This document shows, piece by piece, positions 1-64,000 of a DNA stretch of 64,000 nucleotides. The DNA is from Ferrovibrio sp. (lineage in GTDB: Bacteria > Pseudomonadota > Alphaproteobacteria > Ferrovibrionales > Ferrovibrionaceae), in NCBI RefSeq assembly GCF_029255545.1, contig NZ_JANLJJ010000094.1:53870-117869 (forward strand), given 5' to 3'. Under the pieces are notes generated by a model. That model searched no databases, was not told where the DNA came from, and was given only the letters and a program-made list of their open reading frames with translations. A program made the translations under genes and the position numbers. Position 1 is the first letter of the stretch, and each line of letters begins with the position of its first letter.

Positions 1-307
1 GCGAATGGCCCACCAGATGGCAGCGCTCGATACCAAGTGCATCAAGGAAGACAGCAAGCGCGCCAGCATAATCGCTTGCGGAAGGGTGCACCTGCGGCAG
101 CGGCGAGGACTCGCCGTACCCTGGCGCGTCCCAGGCGATCACTCGGTGCCTGGTCGAAAGCCCTGACAGCTGGTGCCGGAAGGAGCGGCCCGCCGAGCCG
201 ATGCCATGCAGCAGCACAAGCGGCGGGCCGTTACCGGCTTCCAGATATGATATGATCTGGTCACCCGCACGAATGCGGCGGGACGCCAGGACATCAGTAG
301 CCGTCAT
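1..307 (-). CDS. alpha/beta hydrolase (partial, cut by window edge)
   Basis: N-terminal 102 residues of an alpha/beta-hydrolase fold enzyme. The reading shows the oxyanion-hole segment LVLLHGIGSAG, the strand motif WDAPGYGES, and at the window edge the nucleophile elbow start LVGHS, whose serine would be catalytic. The rest lies off the left edge. Its ATG overlaps the TGA of the bicupin gene by four bases (ATGA), so the two are very likely co-translated. With a bicupin dioxygenase-like partner, a role as hydrolase of a ring-cleavage product or ester is plausible but inferred; the substrate cannot be read. Confidence 0.85.
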   Translation of the reverse strand, partial: MTATDVLASRRIRAGDQIISYLEAGNGPPLVLLHGIGSAGRSFRHQLSGLSTRHRVIAWDAPGYGESSPLPQVHPSASDYAGALAVFLDALGIERCHLVGHS

Positions 308-1257
308 GCCGCGCGGAATGCGATCGTCTCGCGGTCCGGGCTGCCCACCACCATGGCGAACTGCACGTCGCCGACGCCGTCATTGCGGAAGTAATGCGCG
401 CGGCCGGCCGGATTGAAGATCAGGTCGCGGGTGCCGATCTTCTGCTCAACCACCTTGCCATTCTCTTCCCAGCCCACCGTGAGCGTGCCTTCCAGCACGA
501 AATAGACATCCTCGACATCGCGGGCATAGGTCTTCACGCCGGCGCCGCGCGGCAGATGGATCATATCCATGCGATAGCGCTGCGGTGGCGCGCCGTTTTC
601 GCCGATATAGACCATGCGGGCGAAACCGGCCGGATCCCAGACCGGCTGCCGATCACGGTAGCGCACCACATGGCGGGCGAATTCCTGGTGACGCGGATCG
701 CTGCTGTCGATCTCCAGCGGCGCGACCTTGCCCTCGCCGGCACCGAACACACGCGCCAGTTCCAGCGGCTTGTTCTTCGGATGGCAGGTATAGACCGGCG
801 GCTCCGGCTTGCCGCTGCCCACCGTGATCTGCATCAGCACCGGCTCGACGCCGTCATTGCGGAACCCATGTGGGCGGCCAGTCTTGTTCAGCACCATGTC
901 TCTGGGGCCGAGCTTGGTCTCGATCACCTCGTCGCCCCAGACCCAGCCGACGGTCAGCACACCCTGCAGGATCAGGAAATGCTCGACCACCTCATGGGAA
1001 TGGGCGGCGGCGAACTTGCCTGGCGGTTTGTGCACCAGGCTGAACGTGAAAGCCTGGGCTTTCAGCGTGTCCGGGCCACTGGCCTTGGGCGAGCCGCCGC
1101 CGCCAACATAACGCATCTGCGCGCGCTCCAGCTCGGCGAAGCCGCGGTTGCCGGGAAAGGCATCCCAGTCGAAGGTCTTTTCGGTATGGCGGCCGACTAG
1201 GGCCGTCATGGCCTCGGCCAGATCCGGTTCGGATGGCGTTGCGAGATTGGCAGACAT
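304..1257 (-). CDS. bicupin protein, gentisate dioxygenase-like
   Basis: 317-residue protein with two cupin barrels, roughly residues 65-155 and 215-310. The first keeps a metal-site pattern (HSHEVVEHF, later a histidine in GRPHGF). In the second the first histidines are replaced (YARDVEDVYF) and only GRAHYF remains, so probably only the N-terminal barrel binds metal. Both barrels contain LTVGW and a repeated RD-(M/L)-(V/I)-(L/F)-N strand, showing internal duplication. A GAGG ribosome site precedes the ATG. It is first in an operon with the hydrolase and divergent from a LysR gene. A ring-cleaving dioxygenase or a sugar/organic-acid cupin are both possible. Confidence 0.8.
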   Translation of the reverse strand: MSANLATPSEPDLAEAMTALVGRHTEKTFDWDAFPGNRGFAELERAQMRYVGGGGSPKASGPDTLKAQAFTFSLVHKPPGKFAAAHSHEVVEHFLILQGVLTVGWVWGDEVIETKLGPRDMVLNKTGRPHGFRNDGVEPVLMQITVGSGKPEPPVYTCHPKNKPLELARVFGAGEGKVAPLEIDSSDPRHQEFARHVVRYRDRQPVWDPAGFARMVYIGENGAPPQRYRMDMIHLPRGAGVKTYARDVEDVYFVLEGTLTVGWEENGKVVEQKIGTRDLIFNPAGRAHYFRNDGVGDVQFAMVVGSPDRETIAFRAA

Positions 1258-1325
1258 CTGGATTCCTCTGACAGCGCGGCGATGTCCCCATCAAAGGCCA
1301 AGCCGCTTGCAACCTCAATAAAAAA

Positions 1326-1348
1326 GGACTTAACTTTAAGTTAAGTCC
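1326..1348. promoter_or_regulatory. perfect palindrome between bicupin and LysR genes
   Basis: An 11-bp arm, GGACTTAACTT, a single centre base, then its exact reverse complement. It sits 20 bp upstream of the LysR start and about 70 bp upstream of the bicupin start. Position and symmetry fit a LysR operator controlling the divergent pair; this is inferred. Confidence 0.6.
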
Positions 1349-1367
1349 GTTCCCCTGGAATCCTTCA

Positions 1368-2303
1368 ATGCCCTCGCCAGACGCCATCTCAACCCGCCAC
1401 TTCGAGATTTTCCTGACCATGGTGCTCAGCCGCGGTATGGCGGAAGCGGCCGACAAGCTGGGTATCTCCCTGCCGGCGGTGTCGAAAAGCCTGAAGACGT
1501 TGGAGCGCGAAACCGGCCTGACGCTGTTCCGTCACGTCAATGGCCGGTTAACGCCGACGACGGAAGCTGAACGATTACTGCCCTATGCCCAACGGGCGCT
1601 GGATCATCTTGAGCGCGCGAGAGAGATGGCAACAGCCTTGCGCGGCGGCAACGCCGGCCAGATCGTGATCGGCACTGCCGGCCCGGCCATGACTTCGCTG
1701 CTGCCAAGCGCAATCGGACACTTTCACAAGAGCTGGCCGGATATCAGGATCGAGCTGCAGATCGACAGTACCAGCCGCCTACTTGAAAAGGTGGCCGGCA
1801 ATGAAGTCGATATCGGCATCGGGACACCTCTGGTCCGCGATATTGATGCCCGGATCATGCAGCTTTTACAGGTGGAGGATCTTTGCGAAGACTGGCTTGT
1901 TGCCGTCTTTCCTCAGGGGCATCACCTGACAAGGCAGCCAACAATCCGCCCGCAGGATCTGATCGAAGAAACATTGATCGGCTTGCCGATTGAGTCAGCC
2001 ACAACCAATCTGATCCACGCTATATTTCAACAGGCGGGTGTATCGGTAGATTCCAAAATTGTAGCTGCAAACGCAGTCGGCGTATGCAGTCTGGTGCAGC
2101 AGGGAATCGGCGTTGGCTTGCTTAACCCGCTTGTCCTGGCAAATGGCATATTCCCTGGCGTGCACTCAATTCCATTCCGTCCGCGCATAAAACTGCGCAC
2201 ATGCATTTATTATTCAAAACTCCATCAACCGACCGCGCCTGTATTAAGGATGAGGGACAGCCTCCGGCAGGCCGTCATTTCACTTCAAAAAAGCGCTGGG
2301 TGA
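1368..2303 (+). CDS. LysR-family transcriptional regulator
   Basis: 311 residues, standard LysR length. N-terminal winged helix-turn-helix (residues about 8-67; AADKLGISLPAVSKSLKTLE) followed by a periplasmic-binding-like effector domain beginning near QIVIGTAGPAM. Divergent from the bicupin/hydrolase operon with a perfect palindrome between, the usual arrangement for a LysR protein that activates its neighbour and represses itself. The ribosome site is weak. The likely co-inducer is a substrate or intermediate of the neighbouring enzymes (inference). Confidence 0.92.
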   Translation: MPSPDAISTRHFEIFLTMVLSRGMAEAADKLGISLPAVSKSLKTLERETGLTLFRHVNGRLTPTTEAERLLPYAQRALDHLERAREMATALRGGNAGQIVIGTAGPAMTSLLPSAIGHFHKSWPDIRIELQIDSTSRLLEKVAGNEVDIGIGTPLVRDIDARIMQLLQVEDLCEDWLVAVFPQGHHLTRQPTIRPQDLIEETLIGLPIESATTNLIHAIFQQAGVSVDSKIVAANAVGVCSLVQQGIGVGLLNPLVLANGIFPGVHSIPFRPRIKLRTCIYYSKLHQPTAPVLRMRDSLRQAVISLQKSAG

Positions 2304-2390
2304 ATTTGACTGAATCTGGCCACCCTATTTGGCATAAAGACTCGACTTGACACTCCCTCAGTCTCATGAAGCACATGGATCTCTTACTTA

Positions 2391-2402
2391 GTGACTGTTT
2401 GA
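2391..2402 (+). repeat. left terminal inverted repeat of the IS5-family element
   Basis: GTGACTGTTTGA, preceded by TTA. It pairs with 4603-4614 on the opposite strand. Confidence 0.75.
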
Positions 2403-2419
2403 AAATGTAATTTAATTGC

Positions 2420-2453
2420 GCGCCAAAGTTTATTGTTGTTTTTGCTTTGGCGC
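2420..2453. repeat. hairpin near the left end of the element
   Basis: GCGCCAAAG (2420-2428) and its exact reverse complement (2445-2453) around a 16-base T-rich loop. It could be a terminator for the minus-strand passenger genes or a subterminal transposase signal. Confidence 0.5.
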
Positions 2454-2534
2454 CGCTGAGGCGGATGCAGATGCGTCCGCCAGCCGCTCGGCGTTACCCG
2501 GGCAGCGATCTTTTTGGTTGGACGTTAAGCCGGA

Positions 2535-2699
2535 CTAGCGAATAACCCGATAGACGCGCTCTAGACTTTCCTCGCGGGTCAACTGTGCGAAGCGGTAGAT
2601 GTCTGAGTTCGACGGCATCTTTCCAGGATGACTGCGGTCGTGCTCACGCTGCAAGCGCAGCTTTTCCATTTCGATCTGTTTCAAGTAGTCGGCGGCCAT
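2535..2699 (-). CDS. small hypothetical protein, 54 aa (passenger)
   Basis: A 54-codon frame starting MAADYLKQIEMEKLRL and ending ERVYRVIR. It is preceded by GGAGAG seven bases upstream of the ATG, a good ribosome site. The peptide is charged and helical-looking with no membrane segment. It lies inside the IS element, downstream of and in the same direction as the secreted-protein gene. No family recognised. The good ribosome site and reading quality are the only support for it being real. Confidence 0.45.
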   Translation of the reverse strand: MAADYLKQIEMEKLRLQREHDRSHPGKMPSNSDIYRFAQLTREESLERVYRVIR

Positions 2700-2791
2700 A
2701 TGGGCTCTCCATGTGTGTTGGCTGCTGATCGTGGTGCGGCTGCTACGAACAGCCGCACCACACCTTCAACATGGCGCACCGTAAAGAATCG

Positions 2792-3220
2792 TCAACCGGG
2801 CTTCTCGCAGAGAGCATAAAATGGGTTCAATAGTGAATAGCTCTCGTCCCAATTGAATTGCTCGACTTTGTTTTTGACGCGAATCCCATAGAAAAGCGAC
2901 GTGTTGCTCTTGCTATCTAGAACGAAAATAATCGCTTCGTCTGGTAGTGACCGATCCTCAGATGGAAAAACTAACTCGAACGATCTTCCGCCGCCCTTTT
3001 TATATTGCAGTTTCTTGAATGGGCCTTCGTCTTTAATTGGGTCTTCAAACTTTCGCATACACTCGCCCAGTCTACGGATAGTCCAAAGTGGACCGAAATC
3101 TGGGATGCCTGGACGGATATGCACGACACTATTCTTGAACGCCTCAATCTCTGGTGTCTGCGCCTGTGCCAATGTTGGCAGCATCAACAGCACAGCCAAC
3201 GCTAACAATTTTCTCCGCAT
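2792..3220 (-). CDS. secreted protein of unknown function, 142 aa (passenger)
   Basis: N-terminal signal peptide: MRRKLL, a hydrophobic run, then cleavage near AQA-QTPE. The mature domain is about 120 residues with two cysteines (RRLGECMRKF and LCEKPG) that could form a disulfide, and a lysine/glycine patch (KKGGGRSFELVFPSED). GAGGGG precedes the ATG. No family recognised. It lies within the inverted repeats of the IS5-family element and is transcribed away from the transposase, so it appears to be cargo. Confidence 0.7.
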   Translation of the reverse strand: MRRKLLALAVLLMLPTLAQAQTPEIEAFKNSVVHIRPGIPDFGPLWTIRRLGECMRKFEDPIKDEGPFKKLQYKKGGGRSFELVFPSEDRSLPDEAIIFVLDSKSNTSLFYGIRVKNKVEQFNWDESYSLLNPFYALCEKPG

Positions 3221-3669
3221 TGTGTGCCCCTCGCATCACGCGCCTCTCCGCGACGCACTCTGGCGTCGGGCGGGTAATAGCGTGAAAGCTAGGCGAACAC
3301 GCCCTGCCATTTCCCCATAAGGCACACGTCACCATGTACCTCTGGCCGGAGCCGGGTCTTGTATAGGGCAGGCCACCCGACATAGGGGGGTCGTGCCTAG
3401 CTTTGGAGCGCTATCACACGCTGATTGAAGCATATCGGGCGGTTAACAAAGAGGCAATCGGACGATCAAGTATTTGATAAGTTTATTCTTTTCGGCAAAA
3501 TTTGTCCGAGTTAGGGAGATTCGTCCGAACGTAAAAAGCAGATATATTTTCATCATAACATATTGATTTTATTGATATAATAGCCATGGCCAAGTTGTAT
3601 TTTTAGCCCATTTCTGCTAGATTTTGCCTTGAAAATACTAGCAAAATCAATGGCTTAATTTCTGCGCTT
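3221..3669. other. non-coding DNA with long imperfect inverted repeat
   Basis: No convincing gene. AAAGCTAGGC (3285-3294) pairs exactly with GCCTAGCTTT (3395-3404); flanking segments (AATAGCG with CGCTAT, CCTGCC with GGCAGG) extend the pairing. This gives a potential large hairpin upstream of the passenger gene start. From about 3450 the DNA becomes AT-rich up to the transposase and presumably holds its promoter. Confidence 0.45.
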
Positions 3670-4458
3670 ATGGGAGCCTATCCGACAGATCTGACGGACG
3701 CGCAATGGGGCCTCATCAAGCCCCTGTTGCCGCAGCCGGCTGCTCTCGGTAGGCCCCGGCAGACAAGCCTACGCCGAGTGGTCGATGCGGTTCTCTATGT
3801 ACTGAAAACCGGCTGCCATTGGCGCATGTTGCCCATCGAGTTCCCGCACTGGCGCACCGTCTATGGTTATTTCATCGCGTGGCGCAACAGCAGCCTCTGG
3901 CTGGAGATTCACCGGCGGCTCTACGTGAAGGTTCGGCGGCTAGAGGGGCGCAATCCGAGCCCCAGTGCCATTGTGATCGACAGCCAGAGCGTTCGTACCG
4001 GGAAGATGGGCGGTCAGCGCGGCTACGATGGTGGCAAGCGTGTCAAAGGCCGCAAGCGCCATGTCGTAACGGATACGCTTGGCCTCCCACTTGCCATCAC
4101 CGTCACCTCCGCAAACGTCCATGACAGCAAAGGTGGAATGAAATCGGTGGAGCGCGCTGCCGATTTCGTTATTCATCCGGCCATTCGGAAGCTCTACGCC
4201 GATGGCGCCTATGGCGGGCAACCTTTTCGGCAATTTGTACGAAAGACTATACGATCCACAGTGACGGTCGCCGGTAATCTGGCACAAGTGACCAAACGGT
4301 TTGAACCAGTCCCGAAACGCTGGGTCATCGAGCGAACATTCGCGTGGTTCTACGATTGCCGTCGCTTGACCATCGACTACGAGCGAACGCTGCAAAGCAG
4401 CCGGGCCATGCTGCATATCGCCGCGATCAGGATTTTGCTCGGCCGAATGAACGAATAA
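3670..4458 (+). CDS. IS5-family transposase
   Basis: 262 residues, complete. N-terminal helix-rich segment (DLTDAQWGLIKPLLP) followed by a DDE catalytic core: D104 in IVIDSQS, D178 in LYADGAYGG, E221 in VIERTFAW. The spacing and the YGG and ERTFAW contexts are those of the IS5 family. The C-terminal R-R-L-T-I-D-Y-E segment is also typical. No strong ribosome site precedes the ATG, as is common for transposases. It catalyses excision and insertion of the surrounding element and seems intact. Confidence 0.93.
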   Translation: MGAYPTDLTDAQWGLIKPLLPQPAALGRPRQTSLRRVVDAVLYVLKTGCHWRMLPIEFPHWRTVYGYFIAWRNSSLWLEIHRRLYVKVRRLEGRNPSPSAIVIDSQSVRTGKMGGQRGYDGGKRVKGRKRHVVTDTLGLPLAITVTSANVHDSKGGMKSVERAADFVIHPAIRKLYADGAYGGQPFRQFVRKTIRSTVTVAGNLAQVTKRFEPVPKRWVIERTFAWFYDCRRLTIDYERTLQSSRAMLHIAAIRILLGRMNE

Positions 4459-4602
4459 CGCGGTCGTCCTGCCCAATATGATTGGATCGCCAACGGCCGT
4501 GCCGGGGAAGAACCCTGCATGGCCGTTTTTCGCACATCTGGTAAATTTCGGCTGTCAACAGCAGCAAATCGGGCTATTGCTGATGCCTAAATCCAGCATT
4601 TA

Positions 4603-4614
4603 TCAAACAGTCAC
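4603..4614 (-). repeat. right terminal inverted repeat of the IS5-family element
   Basis: Exact reverse complement of the left end, followed directly by TTA (4615-4617), the second copy of the proposed target duplication. Confidence 0.75.
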
Positions 4615-4682
4615 TTAGATAATGAGAGTTCCAAGCGCCCCGCTGAAGCGGCTAGAACGGCGCATTCACTAACTGCAATGCC

Positions 4683-4719
4683 GATAGAATTCCCTGCCCG
4701 TCGGCGGTGAAATTCTATC
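4683..4719. repeat. hairpin in intergenic remnant DNA
   Basis: GATAGAATT (4683-4691) and its exact reverse complement (4711-4719) around a 19-base loop. No gene is associated. The 4620-4827 stretch otherwise shows nothing recognisable. Confidence 0.35.
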
Positions 4720-4827
4720 TGAGCATGGAAATCAGCAATGGACCTTGCGAGAATTTTTCTTCAACTTCCCAACATGTGTGAGCATAGAACACTATTCCCC
4801 TTACCCATATTCAACTTGATACCCATC

Positions 4828-5357
4828 TCAATTGCGGCGTAAGCGGTGCTCAAGAATGTCGGTTTCGCCATAACCGGCTGCATCGGGAATCCTGAATACT
4901 CGGCCATTCGTGCTGTCTATAGGTTCCGAAATAACTGTCACGACGGTCCGGGCCTGCGCCGCAGCCAGTGCTACCCCCACCGCAGTAAACTGCGCCAGCC
5001 ACCGCAGATTCATATACGTGGCAAACATCAAGTTGAGTTCGGCCGCCTCGGCCGCCGCGACCACGGTGCGGGGTCGCAACCAGGCCGCCGAAACTACCTC
5101 CCGCAGATCGGCAGCGGCGACCTGATGCCGCGGCGCCGGCGCCAGAAAGAAATGCGTATCGAACCGCTTGGGCAGATGTGGCGGCGGAATCCAGTGGGCA
5201 AACGGCACCAGGGCCCGCGTGGCGGGCCGAAAGCCGCCGGTCTAGAGGGTGGCGGATAAATCGTTGGTCGGATCGACCGTTGCCGCTTCGGGCTCGACCA
5301 ACAGCAGACCGGATTCTTCGAACGTTTCGCGGATGGCCACCACACGCAGAGTGGCGT
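4828..5357 (-). pseudogene. truncated NUDIX hydrolase copy
   Basis: Reads as the C-terminal two thirds of the NUDIX hydrolase encoded intact at 19375-20091. The NUDIX-box part RETFEESGLLL is followed by an in-frame TAG (5242-5244), then VPFAHWIPPPHLPKRFDTH to the C-terminus LEHRLRRN. Protein identity with the intact copy is high, but third positions have drifted and GC is lower. The 5' third is missing and joined to an IS3 orfA fragment near 5357. A shortened product starting at 5208 could be made but lacks the catalytic box. It is an old paralogue or xenologue, not a recent duplicate. Confidence 0.8.
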
Positions 5358-5470
5358 CGCTGGCGCAGCTTCGCAACTATCTCTTCCGGCTTGTATCTTT
5401 TGCGCGGCATACGGTCCTCCTTGATGCCAAAAACAATATATCAATCTGGATCACTTCAAAGGCGGAGGAT
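5358..5470 (-). pseudogene. 5' fragment of an IS3-family orfA
   Basis: Starting at 5410 the minus strand reads MPRKRYKPEEIVAKLRQ, the characteristic N-terminus of IS3-family OrfA helix-turn-helix proteins, behind an AGGAGG ribosome site. It stops being IS-like after the 17th residue, where the NUDIX remnant begins. The 60 bp upstream (to about 5470) probably hold the IS left end. Only this stub remains. Confidence 0.7.
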
Positions 5471-5843
5471 CGGTCTAATGCGGGACAGGCTCAACCGCCG
5501 AAGCCGCAAGAAGAGGAATAGGCACCGATAATCGACGCGCAGTATACATTGCCGAATGTACCCAGTAGGCATTCACTTTAATTGCCAAAAAGTCTTCGCC
5601 CAGCTGCACGAAAGTCGAAAATAAGTGGCAAGATTTGCCGCTCATCCAGCAGCATTCTCGTATTGCGGCGGCAATAATTGCCGCACACATAAAATAGCAA
5701 TCACCCGCTACTCTAGTATTTCGCACTTTTGCGCCGCCACTGTTTTGGCATGTATTTTGCTCTCATGGTTATCAAGTGCGACAACAATAATCGTCTAGGA
5801 ATACGATATTACCGACCGCAATCAATTCGAAGAAGGAAATGCC
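5471..5843. other. intergenic, nothing recognised
   Basis: AT-richer DNA with only short, uncharacteristic frames on both strands. It probably carries the promoter of the small gene that follows. Confidence 0.5.
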
Positions 5844-6149
5844 ATGCCAAATTCGCGTATTTCATTTACGCCAATGGGAACCTTTATAAGCTCGTCACCG
5901 ATTGCCAAAGCCACGCCAAATGCCAAAGGGGATGAGACCGTCAATTCGTTTCAGCAAATGTTGGCGCAAGCTAATAGCGGACAACCCAATACTTCCCCTG
6001 TTCTTGATATGCGACTATTGAATGCATTGATGAATTCTCAACAGTCAAAATATTTTGTTGAGGATAATTCAGGGCAGCTAATGACGTCTCTGAGCGCAGG
6101 AAATATTGGTAATCACTTCAATTTCAGCCAGATTCAGTCACAGTTATGA
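5844..6149 (+). CDS. hypothetical protein, 101 aa
   Basis: Starts ATG behind GAAGGAA. Serine-, asparagine- and glutamine-rich (e.g. FQQMLAQANSGQPNTS, ALMNSQQSKYF), low in charge, without signal peptide, membrane segment or recognisable motif. Base composition is lower in GC than the catabolic operons, suggesting foreign origin. Function unknown. Confidence 0.5.
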   Translation: MPNSRISFTPMGTFISSSPIAKATPNAKGDETVNSFQQMLAQANSGQPNTSPVLDMRLLNALMNSQQSKYFVEDNSGQLMTSLSAGNIGNHFNFSQIQSQL

Positions 6150-6343
6150 GTCCGGGCTGGCGCCGAGTCGTATTGCCAAGACTTACTGAAGGGTGCTCGA
6201 GGCAGACTACCCAAGCGTCAATGAAAGTCGGTAGATATAGTAATTCAACGTTGGCCAAAACTGATATGGAATTTGAAATGTCTCCGAGCCGATAGACTCA
6301 ATCCGCCTAGTACATGCCAACAATATTAAGAGAAACACATAAC

Positions 6344-6748
6344 ATGCCGAACGATGAAGATCAGATTCGCACGCTTGTCCGAACGTGGCTATCCGCCACC
6401 AAGGCAGGAGATATTGATACAATACTCGATCTCATGACCGACGATGTCGTTTTTCTCGTTCCCGGTCAATTGCCGATGCGGAAACGGGAATTTGCGGCTC
6501 TATCCCAAACCCAAACGAAGTGCCATCGCCCCACATTCGAGGCCGATTCGGAGATTCAGGAAATCCAGGTTTCTGGTGATCTCGCTTTTGTTTGGACGAA
6601 ACTCTCAATTGCAGTGACTTCGCCTGGAGGAACCCATTCAATGAAACGTGCGGGCTATACCCTTTCCGTTCTGCGGCGGGAAAGCGGTAAATGGCGGTTA
6701 GCCAGAGATGCAAATCTTCTAACACCTATCACGCCGTCGAATAGGTAA
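6344..6748 (+). CDS. SgcJ/SnoaL-like (NTF2-fold) protein
   Basis: 134 residues from the ATG at 6344 (a start ten codons upstream at 6314 is also open). The pattern is that of DUF4440/SgcJ-EcaC proteins: an initial helix (IRTLVRTWLSATKAGDIDTIL), then DLMTDDVVFLVPG, a middle strand DLAFVWTKLSIAV, and a final GKWRLARDANLL. The fold is a cone-like barrel used as a small-molecule-binding or isomerase scaffold; substrate unknown. No operon partner is adjacent. Confidence 0.75.
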   Translation: MPNDEDQIRTLVRTWLSATKAGDIDTILDLMTDDVVFLVPGQLPMRKREFAALSQTQTKCHRPTFEADSEIQEIQVSGDLAFVWTKLSIAVTSPGGTHSMKRAGYTLSVLRRESGKWRLARDANLLTPITPSNR

Positions 6749-7163
6749 CTATGACATTGTCGCGTCATTGAACGGGCATTCTACCATATCAATCTGGCGC
6801 TCAAGTAAAACGACATCATTCACATAATAAAGCATATGATACTTTTCTGATCGACCAGATTGCGGATTAAAATTTTATATTGGGTTTATCTTGATCACCA
6901 GGATTAGCGGATGATGCACGCGCCTTATTGTATTCTGCAATTGACCAGCTTGGCGTTTTTGAAATCCAAATACCGAAAGTCAGAAGCAAAGAATGCACCG
7001 TCGGGTTAATCCCGCCGCATTTAGATTTTTTTGTCATCACACGGCTACGAAATCTAAATCGTCGCTCAGATTGGTAGCATACGCCTCCAGATTCAAAGCA
7101 TCACTCAATGTAATTGATATGGGTTCTGCGCTGAACCCGTCAGAAATGACCTGAGGCAGCACT
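6749..7163. other. intergenic, nothing recognised
   Basis: About 415 bp of relatively AT-rich DNA between a plus-strand gene and the 3' end of a minus-strand gene. I see no terminator, RNA or gene. Confidence 0.4.
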
Positions 7164-8093
7164 TCAGGACATAGACGCACGAGCTTTAGCAACGCTAATC
7201 TTCTGCGTTTGTTGGCCAAACCAGATGCCACCGACTATCAAAGCGACACCTGCGATTTGAGAAAGTGTGAGTGTCTGATCAAGTAAAATCCAGCCTAGCG
7301 TTACAGCCGTCAAAGGACTCAAAAAGAGAAGAAAAGATACCATAGTCGGCTCCAGACGTCTTATCCCACGAAGCCAAAGAAAGTAAGTTCCCGCGGCGCC
7401 GACCAGACCTAGCCATACAATACCTAGTGCATTATTCGCAGTCAGGTTAGATGGAACCGGCTCTAGCGATAGGGCTACGGGCAGAAGCAGTACTCCTCCG
7501 GCCGTCAACTGCCATGCGGTAAATGTGAGCGCCGATACTGGCGGCTGCCATTTCCTGCTAAGAACTGTTCCACAGGCCATCGACATTGCGCCCCCAAGAC
7601 CGGCTGCGATCCCGATCGCATCCAGCTTTGCTGCCGGGGTCAAGACCAGAAGTGCTACACCCACAACCCCTGCAACAGCCGACGCAATAGCTGCAGATTG
7701 TATTGCCCTGCCAAGAACCAGCCGGGCAAGACCAATCACTATTAACGGCTGAATCGCACCTACTGTCGCTGCGACTCCACCTGGCAAGCGGTACGCCGAG
7801 ACGAACAATAGCCACCAGAAGATCGAAAAGTTAAATGCTCCAAGCAGAAAACTGCGCCACAACCAAACACCACGAGGCAATGTTCTGACGATGACAAGTA
7901 ATAAAATTCCCGCGGGCAACGCTCTTAGCATGGCAACTGTCAGAGGTATCCCGGCTGGCATAAACTCAGTGGTGACGATGTATGTGCTCCCCCATATAGC
8001 TGGCGCAGCGGCGGTCGACAAAACGTCGAGCGCATGCACCGGCGATGTTTGTGGTACTGACAAACCACCAGTTCTTGAGGAATCGATTTTCAT
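7164..8093 (-). CDS. EamA/DMT-family transporter
   Basis: 309 residues from the ATG at 8093 (GGAG six bases upstream; it overlaps the preceding TGA by four bases). Two EamA repeats with about ten membrane segments: the first has AAPAIWGSTYIVTTEFMPAGIP and the LRALPAG turn, the second begins near GLGGAMSMACGTV and has PTMVSFLLFLSPLTAVTLGW. This is the usual architecture of drug/metabolite or amino-acid exporters of the inner membrane. It forms a unit with a TetR gene and a truncated nitroreductase; export of a toxic compound sensed by TetR is a reasonable inference. Confidence 0.9.
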   Translation of the reverse strand: MKIDSSRTGGLSVPQTSPVHALDVLSTAAAPAIWGSTYIVTTEFMPAGIPLTVAMLRALPAGILLLVIVRTLPRGVWLWRSFLLGAFNFSIFWWLLFVSAYRLPGGVAATVGAIQPLIVIGLARLVLGRAIQSAAIASAVAGVVGVALLVLTPAAKLDAIGIAAGLGGAMSMACGTVLSRKWQPPVSALTFTAWQLTAGGVLLLPVALSLEPVPSNLTANNALGIVWLGLVGAAGTYFLWLRGIRRLEPTMVSFLLFLSPLTAVTLGWILLDQTLTLSQIAGVALIVGGIWFGQQTQKISVAKARASMS

Positions 8094-8491
8094 ACAAACT
8101 CCAGGACTTGATCGAGCGGTCGTCGAGGCTTTTGCGGCCAATTTCCAGATGCTGGTCTACCGACAGTCATGAGCAGCACAGGAATCTCATTTCCGCTGAG
8201 GCCGAATCCTTGTGCGACTGCATCTGGATCAAATCCAATCATTGCTCCTGTTGATAGGCCATAAGCCGCTGCTGCAAACATTAACGTTGCAGCGCCGAAT
8301 GTCGCGGAGCGAACAGCTTCATCTCGCTGCATTCGAGGATCATGTGAATAAAGCGCATCCGCCCCGTTAATCCATTGCGTCGCTGTATCAGCCGACATAA
8401 AGCCGGTATCAACGAAGTCGCGGAGCCTATCTGCGGAAGTCGGCTGCTCATAAGCAGTCCCGCATGATTTCGCACACGGATCATGTGCCAA
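8090..8491 (-). pseudogene. nitroreductase family protein, N-terminally truncated
   Basis: The readable part matches the C-terminal half of nitroreductases: DRLRDFVDTGFMSADTATQW, the helix AAAAYGLSTGAMIGFDP, and the ending EIPVLLMTVGRPA...KPRRPLDQVLEFV. The N-terminal segment that binds FMN phosphate is absent, and 8492-8608 does not supply it in any frame. A start at 8491 would give a 133-residue product that is unlikely to be active. The stop overlaps the EamA start (ATGA), so the original operon was TetR, nitroreductase, EamA. Confidence 0.7.
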
Positions 8492-8608
8492 GCGTTTGAG
8501 ATTTACGGCCAGTAATCAAATTGGCGCATCAGTAAGTTTATTTACACAGCGCCGAGCGCGCGACGCTAATCATGGCATCATTAGAGAGTTCGCGCATATT
8601 CTGCCGAC

Positions 8609-9199
8609 TCACGCAAATTGCCTGAATATTGTGGCGAAGGCGATTTTCTTAAAGCGTTCGAGCGGTGCTGCACTCCGCTCCACTTTCATGCGGAGAATTG
8701 CGCCTTCCCAAGATGCAAGCATGAAATCGGCGAGTTCTTCCGGTGCAAATGCCGTGTCAATTTCGCCAATCAACTGCGCCTCCCGAATGCAGTCCGCGAA
8801 ACGGCCCCGCCATTCAAGGAAGATCTCCGACAGTCGAACGCGCAGCATCTCGCTGACCGGGGCTGCCTCAAGGCTAAAATCGCCAATCAAGCATCCGCGC
8901 TCGAAGCTGTCGGCTTTGAGCCGCGCAGTAATAATGTCAAGGTAACGCTGCAAACGCTGGCGCGGCGTCAGGCTCTCGTCGTCAAGCGCCAAGGAAACAA
9001 GGTCTCGCACATGCTCGAAATATCGATCCAGAACGTCACGGCTGAACACTTCCTTTGACCGGAAATGATTCGTGAACGAGCCCTGGGATACGTCCGCTTC
9101 CGCTACCACGTCGCGGACGCTGGAGCCGGAGTATCCCTTTCGTAGCATGACGCGAAGTCCTGCCTCTAAAATTTCTTCTCGAAGTGACTTGCGTCCCAT
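8609..9199 (-). CDS. TetR/AcrR-family regulator
   Basis: 196 residues. N-terminal helix-turn-helix (LREEILEAGLRVMLRKGYSGSSVRDVVAEADVSQGSFTNHFRSKEVF) typical of the family, then a helical ligand domain with the CLIGDFSLEAA motif common in the YxaF/AcuR-type branch. It heads the unit with the broken nitroreductase and the EamA exporter, so it probably represses them and is released by an exported compound. Confidence 0.9.
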   Translation of the reverse strand: MGRKSLREEILEAGLRVMLRKGYSGSSVRDVVAEADVSQGSFTNHFRSKEVFSRDVLDRYFEHVRDLVSLALDDESLTPRQRLQRYLDIITARLKADSFERGCLIGDFSLEAAPVSEMLRVRLSEIFLEWRGRFADCIREAQLIGEIDTAFAPEELADFMLASWEGAILRMKVERSAAPLERFKKIAFATIFRQFA

Positions 9200-9321
9200 A
9201 GCAGCAAAATGCGGGCGTCCGTATTAATTGTCAATCATGTTGAATTCGACCGGCTTAAACCCGATGCCTCATCCAAGGATTAATTCAAGTCCTGTCATCA
9301 TGTTGAGCCGATCTGGGCCGG

Positions 9322-9836
9322 TTAGGCTGCGGAGTTGGGCGCAAACCCCGCCGACGGCTCAAGCGCCCGACCCCGTCGCATAGCGACGGCGCTGAGTTTA
9401 GCATAAGTCTCCGGCGGCAGGTCGCGGAGTGCGGAGTGCGGCCTTACGATGTTGTAGTCGCACTGCCATGCCCTAGCAGGTCCCTAGCCCGGGCCAGGGA
9501 CCTAAACAAAGTATCGTTGAGCAGCTCGCCACCCAGGCAGCCACTGAAGCTCAAGACAAAGCCATTCCGCATAGGCTTGCCCGGAGCGATGTAATGTCAT
9601 TCGACGCCGCGCTCCTGCTGCCTGCGGGGGATGGCGTTGGAGGTCAGTTCGCTACCGTTGTGGCTGACCACCAGCAGCGGAAGCCCCAGCGGCTGGAGAT
9701 CCGATCCAGTTCGCGGACGGCCCGTGGGCCGAACAGCGAGGTATCGGCCTCCAAGCCTAGGTATTCTCGGCTGAAACAGCAGGATGCGGAAACAGCAACC
9801 ATCGATCAACACATTTGGTTCCCTATGGTGCATCAA
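9322..9836 (-). pseudogene. IS3-family orfB (integrase core) remnant
   Basis: Pieces of an IS3 transposase in shifting frames on the minus strand: VVSHNGSELTSNAI (the catalytic D-N-G-S-E-L-T segment with D changed to H), then [32 protein letters not shown], and the ending [21 protein letters not shown] to the stop at 9322. At least two frameshifts and the lost aspartate mean it is dead. Confidence 0.8.
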
Positions 9837-9989
9837 TACTGAAGATTGTGCATCTTCACGCTAGAGTACTTCGTACCAAATAGAGGTTGTGCCCAGATTG
9901 AGCGCGTGAAGGTTTTTCAAACGTTTCCGATTTTTTGTGCGCGATAAGATTGGCGTAAGGACATTGATGTTCTTATTGAAAGAACATCA

Positions 9990-11756
9990 GTGCCGATAGC
10001 AATATTTTCGGACCACTGCGCGAGGCTACCTTTGAATTATCTGACTCCGGGTGCAGCGACCATCGTTACGGCAGCGCCAGCCATCGTCGCCATCGCATGC
10101 CTGTTCGCCTACTTGAAGGTGAGGGGCGGAAGGCATCTTCTGTATTGGAGTGCCAGCCACATCGCGATCATCGTTCCGTTTGCGCTCGCAAGTTTCGGAA
10201 ACATGCCCTCCGATCTTAAGGTCCTCCCGATATTTTGTGCTTACACGATTGGAGTGCAGGCTTTTGCGGTAGCCATGGTGTTCGGTGTCCGATCGCTTGT
10301 CGGACTCCGAGATGATCTTGCCTTCGCAATCCTTGGAACCGCGGCGATCAGTGTTTCTGTCATTCTGATCGAATGGATGATCGCGCGACCAAGCCAGATA
10401 TCGCCGTATCTTCAGAGCATCCTTGTGGCATATGCAGCCGCACTGTTATTCATCAAGCGGCAGTCGGCCCTGTATGTTGTTATAGGTATTTTGCTGGTCA
10501 TCCGTATATGTCTGACCCTGCTGTATTATCTTCTGCCGGGCACGCCGGATAACTACACGACCCTGCTTTTTGCATTCACATCCGCGAACCTTCTCACGGG
10601 CATGGGTTTTGTGCTCATGGAATTTGATAACGCCAGGCATCGGGAGCGCACCGCGAGGTATGAGGAGCGAAGCACGAAGGCCTTCTTGGAAGCCATTCTG
10701 GATATAATACCGGCAATTATCAGTCATAAAGACCGCGATCTCCGCTACCGGGTGGTTAACCGGGAGATGCGGAATCTCCTCGCACCGTATTACGGCAATC
10801 CCATCGGGCAGACTTGGGAAGAACTCACGGCCGGCGGGCGAAGGCCATTTGTCGAGGATATTGATCGACAAGTCATCGAAAGCGGGAATACCGTTGCGAC
10901 CGAGCAGCATTGGGTTCTGCCTGATGGAAAGGCCATGATGATCCTCGCAAGAAAGATACCCTTGAGGAACGAACGCGGCGGAATCGAGGGGGTGGTATCC
11001 TGTGGAATCGATATCACTGAATTGAAGGAAACTGAGGCTGAGCTTTCGCGGCAATATGTTGCCGCGGAATCGGCAAACAAGGCAAAAAGCGTTTTTCTGG
11101 CCAACATGAGCCATGAACTCAGAACACCATTGAATGCGATTATTGGCTTTGCCGAGATGATGAGCGGCGGTTACATCGGGCCAATGAATGACAGGCAGCA
11201 AGAATACGCAAAGCACATTTATGAGTCAGGAACGCATCTTCTGAAAATCGTGAATGATATCCTCGATCTTTCGAGAGTTGAAAGCGGTCGCTTCGAATTT
11301 GAGATCACCAGCGTTTCGCTGGACGAAATCGGCCATATGGCGATTGAAATGGTTGCGCCGCAGGCGAAACCTAATGGTGTATCTCTGGTACTCGCCGAGT
11401 CCGGCCTTCAGGTTCAAGCAGACAGGCAGGCCCTGACCCAGGTTCTGATAAACCTCTTGATCAATGCGGTGAAGTTCAACAGGAAAGACGGCTACGTCTG
11501 GCTCTCGGCCGAGCGGATTGATGACCGCGTAAAAATCACGGTCGAGGATACGGGCATCGGAATGGCGACTAAGAGGGCATTTTCCGATACATCGATGCCG
11601 TCCCAGGATGAGGCATACCGAAAGCAGGCCAATGCGGGGGCGGGGCTTGGCCTTCCAATCAGCCGGGTTCTGGTTGAACGACAGAATGGGCGCATGCGGA
11701 TCAGGAATAGGGTGGAGGGTGGCACAATTGTTGAGATATTCCTGCCCTCGTCATAG
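9990..11756 (+). CDS. membrane-bound hybrid-type PAS sensor histidine kinase (orphan)
   Basis: 588 residues from GTG at 9990; a TTG at 10032 with GAGG upstream is an alternative start. Order: six or seven membrane helices (residues about 20-225), a PAS domain (about 235-350; ends VSCGIDITELKETEAE), a HisKA domain with the phospho-acceptor in FLANMSHELRTPLNAIIGF, and an HATPase with N-box LINLLINAVKFN, G1 VEDTGIGM and G2 GAGLGLPISRVLVE. There is no receiver domain and no response-regulator gene nearby, so its partner is elsewhere. The signal is unknown. Confidence 0.92.
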   Translation: MPIAIFSDHCARLPLNYLTPGAATIVTAAPAIVAIACLFAYLKVRGGRHLLYWSASHIAIIVPFALASFGNMPSDLKVLPIFCAYTIGVQAFAVAMVFGVRSLVGLRDDLAFAILGTAAISVSVILIEWMIARPSQISPYLQSILVAYAAALLFIKRQSALYVVIGILLVIRICLTLLYYLLPGTPDNYTTLLFAFTSANLLTGMGFVLMEFDNARHRERTARYEERSTKAFLEAILDIIPAIISHKDRDLRYRVVNREMRNLLAPYYGNPIGQTWEELTAGGRRPFVEDIDRQVIESGNTVATEQHWVLPDGKAMMILARKIPLRNERGGIEGVVSCGIDITELKETEAELSRQYVAAESANKAKSVFLANMSHELRTPLNAIIGFAEMMSGGYIGPMNDRQQEYAKHIYESGTHLLKIVNDILDLSRVESGRFEFEITSVSLDEIGHMAIEMVAPQAKPNGVSLVLAESGLQVQADRQALTQVLINLLINAVKFNRKDGYVWLSAERIDDRVKITVEDTGIGMATKRAFSDTSMPSQDEAYRKQANAGAGLGLPISRVLVERQNGRMRIRNRVEGGTIVEIFLPSS

Positions 11757-12931
11757 CCGCTTCTTCCAGACGCCAACCGGCGATATCAGTGGTCCGCAGG
11801 GCGGCCCTGGTCGCTACCATCTATCGGATCACCTCCTGAGCTGCAGGTAGCGCCATCAGTGCGCTTGCGATCCGGTGCAGATGACGCGAAAGGCTGGATG
11901 CCCCGGCATAAAATCCGTGCATTCACACTTCGTTTAACCTTTTATGGCGTCAGCACCAGCAATACCATCAGCCCGTCCGTTCTCATCTCCAGACCATGCG
12001 CATCAATCTCAAAGCCCAGAGCTAAGGTCTGACGATCCACATGATCATCGACAAAATCGAAGACTACGCAGCCATGTTAACTAACTTAAGTCACACGGCC
12101 GACGAAGCCAGCTTCGATGTCAATCGAGTCTCAGTTGATGAATTGCGAGTATCGATCAGGGAGGTCAGCATCCCGAACAGCCCAGAAGTGGTTCCCACCA
12201 GGCCATTGCTTCTCATCCGTCCGATCCGTCTGTCTTCGGTGAGAAACCGGCCCTGAACGGCAAAGGTCTCTGGCGAAGTTCATCACCCGCCAATCTGACC
12301 CAGGCAGCATTGGCTGAATAAATTTAGCCATGCCCTGCCCTACTTCTCGATTCCAATACGACGCAAGCCAGCCGAGCTTTTCATAGACATCTGGCTGACC
12401 AACAGTACTGTCGCTTTGAGCCTGGATTGCTTCCCTAATCACTGTGCCGCGTTGATACAACAAATGATTCTCTATCATCCCGCCCTGACGGCTGAAGATA
12501 CCTAACTCACAAAATATGTTTAAGAACCAAACCCCATCGCGATCGCATAGGAGTCGGCTACTTTTATAAGTATACCAGACTTCATGCTGCGTACTAATTT
12601 TCCGCCGATAGCGCCGCCGCCCTAGAACGATGCGGGGCGCCTTCGCGATTGTTGACTCAAGCCTATAGTCACGAAATATATTACCAAAAACTCTCAGTAG
12701 ATTTTCCCTGCTTGCACCTCAGAGCCGTTTTCTAGGCCATCACCGCACACTTGAGCGACTTAGCAATCGATGCATTGAGATGGCCCGCCACGCTCAAACC
12801 AGATGCAACTTGATATTTGTGCAACGCCTCTTGCGTCTACGCCCGATGACGCCGTCTGCGGACCTTGGGTCACGCAACTGACCCGCGACATCATTAGCCA
12901 CAGCTGTTATGCGAGATCACCCTTAGAGCAC
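11757..12931. other. long intergenic region with degraded sequence
   Basis: About 1.2 kb without a convincing gene. A 115-codon minus-strand frame (12131-12478) and shorter protein-like runs near 11940-12060 and 12740-12830 have no good start or ribosome site and look like decayed coding DNA. One copy of the CAGTAGAT motif lies at 12695-12702. Confidence 0.4.
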
Positions 12932-12959
12932 TTGACATTAGTAACATATAAGTTACTAT
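12932..12959 (+). promoter_or_regulatory. promoter with embedded palindrome for the toxin-antitoxin pair
   Basis: A consensus -35 TTGACA (12932-12937) and a -10-like TACTAT (12954-12959) spaced 16 bp. TAGTAAC (12939-12945) and its reverse complement GTTACTA (12952-12958) span the spacer and -10, a natural site for autorepression by the antitoxin. Transcription would start at or next to the toxin ATG at 12967, so the message may be leaderless. Confidence 0.6.
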
Positions 12960-12966
12960 CATCAAC

Positions 12967-13302
12967 ATGAAAGCGTCGAAGCCGACAAAGATTCTCGAAT
13001 ATCTCGATTCGGCAAGTCGCTCTCCCTTCAGCCGCTGGTTCGACCGATTGCCGGCGGCCGCGGCTATTAAAATCCGCGCCGCGCTTGTGCGCCTCGAAGT
13101 AGGTAACCGGTCAGAGGTCAAGTCCGTCGGCAGCGGCGTACTTGAACGTCGTATCGATTATGGCCCTGGCTATCGGATTTACTTCGGTGAAGACGAGAAC
13201 GGCACGCTGATTATCCTACTTGGCGGCGGAGACAAGCGAAGGCAGAGTGACGATATCAACGTCGCCAAAGCCAATTGGCAAGACTACAAGCGCAGAAAAT
13301 AA
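12967..13302 (+). CDS. RelE/HigB-type toxin
   Basis: 111 residues. Matches HigB-type killer proteins: FSRWFDRLPAAAAIKIRAALVRLEVGN, then SVGSGVLERRIDYGPGYRIYFGEDENG, and LLGGGDKRRQSDDINVAKANW. The R-I-Y-F strand and GGGDK-Q-D-I-A pattern are diagnostic. Such toxins cleave ribosome-bound mRNA. It comes before the antitoxin gene, the HigBA order. The ATG lies about seven bases after the -10 with no ribosome site. Confidence 0.9.
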   Translation: MKASKPTKILEYLDSASRSPFSRWFDRLPAAAAIKIRAALVRLEVGNRSEVKSVGSGVLERRIDYGPGYRIYFGEDENGTLIILLGGGDKRRQSDDINVAKANWQDYKRRK

Positions 13303-13325
13303 AAGCTATCGCGTGGAGGCCGACT

Positions 13326-13673
13326 ATGGCTTTGACTAAGGACTTTCAAGAGACTGTTGCGGCTCGGGCGAAGAAAGATCCCGAATTCCGCCTTGGCCTT
13401 CTACAAGAGGCGATTTCTGCACTGCAGGATAATGAACTCGATGTCGCGAAACAGCTTCTTGCAGATTATGTGAATGCAACTGCGGGATATAAGAAGCTTT
13501 CTGTGCTTACAAAGACGCCAGAAAAAAGCTTAATGAGAATGCTAGGCCCAAAAGGCAATCCAACCATCGAGAACTTCTTTTGCCTTTTGTCCCCACTCCT
13601 CTCGAATGAAAATGCCAGGCTCGTCGTGCATTCACAGCCATCACGCAGCCGCCCGAAACGGCCCAATCGATAA
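13326..13673 (+). CDS. antitoxin of the HigBA-like pair
   Basis: 115 residues from the ATG at 13326, preceded by GGAGG. The ATG lies 23 bp after the toxin stop. Starts MALTKDFQETVAARAKKDPEFR, followed by EAISALQDNELDVAKQLLADYVNA and the DNA-binding region KTPEKSLMRMLGPKGNPTIENFF. This is the helix-turn-helix pattern of antitoxins paired with this toxin class. It should neutralise the toxin and repress the pair through the palindrome at 12939-12958. Confidence 0.88.
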   Translation: MALTKDFQETVAARAKKDPEFRLGLLQEAISALQDNELDVAKQLLADYVNATAGYKKLSVLTKTPEKSLMRMLGPKGNPTIENFFCLLSPLLSNENARLVVHSQPSRSRPKRPNR

Positions 13674-14027
13674 CAGCGCCTTAAACCCTCAAATGACCTC
13701 TATGGCGGGTCATCTAGATATTAATTTTCAGCGCGAAAGCCGCATGACGACGGATCAATCGACCAAACCAACACAATGCCAGATAAACTTGCGAGCCTGT
13801 CTTCTGGCCGGCGCCAATTCTGCTCAAACCACACCTATCGACCATAACTATTTCGATAGCCTACGCGATCGTATTCGAGACAGTCACATCGTCAAAATGC
13901 CGTCTCAGTAGATTCTCACTCAGTAGAAAACTCACATTTGATCCTGGTAGATAGATTTCCCAGCGTTGCCCCTAACCCCCGTAGCCTTTGGCATCTCACT
14001 TCGCCCGTCATTGGCGTTGGAAACTGC
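13674..14027. other. intergenic with paired CAGTAGA motifs
   Basis: No convincing gene. A 55-codon frame from 13744 lacks a ribosome site. Two CAGTAGA copies (13906 and 13921) are exactly 15 bp apart, the same spacing as at 18154/18169. Confidence 0.4.
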
Positions 14028-14861
14028 TTACTGCCCTATTTCTGGAAAGAGTGACGGCGCGCCATAACCACGCAATACCCCGCCACTTGCCCGAATCCAC
14101 TTACCCCAAAAATCTTCAATCGCCTTCATCTCGACCGAGGATTTGTACTTCCCATCGTCCGTATATCCAGCGCCGTGGATGTACACTTCAACGCCATTTA
14201 ACTGACCAATCATGTTGGCTAAACGCGCTTTATCGATCTCCTTGTCCGGCTCGATCCTCCGCACTTTGTTATTCGCGTAAAAGCTCGTTGTGGCTGAGTT
14301 CTCCAGCATATCAGAGAGTATAAAGAGGTATTGGCGCTCCGCTTTCTTGGTGGAAAGGAACTCGCGTGAGAGCATAGTTAGCGTGCCTAGGATCTCCGTG
14401 TTTGGCAGATTGGTCGACGACTCGTCGAAGATCTTTTTCAGATGGCCGGCAACAAGATTCCGCGTGGCAGATTCCTGCTCTTGCAGACATTTTGCCATTT
14501 TCGCCAATGCAACTTTTCCTGTCGTAAATTTCTTATTTTCAGGAATGTCCTGATCTAAAATCGCTTCTAGAACGACCTCACTATACCGCTCTTTCACAAA
14601 GGCTGAGAAGCTCACGAGAACTACGCGATCGCCAGGCTTTATGAATTTCTGAATCTTTTTATTGGCTGTTTCCTGCAGTCCCGCGTCGAACTTTGCCGTC
14701 TGATCAACGACGACGACAAGTTCACGCTTCGCCTTCGACGCAGCCTGTCCTGCTTCGACGATGGTGTAGCAGCTAGGAACCTCTACTGTTGCCGCATAGG
14801 CAGCTGACAAAGATAAAATACAGATAACTGCTACTCGAAAGATAAGCGCTATAGCACACAT
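14028..14861 (-). CDS. secreted von Willebrand factor A-like protein
   Basis: 277 residues from the ATG at 14861, chosen because GAGG precedes it and a signal peptide follows (MCAIALIFRVAVICILSLSAAYA). The mature part resembles a VWA fold: ELVVVVDQTAKFD (first strand and metal-site-like D-x-T), GDRVVLVSFSAF, then QYLFILSDMLENSA and GVEVYIHGAGY as core strands. The canonical DxSxS is not kept, so metal binding is uncertain. Ten bases after the polytopic membrane-protein gene in the same operon. Probably a periplasmic protein-interaction component; function unknown. Confidence 0.7.
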   Translation of the reverse strand: MCAIALIFRVAVICILSLSAAYAATVEVPSCYTIVEAGQAASKAKRELVVVVDQTAKFDAGLQETANKKIQKFIKPGDRVVLVSFSAFVKERYSEVVLEAILDQDIPENKKFTTGKVALAKMAKCLQEQESATRNLVAGHLKKIFDESSTNLPNTEILGTLTMLSREFLSTKKAERQYLFILSDMLENSATTSFYANNKVRRIEPDKEIDKARLANMIGQLNGVEVYIHGAGYTDDGKYKSSVEMKAIEDFWGKWIRASGGVLRGYGAPSLFPEIGQ

Positions 14862-14871
14862 AAAGGCCTCG

Positions 14872-16338
14872 TTATGTTGGTCGTACTGACAACTCACGAC
14901 GCAAACGAGCGCGCATCTCATCTTCTGTCTCTTCGCGTTGTGCATGCTCCTGTAAGAGTTCGGCCCGGATCCGGGCCTCCATTTCTTCCCGCGTCTCAGA
15001 ACGCCTTTCATCCGTCGTATCAACTGGCAAGGTCTTGGCTTGGGCAGCAGGCACCTCTTCCACAGATGATGTATGGCGCCGCGAATCATCCTTCTCTTTC
15101 ATAACTACAAAGCTATTGAAGTTGCGATCCTCGGCTTGACCGGCCATCTTCATGGCATCGCCCTCGATGCCGGTAGCAACTATACGATCGTCCATTCTCG
15201 CCTGCAGCCTAGAAAGATGGCCTTGAGCAACATTCGCGACCACATCCATCTTGGCACGATGGTAGTCGATGTATTCGTCCTCGGTTGTGAAGTTGTGGCT
15301 AATGCGCCATGCCTTCTTGGACTCTTTTCCGGCAAAGCCAGTTTTAAAGCCGAGCAAGACGCCGACGATCTGAATAAACACAAATAGAACGGCGAGAACG
15401 CCAAAAGTGACCAGACCACCTTTGCGCTTTGTCGTCGCAACCTCTTCGGCAGCCTTATGCTCAGCTGCTTTTTGAGGGCTGGAAAAAACGTCGGGAGCTT
15501 TATTGAGAGATGGAAAGCCAAATGACGGGCCGCTCGTTGGGCTCAACGTCGTCTCTTCGATAAGCATCTGTTCGAGCTTTTGTTGCCGAACATAGGCCGC
15601 GCCAGCGGCAACAAGAACGACCATAATAATGGTCAGAATGGTAACAATTGGCGGCCTAACACGCATATCGGCGCGCACATTGAGGCGATTACCGGTTTGC
15701 ACATAATGAGGTTCGTTATCGTCTTCATTGTTATTATCAATGCGGATTGCGCGCGAAGTGATGTTCTTCGCATTCCTATGGGCCGCCCATTGCGAGCGAA
15801 CCGCACTTACCATTCCCCTGACATACAACTCATGCCCTGTGAAATGGGTGAGCATGACAAGCAAAATTGAAATGACTATGGATATGCCGAAGGCGCCAGC
15901 CATCTGTGTCGCCTCAGATGCACCTGGGATAGTCCAGCCAGCTAGGACATACGAAAATCCAAGTGCCTCAATAAAGACGAGAACGCTAATCGCAATCCAG
16001 CCGCCCGTGCTCAGCGGCGATCGGCCGATCTCGTTGACCTTCGAGAGATAGCTGGCTGATTTTCTATAAGCTTGTGGATGCGAGCGGACTTCTCGATAAT
16101 TCTTGTAAAAATCCGTGCATAGCTCGATTTCAGACTGGAACCAGCCCTTATCAGCCCGCCGCGTCTTGCGTGAAAGTCTCGCTGCCTTGCCGATAATCGG
16201 CAAACTATACCAAGCGCTTTTCACAAAAAGGCAGACCTCTTCCCACCAGACTTTGAGGGACAGAATAAACGCCATTGTCAGTAAAATGGCGCCGATGATC
16301 GCCCGATAAGCGCTCAGGAAATCGTAGATTTCATCCAT
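14872..16338 (-). CDS. polytopic membrane protein with charged cytoplasmic tail, unknown
   Basis: 488 residues. Five likely membrane helices: about 13-31, 112-136, 144-165, 232-252 and 306-330. Between the third and fourth is an acidic, asparagine-rich stretch (RIDNNNEDDNEP). The last 60 residues are strongly charged and heptad-like (ETREEMEARIRAELLQEHAQ), a probable coiled coil. No family recognised. Twelve bases from the OmpA-domain lipoprotein gene and ten from the VWA-like gene. The set of membrane core plus peptidoglycan-binding partner recalls motor or channel complexes such as MotAB, TolQR or ZorAB in layout only, not in sequence. Confidence 0.75.
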   Translation of the reverse strand: MDEIYDFLSAYRAIIGAILLTMAFILSLKVWWEEVCLFVKSAWYSLPIIGKAARLSRKTRRADKGWFQSEIELCTDFYKNYREVRSHPQAYRKSASYLSKVNEIGRSPLSTGGWIAISVLVFIEALGFSYVLAGWTIPGASEATQMAGAFGISIVISILLVMLTHFTGHELYVRGMVSAVRSQWAAHRNAKNITSRAIRIDNNNEDDNEPHYVQTGNRLNVRADMRVRPPIVTILTIIMVVLVAAGAAYVRQQKLEQMLIEETTLSPTSGPSFGFPSLNKAPDVFSSPQKAAEHKAAEEVATTKRKGGLVTFGVLAVLFVFIQIVGVLLGFKTGFAGKESKKAWRISHNFTTEDEYIDYHRAKMDVVANVAQGHLSRLQARMDDRIVATGIEGDAMKMAGQAEDRNFNSFVVMKEKDDSRRHTSSVEEVPAAQAKTLPVDTTDERRSETREEMEARIRAELLQEHAQREETEDEMRARLRRELSVRPT

Positions 16339-16349
16339 GGTGTGCCTCG

Positions 16350-17903
16350 TTACTTGTCACTTGGAATTGTTGGAGCAAAATCGGCCACATGCACAATGCC
16401 GCCCTTATCGTAGTAAAGGCGGCCAAACTTGGTCTTGCCGGGTGCGCTTGTATCAAATACTAGGTCCATACATCGGACTGGCCAGGCGTCTTCTGCCATG
16501 AAGACGCGATACAGAATTCCAGACTCTCCCTCAAAGCCGCGCGCATTTGCCGGTGTCTTGATGGTCGGCACCTGGTCACCTGGCTTGTAATCCTTGAAAA
16601 CGATCATTTGCGGTGGCTCTTCAACTCTGGCTCCATCACGCAAAACTTTGACGCCAGAAAGACCGGCCAAATGGCCATTCAAATTCTGTGTCCATGACGT
16701 GCCGTAGAGGCCTGGCATATACGCACTCGTGCGCCGCGAGACCTCTTCGCCCGTGGCAAGCGAGCGCATGATTCCTACTTTTTGGTTCGGGTCTGACAGA
16801 CAGGAGGTTTCTGTATATGCCGTCTCGCTTGATGCGAACGCGCGACTGACAAAACTAAAGGTTGAACTCGATCTGGCTCTATCGCCAACCGCTGAGGCCA
16901 CCGCGACACCCTTGCCATTGACAGGCTGCCCCCCAAAGTCAATGCCAGTGCCTGGCTTCAACGCAACGGCGTATTCGACGTTGGCTTCGGCGGGCTTTTG
17001 GTGCTGTGGCTGCGATGATGGTGCCGACTTAACATTTGCCGCGGTCGGCGATGGCAGAGGCGCCACAGTGACAGTCGTACGTGCGATTTGACTCTTTGCT
17101 GCGCGCTGCATGTAATTGATATTAGCGTCTTGCTTCGCCTCGTAGGCTATGACGCCGCTTTCAGTCTGGAGCTCGACGACTTCGACACGCCGATTCAGCG
17201 CCCGGCCCTCTTCCGTCGTATTGTCGCCAATCGGCCGCGTCTCACCGGCGCCTTTATAGTAGATATTGCTCCGCGGAATGCCCGCATTAGCGAAGACATT
17301 GGCAACGGCCTTGGCGCGTCGCTCTGAAAGCGCCAGGTTCTGCTCAGCACCGCCAGAATTGTCGGTATGGCCGACGATTAGGACTTTGTTATTTGTGCCG
17401 GCATAGGCGCCGGCGATTGTGCGCATATCATTCTCTGTCGCTCGACTCATCTCGGCGCTGCCGACGTCAAACATTGACTTTGAGTGAATGATCGTTGCGA
17501 TGCCCTCATCGATCTTCTTGTCAGATGTCGTCTGATCGGGCTGCGTTCTCCAGTCAATCCCAGCCGACTTGACCTCAATCTCTTTCGCTGCCAAATCGAC
17601 CCCATAAAGGCGCTTTTTCGCCTCTTCGATCTTTTGACAGCGCTGCTTGATGAAATGGCTAGCCGTCGCGCCGATGGCACCGCCAGCCGCCGCACCAATA
17701 ACAGCCCCCTGGCCGCGATTGTTCTTCCCAGCAAGCATGGCACCAGCGAGCGCGCCAAGAATCGTGGCTCCAACAATATAGGCAGGTTCGCCGACACTGC
17801 ATTCTGGCGCCTCTGACACTGCACCATTTCGGCTCGCGCATCCGGCCAGGCTAAGAGCTGTCGCCGCAACGCATGTTGTCGCGATTCTTGAAACCGGCTT
17901 CAT
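16350..17903 (-). CDS. glycine-zipper / OmpA-domain lipoprotein
   Basis: 517 residues from the ATG at 17903 (GAGGGGG upstream). Lipoprotein signal with lipobox LAGC, cysteine 22. Then a glycine-zipper segment (about 30-75; GATILGALAGAMLAGKN, AVIGAAAGGAIGATAS), an OmpA-like peptidoglycan-binding domain (about 140-240; VGHTDNSGG and LSERRAKAV hold the diaminopimelate-contacting D and R), and a long C-terminal region of about 270 residues without a known domain. It should anchor the complex to outer membrane and cell wall. Middle gene of the accessory operon. Confidence 0.88.
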   Translation of the reverse strand: MKPVSRIATTCVAATALSLAGCASRNGAVSEAPECSVGEPAYIVGATILGALAGAMLAGKNNRGQGAVIGAAAGGAIGATASHFIKQRCQKIEEAKKRLYGVDLAAKEIEVKSAGIDWRTQPDQTTSDKKIDEGIATIIHSKSMFDVGSAEMSRATENDMRTIAGAYAGTNNKVLIVGHTDNSGGAEQNLALSERRAKAVANVFANAGIPRSNIYYKGAGETRPIGDNTTEEGRALNRRVEVVELQTESGVIAYEAKQDANINYMQRAAKSQIARTTVTVAPLPSPTAANVKSAPSSQPQHQKPAEANVEYAVALKPGTGIDFGGQPVNGKGVAVASAVGDRARSSSTFSFVSRAFASSETAYTETSCLSDPNQKVGIMRSLATGEEVSRRTSAYMPGLYGTSWTQNLNGHLAGLSGVKVLRDGARVEEPPQMIVFKDYKPGDQVPTIKTPANARGFEGESGILYRVFMAEDAWPVRCMDLVFDTSAPGKTKFGRLYYDKGGIVHVADFAPTIPSDK

Positions 17904-18153
17904 TATTCCCCCTCGTGACGCCATTTTTGAACGCCATCACATGTACCTGCCGAGGGAAACTATACGGCCACGCTGACGTGCGGTGCAATTTCAAGCGCAC
18001 ACCATGGTTCACGGGGTGGCAGATAGATTGCAATCGTATGCAGCCTTGCATGCGGGGCGTCTTTGAATACATATGTATTCGACACTGCTTGCATGCTGAA
18101 GATCGTGCGCCGCCTTGAAACTCTCAGGGAGTGACCTTTCGTCTAAGGCAATT

Positions 18154-18176
18154 CAGTAGAATATTATTCAGTAGAT
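18154..18176 (+). repeat. paired CAGTAGA motif upstream of the lipoprotein gene
   Basis: Two copies (18154 and 18169) 15 bp apart, about 250 bp upstream of the lipoprotein start. The same spacing occurs at 13906/13921, beyond the operon's 3' end. May be operator sites; role unknown. Confidence 0.35.
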
Positions 18177-18229
18177 TTGTCATTTTCGATCCGAACAAGG
18201 AGACAAGCGGGCCTTGATAGATTTTCGCC

Positions 18230-18269
18230 GGCAGGTCCCTACCAGGAGATTTTCGGCATTGGACCTGCC
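18230..18269. repeat. hairpin downstream of the protease gene
   Basis: GGCAGGTCC (18230-18238) and its exact reverse complement (18261-18269), 22-base loop, 20 bp beyond the protease stop on its 3' side. No U-run follows, so it is more likely a processing or attenuation hairpin than a classical terminator. Confidence 0.45.
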
Positions 18270-18288
18270 AACCCCACTGTACTCCGCC

Positions 18289-19263
18289 CTATAAGCCCTG
18301 GCAGAACTCCGCCTGTGTATTGATGATGCGGCATAGATGGCGCCGCACTCTGGTATCGATAAAGTTGACCGCGACAAACTCAGACGATCGGCAAAGTGCC
18401 AATGGGTCATTGGGGTCTTCGTCTTTGTTTGATTTTAGGTAATGTAGCAGACCGACCAGTCGCATCGGCTCATTGTCATTGATCGGCATCAAAATCACCG
18501 GCCCGCCGCTGTCCCGCCAGCAACTGCCACTACTGCCCTGGCTCAGGGTCTCGTCATAGATAAATTTAAACAGACCACCATTCTGCGGCGGTTCAGTCTC
18601 TGAAACCCCAAGTAACGCCTCTTTCGGCGTGTCTTTGACCGCCGTATTGGCGCCGTAACCTGCCAAGGCGAACCGCTGGCGCCCTTTGGCATTAGGCGTT
18701 GAGAGCACTGGCATATCAAGGCTGTTCGCCTCAATCTGGTCGACCATGAGCACTGCGATATCAAGATTGACAGCCACCACGCTTGGATCACTGCTATTGG
18801 GCTCAGCCGCTGCATAGTCGCGAATGGTCGAGACTGCTGTTTCTTTAGGCCGCCTGATTGCAACAAGCGACTTGTCGACGCGTCGGCCGTTGCCATCAAG
18901 TAGGCAGTGCTTGGCTGTGATGATGCGATCTTTAGCAATGTAAGTGCCCGTACAGACCATTTTGCCAGACACAAAGACTGGAACGACCAGGCCAAAGCGT
19001 TGAGCTGGCAGATCTGAGATAGTGATGCAGCCATCATTCATGCCGCCCGATTCGCCTATACATTTATGGTGCATAATCATCGGTACGACATGATCGTTAA
19101 TCGACAGCTCTTTGGCGATATCAAGCGGCAGGCCAAAGTCTGAGCCATAAGGCGTTGTGGCCTCGAAACGATACTGTTCAGCCTTGGCCTTATCGGCTGG
19201 CCGCATCAGAAACTTGCCATCGGCCATAGCCAGCAAACCGGCACGCACCATCAAGTCATTCAA
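18289..19263 (-). CDS. trypsin-like serine protease (S1 family), 5' end uncertain
   Basis: 324 residues from a TTG at 19263. The catalytic triad is complete: H119 in ITAKHC, D168 in NLDIAVL, S252 in CWRDSGGP. Cysteines next to H and S fit the usual disulfides. The first 85 residues (for example LLAMADGKFLMRPADKAKAE) precede the protease domain and match nothing I know. No signal peptide is seen. The frame stays open upstream with no stop to 19374, directly behind the TGA of the NUDIX gene and in that same frame, without ATG or ribosome site. The true N-terminus may therefore have been lost at an insertion junction. First gene of the envelope operon. Confidence 0.8.
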   Translation of the reverse strand: MNDLMVRAGLLAMADGKFLMRPADKAKAEQYRFEATTPYGSDFGLPLDIAKELSINDHVVPMIMHHKCIGESGGMNDGCITISDLPAQRFGLVVPVFVSGKMVCTGTYIAKDRIITAKHCLLDGNGRRVDKSLVAIRRPKETAVSTIRDYAAAEPNSSDPSVVAVNLDIAVLMVDQIEANSLDMPVLSTPNAKGRQRFALAGYGANTAVKDTPKEALLGVSETEPPQNGGLFKFIYDETLSQGSSGSCWRDSGGPVILMPINDNEPMRLVGLLHYLKSNKDEDPNDPLALCRSSEFVAVNFIDTRVRRHLCRIINTQAEFCQGL

Positions 19264-19374
19264 GAATTCGCGCTCTAAGCTCGAATCTGGCTTTTGAAGC
19301 AGAACCCGGGGGTTAATCTTGCGCGACAGCTTCTCAAAGGCAGCTTCTAGTATTGTATGTAACGCCGACAGCCA

Positions 19375-20091
19375 TCAGCTGCGGCGGAAGCGGTGTTCCA
19401 GCACGTCGGTCTCGCCGTAAGCGGCGGCTTCCGGTATCCGGAATACCCGGCCCTGCGGGCTGTCGGCCGGTTCCGGGATCACCGTCACGATCGGCCGCAC
19501 TTGCGCCGCCGCCAGTGCGGACGCCACGCTGTCGTGACGCGCCAGCCAGCGCAGATTCATATAGGTGGCGAACATCAGATTGAGCTCGGCGGCCTCGGCG
19601 GCCGCGACCACCGCCTGGGGCGGCAGCCAGGCCGCCGACACCACTTCGCGCAGGTCGGCCGTTGCCGTCTGGTCCGCCGGCGCCGGCGCCAGGAAGAAAT
19701 GCGTGTCGAAACGCTTGGGCAGATGCGGCGGCGTGATCCAGTGCGCAAACGGCACCAGGCTTTGCGTGGCAAGCGCGCAGCCCGTGCGCTGCACCAGCGT
19801 TGCGAAATCCTGGTCCGGACCGGACCGGACCGGTGCAGGCTCGGCCAGCAGCAGACCGCATTCCTCGTAGGTTTCGCGGATGGCGGCGATGCGTAGCGCG
19901 GCCTCGGGCCCCGAAAGCGCGGCATCGGCGGCATCGACGGTGCCGCCGGGAAACACGAACTTGCCGGCAGCATAACTGGCCGATCCGGTGCGCTCGACCA
20001 TCAGCACTTCCGGGCCGGCGGCCGCATCACGCAGCAGGATCAGCGAGGCGGCAAGGCGCGGCGTGACGGGGGCGGCAGGTGCGGCGGTCAT
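19375..20091 (-). CDS. NUDIX hydrolase
   Basis: 238 residues. N-terminal half contains the NUDIX box: FVFPGGTVDAADAAL and RETYEECGLLLAE (R-E-x2-E-E-x-G). The box is split by a short insertion, as in the eukaryote-like NUDT19 branch that hydrolyses CoA and acyl-CoA. The C-terminal half (LVPFAHWITPPHLPKRFDTHFFLA) also fits that branch. Its start overlaps the MFS stop by one base (TGATG), making it the last gene of the CoA-ester catabolic operon, where CoA turnover would be a sensible role. A truncated relative lies at 4828-5357. Confidence 0.9.
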   Translation of the reverse strand: MTAAPAAPVTPRLAASLILLRDAAAGPEVLMVERTGSASYAAGKFVFPGGTVDAADAALSGPEAALRIAAIRETYEECGLLLAEPAPVRSGPDQDFATLVQRTGCALATQSLVPFAHWITPPHLPKRFDTHFFLAPAPADQTATADLREVVSAAWLPPQAVVAAAEAAELNLMFATYMNLRWLARHDSVASALAAAQVRPIVTVIPEPADSPQGRVFRIPEAAAYGETDVLEHRFRRS

Positions 20092-21377
20092 CAGGACATC
20101 TCCGGGTTGGACGGGCTGGCAGGCCGGATCGCGACCGGCGCGCGAAAGGCATGCTGCAGGAGGAATGGCAGGGCGGCGACGACGATGCCGGCGGCTGCCA
20201 CCAGCAGCGCCGGCCGGTAGCTGGCGCTGGCATCATGCAGGTAGCCGGCACCCCAGGCGCCGATGCCGGCACCGATATTGCTGCAGGCATAGATCACGCC
20301 GTAGATCGCCGGCGCCGATGCGCCGGTGAACAGCCGGTTCGACAGCGTGGCGACGATCGGCCCGGGCGCGCCCTGGGCGATGCCGAAGATGCCGACGAAG
20401 CAGGCGAGCAGCCATTCGAACCGGAAATAGCTGAGGCTCAGCAGGCAGAAGATGCCGAGGAAGGTGCAGGCGAAACTGAGCAGCGCAATCGGGCGCAGGC
20501 CGAAGCGGTGCGACAGCCAGCCGGTGGAAATGACGCCGCCGACCGACAGCATGCCAGCCAAGCCGAAGGCGGTCGCGGCCTTCAGCGGCGCATAGCCGCT
20601 TTCGACCAGAAACGGCACCACCTGGACGATGACCATATACATGCTGAAGCCGGTGAAGGTGAAAGACAGCGCCAGCCCGAGGAATTCCGGCCGGCGCAGC
20701 GCCTGGCGCAGCGTCAGGCCCCCGCCGGCCGGATCGCCGCCGCGGCCGGACGGCTGCCCGGGCAGCGAAGCCGCGCCGGCCAGACGATGCCAGGGCAGCG
20801 CCATGGTCACGACCAGCAGAACGGCGACGCACCATCCCATCGCCATGTAGGTGCTGCGCCAGCCCTGCCATTCGATCCACCACTGCGCCAGCGGTACCAC
20901 GAGCAGCGACCCCATGCCGAGGCCGGAATAGGCCACGCCCATCGCCACCGACATGCGATGGCGATACCAGCGGCCGATCAGCGCCGAAGCGGGCACGATG
21001 CCGATCGCGGAAATGCCCATGCTCGCGAGAATCCCGATATACAGATAGAATTCGACCATCGCGGTGCTGCGGGCGGCGAGGAACAGGGCGCAGCCGATCA
21101 GCAGCACACCAAGCGCATAGTTCACCCGCGCACCGAACTGGCGCAGGATCAGGCCCGCCAGCGGCGCACTGACGCCGGTGGTCAGCATGTAGGTCGAATA
21201 GACGCCGGCGGTCTGCTGGCGGGTGGCGCCGAAATCCTGCTCGACCGGCAACAGGAACACCATCCAGCTGTCGGCAATGCCGCGCGATATGAAGATGAAG
21301 CCGAAAGCCGCGATCAGCGCGAGCAGGGCCAGACGGCGGTTCTCCCGCCCTGCTCCGCCTACCCCGCTTTCGCTCAC
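20091..21377 (-). CDS. MFS transporter, monocarboxylate/OFA-type
   Basis: 428 residues starting with GTG behind AGGCGG. Twelve membrane segments with the central loop around residues 195-225 (GQPSGRGGDPAGG). Segments such as SRGIADSWMVFLLPVEQDFGATRQQTAGVYSTYML and AYSGLGMGSLLVVPLAQWWIE are typical of MFS carriers annotated as oxalate/formate or monocarboxylate transporters. Seven bases after dctM and overlapping the NUDIX start, so it is part of the catabolic operon and probably moves its substrate or a by-product. Confidence 0.9.
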   Translation of the reverse strand: MSESGVGGAGRENRRLALLALIAAFGFIFISRGIADSWMVFLLPVEQDFGATRQQTAGVYSTYMLTTGVSAPLAGLILRQFGARVNYALGVLLIGCALFLAARSTAMVEFYLYIGILASMGISAIGIVPASALIGRWYRHRMSVAMGVAYSGLGMGSLLVVPLAQWWIEWQGWRSTYMAMGWCVAVLLVVTMALPWHRLAGAASLPGQPSGRGGDPAGGGLTLRQALRRPEFLGLALSFTFTGFSMYMVIVQVVPFLVESGYAPLKAATAFGLAGMLSVGGVISTGWLSHRFGLRPIALLSFACTFLGIFCLLSLSYFRFEWLLACFVGIFGIAQGAPGPIVATLSNRLFTGASAPAIYGVIYACSNIGAGIGAWGAGYLHDASASYRPALLVAAAGIVVAALPFLLQHAFRAPVAIRPASPSNPEMS

Positions 21378-21384
21378 GATCCGC

Positions 21385-22674
21385 CTATTGCAGCACGGTT
21401 GACGGCAGCCAGGTCACCAGCGCCGGGAACATCGCCAGCAGCAGGATGACCAGCATATGCGCAATCACATGCGGCGTGACGCCGATGAAGATGTCCTTGA
21501 CCGGGATCTTGGAATAGGCCGAGACGACGAAAACATTCAGACCCACGGGTGGCGTCACCAGGCCGACTTCCGCCGTGATGATGATGATGATGCCGAACCA
21601 GATCGGATCGAAGCCCAGCGCCGTGATGACCGGCAGCACCACCGGCACGGTCAGGAACAGGATGGCGATCTGGTCCATGATGCAGCCGAGCGCCAGATAG
21701 ATCAGGATGATGAGCAGGAAGATCACCCAGCGCGACACATCCAGTTCGCCGACAAAGCCGACCAGGCTCTGCGTGAAGCCGGTCAGGGTGAAATAGTAGC
21801 CGAAGACCTGCGCGCAGATGATGATCAGGATGATCATGCAGGTGGTGCGCGAGGCGCTGAACAGCGCCTGCCACAGCTCCGCCCAGCTCAGTCGCCGCCG
21901 GATCATCGCGATCACCATGGCGCCGAAGGCGCCCAGGCTGGCCGCCTCGGTGGGCGTGGCGATGCCGAGATAGATGCAGCCGGTGACCAGCATGATCAAC
22001 GCAATCATCGGCCCGACCACGCGCAACGAGGCCAGCTTCTGGCGTATCGTATAGCTGGATCCCGCCGGCGCATGTAAGGGATTGATCGCGGCCAGCACCA
22101 GCACGGTCAGGATAATCACCAGCGTCACCAGCAGGCCGGGGATGATGCCGGCGATCAGCAGCTTGCTGATGCTGACCTGGGCGATCAGACCGTACAGCAC
22201 GATGGCGATGGACGGCGGAATCAGCATCGCCAGCGTGCCGGAAATCGCCACCACGCCGGAAGCCAGGCGCGGGTCGTATTTGTGCCGGATCATCGCCGGG
22301 ATGCTGGTCCCCGACAGCGTGGCTGCCGAGGCGGTGGACGAGCCGGAGATCGCACCGAAGCCGGCGCCGGCCAGCGCGGTGGAGATCGCCAGGCCGGCCG
22401 GCGTGCGCCCGAGCCAGACCTTGGCGCTGTCGAACAGCTCTTCGGCGATGCGGCTGACGATGATGAATTCCGCCATCAGCATGAACATCGGCACGGTGAT
22501 CAGTTCATACGAGGATGTACCCGAGATCGGCGCCGTATTCAGGACGCCGAGCACCATGTCGAGGCCGCCCTTCAGATAGAGGCCGACAATACCTGCGACG
22601 CCCAGGGCGAATGCCACCGGCATGCCGAACAGCAGCAGCAGCAGCATGACGATCAGTCCAGCCGCGACGATCAT
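21385..22674 (-). CDS. dctM: TRAP transporter large permease
   Basis: 429 residues, 12 or so membrane segments across the whole length. Family features include FGMPVAFALGVAGIVGLYL at the N-terminus, FGAISGSSTASAATLSGTSIPAM, and LVTPPVGLNVFVVSAYSKIP near the C-terminus. It forms the Na+-coupled transport channel together with DctQ. The start overlaps the dctQ stop by four bases. Confidence 0.95.
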   Translation of the reverse strand: MIVAAGLIVMLLLLLFGMPVAFALGVAGIVGLYLKGGLDMVLGVLNTAPISGTSSYELITVPMFMLMAEFIIVSRIAEELFDSAKVWLGRTPAGLAISTALAGAGFGAISGSSTASAATLSGTSIPAMIRHKYDPRLASGVVAISGTLAMLIPPSIAIVLYGLIAQVSISKLLIAGIIPGLLVTLVIILTVLVLAAINPLHAPAGSSYTIRQKLASLRVVGPMIALIMLVTGCIYLGIATPTEAASLGAFGAMVIAMIRRRLSWAELWQALFSASRTTCMIILIIICAQVFGYYFTLTGFTQSLVGFVGELDVSRWVIFLLIILIYLALGCIMDQIAILFLTVPVVLPVITALGFDPIWFGIIIIITAEVGLVTPPVGLNVFVVSAYSKIPVKDIFIGVTPHVIAHMLVILLLAMFPALVTWLPSTVLQ

Positions 22675-23216
22675 TCCACATGCTCCACATGATGCTGGTT
22701 GCCGCCTTCCTGCTCATACACCCGACCGGAGGCGAGCGCGGCGATGCGGCGGATCACATTCAGCGTGATGCGGATCATCAGCAGGGCGATACCCAGCGCC
22801 GCGATCAGGTAGGGCGGCCAGGTCGGCCAGGGGATCGCGCCGTCGACCACGTCGCCGGCCTGCATGCCCTCGACACCGCTCTCGAGCATCTGCTTGAGGA
22901 TCAGCGCAAAAAAAACCAGGGCGGTGCAGTAGCCGAGAATTTCGCCGATTGCGAACAGGCGCGTGCCACGCAGACTCTCGAACAGATCGACCTTGATATG
23001 GCCGCCGCGCCGGAAGGTGTCGGCCAGCGCAAGGAAGAAAACCAGCGTGACGAGATACATGCCGATCAGGTCGTAGGACCAGCTGAGCGGCGCCGAGAAG
23101 AGATAGCGCATGACCACATCGACGACGATCACCAGCATGATGAACATCAGTCCGAGGCCGGTCAGATACAGGAATGCCTTTTCGACAGCCGCCGTCAATC
23201 TGTCCAGTATCAGCAT
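22671..23216 (-). CDS. dctQ: TRAP transporter small permease
   Basis: 181 residues with four membrane helices (about 15-37, 52-70, 92-110, 130-155). The cytoplasmic segment FRRGGHIKVDLFESLRG (R-x-G-G-H-I-x-V) is the DctQ signature. GGGGGAGG precedes the start. Pairs with DctM; the binding protein is encoded at 30677-31723 on the other strand, beyond the regulator. Confidence 0.93.
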   Translation of the reverse strand: MLILDRLTAAVEKAFLYLTGLGLMFIMLVIVVDVVMRYLFSAPLSWSYDLIGMYLVTLVFFLALADTFRRGGHIKVDLFESLRGTRLFAIGEILGYCTALVFFALILKQMLESGVEGMQAGDVVDGAIPWPTWPPYLIAALGIALLMIRITLNVIRRIAALASGRVYEQEGGNQHHVEHVE

Positions 23217-23244
23217 GTCCGCTTCGCCTCCCCCTTATCGGCCG

Positions 23245-24009
23245 TTACCGGCCACGCCATTGCGGCTTGCGCTTTTCCTTGAAGGCCCGCGGGCCTTCCT
23301 GCGCGTCCTCGCTGCGATAGACACGATCAAACAGGTGGTGGCCGGCGCGCAAGGCCGCCGAGCGCCCCATTTCGGTCGAAAGATACACCAGCTCGCGCGC
23401 GGCGCGCACCGTCAATGGCGCATTGGCGGCGATCTTCTCCGCCATGGCCATTGCAGCTGACATCAATTCGCCGGCCGGCACCACCTTGTTGACGAAGCCG
23501 ATCTCGTAGCCGCGGCGGGCATCGATCGGATCACCGGTCAGCAGCAGTTCCATCATCACGCGCTGCGGGATGATATGACCGAGCGGCGCAGCCCAGGGCA
23601 TGCCGCGCCCGACCTTGCCTTCGGTGATGGCGAAGGTGGCATGTTCGGCCGCCACGCAGAGATCGCACATCTGCACCAGCAGCCAGCCGCCGGCGTAGGC
23701 CACGCCGTTGACGGCAGCGATCACCGGCTTGGTGACATTGACGCTGTCGCCGATGACCGGCAGGAAGTCGCGCGGCGGCACGCCCAGCATGGTATCGGCA
23801 GCCTCTTTCAGATCCATGCCGGCGCAGAAGGCCTTGTCGCCGCTGCCGGTCAGGATCGCCACCTGGGCGGCTTCGTCGGCCTCGAATCGCTCGAAAGCCG
23901 CACGCAGTCCGTTGCGCACGCCGCTGCTGATCGCATTGCGCTGCTCGGGCCGGTTGATGGTGATGACGACCACCGCACCGCGGCTCTCGTAGAGGATATC
24001 CTGGCTCAT
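23245..24009 (-). CDS. enoyl-CoA hydratase/isomerase family protein
   Basis: 254 residues, standard crotonase length. The oxyanion-hole segments are present (GDKAFCAGMDLKE and NGVAYAGGWLLVQMCDLCVAAEHATF). Glutamates in VMMELLLTGD and VVPAGEL occupy positions where hydratases keep catalytic acids. Hydrates an enoyl-CoA intermediate. Overlaps the CoA-transferase gene by four bases (ATGA). Confidence 0.92.
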   Translation of the reverse strand: MSQDILYESRGAVVVITINRPEQRNAISSGVRNGLRAAFERFEADEAAQVAILTGSGDKAFCAGMDLKEAADTMLGVPPRDFLPVIGDSVNVTKPVIAAVNGVAYAGGWLLVQMCDLCVAAEHATFAITEGKVGRGMPWAAPLGHIIPQRVMMELLLTGDPIDARRGYEIGFVNKVVPAGELMSAAMAMAEKIAANAPLTVRAARELVYLSTEMGRSAALRAGHHLFDRVYRSEDAQEGPRAFKEKRKPQWRGR

Positions 24010-25244
24010 CGCTGCGCCTCTTCGTTGTCATGCCAGCGCCGGATCGCGCCGCCCGCTTCCAGTTCGTCGAGTTCGGTCGCGCCCAGCCCGATTTCGCGCA
24101 GCACTTCCTCGGTATGCTCGCCCAGCATGGGCGCCGCCCGGCTGTAGCCCGCCGGCGTGGCCGAGAAGCGCACCGGATGGCTGGGCATGCGCAGCTTGCC
24201 GTCGCGCGGGTCGTCCAGCGTCCGGAAGAAGCCGACATCGGCCAGATGCGGATCGCTGTAGAGGTCGGCCGTGCTGTTCAGCCTGGCGCAGGGGATTTCC
24301 GCCTTGTCGAGCAGCTCGAGCCATTCCGCCGAGCTGCGCTGCGCCAGGATTTCCGCCACGATGGTGCAGAAATCGGCCATGTTGGCGCTGCGGTCGGCCT
24401 GGCTGCGGAAGCGTTCGTCGGCGGCGAGATCCGGCCGCTGCGCCAGTTCGGTGAAGCGGCGCCACTGCTTGTCGTTATAGACCAGCACCGACACATAACC
24501 GTCCTGCGTCTTGTAGGGGCGGCGGAACGGGGTGACGGCACGGGTGTAGACCGGTGGCCCCATCGGCGGGTCGTAGATCGCGCCGGCGATATGCTCGATC
24601 AGCAGGAAGGAGGCCATGATCTCGAACATCGGCACTTCGATTTCCTGGCCGCCGCCACCGCGCTGGCGGTGGAACAGCGCCGCCATGATGGCATAGGCGG
24701 CGCTCAGCGCGGAAACCTTGTCGCCGACCACGGTGGTGACATATTGCGGCTCCGAATTGATCTCGGCCTGCAGCATGGCCAGGCCGCTGACCGCCTGGAT
24801 CGTATCGTCATAGGCCGGGCGGCCGGAATAGCGGCCGTCGCGGCCGTAGCCGTAGAGGCTGGCATAGATGACGCCGGGATTGATTGCCGCAATCGCGGCA
24901 TAGTCAAGGCCCAGCTTTTCGATCGCCGGCTTGCGCATCGAATGCAGCACCACATCGGCCTTCGCCGCCAGCTTCAAGCAGAGGTCACGGCCCTTCTCCT
25001 GCCGCAGATCGAGCACGATGCCGCGCTTGCCGCGGTTGAGATTGACGAACATGCCCGCGCGGCCTTTGGTGCGGCTCGGCCCGACATAGCGCGAGGTGTC
25101 GCCGTCGGGGCTTTCCAGCTTGATCACATCGGCGCCCAGATCGGCCATGATCTGCGTGCAGTAGGGCCCCATCAGAACCGAGGTGAGGTCGAGGACGCGG
25201 ATGCCTTCGAGCGGGCCGGGCTTCTTCGCAGCGGATTGACTCAT
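24006..25244 (-). CDS. CaiB/BaiF family (class III) CoA-transferase
   Basis: 412 residues. N-terminal GIRVLDLTSVLMGPYCTQIMADLGADVIKLESPDGD and the nucleophilic aspartate region YDDTIQAVSGLA are diagnostic of class III transferases, which move CoA between carboxylates through an aspartyl thioester. It probably activates the operon's acid substrate from a donor such as succinyl-CoA. Overlaps its neighbours by four bases on both sides. Confidence 0.94.
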   Translation of the reverse strand: MSQSAAKKPGPLEGIRVLDLTSVLMGPYCTQIMADLGADVIKLESPDGDTSRYVGPSRTKGRAGMFVNLNRGKRGIVLDLRQEKGRDLCLKLAAKADVVLHSMRKPAIEKLGLDYAAIAAINPGVIYASLYGYGRDGRYSGRPAYDDTIQAVSGLAMLQAEINSEPQYVTTVVGDKVSALSAAYAIMAALFHRQRGGGGQEIEVPMFEIMASFLLIEHIAGAIYDPPMGPPVYTRAVTPFRRPYKTQDGYVSVLVYNDKQWRRFTELAQRPDLAADERFRSQADRSANMADFCTIVAEILAQRSSAEWLELLDKAEIPCARLNSTADLYSDPHLADVGFFRTLDDPRDGKLRMPSHPVRFSATPAGYSRAAPMLGEHTEEVLREIGLGATELDELEAGGAIRRWHDNEEAQR

Positions 25245-26512
25245 GCCACGGCCTTTTGCGCCGCATGCAGGGCGCGATCGAGGGATTCACGATGATCCGG
25301 ATGGGCGATGGCGATCATCGCCCGGGCGCGCTGCTGCAGCGACTTGCCACGCAGGTCGGCGGCACCATATTCGGTGACGATCACATCCGAATCGCTGCGC
25401 GCGGTGGTGACCGGGCCGGACAGGTGGGCGACGATGCGCGTGACCTTGCCCTCCTGGGCCGTGCTGGGCAGCGCGATCATGGAGCGGCCGCCCGGCGACG
25501 CACCGGCGGCACGTACGTAATCGACCTGGCCGCCGACGGCACCGAGATACCAGCCGCCGGCGATTTCGGCATTCACCTGGCCGCTGAGATCGACTTCGAT
25601 GGCGGAATTCAGCGAGATGAAGCGCGACAGGCGCGACAATGTACCGATGCCGTGGGTATGCGACAGCGGATGCATGCGCACGCCCTTGTTGCGATGGCAG
25701 AAATCGTAGAGCCGGCGCGTGCCGATCAGTGCACCGGTCACCATCACGCCGGGATCGACTTCCTTGTAAACATTGGTCACCGCGCCGCATTCGACCAGGT
25801 CGGCGGCACTGTCGCCCAGCATGCCGGAATGGATGCTGAGATCGCGATGGCTGCGCAGATTGGCCATCACCGCTTCCGGCACCGCGCCGATGCCGACCTG
25901 CAGCGTGGCGCGCTCCGGGATGAAGGCCTCGGCGTATCGGGCGATGGCGCGGTCGAGATCGGTGATCGCGGCCGGCGCCAGTTCGACCAGCGGCCGGTCG
26001 GTGTGGATGGCAATGTCGATATCGGCATCGGTCAGCGGCTCGGCGCAGGGCACCTGCGGCACCTGCGCGTTGATCTCGGCGATCACCACGCGGGCGCGGC
26101 GTACGGCGGCACGGATATAGTCGCTGATCAGGCCGAGGCTGTAATGGCCGTTCTCATCGGCCGGCGCCAGCTGGATGAAGGCGACGTCGCAGGGCAGCAC
26201 GCCATCGGCAACGTAACCCTCCAACTTGGAGACATGGCAGGGCACGACATCCAGCACGCCTGCCTTGGTCAGCCGGCGATGCGTGCCGGCGGCGCCGACA
26301 CCGACGAAACGGATATGGTCGGCATGTTCGGGCTTCAGCGTGCTGGAAAAACCGGAACCCAGAAACGCCGTGACGCCGCCGAGATCGGCGCGCTGGGCGA
26401 TCAGCGCTTCGGTCAGGGTCAGCGGCTCGCCGCAGGCCTGGCCCCACATGATGGTGTCGCCGCGCCGGATAATGCTGCGCAGATCCAGCGCTTTGGCATC
26501 GATCACCTGCAT
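25241..26512 (-). CDS. acetyl-CoA hydrolase/transferase family CoA-transferase
   Basis: 423 residues, two-domain fold of the 4-hydroxybutyrate/acetate CoA-transferase family. The catalytic glutamate lies in LNSAIEVDLSGQVNAE, and IVTEYGAADLRGKSL is the conserved C-terminal motif. This is the second CoA-transferase in the operon and belongs to a different class. Next to a CitE-like lyase, as in the RipA/RipC pair for itaconate. It could activate the substrate, or recycle CoA from the product (inference). Confidence 0.93.
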   Translation of the reverse strand: MQVIDAKALDLRSIIRRGDTIMWGQACGEPLTLTEALIAQRADLGGVTAFLGSGFSSTLKPEHADHIRFVGVGAAGTHRRLTKAGVLDVVPCHVSKLEGYVADGVLPCDVAFIQLAPADENGHYSLGLISDYIRAAVRRARVVIAEINAQVPQVPCAEPLTDADIDIAIHTDRPLVELAPAAITDLDRAIARYAEAFIPERATLQVGIGAVPEAVMANLRSHRDLSIHSGMLGDSAADLVECGAVTNVYKEVDPGVMVTGALIGTRRLYDFCHRNKGVRMHPLSHTHGIGTLSRLSRFISLNSAIEVDLSGQVNAEIAGGWYLGAVGGQVDYVRAAGASPGGRSMIALPSTAQEGKVTRIVAHLSGPVTTARSDSDVIVTEYGAADLRGKSLQQRARAMIAIAHPDHRESLDRALHAAQKAVA

Positions 26513-26516
26513 GGCG

Positions 26517-27389
26517 TCAGCCCCTGGCCTGCAGCTGCTGCGCCATCGCGACGACCGCCTCGGCGCGCTTGAGCAAAGGCCCGTCGATCATATGGCCCTT
26601 GAAGTCGATGGTGCCGATGCCGCAGCGCTTGGCATCCTCGTAAACCGCGATCAGCTCGCGCGCATGGGCCACTTCATCGGTGGTGGGCGCATAGATCTCG
26701 TTGCTGAGCTCGACCTGGCGCGGCACGACGCAGATCTTGCCCTGATAGCCCAGATCGCGGCCCTTCTCGGCGTCGCGGCGGAACTGCTCGTCGTCGCGGA
26801 TTTCCACCACGGCCTGGTCGAGGGCGATGATGCGCGCCGCCTTGGCCGCCAGCACCACCTGCGAACGGGCATACAGCACTTCCTCGCCGCTTTTGGTGCG
26901 GCGCCCGCCGATATCGGCGGCGAAATCCTCGGCACCGAAAAAGGCCGAGGTGATGCGCGGATGCGCCGCACAGAGCGGCACGGCATCGATCACGCCGCGC
27001 ATCGATTCGATACCGGCCATGATCTCGATGCGCCGCCGGCCCGGCTGCGCCGCTTCGGCCTGGGTGATCGCATGGTCGACCGGGAAGAGCTGGTCGCGCG
27101 TTTCCAGCTTGGGAATGATCAGCCCGTCGATATCGCAGAGCACCGCGGCTTCGATATCACGGATGTAATGCTGCGAGGCCGCTTCATTGACGCGGATATA
27201 GATGCTGCCGCGCAGTTTCTCCCTGCGCAGCATGGTGACGGCCTCGTTCAGACGATCGCGCGCCGAGGCCTTGTCACCTTCCGGCGTGCCGTCTTCCAGG
27301 TCGATGGCATAGCAATCGGCCCGGAAGCGCGGGAATTTCGCCAGCAGGTCATGCCGGTTGGCGGGCGCGAAAAATAGACTGCGGATCAT
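26517..27389 (-). CDS. HpcH/HpaI-CitE family CoA-ester lyase
   Basis: 290 residues with the CitE-like TIM barrel: MIRSLFFAPANRHDLLAKFPRFRADCYAIDLEDG (the D-L-E-D metal segment), the catalytic arginine region IYIRVNE, IMAGIESMRGV, and FFGAEDFAADIGG. Such lyases split malyl-, beta-methylmalyl- or citramalyl-CoA. With a hydratase and CoA-transferases present, cleavage of a 3-hydroxy-acyl-CoA to acetyl- or propionyl-CoA plus an oxoacid is likely. Confidence 0.92.
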   Translation of the reverse strand: MIRSLFFAPANRHDLLAKFPRFRADCYAIDLEDGTPEGDKASARDRLNEAVTMLRREKLRGSIYIRVNEAASQHYIRDIEAAVLCDIDGLIIPKLETRDQLFPVDHAITQAEAAQPGRRRIEIMAGIESMRGVIDAVPLCAAHPRITSAFFGAEDFAADIGGRRTKSGEEVLYARSQVVLAAKAARIIALDQAVVEIRDDEQFRRDAEKGRDLGYQGKICVVPRQVELSNEIYAPTTDEVAHARELIAVYEDAKRCGIGTIDFKGHMIDGPLLKRAEAVVAMAQQLQARG

Positions 27390-28393
27390 GCCACGGACTC
27401 CTGGGTGAAATTCCTGCGGTAGGCCGCGCAGGCCTCGTCGAAGATGTCGCGCACGATCTGGCCGGCCGGTTTGACCGCATGGATCAGGCCGACACTCTGG
27501 CCCGCCGGCAGCACGCCATTCTCGATATCGCCCTCGATGCGGCCGAGGATCGTCGCCGGCGCGCCGATTTCCTGCAGCTGGCGCGGATAGGGCAGGATCT
27601 TGTCCTGGTTATGCTCCCAGTAATTGGTGAACTTGTTGCGCAGCATGCGCACGGTCTTGCCGCTATGGGCACGGCTGATCACCGTGCCCTCCTCGTCGCG
27701 CGCGACCAGTTCGTTCTTGTAGTTGTCATGCGCGCGGGCTTCGTCGCTGGCGATGAAGCGCGTGCCCATCCAGACGCCGACGGCGCCGAGCGCCAGCGCC
27801 GCCAGCAGGCCGCGGCCATCGGCCAGGCCGCCGCCGGCGATCACCGGAATCTTCACCGCTTCCGCCACCGCCGGCACCAGCGCGGCGGTGCCGACGCGGC
27901 CGACATGGCCGCCACCGTCGCCGCCCGAGGCGATCAGCATGTCGACACCCTGCGATTCCAGCATGCGGGCCTGCCGCACATTGCCGACCACGCTCATCAC
28001 CGTGATGCCGAGCGCATGGGCATCCTCGACGACGGCGAGCGGATTGCCGAGGCCCGAGATCAGCACCGGCACGCGTTCTTCCAGGCTGACCGCGATCTGG
28101 TCCTGCACCTGGCGGGTATATTTCACCGAAGCATCGTCATCGCCCGAGACCTTGGCGAACAGGATATCGACGCCGAAGGGCTTGTCGGTGGTGTCGCGGA
28201 TGACGCGGATTTCGCGGCGCAGCTCGTCGGCAGTGAGATAGCCGGCGCCGATCACGCCGAGGCCGCCGGCGGCGGAGACGGCAGCGGCGAGACGGCCATA
28301 GGCCACCTGGCCCATGCCGGCCTGCATGATCGGATATTCGATGCCGAGGCGGCGGCACAGCACGGAATTCTTGAGAACGGAGTCAATCGACAC
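27386..28393 (-). CDS. nitronate monooxygenase / NPD-family flavoprotein
   Basis: 335 residues, GTG start overlapping the next gene region by four bases at its 3' end. FMN-binding TIM barrel: IEYPIMQAGMGQVAYGRLAAAVSAAGGLGVIGAGY at the N-terminus, SGGDGGGHVGRVGTAALVPAV (the G-G-G-H motif), and PVIAGGGLADGRGLLAALALGAVGVWMGTRF. True nitronate oxidases and FMN enoyl reductases share this fold, so in this operon it could act on an enoyl intermediate instead. Confidence 0.88.
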   Translation of the reverse strand: MSIDSVLKNSVLCRRLGIEYPIMQAGMGQVAYGRLAAAVSAAGGLGVIGAGYLTADELRREIRVIRDTTDKPFGVDILFAKVSGDDDASVKYTRQVQDQIAVSLEERVPVLISGLGNPLAVVEDAHALGITVMSVVGNVRQARMLESQGVDMLIASGGDGGGHVGRVGTAALVPAVAEAVKIPVIAGGGLADGRGLLAALALGAVGVWMGTRFIASDEARAHDNYKNELVARDEEGTVISRAHSGKTVRMLRNKFTNYWEHNQDKILPYPRQLQEIGAPATILGRIEGDIENGVLPAGQSVGLIHAVKPAGQIVRDIFDEACAAYRRNFTQESVA

Positions 28394-28427
28394 GATGGCT
28401 TCTCCCGGTACGCGCGGATGCGGCGGA

Positions 28428-29594
28428 TCAGTAGGATTTCGGCAGGCCGAGCACTTTCTCGGCGATGAAGCTGAGGATCATTTCGCGGCTGACCGGCGCG
28501 ATGCGCGGAATCATCACCTCGCGCATGTAGCGCTCGACATGGAATTCCTTGGAATAGCCATAGCCGCCATGCGTCATGACCGACTGGGTGCAGGCCTTGA
28601 AACCGGCTTCGGCGGCCAGGTATTTCGCCGCATTGGCCTCGGCGCCGCAGGGCTGGTTCGAATCGTAGAGTTCGGCGGCGCGCAGCATCATCAGGTTGGC
28701 GGCTTCCAGTTCCATCCAGTTCTGCGCCAGCGGATGCTGGATCGCCTGGTTCTGGCCGATCGGCCGGCCGAAGACGACGCGTTCGTTGGCATAGCGCGCG
28801 GCGCGCTGCAGCGCGACGCGGCCTAGCCCGATCGCTTCCGCTGCCAGCAGGATCCGCTCCGGATTGAGGCCCATCAGGATGTATTCGAAACCGCGGCCTT
28901 CCTCGCCGATGCGGTCTCCGACCGGGATCTCGAGGTTATCGATGAAGAACTGGTTCGAATCGATGCATTTGCGGCCCATTTTCTCGATTTCGCGCGCCTC
29001 GCAGCGGCTGCGGTCGAGATCGGTGTAGAACAGCGTGATGCCATCGGTGGGCCGCTTGCACTGTTCGCGCGGCGTGGTGCGGGTGAGCAGGAATAGCTTG
29101 GTGGCGCGCTGCGCCAGCGTGGTCCAGACCTTGCGTCCATTTACGATGTAGCGGTCGCCCTGCAGCACGGCCTTGGTCTTGATATTGGTGGTGTCGAGGC
29201 CGGCATCGGGCTCGGTGACGGCAAAGGACGCCATGATTTCGCCGCGGATGATCGGCGGCAGCATGCGCTGCTTCTGCTCGTCGGTGCCGAATTTCGCGAT
29301 CACTTTCGGCGCGAAGACATTCAGGTGGATCGCCGAGGCGCCGCTCATGCCGGCACCGGATTCGGCAATCGCCTGCATCATCACGGCGCCTTCGGTGATA
29401 CCCAGCCCGGCACCGCCGTATTCCGTCGGCATGGTCAGGCCAAGCCAGCCGCCATCGACCATCGCCTGCTTGAAGGCTTCGGGGAATTCGCCGTCACGGT
29501 CGCGCGCCAGCCAGTAATCGTCGCCGAATTCGGCACAGACCCGCAAAATGGCGTCACGAATAGTCTGCTGGTCAGCGGTCAGGCTGCCGGGCAT
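28428..29594 (-). CDS. acyl-CoA dehydrogenase
   Basis: 388 residues, FAD-dependent. Has the family segments AVTEPDAGLDTTNIKTKAV (FAD/substrate loop), GLNPERILLAAEAIGLGRVALQRA and ATQ-like QNQAIQHPLAQNWMELEAANLMMLRAAELYD. The C-terminus reads YGYSKEFHVERYMREVM then IPRIAPVSREMILSFIAEKVLGLPKSY, so the usual E-G-T segment that supplies the catalytic base is replaced by A-P-V-S. The base may come from elsewhere. GGGAGAA precedes the ATG. First gene of the operon, behind the IclR-type palindrome. Confidence 0.93.
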   Translation of the reverse strand: MPGSLTADQQTIRDAILRVCAEFGDDYWLARDRDGEFPEAFKQAMVDGGWLGLTMPTEYGGAGLGITEGAVMMQAIAESGAGMSGASAIHLNVFAPKVIAKFGTDEQKQRMLPPIIRGEIMASFAVTEPDAGLDTTNIKTKAVLQGDRYIVNGRKVWTTLAQRATKLFLLTRTTPREQCKRPTDGITLFYTDLDRSRCEAREIEKMGRKCIDSNQFFIDNLEIPVGDRIGEEGRGFEYILMGLNPERILLAAEAIGLGRVALQRAARYANERVVFGRPIGQNQAIQHPLAQNWMELEAANLMMLRAAELYDSNQPCGAEANAAKYLAAEAGFKACTQSVMTHGGYGYSKEFHVERYMREVMIPRIAPVSREMILSFIAEKVLGLPKSY

Positions 29595-29614
29595 GGCGTT
29601 TCTCCCATTGTTTT

Positions 29615-29630
29615 GTTCCTATATAGGAAC
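29615..29630. promoter_or_regulatory. IclR operator, catabolic operon side
   Basis: Perfect 16-bp palindrome GTTCCTATATAGGAAC, 20 bp upstream of the acyl-CoA dehydrogenase start. A further half site (ATATCGGAAC) follows at 29640-29649. It matches the site at 30571-30586 in the form RTTCC-N-ATAT-N-GGAAC. Confidence 0.75.
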
Positions 29631-29732
29631 TGAATACTTATATCGGAACAACGTAGAGAAGCGACGGCGCACCTGTCAAGCCGAATACGTCACGGATCGG
29701 AAAAAGGGTGACAGGCCTGGAGTCGGCGCGAC

Positions 29733-30557
29733 TTAAACGCTGCCGGGATAGGGTCCGGTGAAGCCGAGCAGGCGGGAGGCCCGTTCGCCGAAAGCATGCA
29801 CCAGCGCGGCGAGCCGGTCGTGCCGCGCTTTCAGCCTGGCAATCGGTGCGGCGATGGCGAACACCGCGACGACGGTGCCGTTGCGGTCGTAAACCGGTGA
29901 CGACACACCGCCCGCACCTTCGACGATTTCCTCGTAGGATGCGCTGACGCCGGTGGCGCGGATCGCAGCCAGGCTGCCGCGCACCTCTTCGGGATGCAGG
30001 CGCCGGCCGCCATTCGGCAACACGAGGTCGGTGTCGCGCAGGTAAGCATCGATCTGTTCTGCCGGCTGAAACGCCAGCAGGGTCTTGCCGAAAGCCGAGC
30101 AAAACAGCGGCCGCCGCGTGCCGATCAGCGAACTGAAGCGGATCGCGCCGCGGCTTTCGATGATGTCGACATAGACGCCGTGTCGGCGGTCGTCGCCCAT
30201 TACGCCGAGCAGCGTGGTTTCGCCGCCCTGCTCCATCATCTCGGCCAGCAGCGGATGCAAGCTGGCCGACAGCGAGGATTCCGGGGTCAGCCGCGTGCCG
30301 ATCATTGCGCCGAGCCGCAGCGCATTCGCCCCCAGCTGGTAATGCCCGTTGACCTGGGTGACATAGCTGCCGGCCTCGAGCGACCGCAGCAGGTTGAGCA
30401 GGCTGGTTTTCGGCGTCTGCAGCTTTTCGCTCAGCCGGGTCAGGGTCAGCCCGTCCTTGCTGCCGGCCAGTTCCTCGAGCGCCTGCATCACGCGCAGCGG
30501 AGAGCGCGGGCCCTCCGGGCGCGGCTCGCCATCAGAATTGGGAGTTGTGTTGTTCAT
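29733..30557 (-). CDS. IclR-family transcriptional regulator
   Basis: 274 residues. N-terminal winged helix (LRVMQALEELAGSKDGLTLTRLSEKLQTPKTSLLNLLRSLE) and IclR effector domain (LLGVMGDDRRHGVYVDIIESRGAIRFSSLIGTRRPLFCSAFGKTLLAF). It lies between the catabolic operon and the TRAP binding-protein gene. Near-identical palindromes at both promoters point to coordinate control, probably with release by a pathway intermediate. The C-terminal tail is usual for the family. Confidence 0.94.
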   Translation of the reverse strand: MNNTTPNSDGEPRPEGPRSPLRVMQALEELAGSKDGLTLTRLSEKLQTPKTSLLNLLRSLEAGSYVTQVNGHYQLGANALRLGAMIGTRLTPESSLSASLHPLLAEMMEQGGETTLLGVMGDDRRHGVYVDIIESRGAIRFSSLIGTRRPLFCSAFGKTLLAFQPAEQIDAYLRDTDLVLPNGGRRLHPEEVRGSLAAIRATGVSASYEEIVEGAGGVSSPVYDRNGTVVAVFAIAAPIARLKARHDRLAALVHAFGERASRLLGFTGPYPGSV

Positions 30558-30570
30558 ATTTTCGAATATA

Positions 30571-30586
30571 ATTCCAATATCGGAAC
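30571..30586. promoter_or_regulatory. IclR operator, regulator/dctP side
   Basis: ATTCCAATATCGGAAC, 14 bp upstream of the IclR start and about 90 bp upstream of dctP. Same half sites and spacing as 29615-29630, so IclR likely regulates itself and dctP here. Confidence 0.7.
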
Positions 30587-30676
30587 GTAGATACTACTTT
30601 CTGAGCGACGACGCCGAATATGCCGCAAGGCAAAGGCCAAACACAACCGATTCAGAAGCGGATAACCGGAGGAAAC

Positions 30677-31723
30677 ATGCCGAAATTCATACCCATGCTG
30701 GTCGCAGCTGCCGTCACGGTCGCCGGCCCTGCCCTGCTCGCCGGCACCGCCACCGCGCAGGATGGCAAGACGATCAACCTGCGCGTCGCCGATTCATTTC
30801 CGGCCGGCCATTTCATTCCCGCCACCGCCACCATTCCCTGGATGGAAGGGGTGACCAAGAAGACCAACGGCCGTGTCAAATTCGAATATTTCCCGGCCCA
30901 GCAGCTCGGCAAGGCGGCGGATCTGCTCAACCTGACCCAGACCGGCGTGGCCGATATCGGCTATGTCGGCATGTCGTATGTCTCCGACAAGATGCCGCTG
31001 TCCAGCGTCGCGCAGTTGCCCGGCGCTTTCACCACCGCCTGCGAAGGCACGCATGCCTACTGGAAACTCGCCAAGGGCGAGACGATGACCAAGCATGAAT
31101 TCGGCGCCAACAAGGTGCGGCCGCTGTTCGCCATCGTGCTGGAACCCTACCAGTTCTACACCACCAGCAAGCAGGTGCGGACGCCGGACGACGTCAAGGG
31201 CCTGAAGCTGCGCAGCACCGGCGGTGCCATGGACATCTTTGCGCGCAAGATCGGGGCGATCCCGGTGCGCATGGCGGCGCCGGAGGCGCGTGAATCGCTG
31301 TCGCGCGGCACGCTGGACGGGCTGATCTTCCCGAATGAAAGCGTGATGTCCTACGACCTACAGAGCTTCACGAAATTCGGCACCAAGGGCGGCAATTTCG
31401 GCAGCTTCGTGGCCGCCTATGTGGTCAGCGACGCGGTGTGGAAGAAAATGCCGAAGGACGTGCAGATGGTGATGACCGAGGTCGGCGAAACCGTGACCTT
31501 CAACATCTGCAAGGTGATCGATACCAATATCGGCGCGGTGCAGGACAGGTTGGCGGCCGCCGGCGTCAAATACCACACGCTGACGCCGGAGGAGCGTAAG
31601 CCTTTCGACGCGATCTCCAGTGAAGTCGCGAACGAATGGGCCGACGGTCTCGACAAGCGCGGCAAGCCGGGCAGCCAGGTGCTGAAGGAATTCCGTGCCG
31701 CCCTTGCCACGGCCAAGCCCTGA
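30677..31723 (+). CDS. dctP: TRAP transporter substrate-binding protein
   Basis: 348 residues from the ATG at 30677 (GGAGG upstream); an earlier ATG would precede the signal peptide. Signal peptide MPKFIPMLVAAAVTVAGPALLAGTATA, then a DctP fold. The conserved arginine region LKLRSTGGAMDIFARKIGAIPVRMAAPEARESLSRGTLDGLIFP holds the carboxylate-binding residues. Periplasmic receptor for the DctQM channel encoded at the other end of the divergent operon. The substrate is presumably the acid degraded by the operon. Confidence 0.95.
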   Translation: MPKFIPMLVAAAVTVAGPALLAGTATAQDGKTINLRVADSFPAGHFIPATATIPWMEGVTKKTNGRVKFEYFPAQQLGKAADLLNLTQTGVADIGYVGMSYVSDKMPLSSVAQLPGAFTTACEGTHAYWKLAKGETMTKHEFGANKVRPLFAIVLEPYQFYTTSKQVRTPDDVKGLKLRSTGGAMDIFARKIGAIPVRMAAPEARESLSRGTLDGLIFPNESVMSYDLQSFTKFGTKGGNFGSFVAAYVVSDAVWKKMPKDVQMVMTEVGETVTFNICKVIDTNIGAVQDRLAAAGVKYHTLTPEERKPFDAISSEVANEWADGLDKRGKPGSQVLKEFRAALATAKP

Positions 31724-31748
31724 ACCGACAGGGCCCAAACATCTGACG

Positions 31749-31778
31749 AAAGCCCTGGCAACTCTGCCAGGGCTTTTT
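31749..31778 (+). terminator. rho-independent terminator of dctP
   Basis: Stem AAAGCCCTGGCA / TGCCAGGGCTTT with a 4-base loop and a run of five T, 26 bp after the dctP stop. Confidence 0.92.
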
Positions 31779-31926
31779 CATTCACCGAGATTGCCTCGGC
31801 GCCCGCTCGAACAAGCAGATTCAACTATTCGACTCCAGACCTTGAATAGCCTTACCGCACACTCGCATTGCCATTTCGGTCAGTACCAACCGAGATGAGC
31901 AGACTCGTTCTGATAAATTTGTACTT
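31779..31926. other. short intergenic stretch before the decayed attachment end
   Basis: Nothing recognisable between the dctP terminator and the repeat that marks the island end. Confidence 0.4.
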
Positions 31927-32070
31927 GGGACAATTTGCGACATCCCGCTGCTAAAGCACGCTAAGAATAGCCAATCCGCCTGCAGTTTTCCGATATTCTC
32001 CAAGTTGGCCGGAGAGGGAAAGTTAGCTTCCTCTGCTTATGATGGGGTCGCTCCTCCCTGCCCCGCATGA
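31927..32070 (+). repeat. decayed tRNA-Gly attachment end (copy 1)
   Basis: Shares the arm seen at 38482 and 52826: GGGACA, a second GACA-like repeat, then CCGCTGCTAAAGCA, AATAGCCA and GCAGTTTTCC. It is followed by AGCTTCCT and a GCTTATGATGGGG-type degenerate version of the tRNA-Gly 3' end. The tRNA part no longer folds. It probably marks the left boundary of the 31.9-38.6 kb island. Confidence 0.6.
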
Positions 32071-32298
32071 TAGGTGCGTCGGCAATGCATCACCGATTTT
32101 TAACAGACTCAGCGCGTCAGCCTTCCACTTGATCAAGGGCGACTTTCATCTCGGCGGCAATCAAAGATGTAAAATGCACTCAGTACGGCATTGAGGGTGA
32201 ATCGTCAGAAATCTACTAGTAGGTCGGTATAGTGACTTCTACTGATAAATTAATTGCCACGAATCACGGGCGCCTCGACCGAAACTGGAAGTTATCTG
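32071..32298. other. intergenic with inverted CAGTAGA-type motifs
   Basis: No gene. ATCTACTA (32211-32218) and TCTACTG (32238-32244) are minus-strand versions of the CAGTAGA motif seen elsewhere in the accessory DNA. Confidence 0.35.
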
Positions 32299-32682
32299 CT
32301 ACCGAAATAGATTTCTGAGCCAACGCCAGAACGAGAAGTGCGGCCGACAGCTTTCGAAATATGCCTCTCGACGTGCTTGTTCAGATGCTCGTCCAGCCTG
32401 CACCTCAGCATCACTCCATTGAGTGGACCAGTGTACGTCCCCATTGTCTATAATGTAGTGAGATCGGCAGGGACGCTGCCAGCTTCCAACCGATGGCCAT
32501 AGCGACGGCCCCCGCGAGCCGTCGCGCACAGACCACTCAGTCGGACCAAGTGGCGTCCTGATCTTTTCACCACACCCGCAGGCACAGAGGTGAGCTGCCG
32601 TACTGTACTTTTCGGAGACATAGAGCACCCCAGGCTCCAGCACCTTCGGCATGAAATCGACTTGGCGGCGCTCAAATTTCAA
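32299..32682 (-). CDS. DUF6527-type zinc-binding protein of the Ubl operon
   Basis: 127 residues from a TTG at 32682 with GAGGCAG upstream; it overlaps the ThiF gene by 11 bp (ATG at 32652 is an alternative). The core pattern is LCACGCGEKI ... SLWPSVGSW ... CRSHYIIDNGDVHW, matching DUF6527: cysteine pairs plus C-x2-H that would bind zinc. Proteins of this family accompany multi-ubiquitin and ThiF genes in bacteria. Its exact role (E3-like adaptor, peptidase or scaffold) is not established; I infer a part in Ubl conjugation or removal. Confidence 0.8.
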   Translation of the reverse strand: MKFERRQVDFMPKVLEPGVLYVSEKYSTAAHLCACGCGEKIRTPLGPTEWSVRDGSRGPSLWPSVGSWQRPCRSHYIIDNGDVHWSTQWSDAEVQAGRASEQARREAYFESCRPHFSFWRWLRNLFR

Positions 32683-33856
32683 CGGACTGCCTCACTAGGC
32701 GCATATCGCCGACCTGGAAGATCAAGTTAAAGAACGGGTCATCATCGACATAGAGACCGAGTTTCTTTTTATACAGTAGCACAGCAAGCGACGCATTTAG
32801 CGAGTTGAGCTCCGCAATCTGAATGTTCGTTTTGTAGATATCGTCCGGGTTGTCGTGGGTCGGGACGAGCTGGGCATCACGGACCGCTTGCGCGTCCTCG
32901 GCCGAAAACAGCGTGGTTCTAACGCCGCCAGAAATCGAGCCGTGCTTGCGGTTCAGACCCATGCCGACATCGATGAAAGGAATGCCGAGCGAGATTAGTA
33001 GGTCGATAATTTTTTCTCGCGCGGATCCTTTGTCCACGCACACAAAAGCGAATGTCACACCCTCCAGATCGCCGGAGGACGTCTCATCAATGTACTTCGC
33101 ATCAAAATGCAGGCCATGGCGGAAATTGTTGTAGCGGCCGGCATAAACTTCGGCCTTGGTCTTACGCAGCTCACCATCATCAAGTAGCCGCCCTGGAGAT
33201 CGGTATGCATTGTGGACATGATAGGCATCGGCATCGAATGCCTTGATTGCCTTGACTGGTGTCTTGACCATGAAGTCGAGGACATATCCGCCTGTGCCAC
33301 CCAGCCCAATGATTGCGACGATTTCATTTTTGAATGCCGCAGCCAGATCACTGATCTCCGCGCGCGTAGTCAACGTGTCCCTGATCTTGAAGACGGATTC
33401 GTCTGGACTGCTGCCATAGGAGTTGAACGTCAGGGGGGTGACATTGTGCAAATCCATTGCCGGACCACTGATGATCGTAACGTACCGCTCTATCTTGTCG
33501 AAGAAATCGACATAGCCTGCGGCTGGTTTGTTGGAGAATTGGCGCTCGACGACCACGCGCGGCTCGACATTACTCAACTGGATCTGGTGCGGCGTATCAC
33601 CGAGGTTCGGGATCGGCTTGCCGTCCAGCCCATGCGGTGCTGATCCTGCGAATGAGACTTGGTGGTTCTGTTGCCTAACTTTCTCTTTGTCCTCGAACAC
33701 TAATAGGGTGGCGATTGCTCCCCACTTCAGCGCTCGCTCGGGACCGAGATAGGGGATATCCCGCACGACCAGATAATTGTTGTCGAACGAGATGGCATAT
33801 CCCCTCTCGGCGAGGCGCCGGATGTCGTCGTTACGACTGACCAGTGTCTGTAACAT
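32672..33856 (-). CDS. ThiF/E1-like adenylyltransferase with N-terminal extra domain
   Basis: 394 residues from the ATG at 33856 (GGAG nine bases upstream; 33871 is also possible). Residues about 1-175 are an extra domain like DUF6791, with NHQVSFAGSAPHGLDGKPIPNL conserved-looking. The E1 Rossmann fold follows: nucleotide loop IIGLGGTGGYVLDF, acidic KAFDADAYHVHNAYRSPG, then FVCVDKGSAREKII and IPFIDVGMGLN. It should adenylate the Ubl C-terminus. The whole protein has a single cysteine, in FVCVDKGS, so a classical E1 thioester site is not evident. It overlaps the Ubl gene by 26 bp. Confidence 0.88.
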   Translation of the reverse strand: MLQTLVSRNDDIRRLAERGYAISFDNNYLVVRDIPYLGPERALKWGAIATLLVFEDKEKVRQQNHQVSFAGSAPHGLDGKPIPNLGDTPHQIQLSNVEPRVVVERQFSNKPAAGYVDFFDKIERYVTIISGPAMDLHNVTPLTFNSYGSSPDESVFKIRDTLTTRAEISDLAAAFKNEIVAIIGLGGTGGYVLDFMVKTPVKAIKAFDADAYHVHNAYRSPGRLLDDGELRKTKAEVYAGRYNNFRHGLHFDAKYIDETSSGDLEGVTFAFVCVDKGSAREKIIDLLISLGIPFIDVGMGLNRKHGSISGGVRTTLFSAEDAQAVRDAQLVPTHDNPDDIYKTNIQIAELNSLNASLAVLLYKKKLGLYVDDDPFFNLIFQVGDMRLVRQSVEI

Positions 33857-34115
33857 TGAACTCCATCCCATCCTTCACCTTCACCGAGCCGCCCGGCGAG
33901 AGAACGCCTTCGGGCTTGTTCCCATGGCCCTTCTTATAGGTCACGGAGTAGGTGCGCTCTGGATGCTGGGGGTAGTCAGGAAACTCAAGGGTGACCACCT
34001 GGGCGTAGGTGATATCCTCGTTTTTCGGCCATTCGTGGGGTGTCGCCTCCACGATGATGGTGGCCGTCTTGTCGTTGCCACCTCCACCGTGGCCTTTATC
34101 CTTGTGGTCGGCCAT
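33831..34115 (-). CDS. ubiquitin-like protein (multiubiquitin family, single domain)
   Basis: 94 residues from the ATG at 34115, behind a strong AAAGGAGTC. After a flexible histidine/glycine-rich start (MADHKDKGHGGGGND) comes one beta-grasp-like domain: TATIIVEATPHEWPKNEDITYAQVV ... YSVTYKKGHGNKPEGVL ... GSVKVKDGMEFNVTDTGQS. The K-x-G-M-x-F-x-V-T-x-T ending is the hallmark of the bacterial multiubiquitin family. It ends in GQS rather than a diglycine. It would be the modifier activated by the adjacent ThiF protein. Confidence 0.85.
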   Translation of the reverse strand: MADHKDKGHGGGGNDKTATIIVEATPHEWPKNEDITYAQVVTLEFPDYPQHPERTYSVTYKKGHGNKPEGVLSPGGSVKVKDGMEFNVTDTGQS

Positions 34116-34202
34116 GGGCCTGACTCCTTTTCTCTCTATACGCTGCAAGATCGCAGCTCGTTGCATCAACCCGGTCGCAGACCGGGAACCGGTTGTGGCC
34201 GG

Positions 34203-34424
34203 CTATTTCTCTTTAACCGTCGTATTCGGGCTCCGTTTGCCGTGATCGGTCGTCACGTACCGCCCGCTGATTGCACTGCGGTAGTGATCGCCCGAAGAGC
34301 CGCTCTTACCCCGGCTTTCGTGCACGGTCGTCCCGGGGCTCGCCTTGCCATGCGCCGTCGTCACATAGCGGCCGGAGATGGCGCTCCTATAGGGGCCGCT
34401 AGCTTTTCCCTTGCTCATTTTCAT
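34203..34424 (-). CDS. small basic protein with two SGRYVT modules
   Basis: 73 residues from the ATG at 34424 (GGAAAGG upstream). It is built from two near-identical modules of about 28 residues: YRSAISGRYVTTAHGKASPG-TTVHE and YRSAISGRYVTTDHGKRSPN-TTVKE. Very basic, no hydrophobic core, probably extended. Single-module relatives are known as small uncharacterised bacterial and phage proteins. It sits at the promoter-proximal end of the Ubl operon, so it could be a substrate, adaptor or sensor peptide; this is inference. Confidence 0.7.
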   Translation of the reverse strand: MKMSKGKASGPYRSAISGRYVTTAHGKASPGTTVHESRGKSGSSGDHYRSAISGRYVTTDHGKRSPNTTVKEK

Positions 34425-34458
34425 CAACCTTTCCAAGATCTTCACCAGCCAATCTGGC

Positions 34459-34521
34459 ACGAAACCGTATGGATTAAACCATACGACTTCTATTCTGTCA
34501 ACTAATCTGTTACGGTTTCGT
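34459..34521. promoter_or_regulatory. operator palindromes between Ubl operon and XRE/ImmA pair
   Basis: CGTATGG (34466-34472), six bases, then CCATACG (34479-34485). A wider pair, ACGAAACCGTA (34459-34469) and its exact reverse complement (34511-34521), spans the divergent promoter region. Placement between genes starting at 34424 (minus) and 34573 (plus) fits XRE repressor sites. Confidence 0.65.
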
Positions 34522-34572
34522 CAGGATATTAGCAGTCCCCGTAGGGGCAGATTTTTATGCAGCGGAGGGCGA

Positions 34573-34893
34573 GTGGCGCTATCAGACAATATTCGGAAGC
34601 ATCGTGAGCGCGCGCGAAAGTCGTTGCAGGAACTTGCAGATGCGACAGGTGCGTCGAAGGCGCACATCTGGGAAATCGAGACGAACCGTGCGAAGAATCC
34701 GTCGATTGATTTACTGACGAAAATATCAAGCGTACTCGGCGTGAGTGTCGCAGAACTGGTCGGTGAGAATCCTCGCGATCCAGACGAAGCCCCCGAGATT
34801 GTCGCTATGTACCGAGACCTTAAAGGCCTCTCCGAAGGCGACCGGAAAGTGATCCAGGAGATGATCTCGCACTTCCGAAAGCGCAAGGACTGA
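34573..34893 (+). CDS. XRE-family repressor
   Basis: 106 residues from GTG at 34573 with GGAGGGC upstream; the frame is open further upstream but with no good start. Helix-turn-helix at about 5-60 (NIRKHRERARKSLQELADATGASKAHIWEIETNRAKNPSIDLLTKISSVLGVSVAEL). A short C-terminal tail (EGDRKVIQEMISHFRKRKD) could be the cleavage-sensitive part. One base separates its stop from the ImmA gene. Divergent from the Ubl operon, so it likely represses it. Confidence 0.9.
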   Translation: MALSDNIRKHRERARKSLQELADATGASKAHIWEIETNRAKNPSIDLLTKISSVLGVSVAELVGENPRDPDEAPEIVAMYRDLKGLSEGDRKVIQEMISHFRKRKD

Positions 34894-34894
34894 C

Positions 34895-35806
34895 ATGCTG
34901 TCGGTGACCAGGATGGATCTAGACGGTCCTACGTCTCCCACTGCCCTGGTCATGAAGATTCTCAAATCCGAACCAAGCCTCACGCTGCCGATTCCAATCG
35001 AAGCAATCGCCCGACAGCTCGACATCACAGATATTGTCGAAATCGAGGCAGAAGGCTTCGTGGGTGGCCTGATTACCGACACCAGTCGCAGTGCTGGCTC
35101 CATCCTTGTTCGACGCGGCCTCATGGAAGAGCGTCGCCGATTCACCGTCGGGCATGAACTCGGCCATTTTCTAATGCGGCATCATAAAGGCGCTGCAGAA
35201 GGCTTCCGCTGCACGGCGGTCGATATGCGCCGTAACCAGCGGGTGGGAGAACTAACACCTGCCATGCGATGGGAGGTCGAGGCGAACGAATTCTCATCGC
35301 TGCTATTGATGCCCCCTCAGCTGTGGCGCAGGGAGATGGCAGGCTTCCGCCGACCAGAAATCGGTCAAGTGACGGAGATGGCCCAGCGCTTCGCGGTTAG
35401 CAAAGAAGCTGCGGCGCGGACTTTTGCGTCCTATCACGAGCTGCCGATAGCGATGGTTGTGGTGAAAGACGGCAAGTTCGAGCGGGTGTACCGCAACATC
35501 AGCAAGTTTCCGAAACTCTGCGTCACCCATGGCATGCCAATTCCAGTCGGGTCGGTCTTCCATCGAGCCAAAAACATCTCTGGGAAAGTTACCGACCTAG
35601 TTGAAGCCCGCGCAGAAGAGTGGCTGGAGTCTGATTGGGGCAAGCCGATGCCCGCCCTCTCAGAACAAGTGCAGTTCCAGGCTGGCGGCTACGCTCTAAT
35701 TATGCTCTGGGCCGAAATGGAGGAGCAGGACGATGAATACGATCCAGACGATGACCGAACCGCGAAACAGCGGCTGGCCGACCGCGTTTCGCGTTCCAAC
35801 AGATAA
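34895..35806 (+). CDS. ImmA/IrrE-family metallopeptidase
   Basis: 303 residues. Zinc motif HELGH at residues 87-91 (RFTVGHELGHFLMRHH) with the third-ligand region RWEVEANEFSSLLLMP. A C-terminal half of about 150 residues (VVKDGKFERVYRNISKFPKLCVTHG) follows as in IrrE-like proteins. ImmA/IrrE enzymes cleave the XRE repressor encoded with them when triggered by DNA damage or phage. Here that would derepress the divergent Ubl operon (inference from arrangement). Confidence 0.9.
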   Translation: MLSVTRMDLDGPTSPTALVMKILKSEPSLTLPIPIEAIARQLDITDIVEIEAEGFVGGLITDTSRSAGSILVRRGLMEERRRFTVGHELGHFLMRHHKGAAEGFRCTAVDMRRNQRVGELTPAMRWEVEANEFSSLLLMPPQLWRREMAGFRRPEIGQVTEMAQRFAVSKEAAARTFASYHELPIAMVVVKDGKFERVYRNISKFPKLCVTHGMPIPVGSVFHRAKNISGKVTDLVEARAEEWLESDWGKPMPALSEQVQFQAGGYALIMLWAEMEEQDDEYDPDDDRTAKQRLADRVSRSNR

Positions 35807-35858
35807 CGGGCGCCAACCCGAGCCGCGGTTGTATCCCTACGGTCGTTACGACCATTAG
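35733..35858 (+). CDS. possible overlapping small protein, 41 aa
   Basis: A 41-codon frame, MNTIQTMTEPRNSGWP ... YPYGRYDH, starts inside the last 75 bases of the ImmA gene in another frame and ends 52 bp beyond it. GGAGGAGCAGGACG precedes the ATG, though that sequence also encodes ImmA residues. No family recognised. Confidence 0.35.
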   Translation: MNTIQTMTEPRNSGWPTAFRVPTDNGRQPEPRLYPYGRYDH

Positions 35859-36229
35859 AACAACCCGTCATTCTCGCCTGCTTAACTGTGTAGTTTCACG
35901 CTCAGTAGATTTTTCTTCAAATCACTCTACAAGGACGACAATCTTGGGTGATTGACAGAGCCGCCGCCCTTTTACCGCCAAAAAACACTGTTAGACAAAT
36001 TCTCACTTATTGATTTGCGATTCTCATTTATTGCTGGACTGAACAGTAAATCCACCGAAACAACCAAATCACGCTCAGCGCGTTCCCCACGATGAACTTC
36101 CGGGAAGGCCCATCCACGTCTCCCATCAGACACATCTGAGCCAATCGATCTTCCGGCCTACTGGCTGGAAGATTGGTCCCGCACCGTATGTGTCTTAGAT
36201 GTAAAAGCACAAGTTCGAGATTTTTCCAT
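35859..36229. other. intergenic, nothing but one CAGTAGAT copy
   Basis: AT-richer DNA. One CAGTAGAT (35903-35910). No RNA gene or frame I would call. Confidence 0.4.
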
Positions 36230-36253
36230 TTATTGGTGTTATACCACCTGTAT
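36230..36253. promoter_or_regulatory. operator of the second XRE regulator (own promoter)
   Basis: TATTGGTG, one base, TATACCACC: matches 20 of 24 positions of the perfect palindrome at 38345-38368. It lies about 30 bp upstream of the XRE start, in the right place for autorepression. Confidence 0.7.
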
Positions 36254-36283
36254 TTAGTCCCCTCGGCCTGTTCGTTTGCGGCC

Positions 36284-36571
36284 ATGGACATTCGAAAAAT
36301 CGTTGGGCGAAATCTGCGCAAATTGCGGGTTGAGCGAGGAATGACAATAGACGACCTTGCCGGAGATGCTGATGCAGAACCCTCGTGGACTGCCAGGATC
36401 GAACGAGGCTTGGTCAACGTTGGAGTTGATCAGCTTGCCCGGTACGCAAAAGTGCTGAAAGTTAAGGTAGCTGACCTTTTCGTTGAGCCGGCCCCGGGTT
36501 CGGCGATTCCAAAGCCGCTAAAGCCTGGCCGGCGCCCTTCACGCAACTCACCAAAAGCTCGTAGTCGTTAA
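36284..36571 (+). CDS. XRE-family regulator (second)
   Basis: 95 residues from the ATG at 36284. Helix-turn-helix (RKIVGRNLRKLRVERGMTIDDLAGDADAEPSWTARIERGLVNVGVDQLARYAKVLKVKVADLF), then a basic, proline-rich tail (KPLKPGRRPSRNSPKARSR). Converges with the three-gene HAD operon. Near-identical palindromes at its own promoter and at the start of that operon indicate that it regulates both. Confidence 0.88.
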   Translation: MDIRKIVGRNLRKLRVERGMTIDDLAGDADAEPSWTARIERGLVNVGVDQLARYAKVLKVKVADLFVEPAPGSAIPKPLKPGRRPSRNSPKARSR

Positions 36572-36588
36572 GCTATAGCCATTCAAGT

Positions 36589-36957
36589 TTAGTGCTTGTG
36601 ATGGGCGGAACACCGGACACGATACCATCCCTTCGCAATCAACTCTCCAGGCTGACTGCAGACCCCGCATGTGCGTGCGCTAGTTTGCACTGCTGACTCA
36701 ATCAGTTCCTCGATTTCGTGACCTGCAACTGCCGCAATTCTCAATAGGCCATATTTCTCTTTCACCTGCCAAACCACGAACCCCTGACGGCACTCCGTGT
36801 CTAGGTGTTCGATCTTCTCGGCGAGATCCCAAAGCAACGGAATCCATCCTGCCTCAAACGAGAAGTCGCCAACCTTCTTGTCGGCAGTTAATTTTGCGAA
36901 TTTCTGCCGCAGATCGACTAGTGAGACCACTGGAATACACCTTGCTGTTCCCCTCAC
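36589..36957 (-). CDS. hypothetical protein with C-terminal zinc-ribbon-like motif
   Basis: 122 residues, GTG start overlapping the HAD gene stop by four bases (GTGA). An alpha/beta N-terminal part (FEAGWIPLLWDLAEKIEHLD ... FVVWQVKEKYGLLRIAA) is followed by ARTCGVCSQPG ... RVRCSAHHKH. The C-x2-C and C-x2-H cluster probably binds one zinc. No family name. Third gene of the HAD operon. Confidence 0.75.
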   Translation of the reverse strand: MRGTARCIPVVSLVDLRQKFAKLTADKKVGDFSFEAGWIPLLWDLAEKIEHLDTECRQGFVVWQVKEKYGLLRIAAVAGHEIEELIESAVQTSARTCGVCSQPGELIAKGWYRVRCSAHHKH

Positions 36958-37685
36958 GCGCGCAGGACCCTCAGAATCTGATAGGGACTATGCGTGCAGC
37001 GGACACAGCCGTGTGGCGCGGCCCCCTTTGACATCTCGATTGGTCCAAAATTGTATTTGTGCAATGTATGACCGAAACGATCCACCGGGATCTCACCCAA
37101 ATTTCCGACAGCGACATCCGCGATAAGGTCTCCATCAAGCATCGCGAAATCGGAGATCCTAAATCCCTTCCCCAGCGCTGCTGACGCCGAACAGAAGTCC
37201 GCCCACCGAATGCCATCGGCGTATGGCACCAACACTCCGCCCGGCAGACTTAGGATGCTTGGATCGTCGTCAAAAGCCGCATAGCTCTCAATCTCCCCGC
37301 CCGCATGCTGCACTCTGTTCAGCCACTGATAAATCTCGTCTGATCTCGTTGCGCCTTTTCCTTCAGGCTCAGTACACCAACTGGCATGCAGCCAAGTGGA
37401 AGAGAGTCCGTTGATGTCGAGAATGTGCTCGACATTCCTTCTTCCGAGCTTCCTCCAACTCGACGTGATGACAAGCCGGGCATCGTGTCCGAGTACTAAT
37501 TCCCCCACAAGCGACACGGCAACCGGGTCGAACTTCGGAACACGCGTCTCGCGATTAAACTTCCGAATTTCCGTTGCATCAAAAGGCTCGGGCAGATCAG
37601 CAAGATCTCCACCCCAGATCAAGGGCAGAGATCTTGCTCGGTGCGAAATCATCGGACCATCAAAGTCCAGGAAGATCACCTTCAT
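36954..37685 (-). CDS. HAD-superfamily phosphatase-like protein
   Basis: 243 residues from the ATG at 37685, which overlaps the upstream stop by four bases. HAD motif I MKVIFLDFDGPM (nucleophile D7, acid D9), motif II LVITSSWRK, and an acidic motif IV YAAFDDDPS. It resembles the HAD domain found alone or inside Swiss-army-knife RNA-repair proteins. The last 70 residues add a segment with HGCVRC that could bind metal. A phosphatase acting on nucleic-acid ends or nucleotides is plausible but unproven. Confidence 0.82.
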   Translation of the reverse strand: MKVIFLDFDGPMISHRARSLPLIWGGDLADLPEPFDATEIRKFNRETRVPKFDPVAVSLVGELVLGHDARLVITSSWRKLGRRNVEHILDINGLSSTWLHASWCTEPEGKGATRSDEIYQWLNRVQHAGGEIESYAAFDDDPSILSLPGGVLVPYADGIRWADFCSASAALGKGFRISDFAMLDGDLIADVAVGNLGEIPVDRFGHTLHKYNFGPIEMSKGAAPHGCVRCTHSPYQILRVLRA

Positions 37686-38318
37686 GTATTCCACACGTGA
37701 AGTTTTCCATCGAATTCGTTCAGTTCGTGCTGAGACAAAATGTAGATCTCTTCTTCCTTTGGATTCTCGCTTTGCACTTTTGCAAGGAGTTGATCAATGG
37801 TCCGGGACGACTTCCCGCCCTGCCGAGTACCCAAATGCCACCGCGGCCGATCTGCTTGTGTAACAGCAAAGTTTAAGCCCAAAGCAAGATGGCTCAGCGC
37901 TGGCGTCACCCCCCCATCCGTCTCGTCGCTCAGGATGACCCGACAAAAGCCCGGCAAGCCGAAACCTGGATCCGACGACGATGACCTCCCACAACTCGGC
38001 CTGTGCAGCAGTGGCCAGCGGAGGCGGCGACCAGCCCCACCTCCGCTGCCACTCGTTTGCCTCGTAGCGGAATATTCGACGCCACTCTTCTCTTTTCAGA
38101 AATTCTGCCTCCGCATCGGCTGGCGGCTCAACTTCTGGACCTGCCCAGACGGCAAGATACTTGCGGCCCTCGAAATCACTGGCGGTGCCTTTGCTAAAGT
38201 TGACTGAGGTTAGGCTCCCTGACGAAAGCCAGCTGCCAGAAGGAGTTCGACCGACCAAGATCACGGAGCCTTTCAGTTCGAATAGCATGGCACCTGCAAT
38301 CGGAATGTCAGTGTCCAT
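37682..38318 (-). pseudogene. unknown protein gene with apparent frameshift
   Basis: The first part (from ATG 38318; MDTDIPIAGAMLFELKG ... AAQAELWEVIVVG) reads well to about 37970. It then continues plausibly only in the +1 frame (GFGLPGFCRVILSDETDGG ... LNEFDGKLHVWNT, stop 37682). That second ending gives a perfect ATGA overlap with the HAD gene, as between the later genes, which argues it is the true C-terminus. Without the shift the protein would be about 211 residues. Either a real mutation, a programmed shift or a sequencing error. Family unknown. Confidence 0.6.
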
Positions 38319-38344
38319 CGGTCACGTCCTCACGTAAGGGTCTT

Positions 38345-38368
38345 ATATTGGTGGTATACCACCAATAT
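38345..38368. promoter_or_regulatory. 24-bp perfect palindrome, operator of the HAD operon
   Basis: ATATTGGTGGTA followed directly by its exact reverse complement, 27 bp upstream of the first gene of the HAD operon. It nearly matches the site in front of the XRE gene at 36284, so XRE likely represses the operon here. Confidence 0.8.
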
Positions 38369-38481
38369 TAATTGAAAATCATCAGCCATTTTCTGCTTTG
38401 TTGGGATCGATGGCAGGAGATTGAGCAACACTGCTCTGCGGCGATCGGCACACTGGTTGCGCTTGCAATTCCAGTCTGCAT

Positions 38482-38638
38482 GGGACAATTTGGGACACAC
38501 CGCTGCTAAAGCATGCTATCGATAGCTACTTGGGCAGATAACCCATCTGCAGTTTTCCGCTATTTTCCCAGGCGTCTGGAGGGAGCAAGTCAGCTTCCCA
38601 AGCTTACGACGGGGGTTCGATTCCCCTCACCCGCTCCA
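38482..38638 (+). repeat. tRNA-Gly attachment end (copy 2)
   Basis: Starts with two direct TGGGACA-like repeats, then CCGCTGCTAAAGCATG and CTGCAGTTTTCC, and ends with the 46-nt tRNA-Gly 3' piece (38593-38638). The arm is shared with 31927 and 52826. This is the right end of an integrated element; the direct repeats could be arm-type integrase sites. Confidence 0.75.
38593..38638 (+). repeat. 3' fragment of tRNA-Gly(CCC), attR-like
   Basis: 46 nt identical to 52936-52981. Contains the anticodon loop TTCCCAA, the T arm GGGGGTTCGATTCCCCT and the acceptor strand ACCCGCT plus CCA. The 5' half of the tRNA (acceptor GCGGGT and D arm) is absent from the window, so this is not a functional gene but the copy left by site-specific integration. 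Confidence 0.82.
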
Positions 38639-38837
38639 AATCACATCAAGCACTGACGCGACCTGGCGACGGCATGATTCAATTCGCCCGGCGCCGACTA
38701 TTCCTGGCAAGCGCGCATGCCTTCGGCCGCGGCACCGGCTACAGCGATCTTTTTTGATAGAGGCCGTCCTGGTGTTGCGCCTATCTGAATGAAACCCGTG
38801 GCGCCCGATCCAAACCACCCTTATCAATCTTCGTCGC

Positions 38838-39872
38838 ATGCGAGATACGCGCCCCATGAAGAAGATCGGCTTTCTATCCTTTGGACACTGGTCGGAATCA
38901 CCGCAATCAGCAGCCCGATCGGCCCAAGACGTTCTTTTACAATCCATTGACCTGGCCGTCGCGGCCGAAGAGCTTGGCGCCGATGGGGCATATTTCCGTG
39001 TCCATCACTTTGCCCGCCAGCTCGCCTCCCCCTTCCCTCTGCTCGCTGCAATCGGGGCCAGGACACGCCGGATCGAGATCGGCACCGCCGTCATCGACAT
39101 GCGGTATGAGAATCCCCTCTACATGGTCGAGACTGCCGGCGCCGCGGATCTGATCGCCGGTGGCCGCCTGCAGCTTGGCATTAGCCGTGGCTCACCTGAA
39201 CAGGTGATCGACGGCTGGCGCCATTTTGGTTACGCGCCTGCCGAAGGCGAAAGCGATGCCGACATGGGACGCCGGCATGGCGAGGTTTTCCTCTCGCTGT
39301 TGACGGGCAAAGGCTTTGCCCGGCCAAATCCCAACCCGATGTTCCCCAACCCACCCGGGTTGCTGCGCCTTGAACCCCACTCGGAAGGATTGCGTGATCG
39401 TATCTGGTGGGGCTCCGCCTCTGATGCGACCGCCGTCTGGGCGGCCCAGCAGGGCATGAACCTGCAAAGCTCGACCTTAAAGGCCGACGAGACTGGCGAA
39501 CCCTTTCACATCCAGCAAGCCAAACAGATTCGCCGCTATCGCGAGGCGTGGAAGGCGGCAGGGCATAAGCGTACGCCACGTATTTCTGTCTCGCGCTCCA
39601 TCTTTGCGCTGGTCAATGACCTCGACCGCGCCTATTTCGGCCGCGACACCAGCAGCGACCAGGTCGGCGTCATCGACAATATGCGGGCGATATTCGGCCG
39701 CAGCTACGCCGCCGAACCAGACCGGCTGATCGATGCCCTCAAAGGCGACGAAGCAATCGCCGAAGCTGATACGCTGTTGCTGACCGTGCCCAATCAGCTG
39801 GGCGTTGCCTACAACGCCCATGTCATCGAGACCATTCTCACCCAGATTGCGCCGGCACTCGGCTGGCGATGA
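38838..39872 (+). CDS. LLM-class flavin-dependent oxidoreductase
   Basis: 344 residues (an ATG at 38856, MKKIGFLSFG, may be the true start). Bacterial luciferase-like TIM barrel: IGFLSFGHWSES, ELGADGAYFRVHHFARQLASPFPLLAAIGARTRRIEIGTAVIDMRYENPLYMVETAGAADLIAGGRLQLGISRGSPEQ, and HIQQAKQIRRYREAW. These are family positions for flavin and substrate contact. Oxidises an unknown substrate with reduced flavin. First gene after attachment end 2, alone with slyX downstream. Confidence 0.93.
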   Translation: MRDTRPMKKIGFLSFGHWSESPQSAARSAQDVLLQSIDLAVAAEELGADGAYFRVHHFARQLASPFPLLAAIGARTRRIEIGTAVIDMRYENPLYMVETAGAADLIAGGRLQLGISRGSPEQVIDGWRHFGYAPAEGESDADMGRRHGEVFLSLLTGKGFARPNPNPMFPNPPGLLRLEPHSEGLRDRIWWGSASDATAVWAAQQGMNLQSSTLKADETGEPFHIQQAKQIRRYREAWKAAGHKRTPRISVSRSIFALVNDLDRAYFGRDTSSDQVGVIDNMRAIFGRSYAAEPDRLIDALKGDEAIAEADTLLLTVPNQLGVAYNAHVIETILTQIAPALGWR

Positions 39873-39923
39873 ACCGACGACCAGCGCCAACGAAACATCC
39901 GGGCTACGGAATAAAGGGGAACC

Positions 39924-40139
39924 ATGGCTGACGACAATGTCTCAATGCGCGTCACTGCACTTGAAGAGCGCGTCGCATACCAAGATGAGACAATCGATGC
40001 TCTGAATCAGGCCGTGACGAAACAATGGGCCCAAATCGACAAGCTGACGCGACTGGTCGACGCGCTGACCGATCGATTGCGCGAAGCCGAAGCCAAAGCA
40101 GCCCAAGGTCCGGTCACCGAGCGCCCGCCCCATTACTGA
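39924..40139 (+). CDS. slyX: SlyX family protein
   Basis: 71 residues behind AAAGGGGAACC. Single coiled coil (RVTALEERVAYQDETIDALNQAVTKQWAQIDKLTRLVDALTDRLREAE) and the conserved C-terminal ERPPHY. SlyX is a widespread small coiled-coil protein of unknown function. Confidence 0.92.
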   Translation: MADDNVSMRVTALEERVAYQDETIDALNQAVTKQWAQIDKLTRLVDALTDRLREAEAKAAQGPVTERPPHY

Positions 40140-40396
40140 TCAATAGAGACCCTGGAATATCTGCTGGGCCAGATCCTACTGGCAGGATTTAATTCCACCG
40201 CGATCAAAGTGGAAAATCCAATGACGAGTGATCTGCGCAGGTAGAACCTGCGCTCCAGCCACATACAAAAGGCATTTCTCTACCTGCTCAAAATGAACAA
40301 TCAGCCTTATTTCCCGCCAGGCAATATCTGGGGTTTCCCTGGGGCAGGCGCTTCAAATCAAAACTCTGTTCGAAGTTTTGCCCTATCACACATATT

Positions 40397-41806
40397 TCAG
40401 TCGCGATATTGCGGCCGGGCGCAGGGCAGGAATTGGCCGCGGCCGGCCCGACCGACCGGCCTGCCCTGCTCGATGACGATTTCGCCACGTGAGAGCACCG
40501 TGTCCGGCCAGGCCGATATCTCCATCCCCTCATAAGGCGTGTAGTCTACATTGTGGTGCAGCATGGCGTTACGAATGCTGCGCGGCGCACCGGTATCCCA
40601 CAGAACAATGTCGGCATCGGCGCCGATGGCGATCGAACCCTTGCGCGGGTAAAGCCCGTAGAGCTTCGCCGCATTGGTGGCCGTGAGCGCGACGAATTGC
40701 TGCAGCGTGATTCGCCCCTTCAGCACCCCTTCCGACAGCAGCAGCGCCATGCGGGTCTCAAGGCCGGGAATGCCGTTTGGGATCTTCGAGAAGGATGCCC
40801 CCTCGCCGGCCACTTTCTTGCCGGTCGGCCCATGCAGCCTGAAAGGCGCATGATCCGAAGAGACAATATCAAAGGTGCCATTGCGCAGGCTGGACCAGAT
40901 CACCTCCTGGTTCGCCTTGTCGCGGGGCGGCGGCGAACAGATGCACATGGCGCCGTCATGTCCCGGCCGGTCGAGATCCTCGGCACTGAGGAAGAGATAC
41001 TGCGGGCAGGTTTCGGCATGGATGCGCAGGCCGCGCGACTGCGCCCAGCGGATCTGCTCGACGGCCTCCCGGCCCGAAACATGCACGATCAGGATCGGCA
41101 CATCGACCAGTTCGGCAAAGCTGATGGCGCGATGGGTGGCCTCGCGCTCGACCAGCAGCGGCCGGGCCACCGCGTGATACTTCGGCGCGATCCGCCCCGC
41201 CAGCTCCAGCCGCTCGGTCAGCCAGGCGATAGCATCGGTGTTCTCGGCATGGATCATCGCCATGGCGCCCTCGCGGCGCGCCACATCCAGCGTCTCCAGG
41301 ATCTGGCGGTCGTTCAGCTTCAGGTCATCGTAAGTCATATAGATCTTGAACGACGTATAGCCTTCGCCGATCAGGGCCGGCAGCTCCTGGCCCAGCACCG
41401 AAGCGGTCGGGTCGCTGACGATCAGATGGAAGGCATAGTCAATCAGCGCCTTGCCCTCCGCGCGCGCGTGATAATCGGTGACCGCCGCACGCAGAGACTG
41501 CCCCTTCATCTGGCAGGCGAAGGGAATCACAGTCGTGGTGCCGCCGCAGGCTGCCGACAGCGTGCCGGACGCAAAATCGTCGGCCATCACCGAACCATCG
41601 CTCATCGGCTGGTCGAGATGGCAATGGGCGTCGATACCGCCTGGCAGCACCAGGCGGCCGGCCGCATCAATCTCGCGATATCCGGCGGAAAGCTCCTGTC
41701 CCAGCGCGGCGATCAGACCATTCCGGATACCAAGGTCGCAGACCATCGTATCGGCGGCCGTGGCGACACGCGCATTACGGATGACGAGATCAAAACGGCC
41801 ACTCAT
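40397..41806 (-). CDS. dihydropyrimidinase/hydantoinase
   Basis: 469 residues of the cyclic amidohydrolase family. Metal ligands in GGIDAHCHLDQP, the carboxylated lysine in GYTSFKIYMTYDDL, then AMIHAENTD, LIVHVSGREAVEQI and VSSDHAPFRLHG (catalytic aspartate). Opens dihydropyrimidine, hydantoin or related rings in the cytoplasm. Overlaps the racemase-like gene by four bases. The nearby hydroxyisourate hydrolase makes a ureide substrate (allantoin-like) possible. Confidence 0.92.
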   Translation of the reverse strand: MSGRFDLVIRNARVATAADTMVCDLGIRNGLIAALGQELSAGYREIDAAGRLVLPGGIDAHCHLDQPMSDGSVMADDFASGTLSAACGGTTTVIPFACQMKGQSLRAAVTDYHARAEGKALIDYAFHLIVSDPTASVLGQELPALIGEGYTSFKIYMTYDDLKLNDRQILETLDVARREGAMAMIHAENTDAIAWLTERLELAGRIAPKYHAVARPLLVEREATHRAISFAELVDVPILIVHVSGREAVEQIRWAQSRGLRIHAETCPQYLFLSAEDLDRPGHDGAMCICSPPPRDKANQEVIWSSLRNGTFDIVSSDHAPFRLHGPTGKKVAGEGASFSKIPNGIPGLETRMALLLSEGVLKGRITLQQFVALTATNAAKLYGLYPRKGSIAIGADADIVLWDTGAPRSIRNAMLHHNVDYTPYEGMEISAWPDTVLSRGEIVIEQGRPVGRAGRGQFLPCARPQYRD

Positions 41807-42564
41807 GACGATGCCGTGTCCTTGCCGCTGATCAAGGCTGTCAGGGCCGGCGCCACGCCCGTCACATCCTTGGGATCGGGCCGGCGGAAGCTGCCGGCAG
41901 TGGCCTTGCGCGGGCCCAGTTGCGCCAGCAGTTCGGCCTGCTTCACCGCCGCCGCCACGCCATCGATGACGGGCACCGGGATGCGGTCGGCCACGACCTG
42001 CGCCAGGCCGGCCAGTGGCGCACCGGCGAGGATGATGACGTCAGCCCCGTCCTGCTCGATGGCGCGGCGCGCCAGATCGACGAGCAGGGTTTCCTTCTCC
42101 GCCTGCACGTCGCCAATATCGCGGAACGGCCCATCCAGCAGGCGGATGCCGGCCAGACGTCCGGTCAGGCCGTGATACTCCACGCATTCGCGATACCATG
42201 GCCCGAGCGCCGTGGCGAAAGACACGATGGCGAAGCGCCGGCCCAGCATGCAGGCGGTCAGCATCGCAGCCTCCGCCAGGCCGATCACCGGCACCGGCAT
42301 CAACTCGCGCGCCCCGCCCAGGCCCGGATCGCCGAAGGCGGCAATCACCGCCGCATCGAACTGCCCGACTCGCTCGGCCAGCATTTCCAGCGCGACGCGG
42401 CCACCGATCACGGCCTCGGCCCGGGTGGCGATATAGGGCACGCCGTAGGAGGCCGTGGCGAAGCTCAGCGCCGTCTCCGCGCCGGCGGCGGCCCGCGCAG
42501 CGGTGGCGATGCGGTCGGTCACCGATTGCGAGGTATTCGGGTTGATCAGCAATATGCGTGTCAT
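41803..42564 (-). CDS. Asp/Glu/hydantoin racemase-like protein lacking both catalytic cysteines
   Basis: 253 residues from the ATG at 42564 (ATGA overlap with the amidase stop). MTRILLINPNTSQSVT and AEAAMLTACMLGRRFAIVSFATALGPWY match hydantoin/allantoin racemases. Where those have ACFGDPGL this has AAFGDPGL, and where they have LGCAGM it has LAGAPLAG. The two-cysteine proton relay is therefore missing. It may hydrolyse, bind or decarboxylate rather than racemise. Between the hydantoinase and amidase genes. Confidence 0.85.
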   Translation of the reverse strand: MTRILLINPNTSQSVTDRIATAARAAAGAETALSFATASYGVPYIATRAEAVIGGRVALEMLAERVGQFDAAVIAAFGDPGLGGARELMPVPVIGLAEAAMLTACMLGRRFAIVSFATALGPWYRECVEYHGLTGRLAGIRLLDGPFRDIGDVQAEKETLLVDLARRAIEQDGADVIILAGAPLAGLAQVVADRIPVPVIDGVAAAVKQAELLAQLGPRKATAGSFRRPDPKDVTGVAPALTALISGKDTASS

Positions 42565-43934
42565 GAGGTCACTCCGGTCCACAGGCCGCGCTCGGCAAAA
42601 ATGGTTTCCGCCCGGGCGGCGAAATCGAGCAGGAGATCGTCGGCAAAGCGCCGCGCAACAATCTGCAGTCCGAAGGGCAGGCCGGCAGCATCGCGCCCGC
42701 AGGGCACGGAAATCGCCGGCACGCCCGCATGGTTGAACATCGGCGTGAAGACGGCATGGTCGCGCGGCGCGGCCGGCCGACCGCCGATCCGCGCCGGACC
42801 GAGTTGCGTCGCCGGCCAGGCGATGCAGGGCACGGTGGGGCCGAGCAGCAGATCGAAATCGCCGAAAAAACGCGCCAGAGCCTGGGCCGTGGCCTCGCGC
42901 AGCAGTAAAACCGCCGCGACATCCGAACCCTGCAGCGCCAAGCCAGCCTCGATCTGCCGGCTGAGATCGGGATCGAACAACTCCGGCTCGCGGCGATGGC
43001 GCTCGCCATAAAGTGCCGCGAGCCCAGCATGCTGCAGCGGCATGAAGCCGGCCTCGCCGAGTCCGTCCGGCCAGGCCGGCGTTGCCGCCGCGATGGAGAA
43101 CCCGGCGGCACGCAGCGCATCGACGGCGGCCGCGATGCCGTCACGCACGCTGCCGTCCATTGCGGCATCAAGGCCGAAGGTGGGGCTGAAGGCGATACGC
43201 ATTTGTCCACTCGTCAAAGCCGGCGGCGGCGGACAACTGGCCGGATCGCGTGGATCGAAAGCCGCCAGGACGACGAAAGCCTGCCGCAGCGCAGCCATGT
43301 CGCGCGCCATCGGCGCGATGACGCCATTGCCGAAAACCGGCTCGGCGAAGCCGGGGCCAAGCGGGATACGCCCGGCGGAGGGTTTGAAGCCGACCAGGCC
43401 GCAATGCGCCGCCGGACGCCGAGCCGAGCCGCCGGCATCGGTCGCCAGCGCCAGGTCGCCGATCCCGGCCGCCAGCGCGGCCGCGGCACCGCCGGAGGAT
43501 CCGCCCGGCGTCAGGTCCGCATCCTGCGGATGCCGTGTCATGCCGTGCAGCAGATTCACGGTCACACCCTTGCAGGCGAATTCCGAGCAGTTGGTGATGC
43601 CGAGATACAGCGCACCAGCCTGCCGCAGCCGCGCCACGGCCCAGGCGTCTTCAGGTGCGGTGAAATCGCGGAACAGCCGCGAGCCCTGGCTGATTGTCTC
43701 GCCCGCGACCCAGAGATTGTCCTTCACCGTAAAAGCCTGCCCATAGAGCGGCATCGGCCGGCCCGCCGCATGCGCGCGCTGCAGCCGCACGGCCTCGGCG
43801 CGCACGGCGTCCGGATCGTGGCGAATCACGGCATTGAGCGCCGGATTGCGTTGCGCGATCCGGGCGATCGCCTGCTCGGCAATGGCAGCAATATCGGGCG
43901 GACCGGCCTCGTGCCGGATGGCCGCGGACGTCAT
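42561..43934 (-). CDS. amidase (AS family)
   Basis: 457 residues. The Ser-cisSer-Lys triad is complete: K71 (FTVKDNL), S146 (TPGGSSGG), S170 (DAGGSARRPAA), with the family spacing of 75 and 24. The signature GLVGFKPSAGRIP follows. Hydrolyses an amide, for example the carbamoyl product of the hydantoinase (inference). The start overlaps the MFS stop by four bases. A longer open frame runs on upstream through the MFS gene but in the wrong frame. Confidence 0.94.
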   Translation of the reverse strand: MTSAAIRHEAGPPDIAAIAEQAIARIAQRNPALNAVIRHDPDAVRAEAVRLQRAHAAGRPMPLYGQAFTVKDNLWVAGETISQGSRLFRDFTAPEDAWAVARLRQAGALYLGITNCSEFACKGVTVNLLHGMTRHPQDADLTPGGSSGGAAAALAAGIGDLALATDAGGSARRPAAHCGLVGFKPSAGRIPLGPGFAEPVFGNGVIAPMARDMAALRQAFVVLAAFDPRDPASCPPPPALTSGQMRIAFSPTFGLDAAMDGSVRDGIAAAVDALRAAGFSIAAATPAWPDGLGEAGFMPLQHAGLAALYGERHRREPELFDPDLSRQIEAGLALQGSDVAAVLLLREATAQALARFFGDFDLLLGPTVPCIAWPATQLGPARIGGRPAAPRDHAVFTPMFNHAGVPAISVPCGRDAAGLPFGLQIVARRFADDLLLDFAARAETIFAERGLWTGVTS

Positions 43935-45112
43935 GGCCACACCATCCGGCGCAGGGGCCAAGTGCCGGCGAGGCAGAGCAGGCCGAGGGCGATGAAGGCC
44001 GCACCGTAGCCGAGGCCGGAGGCAAGCAGGCCGACCAGCAGTGGCGCCAGCACCAGCCCGCTGTAACTGGCCAGCAGCACGGCGCCGGTCGCGGCCGCGA
44101 CCTGATCGGGCGGCGCCTGCTGCGCCACCTCGGCGAGGAAGACGCCGTTCCAGCCGCTGGCGGTCAGGCCGAAAAGGAAAACCAGAATGAACAGACTGCT
44201 GCCATGCAGATAAGGCGTGGCAAGGCCGACCAGGATCGCACAGATGGCCATGGCCAAACCCAGTCCCGCGATCACGGCCGGGGGGCCGCCGAGAAATGGC
44301 GTCATCCAGCCCCAGCCGAGACGGCCGAGCAGGCCGCCGCCCTGGGCGACCGCCAGCAGAATGCCGGCGGCGACAAGGTCGAGGGACAGTTCCAGCGTGA
44401 GAAAACTGATCAGGAAGGTGTTGAGACTCATCTGCAGGGCGGAATAGCCGAGCGAGGCCGCAGCCAGCCGTCCCAACCCGGCATTCCGCCGCAGCAGCGC
44501 CAGCGCCTCCTGCCAGCGCAGCGTTCGGGCCTGCGTCGCCGCGAAGCGACCCGCCAACGGCTGGCAGGCGATGGCCAGCAGGGTCGCCGCGACGGCCACC
44601 AGCCAGGGACCCTGGCGCCAGTCGCCGGCCGCCAGGACAGGCAGCAGCAGCGATCCGGTCATGGCGCCGATCTGGTTGCCGGTCTGGCGCAGCGAGAACA
44701 CCAGGTTGCGTTCCTGCGGCTGGGTGGCCTGCGCCAGCACGGCCGAGCTGGCCGGGGTTTCCGGTCCGAAGGCGAATCCCAGCAGAATGGCCGCCAGCAG
44801 AAAGCCGATCGGCTGGCCCGCCGCCAGCAGCAGCATCGCCAGCATGACGAGTCCCAGCACGGCCTGGGCCAGGCGGATCGGACCGATGCGGTTGCACAGG
44901 ATGCCGCCGAACAGCGAGGTGACGGCGCCAAGGCCGAAGACAATCACGCCATACAGACCGAGCATCGCTGGCGAGAGTCCGCCGCCCAGCTGCGGCGCCA
45001 GCACCGGCACGGCGAAGACGGCGAGCGCGACGCAGGCCTGCAAGGCCGTCATCGCCGCCAGGGGCGAACCAAGACGGCGCCAACGCGGCATGATATTCTG
45101 CTCAACAGACAT
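43931..45112 (-). CDS. MFS transporter
   Basis: 393 residues from the ATG at 45112 (others at 45139 and 45091). Twelve membrane segments: GLYGVIVFGLGAVTSLFGGILCNRIGPIRLAQAVLG, AFGPETPASSAVLAQATQPQERNLVFSLRQTGNQIGAM, GLTASGWNGVFLAEVAQ. It resembles cyanate- or NarK-like small-solute carriers. First gene of the operon with amidase, racemase-like protein and hydantoinase, so presumably the importer for their substrate. Its start is only about 13 bp from the divergent uraH start. Confidence 0.9.
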   Translation of the reverse strand: MSVEQNIMPRWRRLGSPLAAMTALQACVALAVFAVPVLAPQLGGGLSPAMLGLYGVIVFGLGAVTSLFGGILCNRIGPIRLAQAVLGLVMLAMLLLAAGQPIGFLLAAILLGFAFGPETPASSAVLAQATQPQERNLVFSLRQTGNQIGAMTGSLLLPVLAAGDWRQGPWLVAVAATLLAIACQPLAGRFAATQARTLRWQEALALLRRNAGLGRLAAASLGYSALQMSLNTFLISFLTLELSLDLVAAGILLAVAQGGGLLGRLGWGWMTPFLGGPPAVIAGLGLAMAICAILVGLATPYLHGSSLFILVFLFGLTASGWNGVFLAEVAQQAPPDQVAAATGAVLLASYSGLVLAPLLVGLLASGLGYGAAFIALGLLCLAGTWPLRRMVWP

Positions 45113-45125
45113 AGGGAGACGTGCG

Positions 45126-45482
45126 ATGTCCATGACCAAGGCTGGCGGAATTTCGATTCATGCCGTGGATGTGGCGGCGGGACGGCCGGCTAATGGCATG
45201 CGCGTCGAGCTGCATCGCCTGGAACCGCACCCGGAGAAGCTGGCGGAAGGCCGGCTCGCTGCCTCTGGCGCCTTCGACCATGCCACCGCGCGCGGCGAGG
45301 GCATTACTGTTGGCCGTTACGAAGTGCTGTTCCATGTCGGCGAATGGCTGGCCGGGCAGGGTCGCGATGGCAGATTCCTCGACATCGTGCCCTTCCGTTT
45401 CGCGGTCGACGATGCGCGCCAGCATTTCCATCTCCCCTTTAAATTCACCCCCTGGGGGTTCTCGCTGTTCCGCGGCAGTTGA
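45126..45482 (+). CDS. uraH: 5-hydroxyisourate hydrolase (transthyretin-like)
   Basis: 118 residues from the ATG at 45126, with AGGGAGACG upstream. Transthyretin fold: GGISIHAVDVAAGRPANGMRVELHRL (catalytic histidine near the N-terminus), FDHATARGEGITVGRYEVLFHVGEWL, and the C-terminal FRGS that is YRGS in most members. Converts 5-hydroxyisourate to OHCU in urate breakdown. Divergent from the MFS gene and convergent with the ABC operon. It links this cluster to purine ureides. Confidence 0.9.
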   Translation: MSMTKAGGISIHAVDVAAGRPANGMRVELHRLEPHPEKLAEGRLAASGAFDHATARGEGITVGRYEVLFHVGEWLAGQGRDGRFLDIVPFRFAVDDARQHFHLPFKFTPWGFSLFRGS

Positions 45483-45485
45483 TGT

Positions 45486-46301
45486 TCAGCGCATGCGGCG
45501 CGACAAGCCGGCGAAGCGCTCCATCAGCAGCATCAGCGCCAGGCTGAACAGGATCAGCACGCCGGACACCGCCGCGACGCGGACATCCAGCGTGTTTTCC
45601 ATCGTCTGCCACATGCGGATCGGCAACATCTCGTTGCGCGCATCCGACAGGAACAGCGAAACCGGCACGTTGTCGAAAGACGACATGAAGGCGATGAAGC
45701 CGCCCGCCATGATGCCGCCGCCGATCAGCGGCAGCACCACCCGGCGATAGGTATAGATCCGGCTGGCGCCCAGGCTGGCCGAGCATTCGAGCAGCGAGGG
45801 ATCGAGCTGCGACAGGCTGGCCAGGGTGGTGCGGAACACATAGGGCGCGCAGACGACGACATGGCCGATCACCACGGTGGTGAGCGACAGCGGAATGCCG
45901 ATCAGGCTGAAATACATCAGCGCCGACAGGCCGAAAGCCAGCGCCGGCAGCACCAGCGGCGACATGAACAGACTTTCGAGCTTACGTGCGGCGGCGGATT
46001 TCGAGCGCGCCACCGCAAAGGCGGCTGGCACGGTGAACAGGATCGAGACCAGCGTGGAGAGAACGGCGGCCTGCAGGCTGTTCCAGGCCGCATCCTGAAT
46101 CTGCCAGGCATCGGCTAGCGCCACATACCAGCGCACCGAATAGCCCGGCGGCGGAAATTTCAGCGAATAGCCGTCGGTGAAGGAGACGATCAGCACAATA
46201 GCCGTGGGCGCGGTGATGAGCAAAACGGCAGCCGCGCTCAGGATACCCATGGCGGCATGGAAGCTGATCGAATCCAGGTCCTGGCGACGCCCGACGGCCA
46301 T
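45486..46301 (-). CDS. ABC transporter permease (PotC-like)
   Basis: 271 residues from the ATG at 46301 (AGGAGGG upstream). Six membrane helices and the EAA loop LLECSASLGASRIYTYRRVVLPLIGGGI that docks the ATPase. Second permease of the polyamine/opine-type importer. Ends four bases from the convergent uraH. Confidence 0.93.
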   Translation of the reverse strand: MAVGRRQDLDSISFHAAMGILSAAAVLLITAPTAIVLIVSFTDGYSLKFPPPGYSVRWYVALADAWQIQDAAWNSLQAAVLSTLVSILFTVPAAFAVARSKSAAARKLESLFMSPLVLPALAFGLSALMYFSLIGIPLSLTTVVIGHVVVCAPYVFRTTLASLSQLDPSLLECSASLGASRIYTYRRVVLPLIGGGIMAGGFIAFMSSFDNVPVSLFLSDARNEMLPIRMWQTMENTLDVRVAAVSGVLILFSLALMLLMERFAGLSRRMR

Positions 46302-46311
46302 GGTGCCCTCC

Positions 46312-47178
46312 TCACATCGCGGAATAGCGCCGCGTATAGCGGCCGAGCAGGTTGAACAGTGCAATGCAGAACAGCACCGCCACCATGAAGATCACCGAGA
46401 TCGTGGCGGCGAAAGGCCAGTTCTGCAGCGTGAGCGCCTGCTGGTAGATATACATCGGCATGTAGAGCTGCTGCCCGCCACCGACCAGGCTCTGGGTGAT
46501 GAAGGCGGTGACGGCGGCCGAGAAGGTCAGCACCGAGCCGGCGATGATGCCGGGCAGGCTGAGCGGCAGCACGATGCGGAAAAAGCTGCGCCAGCGGCCG
46601 GCGCCGAGCGCCGCGGAGGCGGATTCAAGATTGGGATCGAGTTTCTGCAGCGCGTCGATCAGCGGCAGCACCATCAGCGGCAGCTGAACCTGCGCCAATG
46701 CGATGACCAGGCCGCCATGGGTATAGAGCAGGCGCAGCGGCGTTTCCGTCAAGCCGAGTTCGAGCAGCAGCGTGTTGACGATGCCCTGCCGACCCAGGAT
46801 GACGATCCAGGCGAAGGTACGCACGATAACGCTGGTGAGCAGCGGCAGAACGGTAACCAGGATGATGACACCCTGCCAGCGCGGGCCGGCATTGCGGTGC
46901 AGCCAGGCCAGCGGAAAACCGAGCAGCAGGCAGAGCAGCGTCGTCTCGACGCCAAGCCGCAGCGTGTCGAACAGGACGCCGAGGCCGAAGCCGTCCGACA
47001 GCGCCTTGGCATACTGGGCGAGGCCCCAGGCGGCCATGTCCTTGTCGGCATGCAGGCTGACCGCGAACAGCAGGAGCAGCGGGGCAATGAAGAACAGTAG
47101 ATAGAACAGCATGAGCGGGAGGGCCAGGAAGCCCTCCCCCCGTTCGGAGGCACCAGTCGTCGTGCGCCCCGAGGCCAT
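46312..47178 (-). CDS. ABC transporter permease (PotB-like)
   Basis: 288 residues from the ATG at 47178, which overlaps the binding-protein stop region. Six membrane helices; EAA loop LESASAALGAGRWRSFFRIVLPLSLPGI. Pairs with the PotC-like permease ten bases downstream. Confidence 0.93.
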   Translation of the reverse strand: MASGRTTTGASERGEGFLALPLMLFYLLFFIAPLLLLFAVSLHADKDMAAWGLAQYAKALSDGFGLGVLFDTLRLGVETTLLCLLLGFPLAWLHRNAGPRWQGVIILVTVLPLLTSVIVRTFAWIVILGRQGIVNTLLLELGLTETPLRLLYTHGGLVIALAQVQLPLMVLPLIDALQKLDPNLESASAALGAGRWRSFFRIVLPLSLPGIIAGSVLTFSAAVTAFITQSLVGGGQQLYMPMYIYQQALTLQNWPFAATISVIFMVAVLFCIALFNLLGRYTRRYSAM

Positions 47179-47180
47179 GC

Positions 47181-48227
47181 TCAGACCTTGATCTCGCGGT
47201 TGAAGCGGTCGATCCAGGCGGAGCGGTTTTCGTTGATCTTTTTCCAATCCTGGAAGATGAAGGTCTTCTGCAGCTCGGCCTGGTCCTTGGCCAGAACCTT
47301 GGAGATCTCGCCCTCCATCTTGACCTTCTTGTTGGTCGGTACGATCAGATAGGGGCTCTTCATCAGCACCGCCTGCACCTCGGGGCTCATGGCGGCATCG
47401 ATCAGCGCCGCCGCCAGCTTGGCATTGGGCGAATTCTTGACGATATGGATGCTGGTCTTGAAGGCGATGGCGCCGGTCTCGGGCTTGACGAATTCGACCG
47501 GCACGCCACGCGCGCGCAGCAGCTGGATGGCATTGAAATTACCCGGACCGATATCGATCTGGCCCTGCTGGAACAGGGTCGCCAGCGCGCCCGGATTGGC
47601 GGCCACCGCGGCCAGGTTCGGCTGCAACGCCTTGAGCGCCGCGAAGGCCGGTTCGATATTCGCTTCGCCGCCGCCCTTCATCTTGGCCAGTTCAACCATG
47701 AAGCCGGTGCCCAGCGTGGAATTCAGGTTGGTGATGCCGACGCGGCCCTTGTATTCGGGCTTCCACAGGTCGTTCCAGGATTTCGGCGGCGTCTTGATCT
47801 TCTCCGGATTGTAGGTGATGCCGACCACCTGGAAGAAGATCGCCGGGCCGAACGGATCCTGCGCCTCGGGCAGCAGATCGGCATAATGCTTGCTCTGCGC
47901 CGTGGGGAAGGGCTCGACCAGATCCTGGCCGATGGCGACCAGCGCCGGGCCGGGATCGTGCAGCATCACGTCGATCGGCGGGTTGCTGCGGGCGGCCGTG
48001 ACCTTGGCGATCTGGTCGACCGAGAGCATCGGGTCAAGCGCGATCTCGGCATTGCCGTTGGTCTTGCGGAAATACGGCACCAGCACGTCCCGGTGCGCCT
48101 CCTCCCAGCTGCCGGTGAAGGTGGCGAAGACCAGCTTGCGCGCCTGCGCCATGCCCATGCCGGGAAAGAGCGAGAGCGCGGCCGTACCCAGGGCGGTGAG
48201 CAGCGCCTCACGACGATTGAATTCCAT
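47181..48227 (-). CDS. ABC transporter substrate-binding protein (PotD-like)
   Basis: 348 residues. N-terminus MEFNRREALLTALGTAALSLFPGMGMAQA is a Tat-like signal (R-R-E near the start, then a hydrophobic run). The mature protein matches polyamine/Fe-type class-D binding proteins: LVFATFTGSWEEAHRDVLVPYF, VGITYNPEKIKTPPKSWNDLWKPEYKGRVGI, PYLIVPTNKKV. The substrate is not readable; in a ureide/amide cluster an amide or opine is likely. Confidence 0.93.
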   Translation of the reverse strand: MEFNRREALLTALGTAALSLFPGMGMAQARKLVFATFTGSWEEAHRDVLVPYFRKTNGNAEIALDPMLSVDQIAKVTAARSNPPIDVMLHDPGPALVAIGQDLVEPFPTAQSKHYADLLPEAQDPFGPAIFFQVVGITYNPEKIKTPPKSWNDLWKPEYKGRVGITNLNSTLGTGFMVELAKMKGGGEANIEPAFAALKALQPNLAAVAANPGALATLFQQGQIDIGPGNFNAIQLLRARGVPVEFVKPETGAIAFKTSIHIVKNSPNAKLAAALIDAAMSPEVQAVLMKSPYLIVPTNKKVKMEGEISKVLAKDQAELQKTFIFQDWKKINENRSAWIDRFNREIKV

Positions 48228-48253
48228 CACATATGCCTCCTCGTTGCGTTGTT

Positions 48254-49393
48254 TTACTGTTTCGGTGCTGGAAAAATCTGCACTGCATCGAGCGATACCG
48301 GGGCGACACGGACCGGCGTGCCGCTGGTGAATGGCTGGGCGCCAGCAGAACGGGCGGATGAGACCTTCAGCGCCCGTCCGGATGCGGTGACGATTTCATG
48401 CACGATGGTGGTACCCAGCGGCATGCCGAGCTCGACCTTGCCGGCCAATCCTTCGCCGTCCTCGACAAAAGCCAGATTGTCGGGCCGCACCGACACCACG
48501 ACGGCGGTTCCCGCAGCCATTTTTTCCGCCGGCCGCGGCAGGACCAGCCGCAGGCCGTCATCAAGCCGGACGGCGCAGGAGGTCGCATCGCTGCTTTCCA
48601 GATGGCCCGGCAGCAGATTCGACGTGCCGACAAAGGTGTTGACGAACAGCGTCTCCGGCCGGTCGTAAATCTGCGACGGCGTACCGAACTGCTCCAGCCG
48701 GCCCTGCGACAGCACCGCGATGCGGTCCGACATGCTGAGGGCTTCCTCCTGGTCATGGGTCACCATGACGGCGGTGATGCCGGACATCTTCTGGATGCGC
48801 TTGATCTCGATCTGCATGTCGAGGCGCAGGTTCTTGTCCAGCGCCGCGAAGGGCTCGTCGAGCAGCAGGATACGCGGCTGCACGGCCAGCGCGCGTGCCA
48901 ACGCGATGCGCTGCTGCTGGCCACCGGAAAGCTGGCGCGGATAGCGGTCGGCGAAAAGCTGCATCTGCACCAGAGCCAGCATCTCTTCCACACGCACGCG
49001 CTGCGCCGCCCTGTCGGTGCCGCGGGCGGCCAGACCATAGGCGATGTTGTCGGCAACGGTGAGATGGGGGAACAAGGCGTAGTTCTGGAACACGATGCCG
49101 ACAGAACGCCGGTTCGGCGGCAGGTCGTCGATGGGCGTGCCGCCGACGATCACGCGCCCCATGGTCTGGTTGATGAAGCCGGCGACGATACGCAGCAGCG
49201 TGGTCTTGCCGCAGCCCGAGGGGCCCAGCAGCGACACCAGCTCGCCGGCCCGGATATCCAGCGTCACATCATCCACGGCCGTCGCGCTGCCGAAGCGATG
49301 CGTGATCGCATCCAGGGTCAGCGATTGGCCCGCTTTTTGAAACGCAGGGCTGGTATCAGAGTCTTGGACCGCCATATCGGGCATTGTATCCAA
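48254..49393 (-). CDS. ABC transporter ATP-binding protein (PotA-like)
   Basis: 379 residues from 49393, with further ATGs at 49384 and 49375. Walker A LLGPSGCGKTTLLR, signature LSGGQQQRIALARAL, Walker B RILLLDEPFAALD, and a C-terminal TOBE domain (about 290-375). First gene of the importer operon. A probable GntR site (49383-49394) covers the first start codon, so translation may begin at the third ATG. Confidence 0.95.
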   Translation of the reverse strand: MDTMPDMAVQDSDTSPAFQKAGQSLTLDAITHRFGSATAVDDVTLDIRAGELVSLLGPSGCGKTTLLRIVAGFINQTMGRVIVGGTPIDDLPPNRRSVGIVFQNYALFPHLTVADNIAYGLAARGTDRAAQRVRVEEMLALVQMQLFADRYPRQLSGGQQQRIALARALAVQPRILLLDEPFAALDKNLRLDMQIEIKRIQKMSGITAVMVTHDQEEALSMSDRIAVLSQGRLEQFGTPSQIYDRPETLFVNTFVGTSNLLPGHLESSDATSCAVRLDDGLRLVLPRPAEKMAAGTAVVVSVRPDNLAFVEDGEGLAGKVELGMPLGTTIVHEIVTASGRALKVSSARSAGAQPFTSGTPVRVAPVSLDAVQIFPAPKQ

Positions 49394-49394
49394 T
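49383..49394. promoter_or_regulatory. GntR site at the ABC operon
   Basis: Minus strand ATTGGATACAAT, an ATTG-N4-CAAT inverted repeat. Differs by one base from the sites at 49585 and 52391. Confidence 0.6.
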
Positions 49395-49584
49395 GTTGCG
49401 TCTTATTGTTTACAAGCTCTAGCAAGATGCATACCATCTCCCGGGCAGCAGAACAGGGGCTTGTTTTACCTGTAAGAATCAATTTTGTGCGGTTTTCACC
49501 ACTTACCGGGCGCGGGGGCCCGCCGGCGACTTTTTAGGCAATGTGCGCAGGTCGCGATGCATTTCGCGGCAGATCGGAGAGACG

Positions 49585-49596
49585 ATTGGATGCAAT
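49585..49596. promoter_or_regulatory. GntR site at the amidase start
   Basis: ATTGGATGCAAT, identical to 52391-52402. It overlaps the likely TTG start of the amidase, where bound repressor could block expression. Confidence 0.5.
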
Positions 49597-50959
49597 CACC
49601 CTGTTAACGGACGTCGCCGAAGGGCGGCAAAGTGCCGGCAGCGCCACGGCCGATAGCCTGCGCCGCGCGACAGCCAGCGATCCAATGCTGCACGCCTTCA
49701 TCACGCTGTCGGAGTCTGCCGGCCCGGAGGCGAGGCAACTGGATGCCGAAGGCCGGCAGAGCCGCCCGCTGTTCGGCCTGCCGCTGGCGGTCAAGGACCT
49801 GACCGACACGGCCGGGCTGCGCACCACCCACGGCTCGCTCATCCATCGCGACCACGTTCCCGTACAGGATGATATCGTGGTGACGCGGGCGCGTGTCGCC
49901 GGCGCGGTCATCCTCGGCAAAACCAACACGCCGGAATTCGGTTTCGGCGCGCTCTGCGCCAATGCACTCTGCCCATCCACCGCCAATCCCTATGACCTGT
50001 CGCTGAGTTCCGGGGGTTCAAGCGGCGGATCGGCTGCGGCCGTCGCCGCCGGTTTGGTGCCTGCTGCATTCGGCACCGATTTCGGCGGATCGGTGCGCAC
50101 GCCGGCCGCCTTCTGCGGCGTGGTCGGTTTCCGGCCCAGCGCCGGCCATCTCCCCTCGACGACACGCCGGCTGGCCTGGGATGCGATGCCGACGATTGGT
50201 TTTCTGACCCGCAGCGTGCGCGATGCCGCCCTGCTGTATGACAGCCTGGCCGGACCGGATGTCCGCGATCCGGCCTCGTTGCGGCTTCCACCAGGCAAGG
50301 CGGCATCCATGCGGCGCATTGCCTGCTCGAGCGATCTGGGCGCCGCGCCGATATCGCAGGCGATGGCCGAACGTTTCGCCGCCGCCATCGCGGCGCTGCA
50401 ACGAACCGGCCGAATCCCGCTGCCGGCGCATCCCGACTGCACCGGCGCAATGGCCAGCTTCGCCACGCTGCGCGCGGCGCATATCCACAGCAACCTGTCA
50501 CCGCTGCGCGAGCGCCATGGCGATCTGCTCTCGCCGACCGTACGCTGGAATATCGGCCGCGGCGACAGCCTGACCGCCGCCGCCTATCTGCAGGCGGAAG
50601 CCGACCGTACTGTCCTCTACCGGCGCTTCATCGCATTCTTCGACGATTTCGACATCCTGATCACGCCCAGCGCCGCCATCCTGCCCTTCGCGGTCGATGG
50701 CGGCGAAGTCTGCGAGATCGACGGCCGCCCGCTGGACAGCCTGATCGATTATCTGGCCATCACCGCCATCATCACGCTGACCGGCTGTCCGGCCCTCTCC
50801 CTGCCCTACTGGCCGCCGGGCGAGGCCCTGCCCATCGGCCTGCAACTGATCGCTGCGCCAGGCTGCGACCGCAGCCTTTTCGCTTTCGCCGCCGAACTCG
50901 AAAGCCACGCGGATTTCGGCTTCCGGCCACCGCCGCTTTTCATGGAGAATTTCCAATGA
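49586..50959 (+). CDS. amidase (AS family), second
   Basis: 457 residues from the TTG at 49586 (GGAGAG upstream; ATG 49541 is open but has no ribosome site). Triad K70 (LAVKDL), S145 (SSGGSSGG), S169 (DFGGSVRTPAA), spaced 75 and 24, then FCGVVGFRPSAGHLP. Divergent from the ABC importer, so it probably hydrolyses an imported amide. Overlaps the next gene by four bases. Confidence 0.93.
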   Translation: MDAITLLTDVAEGRQSAGSATADSLRRATASDPMLHAFITLSESAGPEARQLDAEGRQSRPLFGLPLAVKDLTDTAGLRTTHGSLIHRDHVPVQDDIVVTRARVAGAVILGKTNTPEFGFGALCANALCPSTANPYDLSLSSGGSSGGSAAAVAAGLVPAAFGTDFGGSVRTPAAFCGVVGFRPSAGHLPSTTRRLAWDAMPTIGFLTRSVRDAALLYDSLAGPDVRDPASLRLPPGKAASMRRIACSSDLGAAPISQAMAERFAAAIAALQRTGRIPLPAHPDCTGAMASFATLRAAHIHSNLSPLRERHGDLLSPTVRWNIGRGDSLTAAAYLQAEADRTVLYRRFIAFFDDFDILITPSAAILPFAVDGGEVCEIDGRPLDSLIDYLAITAIITLTGCPALSLPYWPPGEALPIGLQLIAAPGCDRSLFAFAAELESHADFGFRPPPLFMENFQ

Positions 50960-51669
50960 TCCGTCTCGGCATGCTGACGCCGTCCTCGAATACGGCGCTG
51001 GAGCCGGCCACTGCGGCCCTGACGGCGCAACTGCCGGGCGTCACGGCGCATTTCTCGCGCTTTCCGGTCACCGAGATCGCCCTGTCCGATTCCGCGCTGG
51101 GCCAGTTCGATGCCGGGCCGATCCTGCAGGCGGCAGACCTGCTGGCGCATGCCCGCGTGGATGCCATCGCCTGGAATGGCACATCGGCGAGCTGGCTCGG
51201 CTTTGATCGCGACGAAACCCTGGCCGCCGAGATCCGGCGGCGCACCGGAATCCCTGCCACCACAGCGATCCTGGCGCTGAATACGCTGCTGCAGCGGCTG
51301 CAGGCCCGGCGTATCGCCATCGTGACTCCCTATACCGGCGACGTGCAGGCACGGATCATCGGAAATTACCGCAGCCGGGGCCTCGACTGTATCGCCGAAC
51401 GCCATGCAGGCCTGCGCGACAACTTCTCCTTTGCGGCGTTGCCGGCAGAGACACTGGAGGATTTTCTACTCTCTGTCGCCGCCGACAAACCGGATGCGAT
51501 CGCAGTGATCTGCACGAATATGGATGCCACCCGTCTGGCGCCGGTCATCGAAGCGCGCACCGGCATTCCGGTCCTCGATTCCATTGCCTGCACGCTGTGG
51601 GGCATGCTGGACCTGCTGCGCATCGACAAGGCACCGCTCCGCGACAGCGGCCGGTTGTTCAGCCTTTAG
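50956..51669 (+). CDS. Asp/Glu racemase superfamily protein, EutA/AMDase-like
   Basis: 237 residues. MIRLGMLTPSSNTALEP and AWNGTSASWLG match the maleate isomerase, arylmalonate decarboxylase and EutA branch. Only the second catalytic cysteine is kept (VICTNMDATRL); the first site has glycine, as in arylmalonate decarboxylase. It acts as a decarboxylase, isomerase or a ring-acid processing enzyme; which one is not decidable. Co-translated with the amidase; its 3' end overlaps the convergent GntR gene by 11 bp. Confidence 0.85.
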   Translation: MIRLGMLTPSSNTALEPATAALTAQLPGVTAHFSRFPVTEIALSDSALGQFDAGPILQAADLLAHARVDAIAWNGTSASWLGFDRDETLAAEIRRRTGIPATTAILALNTLLQRLQARRIAIVTPYTGDVQARIIGNYRSRGLDCIAERHAGLRDNFSFAALPAETLEDFLLSVAADKPDAIAVICTNMDATRLAPVIEARTGIPVLDSIACTLWGMLDLLRIDKAPLRDSGRLFSL

Positions 51670-52369
51670 CGGTGCGGATTTTGCGGGGCCGGATACCCAG
51701 GGCCTCGGCCAGGTCGACACTGCGCGCCGCCGGCTCACTGAGATCCATCTCCGCCTCGACATGATCAAGATGCTTCAGCATCAAAGCGGCAGCCTGCTTA
51801 CCCTCACCGGCAATGATGGCGGCGACGATCTGGCTGTGTTCGTCGGGCGGGCAGGCTTCATGTTCGCCCCTGGCATAAAGCAGGATCGCCAGGCAGGTCA
51901 GCGCCTGCAACTCGGTGAGCAGCCGGACCAGCACATTATTCTGCGTCAGTTCGGCCAGCAGTAGATGAAATTCGCCGGTCAGCCGCACCAGCGTCGGCCG
52001 GTCGCCGGACTTGCGGGCGGCATTCTCGGCCGCCAGATGATCCCGCAGGCGACTAGCATCCTGCGCATTCAGCATCCCGGCGAGCTGCGTCACGATGGCG
52101 GGCTCGACCATACGGCGCACAGCCAGGAACTGGCGCGTTTCCGAACGGGTCGGCGCCGCCACGGTCGCGCCGTGATTGCGGCGCTGGGCCACGATCCCGT
52201 CCTGGGCCAGGCGGACCAGCGCATGGCGCACGATCGTACGGCTGACGCTGAACAGCTCAGCAAGCCGCTCCTCCGTCAACTTCTCGCCGGGCGGCAGACG
52301 CCGCTCGAAGATGGCCTGAAGGATGCGGTGTCGGATCGCGGCGTCAGCGGCTGAATCGGTGGTCAGCAT
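51659..52369 (-). CDS. GntR-family (FCD) regulator
   Basis: 236 residues. Winged helix (IRHRILQAIFERRLPPGEKLTEERLAELFSVSRTIVRHALVRLAQDGIV) and an all-helical FCD domain with metal-ligand histidines (EFHLLLAEL, HSQIVAAI, LKHLDHVE). Matching ATTGGATRCAAT sites at its own promoter, the ABC operon and the amidase suggest it controls the whole cluster. Confidence 0.93.
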   Translation of the reverse strand: MLTTDSAADAAIRHRILQAIFERRLPPGEKLTEERLAELFSVSRTIVRHALVRLAQDGIVAQRRNHGATVAAPTRSETRQFLAVRRMVEPAIVTQLAGMLNAQDASRLRDHLAAENAARKSGDRPTLVRLTGEFHLLLAELTQNNVLVRLLTELQALTCLAILLYARGEHEACPPDEHSQIVAAIIAGEGKQAAALMLKHLDHVEAEMDLSEPAARSVDLAEALGIRPRKIRTAKG

Positions 52370-52371
52370 TT

Positions 52372-52402
52372 GTATGCATGATATACTGAAATTGGATGCA
52401 AT
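52372..52402. promoter_or_regulatory. GntR own-promoter sites
   Basis: GTATGCATGATATAC (52372-52386, a 4-bp inverted repeat), then ATTGGATGCAAT (52391-52402), directly upstream of the GntR start. Confidence 0.6.
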
Positions 52403-52758
52403 ATACCATCGCCGCAGATGATTTTCTACAGCAGATCAGCAGGCCGGGTTGATGCGGTAGATAATGCCGAGCGATTAAACGGTCTTCAACGGCATCTCTG
52501 GCGTGGCCGATATCTTCGCCGTTCCAGGTTTTACCGCGTCGGCCGCATTCAACAAATCTGCATGGACCGCACTATATCCGCGTGCACTGCCGGACCGATT
52601 CGCACTACTCCGTCGCTGCGTCGCGGATCTCGGTTTCGGCATCGTCTGAAGGTTCCAGCCCTGGCTCCAGTCTTTGGTTGCCTGGAAACGCATCCCCAGC
52701 TGCTCCCATAGCCAGCCTGCCATCACTCCAATAAGCACTGCATCATGCCCCCTCGGAG
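52403..52758. other. intergenic, possible gene fragment
   Basis: No complete gene. A plus-strand stretch of about 55 codons ending at 52649 (VADIFAVPGFTASAAF ... LRRCVADLGFGIV) reads like protein but has no start; it may be a leftover of an integrated element. Confidence 0.35.
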
Positions 52759-52786
52759 TGGCCGGCCCGCGCAATCAGGCCGGCCA
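52759..52786. terminator. strong hairpin, possible terminator
   Basis: TGGCCGGCC (52759-52767) and its exact reverse complement (52778-52786), ten-base loop, then TTTATTG. No gene ends directly before it on the plus strand. Confidence 0.5.
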
Positions 52787-52825
52787 TTTATTGTCCGGCA
52801 TCAACCGAACCGGCAAAAAAACCGC

Positions 52826-52981
52826 GGGACACTTTGGGACAAACCGCTGCTAAAGCATGACAAGAATAGCTAAAGTCCCGAAAATCAAACTGCCGTTTTC
52901 CATCATTTTTTGACAGCCGGAATCCCCATCCATGGGCTTCCCAAGCTTACGACGGGGGTTCGATTCCCCTCACCCGCTCCA
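52826..52981 (+). repeat. tRNA-Gly attachment end (copy 3)
   Basis: GGGAC and TTTGGGACA repeats, CCGCTGCTAAAGCATG, AATAGCTAAA and CTGCCGTTTTCC, as in copy 2, then the 46-nt tRNA piece. Arm sequence between the shared blocks has diverged, so the copies are related but not recent duplicates. Confidence 0.75.
52936..52981 (+). repeat. 3' fragment of tRNA-Gly(CCC), attR-like
   Basis: 46 nt identical to 38593-38638, from the anticodon stem to the CCA end. No 5' tRNA half precedes it. Marks the right boundary of the 38.6-53.0 kb block. Confidence 0.82.
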
Positions 52982-52995
52982 GCTTCTCCACCCCC

Positions 52996-53904
52996 TCACG
53001 CGCCGCGCGCCTTCACATAAATCGCGCGCAGCGTGGTGGTGGCGCAGATGAACAGCCGGTTGCGCTTCGGGCCACCGAAACACAGGTTGGCCACCACTTC
53101 ATCCAGCAGAATCTTGCCCAGCAGCGTGCCGTCGGGCGCGTAGCAATGCACGCCGTCGCCGGCCGAAGCCCAGATGTTGCCCTCGGTGTCGAGGCGGAAG
53201 CCATCGAAAAGCCCGGTATCGCAGAAGATGAAATCCTCGCCCGCGCCCAGGCTGCGGCCGTCGGGCCCGAGCGGATAGCGGCGGATTTTCGGGTGGCAGT
53301 CGGGGAAATGCGTGCGGCCGGTATCGGCCACGAACAGCATGGATTCATCGGGCGAAAAGGCCAGGCCGTTGGGCTGTTTCATGTCGTCGACCACGCGGGT
53401 GATGGCGCCCGATGACGGGGCGATGCGATAGACATGCCGGCCATCCTGTTCCATCGGCGCGGCGTCGCCCTCGTAATCGCTGTCGATGCCGTAGGACGGA
53501 TCGGTGAACCAGATCGAACCGTCGGATTTCACCACCACGTCGTTGGGCGAGTTCAGGCGCTTGCCATCATAGCTGTCGGCCAGGATGGTGCGGCTGCCGT
53601 CGATCTCGTAGCGGCTGACGCAGCGGCCGCGATGCTCGCAGGCGATCATGCGCCCTTCGCGATCCACGGTGTGGCCGTTCTGGTTGCGGCAGGGCTGCTC
53701 GAAGACGGCGACGGCGCCGCTCATTTCGTCCCAGCGCAGCAGGCGGTCGTTCGGGATATCCGACCAGACCAGGTAACGCCCGGCGGCGAAATAGGCCGGC
53801 CCCTCGGCCCAGCGCCCGCCGCTCCACAGCGTGTCGATCCGCGCATTGCCATGAATGAGGCGGCGGAAACGCTCGTCGCGGATGTCGTAATGTCCTCCCG
53901 CCAT
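52996..53904 (-). CDS. SMP-30/gluconolactonase family protein
   Basis: 302 residues, six-bladed propeller. Metal-site segments: WAEGPAYFAAGRYLVWSD (glutamate), NGHTVDREGRMIACEHRGR, LNSPNDVVVKSDGSIWFTDPSYG (asparagine), and QPNGLAFSPDESMLFVADTG (asparagine, aspartate). Probably hydrolyses the sugar lactone made from an aldose by a dehydrogenase. Last gene of the sugar importer operon. Confidence 0.92.
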   Translation of the reverse strand: MAGGHYDIRDERFRRLIHGNARIDTLWSGGRWAEGPAYFAAGRYLVWSDIPNDRLLRWDEMSGAVAVFEQPCRNQNGHTVDREGRMIACEHRGRCVSRYEIDGSRTILADSYDGKRLNSPNDVVVKSDGSIWFTDPSYGIDSDYEGDAAPMEQDGRHVYRIAPSSGAITRVVDDMKQPNGLAFSPDESMLFVADTGRTHFPDCHPKIRRYPLGPDGRSLGAGEDFIFCDTGLFDGFRLDTEGNIWASAGDGVHCYAPDGTLLGKILLDEVVANLCFGGPKRNRLFICATTTLRAIYVKARGA

Positions 53905-53931
53905 GGCTCGATCCTTTATTACATTGGTCCT

Positions 53932-54882
53932 TTACGACAGCACGCGCTGGTTCCGGCCATAGACCAGCAGCATGGCGATGATCACCGCGCCATAGATGAT
54001 CTGGCGGCCCGCCTCGGGCATCTGCATGATAGACAAAACGGAATTGAGCAGCACGATCAGAATCACGCCGATCAGCGTGCCGATATACCGCCCGCGCCCG
54101 CCGAGGATATGCGTGCCGCCCAGCACCACGGCGGCAATCGCCGGCAGCAGGTAGACATTGCCCATGCCCTGGTAGGCCTTGGCCGAATAGCCGGCCAGCA
54201 GGATGCCGGCGATGGCGGCGCAGACCCCCGACACCACGAAGGCGCCGAGGATCACCCAGCGCGTGTGGATGCCCGAGAGATAGGCCGCGGCCTCGCGCGA
54301 GCCGGTGGCATAGATCGCGCGGCCAAAGCCGGTGCGGGTGAGGATGACGACGATGGCCAGCGATACCGCCGCCCAGACGAAGATCGCCGCGGGAATGCCG
54401 AGCAGGCGTTCCTTGGCGAGAAACACCATCAGCGGCGTGGCGGTGTCCTGCGGCGCGAAGCCGCCGGTCTGCGCCACCATCAGGCCGCGCAGCACGGTAT
54501 CGACGCCGAGCGTGAAGATCATCGACGGGATGCGCAGCCAGGCAACCCCGATGCCGTTCACCAGGCCGACCGCCACGCCGACGGCCAGCGCGGTGGGCAC
54601 GGCCATGTCCCCGCCGATGGCGGTGGCGGTCATGGCCGCCGCCGTCAGGGTCCAGGGGATCGAGAGGTCGATATGGCCGAGCAGGATCACCATCATGATG
54701 CCGGCCGCGCAGATGCCTAAGAAAGCGCCGATCTGCAGCTGCTGCAGCAGGTAGTTCGGCGACAGCAGCGGCGCGGTGCCGGTGGTGGACAGCGTGTAGC
54801 CGGTGCCGATCAGCAGGATCACCAGGATGAAGCCCAGGGCGATGGCGATCGGTTTGTTTTCGGCCGAGACAAGTCTGCGCAT
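53932..54882 (-). CDS. sugar ABC transporter permease (RbsC-like), second
   Basis: 316 residues, about ten membrane segments. Family motif GSREAAAYLSGIHTRWVILGAFVVSGVCAAIAGILLAGY and GNVYLLPAIAAVVLGGTHILGGRGRYIGTLIGVILIVLLNSVLSI. Forms the channel with the permease four bases upstream; such permease pairs are typical of the YtfT/YjfF-type importers. Confidence 0.93.
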   Translation of the reverse strand: MRRLVSAENKPIAIALGFILVILLIGTGYTLSTTGTAPLLSPNYLLQQLQIGAFLGICAAGIMMVILLGHIDLSIPWTLTAAAMTATAIGGDMAVPTALAVGVAVGLVNGIGVAWLRIPSMIFTLGVDTVLRGLMVAQTGGFAPQDTATPLMVFLAKERLLGIPAAIFVWAAVSLAIVVILTRTGFGRAIYATGSREAAAYLSGIHTRWVILGAFVVSGVCAAIAGILLAGYSAKAYQGMGNVYLLPAIAAVVLGGTHILGGRGRYIGTLIGVILIVLLNSVLSIMQMPEAGRQIIYGAVIIAMLLVYGRNQRVLS

Positions 54883-54886
54883 GGCG

Positions 54887-55933
54887 TCACCTGAACAGAT
54901 CGAGTTTGTTCTTCACCCGCAGGGTGCGGAAGGCGCCGAACGACACGGCGGTGAGCAGCACCACGCCCTCGATCAGCGGCTGCAGCAGGGGATCAATATC
55001 GAGGATGCGGAAATAGAACGAGATCACCCGCAGGATCAGCGCGCCGACCAGGCTGCCGATGGCGCCGCCGCTGCCGCCCAGCAGGGAGGTGCCGCCCAGC
55101 ACCACCGCCGCGATGGAATTCAGGGTATAGGCGCCGGCCTGCTGGATGTCGGCATTGCCCGAGGAGGTCTGGATGGCGAGATAGAGTCCGCCGCAGGCCG
55201 CCAGGAAGCCCCCCAAGGTGAAGGCCGCGATCTTGGCCCGATTGATCGGCAGGCCCGACATATAGGCCGATCCCTCGGCCGAGCCGATGGCATAGACGGT
55301 GCGCCCGGTGACCGAGCGGCGGAAGGGTATCCAGACCAAAGCCGCCACCACGATGACCAGGATGACGGGCACCGGGATATCGGCGAAGGGCGAAAGCCAC
55401 CAGGCCTGGCCGCCATCGGCGATGCCATAGGTTTCGGCGAAATCGGCCACGGAGTTGGTCAGCGCCCAGCTCAGGTCCTCGTCCACGTCCCCGCCCGGCT
55501 TCGGCCTGACCAGCAGGGCGAGGCCAATGGCAATCGCCCCGGTGGCCAGCGTGGCGATGATCGGCTGGATCCGGCCGTAGACCACGATGATGCCATTCAT
55601 CAGCCCAAACGCCGTGCCGGACAGCAGCGTCACCACCACGCCCAGCAGGATCTGCGCCGGCGAGCCGTGCAGCAGTTCGGAGGCGATGCAGTTGGTCAGC
55701 GTCATCACCGCGCCGACCGAGAGGTCGAGCCCGCCGAGCAAAACGGGCAGGGTCTGCGCCATGGCGACAAAGACGATGGCGACGGCCTCGTTGGAATTCT
55801 GGATCGCCACGGCCGACGAGAAACCGCGCGGATGCAGGATGTTGTAGACCAGGCACAGCACGACCAGCAGCAGGATGGCGGCGGCAAAGCCCAGATTCTG
55901 CTGCAGCCATCGCGTCAGGGACTTGGCAAGCAT
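54887..55933 (-). CDS. sugar ABC transporter permease (RbsC-like), first
   Basis: 348 residues. PVLLGGLDLSVGAVMTLTNCIASELL, GSAEGSAYMSGLPINRAKIAAFTLGGFLAACGGLYLAIQ and YTLNSIAAVVLGGTSLLGGSGGAIGSLVGALILRVISF are the CUT2-family motifs. Overlaps the ATPase stop by one base. Confidence 0.93.
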   Translation of the reverse strand: MLAKSLTRWLQQNLGFAAAILLLVVLCLVYNILHPRGFSSAVAIQNSNEAVAIVFVAMAQTLPVLLGGLDLSVGAVMTLTNCIASELLHGSPAQILLGVVVTLLSGTAFGLMNGIIVVYGRIQPIIATLATGAIAIGLALLVRPKPGGDVDEDLSWALTNSVADFAETYGIADGGQAWWLSPFADIPVPVILVIVVAALVWIPFRRSVTGRTVYAIGSAEGSAYMSGLPINRAKIAAFTLGGFLAACGGLYLAIQTSSGNADIQQAGAYTLNSIAAVVLGGTSLLGGSGGAIGSLVGALILRVISFYFRILDIDPLLQPLIEGVVLLTAVSFGAFRTLRVKNKLDLFR

Positions 55934-57456
55934 CAGGCGGCCCGCGGGTCGATGTTGAGCGAGGCGGCGACCAGGCTTTCCTCGGTGATGCCATCGCCGG
56001 ATTGTTCGCTGACCACCCGCCCGCCATACAGCACCGCGACACGGTCGCAGCAGCCAATCAGTTCCGCATAATCCGAGGAATAGAACAGGATGGCCTTGCC
56101 GGCATCGGCAAGGTCGCGCATCAGCCGGTAGATTTCCTGCTTGGTGCCGACATCGATGCCGCGGGTCGGATCGTTCAGCAGGATGATGTCAGGGTCGATC
56201 ATCAGCCATTTGGCGATCACCACCTTCTGCTGGTTGCCACCCGAGAGCGTCATCACGGCATCCCGGGGAGAGCCGGCCTTGATCTGCAGCTTGGCGATGC
56301 CATCCGCCACGGCCTGGCGGGCGCGCTGGGGATCGATGAAGGGGCCGCGCGATATCCTGGCCTGACAGGCGGCCAGAAGGTTGTCGGCAATCGACATGCC
56401 CAGCATCAGGCCTTCGGTCTTGCGGTCTTCCGGCACCAGGGCCATGCGGGTGGACCCCGATTTCGCCGCCGCCGGCGAGGCCGGCCCGCCGCGCTGCCCG
56501 GCAATCGCGATCTCGCCCCCGACATGCTCCAGCACGCCGAACAGCGCGAGCAGCAGTTCCTTCTGCCCTTGCCCATCGAGGCCGCCGAGGCCGACGATCT
56601 CGCCGCGAGCGACGGACAGGTCGATGCCGTTCAACCGGTCTTCCCATGTCAGGCCGCTCACCTGCAACAGGGGCTGGTCTTCCTGCGCCTGCTGGCGCGC
56701 TGGCGGCCGGGGCGGAAACTGCGCCTCGACATCGCGCCCGATCATCAACTTCACGATCTCGCGGCCGTTCTTTTCACCTTTGGCAAATGTCTCGATATGC
56801 CGGCCGTTGCGGAAGACCGACAGGGTGTCGCACAGCGCATCCACCTCGTGCATGCGATGCGAGATGAACAGGCTGGCCACGCCTTTGGATTTGAGATCGG
56901 CGAGAAGGTCATAGACCGTCTGCACGTCGCGGGCGGTGAGCGCCGATGTGGCCTCGTCCAGGATCAGCACCTTCGGATCGCGACCGAGCGCCTTGGCGAT
57001 CTCGATCATCTGACGGCGCGACAGCGACAGCTCGCGCACCAGGGCATTCGGATCGACATCCTCGCAGCGCACCCTGGCGAGAAGCTTTTCCGCGCGCGCC
57101 TTCTGGGCGCGGCGATCGATCAGCCCCAGGCGGCGCGGCGGATCTGATATCGACAGGTTGTCGGCGACCGTCAGGTCGGGGATCAGCGAAAGTTCCTGGA
57201 ACATGCAGATGATGCCCGTATCGCCGGCGGCGCGCGGCGATGCGAAGGCAACCGGCCTGCCCTCAAGGCGGATTTCCCCGGCATCGGGCTGCAGTACGCC
57301 GGACATGATCTTGATCAGGGTCGACTTGCCTGCCCCGTTTTCCCCAAGGATGCCGTGGATGGACCCAGCCGAGCAGGCGAAATCGACATCTTCCAGCGCC
57401 CGGATGCCCGAGAAATGTTTCGATATGCCGCGATATTCGATGATGACGTCGGTCAT
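55933..57456 (-). CDS. sugar ABC transporter ATP-binding protein (RbsA/MglA-like)
   Basis: 507 residues, two fused ABC domains. First: GENGAGKSTLIKIMSG, LSLSRRQMIEIAKAL, VLILDEATSAL. Second: degenerate Walker A GLDGQGQKELLLALFG, LSGGNQQKVVIAKWL, IILLNDPTRGIDVGTK. The order and the degenerate second Walker A are normal for CUT2 importers. Confidence 0.95.
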   Translation of the reverse strand: MTDVIIEYRGISKHFSGIRALEDVDFACSAGSIHGILGENGAGKSTLIKIMSGVLQPDAGEIRLEGRPVAFASPRAAGDTGIICMFQELSLIPDLTVADNLSISDPPRRLGLIDRRAQKARAEKLLARVRCEDVDPNALVRELSLSRRQMIEIAKALGRDPKVLILDEATSALTARDVQTVYDLLADLKSKGVASLFISHRMHEVDALCDTLSVFRNGRHIETFAKGEKNGREIVKLMIGRDVEAQFPPRPPARQQAQEDQPLLQVSGLTWEDRLNGIDLSVARGEIVGLGGLDGQGQKELLLALFGVLEHVGGEIAIAGQRGGPASPAAAKSGSTRMALVPEDRKTEGLMLGMSIADNLLAACQARISRGPFIDPQRARQAVADGIAKLQIKAGSPRDAVMTLSGGNQQKVVIAKWLMIDPDIILLNDPTRGIDVGTKQEIYRLMRDLADAGKAILFYSSDYAELIGCCDRVAVLYGGRVVSEQSGDGITEESLVAASLNIDPRAA

Positions 57457-57520
57457 GCCTGTGCTGCATCCGGCTAAAAGCTGGTCGCCCCTGCATAGGG
57501 GAGGACAGTTTCCGCGAAGA

Positions 57521-57551
57521 CAGGGCCCCGGATGTTGAACCCGGGGCCCTG
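57521..57551. promoter_or_regulatory. intercistronic hairpin between binding-protein and ATPase genes
   Basis: Perfect 11-bp stem CAGGGCCCCGG / CCGGGGCCCTG with a 9-base loop, in the 113-bp gap. Such hairpins stabilise or partly terminate the message so that the binding protein is made in excess. Confidence 0.75.
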
Positions 57552-57569
57552 TTCGATCCGGGAGGACGG

Positions 57570-58706
57570 TTATTTCACGTCAGCTTCGGTCTTCGACATG
57601 ATCGCCGGGCCGGAGACGTTCACGCCGCAGGGCGGGAACTCGTTGACCGTGAAGAAGTTGTCCGGAAGGCTGGTCCAGAAGTTCACGCCGTCCTTCAACT
57701 GCGTGTAATCGGCCACCGGCAGCGGCACCGAGATGAGCTGCGGCATGGCCTTGCCTTCCAGCGCGGTGACCGCCGCCTTCATGGCGATCGCGACCAGGCC
57801 GGGTGACTGGCCGATCGAGATGCCCTTCAGGCCCTCGCCCGCATGCTTGGCGACGAGCTTGCGGAAACCGTTTTCGGACTCGCCGGCAATCGGGACCATG
57901 GGATGCTTGGCATCCAGCATCGCCCGGACCACGCCGGTGGTGCCGCCCTGCGCCGCGATCGCATCGAACCTGCCGTGCACGGCGATGGCGTCGGCCGTTA
58001 CCTTCTGCGCGGTGCCGTCATCCCAGTTTCCCACCACCTGGACAACCTCCCACTTGCCGCCCGATGCCTCGAGCGCCTTGTGGATGCCGACCGAGCGGTC
58101 GCGGTCGACCGAATTGCCCGGCAGGCCGCGTACCTCCAGGATCTTGCCCGAGGTCTTGCCCGCCGCCTTCAGCTCCTTGAGCAGGAATTCGGCCCAGGTC
58201 TTGCCCATGGCAAGCTGGTCTTCGTTCACCTGCATAACCTTGTCGGTGTCTAGCACATTGTCGAACGGCACCAGCACCACGTTGTTCCGGTCGGCCAGAC
58301 GGATGACGCGGTCGAAACCGTCCGGCGACACCGCGATGGTGACGATGGCGTCATAACCCTGGTTGATGAAGTCCTCGATGGCGCCCAGCTGAGCCGGCGC
58401 GTCGGTTCCGGTGGAAACGACCTTGAACTCCTTGATCTTGCCCTTCATCGACGGATCTTCGGCAAAAGCCTTGGCCGTCTTGATCATCTGGATGCGCCAG
58501 GTGTTGCCGACGAAGCCGTTGACCACGGCGACGCGGTATGGGCCCGGACGGCCGGCCCACTGGAAGTATTTGGTGCTGTTGGACCAGGGCTTGAAACAGG
58601 CCGGATCGGCACCGGGGCCCGAAACGACCTTGGGGCCGGCATAGGCCAGCTGCGCCGACAGCGCCACCGCCATCACGACGGCCGAGAATGTGAGAACTGA
58701 TTTCAT
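57570..58706 (-). CDS. sugar ABC transporter substrate-binding protein
   Basis: 378 residues with signal peptide MKSVLTFSAVVMAVALSAQLAYA. Periplasmic-binding type 1 fold: YRVAVVNGFVGNTWRIQMIKTAKAFAED, DFINQGYDAIVTIAVSPDGFDRVIRLADRNNVVLVPFDNVLD, EVRGLPGNSVDRDRSVGIHKAL, FDAIAAQGGTTGVVRAMLD. First gene of the importer operon; pentose is the likely ligand given the lactonase and FAH dehydratase. Confidence 0.93.
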   Translation of the reverse strand: MKSVLTFSAVVMAVALSAQLAYAGPKVVSGPGADPACFKPWSNSTKYFQWAGRPGPYRVAVVNGFVGNTWRIQMIKTAKAFAEDPSMKGKIKEFKVVSTGTDAPAQLGAIEDFINQGYDAIVTIAVSPDGFDRVIRLADRNNVVLVPFDNVLDTDKVMQVNEDQLAMGKTWAEFLLKELKAAGKTSGKILEVRGLPGNSVDRDRSVGIHKALEASGGKWEVVQVVGNWDDGTAQKVTADAIAVHGRFDAIAAQGGTTGVVRAMLDAKHPMVPIAGESENGFRKLVAKHAGEGLKGISIGQSPGLVAIAMKAAVTALEGKAMPQLISVPLPVADYTQLKDGVNFWTSLPDNFFTVNEFPPCGVNVSGPAIMSKTEADVK

Positions 58707-58787
58707 GGTGGTTCCTCCCTCTGTTTAAAGCATCCGTTCGGAATTCTTCGGACTGCGGTCCACGTCTCCGTTATTTCGGATCTGCCT

Positions 58788-59561
58788 TCATGCTGACGCC
58801 TTCGTCAGACCCACTGCCTCCATCTCTTCGCTGAAATTCCTGAAGCCGATCATCAGGTGGCTGCGTAGGCGATACTGGAATGCCAGGCGGTCGCGCGCGG
58901 CCAGCGCGTCGATCACTCCGGCATGCTCGGAATAGGTTTCAGTCTTGTATGACCGGCGGGTCTTGCCTTTCTGCATGATCCGCAGGACGACCGGCTTCAT
59001 CACCTTGTAGACATCCATGATGGCGTCGTTGCCGAGGATCGATATCAGCCGGGTGTGGAAGTCGTAGTCGACCTCGGAGGCTTCCTGGATGTCGCTGATT
59101 TCGGCCAGCCGGTTGTTGATCCCGTAGAGGTCTTCGATATCCCGGTCAGTCAGCCGGTCGAGCAGCCGGTCCGCCGAACCGACCTCGAGTAGGTCGCGGA
59201 AGGCCTGCACGTCGCTGAAGGTCTTGCGCGAGACCTCCATGGTGTTGAAGGAAAACAATTCGAACGCGCGCGACAGGCGGTTGTCGGTGATTGTCGCGCC
59301 CACCTTGGGCCGCACATCCACCAGGCCATAGGCCTTCACGATGCGCATCGCTTCGCGCACCGTGTTCCGGCTGGCATTGAACTGGGTGCAGAGCTCACGT
59401 TCGGTCGGCAGGTTATCGCCGACCTTCAGCCCGGCATCGGCGATCAATGCGCGTATTTGTTCGACCACGGCATCCACGGCCGATCCGCCAGGCGATCTCC
59501 CAGACGATCCGTTTTTCAGTGCTATGGCTTTCTGGGCCGATACGCGTGTCTTCGGTTTCAC
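58788..59561 (-). CDS. GntR-family (FCD) regulator of the sugar cluster
   Basis: 257 residues from GTG 59561 (AGGGGATGCG upstream). ATG 59660 would put the operator at 59618 inside the gene, so the shorter form is preferred. Winged helix (VVEQIRALIADAGLKVGDNLPTERELCTQFNASRNTVREAMRIVKAYGLVDVRPKVG) and FCD domain (DYDFHTRLISILGND, SEHAGVIDALAARD). Located between the importer operon and the divergent FAH gene, both likely targets. Confidence 0.92.
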   Translation of the reverse strand: MKPKTRVSAQKAIALKNGSSGRSPGGSAVDAVVEQIRALIADAGLKVGDNLPTERELCTQFNASRNTVREAMRIVKAYGLVDVRPKVGATITDNRLSRAFELFSFNTMEVSRKTFSDVQAFRDLLEVGSADRLLDRLTDRDIEDLYGINNRLAEISDIQEASEVDYDFHTRLISILGNDAIMDVYKVMKPVVLRIMQKGKTRRSYKTETYSEHAGVIDALAARDRLAFQYRLRSHLMIGFRNFSEEMEAVGLTKASA

Positions 59562-59617
59562 CGCATCCCCTGTGTGATCGGTGTTCCCTGTTGGGATGGC
59601 TTGAACCGTCACCCTAT

Positions 59618-59628
59618 TTGTTGGACCA
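59618..59628. promoter_or_regulatory. GntR/FCD operator half of a pair (1)
   Basis: TTGTTGGACCA fits the FCD consensus TNGTNNNACNA. It lies 57 bp upstream of the regulator start. Confidence 0.65.
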
Positions 59629-59794
59629 GAATCCCTAGTGAGCCCTCGGCGCCCTGTCAACTCCGTCTTTCTCCGGCCGTCCCGAAAACCGGGAAATGGA
59701 GCTTAAATCCCCACAAAACAACAGCAGATTGCACAAGCGCGGCATTTTCAGGCGCGAAGGGCACGAATTGACCCCCATTAGGGACATCCATTAT

Positions 59795-59805
59795 TTGTAG
59801 GACCA
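59795..59805. promoter_or_regulatory. GntR/FCD operator half of a pair (2)
   Basis: TTGTAGGACCA, same consensus, one base different from site 1, 53 bp upstream of the FAH-family start. Confidence 0.65.
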
Positions 59806-59857
59806 AATACAAACGACCGGCAGGCAGGCCGCCGGTGGACGGAAGGGGTGGAGACAG

Positions 59858-61009
59858 ATGGCGTTCTTTCTGGGACAGGCGGAAAACGACGGCGTGTTCA
59901 TCGGCCGGATCTGGTCGCCCGAAGCCGCGGGCCCCTCTGTGGTGACGATCCAGGACGGCATGGTGGTGGACATCACCTCCCGCGCGGCGCCAGTCGTCGC
60001 CGATATCTGCGACATGGACGATCCGGCCGGTTTCGTGCGCGCGGCTGCCGGGCGCGTTGTCGGTCCGGCGGAGCAGATCGCGGCCAATACACCCGGCAAC
60101 GGTACGAAACCGCATTTCCTGGCCCCCTGCGACCTGCAGCCGATCAAGGCCTGCGGCGTGACCTTCGCCTCCTCGATGGTCGAACGCGTGATCGAGGAGA
60201 AGGCAGCCGGCGACCCGAAGCGGGCGGAGGCGATCCGGAAAAAGGTCGGCGACGTGATCGGCGGTTCGCTGCGCAACATCAGGGCCGGCTCGGAAGCGGC
60301 GGCCGGCGTCAAGCAGGCGCTGATCGCCGAAGGCATGTGGAGCCAGTATCTGGAGGTCGGCATCGGCCCGGATGCGGAAGTCTTTTCCAAGGCGCAGATG
60401 CTGTCGGCCATGGGGCCGGGCGCGGATGTCGGCCTGCATCCGGTCTCGAAATGGAACAACCCCGAGCCCGAGATCGTGCTGGCGGTATCCAGCCGGGGCC
60501 GCATCGTCGGCGCGGCGCTGGGCAACGACGTCAACCTGCGCGATGTGGAGGGGCGCTCGGCGCTGCTGCTCTCGAAGGCGAAGGACAACAACGCAAGCTG
60601 CGCGATCGGGCCGATGATCCGCCTGCTCGACGGCCGTTTCACGCTGGACCATGTGCGGCAGGCCGAACTGGACATGACCGTGACCGGACCAGACGGCTTC
60701 GTGCTGAAAGGCCGTTCCTCCATGAAGCAGATCAGCCGCGATCCGGAAGACCTGGTGCGGCAGACGCTCGGCCGCCATCACCAGTATCCGGATGGCATCA
60801 TGCTGTTCCTCGGCACGCTGTTCGCGCCGACCGAGGACCGCGACATGCCCGGCGAAGGCTTCACCCACAAGATCGGCGATGTGGTGCGGATTGCCTCGCC
60901 CGGCCTCGGTTATCTGGAGAATACGGTGCGGCTGTCCACCGAATGCGCCGAATGGACCTTCGGCGCGCGGGCCCTGATGCGGAACCTGGCGGTGCGCGGC
61001 CTCATCTGA
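59858..61009 (+). CDS. FAH-family protein, 2-keto-3-deoxy-pentonate dehydratase-like
   Basis: 383 residues behind GTGGAG. Fumarylacetoacetate hydrolase fold: EPEIVLAVSSRGRIVGAALGNDVNLRDVEGRSALLLSKAKDNNASCAIGP holds the metal ligands (E-x-E, D), and DPEDLVRQTLGRHHQYPDGIMLFLGTLFAPTEDRD the C-terminal site. This form resembles AraD-type 2-keto-3-deoxy-L-arabinonate dehydratases. It would make alpha-ketoglutarate semialdehyde in oxidative pentose breakdown; that assignment is inferred from neighbours. Confidence 0.88.
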   Translation: MAFFLGQAENDGVFIGRIWSPEAAGPSVVTIQDGMVVDITSRAAPVVADICDMDDPAGFVRAAAGRVVGPAEQIAANTPGNGTKPHFLAPCDLQPIKACGVTFASSMVERVIEEKAAGDPKRAEAIRKKVGDVIGGSLRNIRAGSEAAAGVKQALIAEGMWSQYLEVGIGPDAEVFSKAQMLSAMGPGADVGLHPVSKWNNPEPEIVLAVSSRGRIVGAALGNDVNLRDVEGRSALLLSKAKDNNASCAIGPMIRLLDGRFTLDHVRQAELDMTVTGPDGFVLKGRSSMKQISRDPEDLVRQTLGRHHQYPDGIMLFLGTLFAPTEDRDMPGEGFTHKIGDVVRIASPGLGYLENTVRLSTECAEWTFGARALMRNLAVRGLI

Positions 61010-61030
61010 GGCCGGGCCGGCCCTGCAGGA

Positions 61031-61657
61031 CTACGCCGCGCCGGTCAGCCAGGCTTCTTCGCCAGCATGGAACGTATCCAACTGTTCCGGGCGGTCGTCG
61101 CCGAGCAGATCGGGATTCACCGTCACGCCACGACTCTGCTGCATGTAGGCGAGAAACCGGTAGGACGGGCGCAGGGTGGTCAGCACCGCCCAGTCAACCG
61201 GCAGGGTTTCGGCCGCATTGACGGTGCGCATGATGTCGCGCTCGAAGAGCACCTCGAAGGACAGCAGCTTCCAGGCGCCGTTCTCGCGCACCGCGCGCGA
61301 GAAGAAGCGGCAGAAGACATGGAAGTCCACCTCGACGCCGCTGAGCCTGGCGCGGTTGAAGATCATCGCCGGGCTCTCGACGGTGGCCCTGTCGCCGACG
61401 ATCCGGGCATAGGCGGGAAACACCCAGTGCTTGCTGGTGGTGCCCGCCGACTTCATCCATGTGCGAGTGGCTTCCACATAAGCCTCGCCGCCCCGGCCGT
61501 CATACCAGCTGGTCCGCACATAGGCGTCGTCGTGGAAACAATCCCGCATCACATCGAAGCGGCGCTGGTCGCGGGCGAACCGCTCGCGCCGGACGAGGTC
61601 GAAGAGTTCCTCGCGGTCCAGCATGGCCTGCAGGCGGCGGTCGGCGTCGGGCTGCAT
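61031..61657 (-). CDS. SnoaL-like/NTF2-fold protein
   Basis: 208 residues. Typical N-terminal helix and turn (REELFDLVRRERFARDQRRFDVMRDCFHDDAYVRTSWYDGRG) and FHVFCRFFSRAVRENGAWKLLSFEVLFERDIM, as in SnoaL_4 and dioxygenase small-subunit-like proteins. Twelve bases after the TRAP permease, probably its co-transcribed partner; enzymatic role unknown. Convergent with the FAH gene. Confidence 0.85.
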   Translation of the reverse strand: MQPDADRRLQAMLDREELFDLVRRERFARDQRRFDVMRDCFHDDAYVRTSWYDGRGGEAYVEATRTWMKSAGTTSKHWVFPAYARIVGDRATVESPAMIFNRARLSGVEVDFHVFCRFFSRAVRENGAWKLLSFEVLFERDIMRTVNAAETLPVDWAVLTTLRPSYRFLAYMQQSRGVTVNPDLLGDDRPEQLDTFHAGEEAWLTGAA

Positions 61658-61669
61658 CAGCCTCTCCCT

Positions 61670-63670
61670 TCAGGCCGGGCTGGCGAGTTTGTGGAACTGG
61701 CGGCGGTTCTGGATATAGGCGGCCAGCACGACCGGCGCCATGATCGCCAGCCCGAGGCCGAGAAGCTGCCAGTCGTTCATGCCGGGCACGGCCTCACCGG
61801 GCAGCGCGATCAGCAGGGCACCGACCAGGATGGGCAGCCGCAGCATCCAGCCGACCGGACCATTCCCGAAAATGGGGCCGATCCCGATGATGTAGCCCTG
61901 GATGCCGCTGGCGAAGACCCAGACCCCGAAGACGGCCAGCGCCGTCGAGATGAGGATGTTGTCCCAGGTTCCATTCATGATGAGGGCGGGGTCGAAGACG
62001 AAGAAGAACGGGATGAAGTAGATGATGCTGCCGATCCGCATCGCCTCGAAGCCGGTGCGCATGGGCGGCGTCTTGGCGATGGAGGCGGCCGCAAAAGCGC
62101 CCAGCGCCACCGGCGGCGTGATGAAGGACAGCATGCCCCAGTAGAAGATGTAGAGATGCACCGCAAGCGGGTCGAGCCCGACCTGGATCAGCGCCGGGGC
62201 CAGCATCACCGCGAGGAAGATGTAGCAGGCGGTGGCCGTCATGCCGGTGCCGAGGATCAGGCTGGTGATCGCCCCCATGATGAGAAGCAGGTAGGGCGAG
62301 CCGCCGGCAATGCTGAGCAGGTCGTTGACCAGCGTGCCGGCCAGGCCGGTCATCGACAGGCCGCCGACGATCATGCCGACCGCGGCGAGGGTGGCGGCAA
62401 GGGTGGCGAACAGGCGCGCCAGGCTGTCGATGAAGGCGATCAGCTCCTTTTTGCCCCAGCGGTCGGTCTTGGACACGATCTGGTTGACCACCAGCAGAAC
62501 GACGGTGGCATAGAAGGGCGCATATTGCTCCTGCTGCATGACGAGCAGCATGACGGTGAGGAATATGAAGGCGAAGACATGGTGCCAGCCTTCCTTCAAC
62601 GTCGTCTTCAGATCGGGCAGTTCTTCCTTCGTCAGTCCGCGCAGGCCTTCGCGGGCGGCGCGGGCATCGATCTGCACGAACAGCCCGAAGAAGTAGAGGA
62701 AGGCGGGGATCGCGGCGGCAATGGCGATCGTGGCGTAAGGCACCTGGAGGAAATCCGCCATCACGAAGGCGGCCGCACCCATCACCGGCGGCATCAGCAC
62801 GCCGCCCGTCGAAGCGCAGGTTTCGATTCCGGCGGCGACGGTGCCCTTCATGCCGACCTTGCGCATGGCAGGGATCGTCATCACGCCGGTGGTCAGCACA
62901 TTGGTGACCACGCTGCCGCTCAGCGAGCCCATCAGGCCGCTGGAAAGGATCGCGACCTTGGCCGGCCCGCCCCGGACCTGGCCGAGCAGGGCGAAGGCGA
63001 GGTTGATGAAGAAGCGGCCGGCACCGGTATGCTCCAGCGCCGCGCCGAACACCACGAAACCGAACACGAGATTGGCAAAGGCCTTGAGCGGGATGCCGAG
63101 GATGCTCTCCAGACTCATGGCGTGATAGGCGGCAACATACTCGAAGGGGGAACTGAAGGCCGAGATCGGCCCCGGCAGCATGTCGGCGAACAGCGGATAG
63201 AACGAGAAGAACAGCACGACCAGGCTGAGGACCAGGCCGCCGGCGCGGCGGCCCGCATCGAGCATGACCGCCCACAGGATGGCGCCGATGACGACCGCGA
63301 TCATCGGAGGCGACATCTCCCAGCCCGAGAGCACGATGTCGTAGGCGTGGAGAATGAAATATCCCAGGGCAAGGAAGCTGACGACCGCCAGCGTCCAGTC
63401 GATGATGCCCGGCCCCTGCCCTGCCTTCAGCTTGCCGGCGGGAAAGAGCAGGAACACGAGCGGGATGCAGAGCGCGAGGACAGCGTAGAGATACTGGTTC
63501 TCGAGGATCGAGACATGGAAGACCGCACCGATGTTGAAGGTCTGGTTGATCCCGAGCAACAGCATGGCCACCGTGAAGGCGCGGACGACCAGGACTGTCT
63601 TGCCGCCGACTTCGCGGGCAGGTGCGGCCTCGCCGTCGTAGAAGCTGTTTTCGATTGTGGACATCTGCAT
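61670..63670 (-). CDS. TRAP transporter fused permease (DctQM type)
   Basis: 666 residues, about 16-18 membrane segments. The N-terminal 180 residues correspond to the small subunit, the rest to the large one (GSLSGSVVTNVLTTGVMTIPAMRKVGMKGTVAAGIETCASTGGVLMPPVMGAAAFVMADFL). This fused form always pairs with TAXI-type binding proteins, one of which is encoded 24 bp upstream. Confidence 0.94.
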   Translation of the reverse strand: MQMSTIENSFYDGEAAPAREVGGKTVLVVRAFTVAMLLLGINQTFNIGAVFHVSILENQYLYAVLALCIPLVFLLFPAGKLKAGQGPGIIDWTLAVVSFLALGYFILHAYDIVLSGWEMSPPMIAVVIGAILWAVMLDAGRRAGGLVLSLVVLFFSFYPLFADMLPGPISAFSSPFEYVAAYHAMSLESILGIPLKAFANLVFGFVVFGAALEHTGAGRFFINLAFALLGQVRGGPAKVAILSSGLMGSLSGSVVTNVLTTGVMTIPAMRKVGMKGTVAAGIETCASTGGVLMPPVMGAAAFVMADFLQVPYATIAIAAAIPAFLYFFGLFVQIDARAAREGLRGLTKEELPDLKTTLKEGWHHVFAFIFLTVMLLVMQQEQYAPFYATVVLLVVNQIVSKTDRWGKKELIAFIDSLARLFATLAATLAAVGMIVGGLSMTGLAGTLVNDLLSIAGGSPYLLLIMGAITSLILGTGMTATACYIFLAVMLAPALIQVGLDPLAVHLYIFYWGMLSFITPPVALGAFAAASIAKTPPMRTGFEAMRIGSIIYFIPFFFVFDPALIMNGTWDNILISTALAVFGVWVFASGIQGYIIGIGPIFGNGPVGWMLRLPILVGALLIALPGEAVPGMNDWQLLGLGLAIMAPVVLAAYIQNRRQFHKLASPA

Positions 63671-63694
63671 CTGACCTGAAAGAGCCGGACTATC

Positions 63695-64000
63695 TTACTT
63701 GAAATATGCCGGGAACCCAGCCGCCTCGAGAGCCTCGGCACGCACCTTCAGCCACTTCGCGGCGAAATCGTCGCCTTTCACGGCGGCCATCTTCTTCCAG
63801 GCCTCCTGCAGGACCTTGCCGCGGGCCACGAGCTGGTCGTTATGTTTCTGCTTGGTGGCATCCCAGGTGCCGGCTTCCTTGTAATATTTGATCGCACCCT
63901 CGTTGTACGGCACGACCCAGTCATAGACCTGCGACTTGGCCGCCCAGCCGGAGGTGCCGGACTGGGCCTTGCTGTAGACCGGCGCCTGCAGATCGATGGC
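63695..64000 (-). CDS. TAXI-family TRAP binding protein (partial, cut by window edge)
   Basis: C-terminal about 101 residues: AIDLQAPVYSKAQSGTSGWAAKSQVYDWVVPYNEGAIKYYKEAGTWDATKQKHNDQLVARGKVLQEAWKKM. The VPYNEGAI-Y-KE-G-W and HN-L-R patterns are typical of TAXI receptors. The N-terminus and signal peptide are off the right edge. Periplasmic receptor for the fused TRAP permease. Confidence 0.9.
   Translation of the reverse strand, partial: AIDLQAPVYSKAQSGTSGWAAKSQVYDWVVPYNEGAIKYYKEAGTWDATKQKHNDQLVARGKVLQEAWKKMAAVKGDDFAAKWLKVRAEALEAAGFPAYFK

Follow-up and report, generated by a model that had tools for sequence, protein, structure and literature searches.

Do the four minus-strand reading frames between positions 14028 and 19374 of a 64,000-nucleotide window from Ferrovibrio sp. 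(the window being the whole stretch of DNA analysed here) belong to one envelope-spanning system, and if so, what might that system do? The initial annotation had read them as an unrecognised four-gene envelope operon, consisting of a trypsin-like protease, a lipoprotein, a polytopic membrane protein and a secreted VWA-like protein, and had speculated about a role in defence. All four frames exist, and the features on which the following analysis draws are these:

14028-14861 (-), gene C, secreted VWA-fold protein of 277 aa, counted from a conserved ATG
14872-16338 (-), gene B, polytopic inner-membrane protein of 488 aa with five predicted TM segments
16350-17903 (-), gene A, OmpA/glycine-zipper lipoprotein of 517 aa
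18289-19263 (-), trypsin-like serine protease ORF, TTG start at 19263, frame open to 19374, outside the module
19373-19377 (-), island junction, at the Nudix stop codon
19375-20091, Nudix gene, its stop codon at the island junction
4828-5349 (-), partial second Nudix copy (3' part, 77% identity), on the opposite side of the low-GC stretch
12967-13302 (+), RelE/ParE-type toxin (91 bits with TIGR02683, cutoff 62.85), a neighbour outside the module
13275-13673, putative antitoxin, adjoining the RelE/ParE-type toxin gene

The A-B-C operon (14028-17903, minus strand) is made up of three tightly packed genes, the short spacing noted at the outset amounting to 11 bp between A and B and 10 bp between B and C, and GAGG-type ribosome sites precede all three. 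GC content is 0.45-0.57 from about 2 to 19.3 kb and mostly 0.60-0.70 in the flanks, and DNA similarity to three congeners starts abruptly at positions 19373, 19375 and 19381. The low-GC stretch, this sharp edge and the partial Nudix copy together indicate that the genes sit in acquired DNA. The earlier placement of the trio in accessory DNA is thus borne out; its surroundings include a toxin-antitoxin pair and IS remnants, and the junction falls on the Nudix stop codon. Rfam and tRNA scans of the whole window were empty. A search for a promoter motif common to the trio loci (LexA, AlgU, sigma-54, Rcs, Cpx) returned nothing worth reporting, only ribosome-site words.

The protease ORF matches Pfam Trypsin (E = 4.6e-12), and the H119-D168-S252 triad attributed to it is indeed intact, the numbering being right from TTG 19263; with a Trypsin domain and a His-Asp-Ser triad, this neighbouring ORF classifies as a trypsin-like (S1) peptidase by sequence. 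It lies upstream of A on the same strand, adjacent to the trio, and could on these grounds be the effector of a four-gene operon. However, the gap between it and A is 385 bp long, and its reading frame extends uninterrupted to 19374 with neither an ATG nor a signal peptide. Since similarity to the congeners begins at 19373-19381, the ORF looks truncated at its 5' end, probably by the island junction itself. In addition, no relative of the protease was found near the trio at any of 40 loci carrying flanking DNA, none was found in plasmids, and 289 genomes of the class yielded weak trypsin-domain matches and nothing closer. A four-gene operon with the protease as effector is therefore highly improbable: the protease is a bystander, not a member of the trio, and what remains of the proposed four-gene block in other genomes is its A-B-C part.

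That part is a conserved unit. The order A-B-C is kept at each of the 39 loci with sufficient flanking DNA, which span Alpha-, Beta- and Gammaproteobacteria and Campylobacterota, with median gaps of 17 and 1 bp; as the order is identical throughout, the linkage is far above chance. Pairwise identities of the three proteins co-vary (r = 0.95-0.97, 40 sequences). Tblastn searches of plasmids with B and with C matched the same 20 records, from Pantoea, Paraburkholderia, Caballeronia, Aeromonas, Acidiphilium and Aliarcobacter, and a genome-contig scan contributed 33 further loci; annotated examples likewise have the genes in the order A-B-C. Distribution is patchy: the trio is present in 5 of 385 genomes of the class and 11 of 399 of the phylum (weak matches counted in both), in 6 of 25 and 14 of 200 species of two genera, and in 1 of 18 of the window's own family. 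It is sometimes found on plasmids, on islands or in IS-rich DNA. In a tree of B and C, the window groups with one alphaproteobacterium and the Acidiphilium plasmid copy with Burkholderiaceae and others, a topology that would be expected with transfer, although some branches are long and caution is due. The best reading of these observations is that the trio is a horizontally mobile, self-contained three-gene unit.

The surroundings of the trio are less telling. Apart from IS elements and genes of a common species background, no other gene recurs beside it, and in Aeromonas and the P. putida group several species have flanking genes in common, as would be seen for a settled gene. The expectation that the block clusters with defence genes did not hold up: of 108 ORFs located within 6 kb of the trio at about 30 loci, most are of housekeeping type, and among the PADLOC matches listed there is no consistent defence-island signal, the isolated matches being to Gabija, a CBASS-type system, PDC-S08 and mad3. 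One locus (L004) lies near secreted-protein genes. C was found in none of the phage records searched, a scan of viral contigs with the C pattern revealed no trio, and a search of E. coli with the nucleotides of a single Pantoea C gene gave no match. No description of the trio was found in the literature searched, preprints and most subscription journals being outside its scope. Taken together, the trio is a genuine and conserved envelope module, apparently without a name.

Protein A opens with a lipobox (LSLAGC, Cys22), followed by a glycine zipper (residues ~41-82) and an OmpA peptidoglycan-binding domain (residues 145-239, E = 1.6e-21), and ends in a trio-specific C-terminal domain of about 200 residues (~320-517) with an invariant cysteine pair, C368/C478. 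Among 40 sequences, C22 is conserved in 35 of 36, D181 in 38 of 40, and R196, C368 and C478 in all 40. Presumably, A is lipid-anchored in the outer membrane and grips peptidoglycan through its OmpA domain. Its best NCBIfam match is YiaD-type (E = 7e-35), yet it is neither a YiaD nor a Pal equivalog, scoring 120.6 bits with NF053611 (curated cutoff 175) and 59.7 bits with TIGR02802 (curated cutoff 125.35). A PADLOC match to ZorB3 (9.3e-12) is limited to the OmpA domain.

Protein B combines five hydrophobic segments with a helical, coiled-coil-like C-terminal tail. Two polar residues are predicted to lie within the membrane, Glu124 in TM2 (49 of 49 sequences) and Gln323 in TM5 (48 of 49). B has no match at meaningful scores in Pfam, NCBIfam or PADLOC (in the latter none at E<=1), and MotA_ExbB, sought in 27 members, was found in none. 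By fold, its AlphaFold model (pLDDT 84.6, pTM 0.69) matched nothing in the PDB below E = 0.67 and no viral protein significantly; nor did sequence searches of the PDB find relatives of B or C. An EccE hint of a T7SS component (E = 0.0042) falls far under the cutoff, and B is not assigned to the T7SS. B is thus a new kind of inner-membrane protein, with neither a family nor a structural match.

Protein C likewise has no family match in Pfam, NCBIfam or PADLOC. Its AlphaFold model (pLDDT 87) has a Rossmann-like fold, and the top Foldseek matches are VWA-type proteins (E = 1.6e-5, probability 1.00). MIDAS-like residues accompany the fold, DxT replacing DxSxS: D53, S86 and D184 are conserved in 50 of 50 sequences and T55 in 49. 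Cysteines 31 and 125 form a pair, both lost together in the single exception. Based on an SPI-type signal peptide, judged by eye, C is predicted to be periplasmic. The protein-level portraits of the initial annotation, a peptidoglycan-anchored lipoprotein, a five-helix inner-membrane protein with a coiled-coil tail and a secreted VWA-like protein, all survive this closer look.

A pointer to function comes from the wider family of C. Profile searches with C reach distant VWA proteins in Alphaproteobacteria, and nearly all of the examined genes adjoin a coiled-coil polytopic gene, forming pairs that we denote B'-C' or B''-C''. By profile comparison, C is homologous to both C' (98.1%, E = 6.5e-14) and C'' (98.5%, E = 3e-15), and in the reverse direction the C' profile retrieves the window's C from its own genome (E = 1e-7). 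At most C' loci, two genes then follow, ZorA-like and ZorB/OmpA-like, giving the order B'-C'-ZorA-like-ZorB-like in rhizobia, Paracoccus and other Alphaproteobacteria. The ZorA-type PADLOC matches often lie on the coiled coil, at L122 also across the membrane part (E = 3e-8), and the ZorB-like proteins match ZorB2 (1.4e-27 at L095, 8.8e-32 at L122). Some of the latter carry C-terminal fusions, GmrSD_C/HNH at L095 and SNase at L094 and L122, and a separate thermonuclease gene lies close by at several plasmid loci. The gene after C'' at L121 (7383-8111) has an enzyme-like look and matched nothing. No description of the four-gene operons was found in the papers searched. One search of the window's own genome with a ZorA-like profile gave no match, which on its own carries little weight.

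The membrane proteins are linked less firmly. B' and B'' are clearly related (96%), and a comparison of B with B' gave 18% probability (E = 0.0013), while a global comparison of B with B' and B'' together reached 65% (E = 8e-6; controls below 1%). Homology of B and B' is thus no more than suggestive, and because it is weak, the link of the trio to Zorya-like systems rests on C and on gene order. A and the ZorB-like proteins have the OmpA domain alone in common.

Based on the properties of the lipoprotein, OmpA and VWA parts and on co-inheritance, A, B and C quite probably form one trans-envelope complex. We tentatively suggest, at not quite an even chance, that it is a mobile surveillance complex, perhaps anti-phage. 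In this scenario, A would be lipid-anchored in the outer membrane, holding peptidoglycan by its OmpA domain, C would act as a disulfide-bonded periplasmic VWA adaptor binding a partner through its metal site, and B would span the inner membrane with its coiled-coil-like tail in the cytoplasm. A perturbation of the wall or outer membrane, such as phage entry, might then be relayed from A and C to B, which could respond through intramembrane Glu124 and Gln323 or through the tail, e.g. by ion flow or by recruitment of a cytoplasmic effector. A surveillance or conflict role is favoured because of the patchiness and mobility of the trio and the ZorAB-like and nuclease company of the relatives of C. 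Defence, whether anti-phage or in some other conflict, is the leading candidate for its purpose, but a decidedly tentative one, since the flanks look like housekeeping DNA, none of the three proteins contains a recognisable effector enzyme, and a consistent defence-island signal is lacking.

The same features would suit a housekeeping-type envelope complex gained by transfer, in which A links the outer membrane with the wall while B and C maintain or remodel the envelope under stress, similarly to Pal or YiaD. The YiaD-type resemblance of A, the largely housekeeping flanks, partly common to species in the Aeromonas and P. putida-group loci, and the lack of an effector domain make this a real possibility, if a rather doubtful one: the trio is missing from most close relatives and sometimes travels on plasmids or in IS-rich DNA, A stays under the YiaD cutoff, and VWA relatives accompany ZorA-like and ZorB-like genes and fused nucleases. 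A surface, adhesion or secretion apparatus, in which A and B would display or move the MIDAS-bearing C for it to bind a ligand, is unlikely. VWA folds commonly bind ligands, a pilus adhesin is in the top Foldseek list for C, and the position of L004 (a single locus) would fit; however, genes for a pilin, usher, barrel or ATPase do not recur beside A-B-C, conservation is confined to these three genes, and C is predicted to stay in the periplasm. Still less probable is a degenerate remnant of a Zorya-like four-gene system that has lost its motor genes. C and the order of a polytopic coiled-coil gene followed by a VWA gene are indeed common to the B'-C'-ZorA-like-ZorB-like operons, but dozens of species have preserved an intact trio across long branches, and the C-terminal domain of A, itself conserved, is absent from ZorB-like proteins. 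The trio should therefore be regarded as a system in its own right.

With these results, a widespread unannotated three-gene unit has a defined composition, including two protein families (B and C) that are new to Pfam, NCBIfam and PADLOC, and through C it is connected with ZorAB-like operons, some of which include nuclease fusions. One may go further and propose, as a speculation that could well prove wrong, that the polytopic protein and the VWA protein make up a reusable envelope-sensing core with interchangeable partners, either a peptidoglycan-anchored lipoprotein, as in this trio, or a ZorAB-like motor whose ZorB-like component bears a nuclease, predicted to be periplasmic, and that these envelope-based systems, with a role in conflict or against phages, form a superfamily not yet described. 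If the pair were such a common sensor core, phage defence at the level of the envelope would extend beyond Zorya, and sensing of injection at the wall would become testable in a small, portable system.

How does the trio compare with described systems? None of the known systems compared here accommodates it, in keeping with its initial description as unrecognised. With Tol-Pal and YiaD-type proteins, A shares the plan of lipobox, glycine zipper and OmpA peptidoglycan-binding domain, but it scores below both cutoffs, carries a further, conserved domain of about 200 residues and lacks TolQRAB partners. The trio is not a Mot/Tol/Exb stator either, B having no TolQ/MotA fold and a different layout with an invariant TM2 Glu. 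The motor-associated vWA transducers are TM-tethered VWA proteins with an SHLS motif or a transpore-helix Asp, encoded beside TolQ-like genes (PMC12204202). A periplasmic VWA domain, a predicted trans-envelope complex and occurrence in proteobacteria recall the trio, whereas C has a signal peptide instead of a tether and no recurrent TolQ-like neighbour, which sets it apart from the transducers.

Zorya, an anti-phage system, consists of a ZorA/ZorB core with ZorC/ZorD or ZorE (PMC11890865). The trio resembles it in having an OmpA peptidoglycan-binding domain and an inner-membrane protein, in a coiled-coil tail on the cytoplasmic side, and in that relatives of C stand beside ZorA-like and ZorB-like genes. 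However, ZorB is TM-anchored with a membrane acid (the ion-binding Asp), whereas A is a lipoprotein (Cys22 in 35 of 36); ZorA is MotA/TolQ/ExbB-like, whereas B matches neither the profile nor the fold of MotA/ZorA and is not a Zorya, Mot or Tol member; and the cytoplasmic effector of Zorya (ZorC/ZorD or ZorE) has no counterpart in the trio or among recurring neighbours, the trio itself encoding no helicase or nuclease effector. The trio in turn carries a VWA protein extra to the Zorya plan. Lacking ZorA, ZorB and a type-specific effector, it is not a Zorya system, so that of the resemblance to Zorya, Tol and Mot proposed earlier membership is dropped and kinship through C is retained. A further comparison is with the B'-C'-ZorA-like-ZorB-like operons: these differ in carrying a ZorAB-like pair, in some cases with a nuclease fused to it or encoded close by, in place of lipoprotein A, and they share with the trio a VWA protein homologous to C, its gene directly preceded by that of a polytopic coiled-coil protein.

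The low-GC stretch that holds the A-B-C trio is flanked by a Nudix gene (19375-20091) and a diverged partial copy of the Nudix 3′ end (4828-5349) adjoined by an IS3-type fragment, an arrangement suggesting an insertion or recombination event. It also contains:

3670-4458, apparently complete IS5-type transposase ORF
9990-11756, membrane-bound PAS sensor histidine kinase, with no obvious response regulator adjoining it
12967-13673, + strand, RelE/ParE-family toxin (TIGR02683) and, overlapping it, a putative antitoxin

Relatives of the C (secreted VWA protein) gene, together with relatives or possible relatives of B (five-helix membrane protein), occur in several arrangements elsewhere:

L003:7438-12510, Aliarcobacter plasmid locus with a variant B homologue
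L121:6444-10281, B′′-C′′ pair (C′′ a distant homologue of C), then a 242-aa gene, then a membrane protein
L095:5391-10663, B′-C′-ZorA-like-ZorB-like operon, alphaproteobacterial genome G512
L094:6963-11807, the same operon
L122 and L096-L100, further loci with this operon

In the plasmid variant, zinc-ribbon-like repeats replace the coiled-coil tail of B, and an NYN/OST-HTH protein (putative RNase) is encoded immediately downstream of C. The 242-aa gene of L121, 3′ of B′′-C′′, matches no known family; the nearby membrane protein carries, by eye, a ZorA-like sequence motif. The B′′-C′′ pairs of L092 and L093 lack OmpA or motor genes and have housekeeping neighbours (lepA; sigma-factor and typA-like genes).

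Carriers of the four-gene operon B′-C′-ZorA-like-ZorB-like include rhizobia, Paracoccus, Sinorhizobium and Microvirga. At its C-terminus, the ZorB-like protein has an HNH/GmrSD_C domain in L095 and an SNase domain in L094 and L122. We propose this operon as a possible Zorya-like defence system whose nuclease is predicted to be periplasmic.
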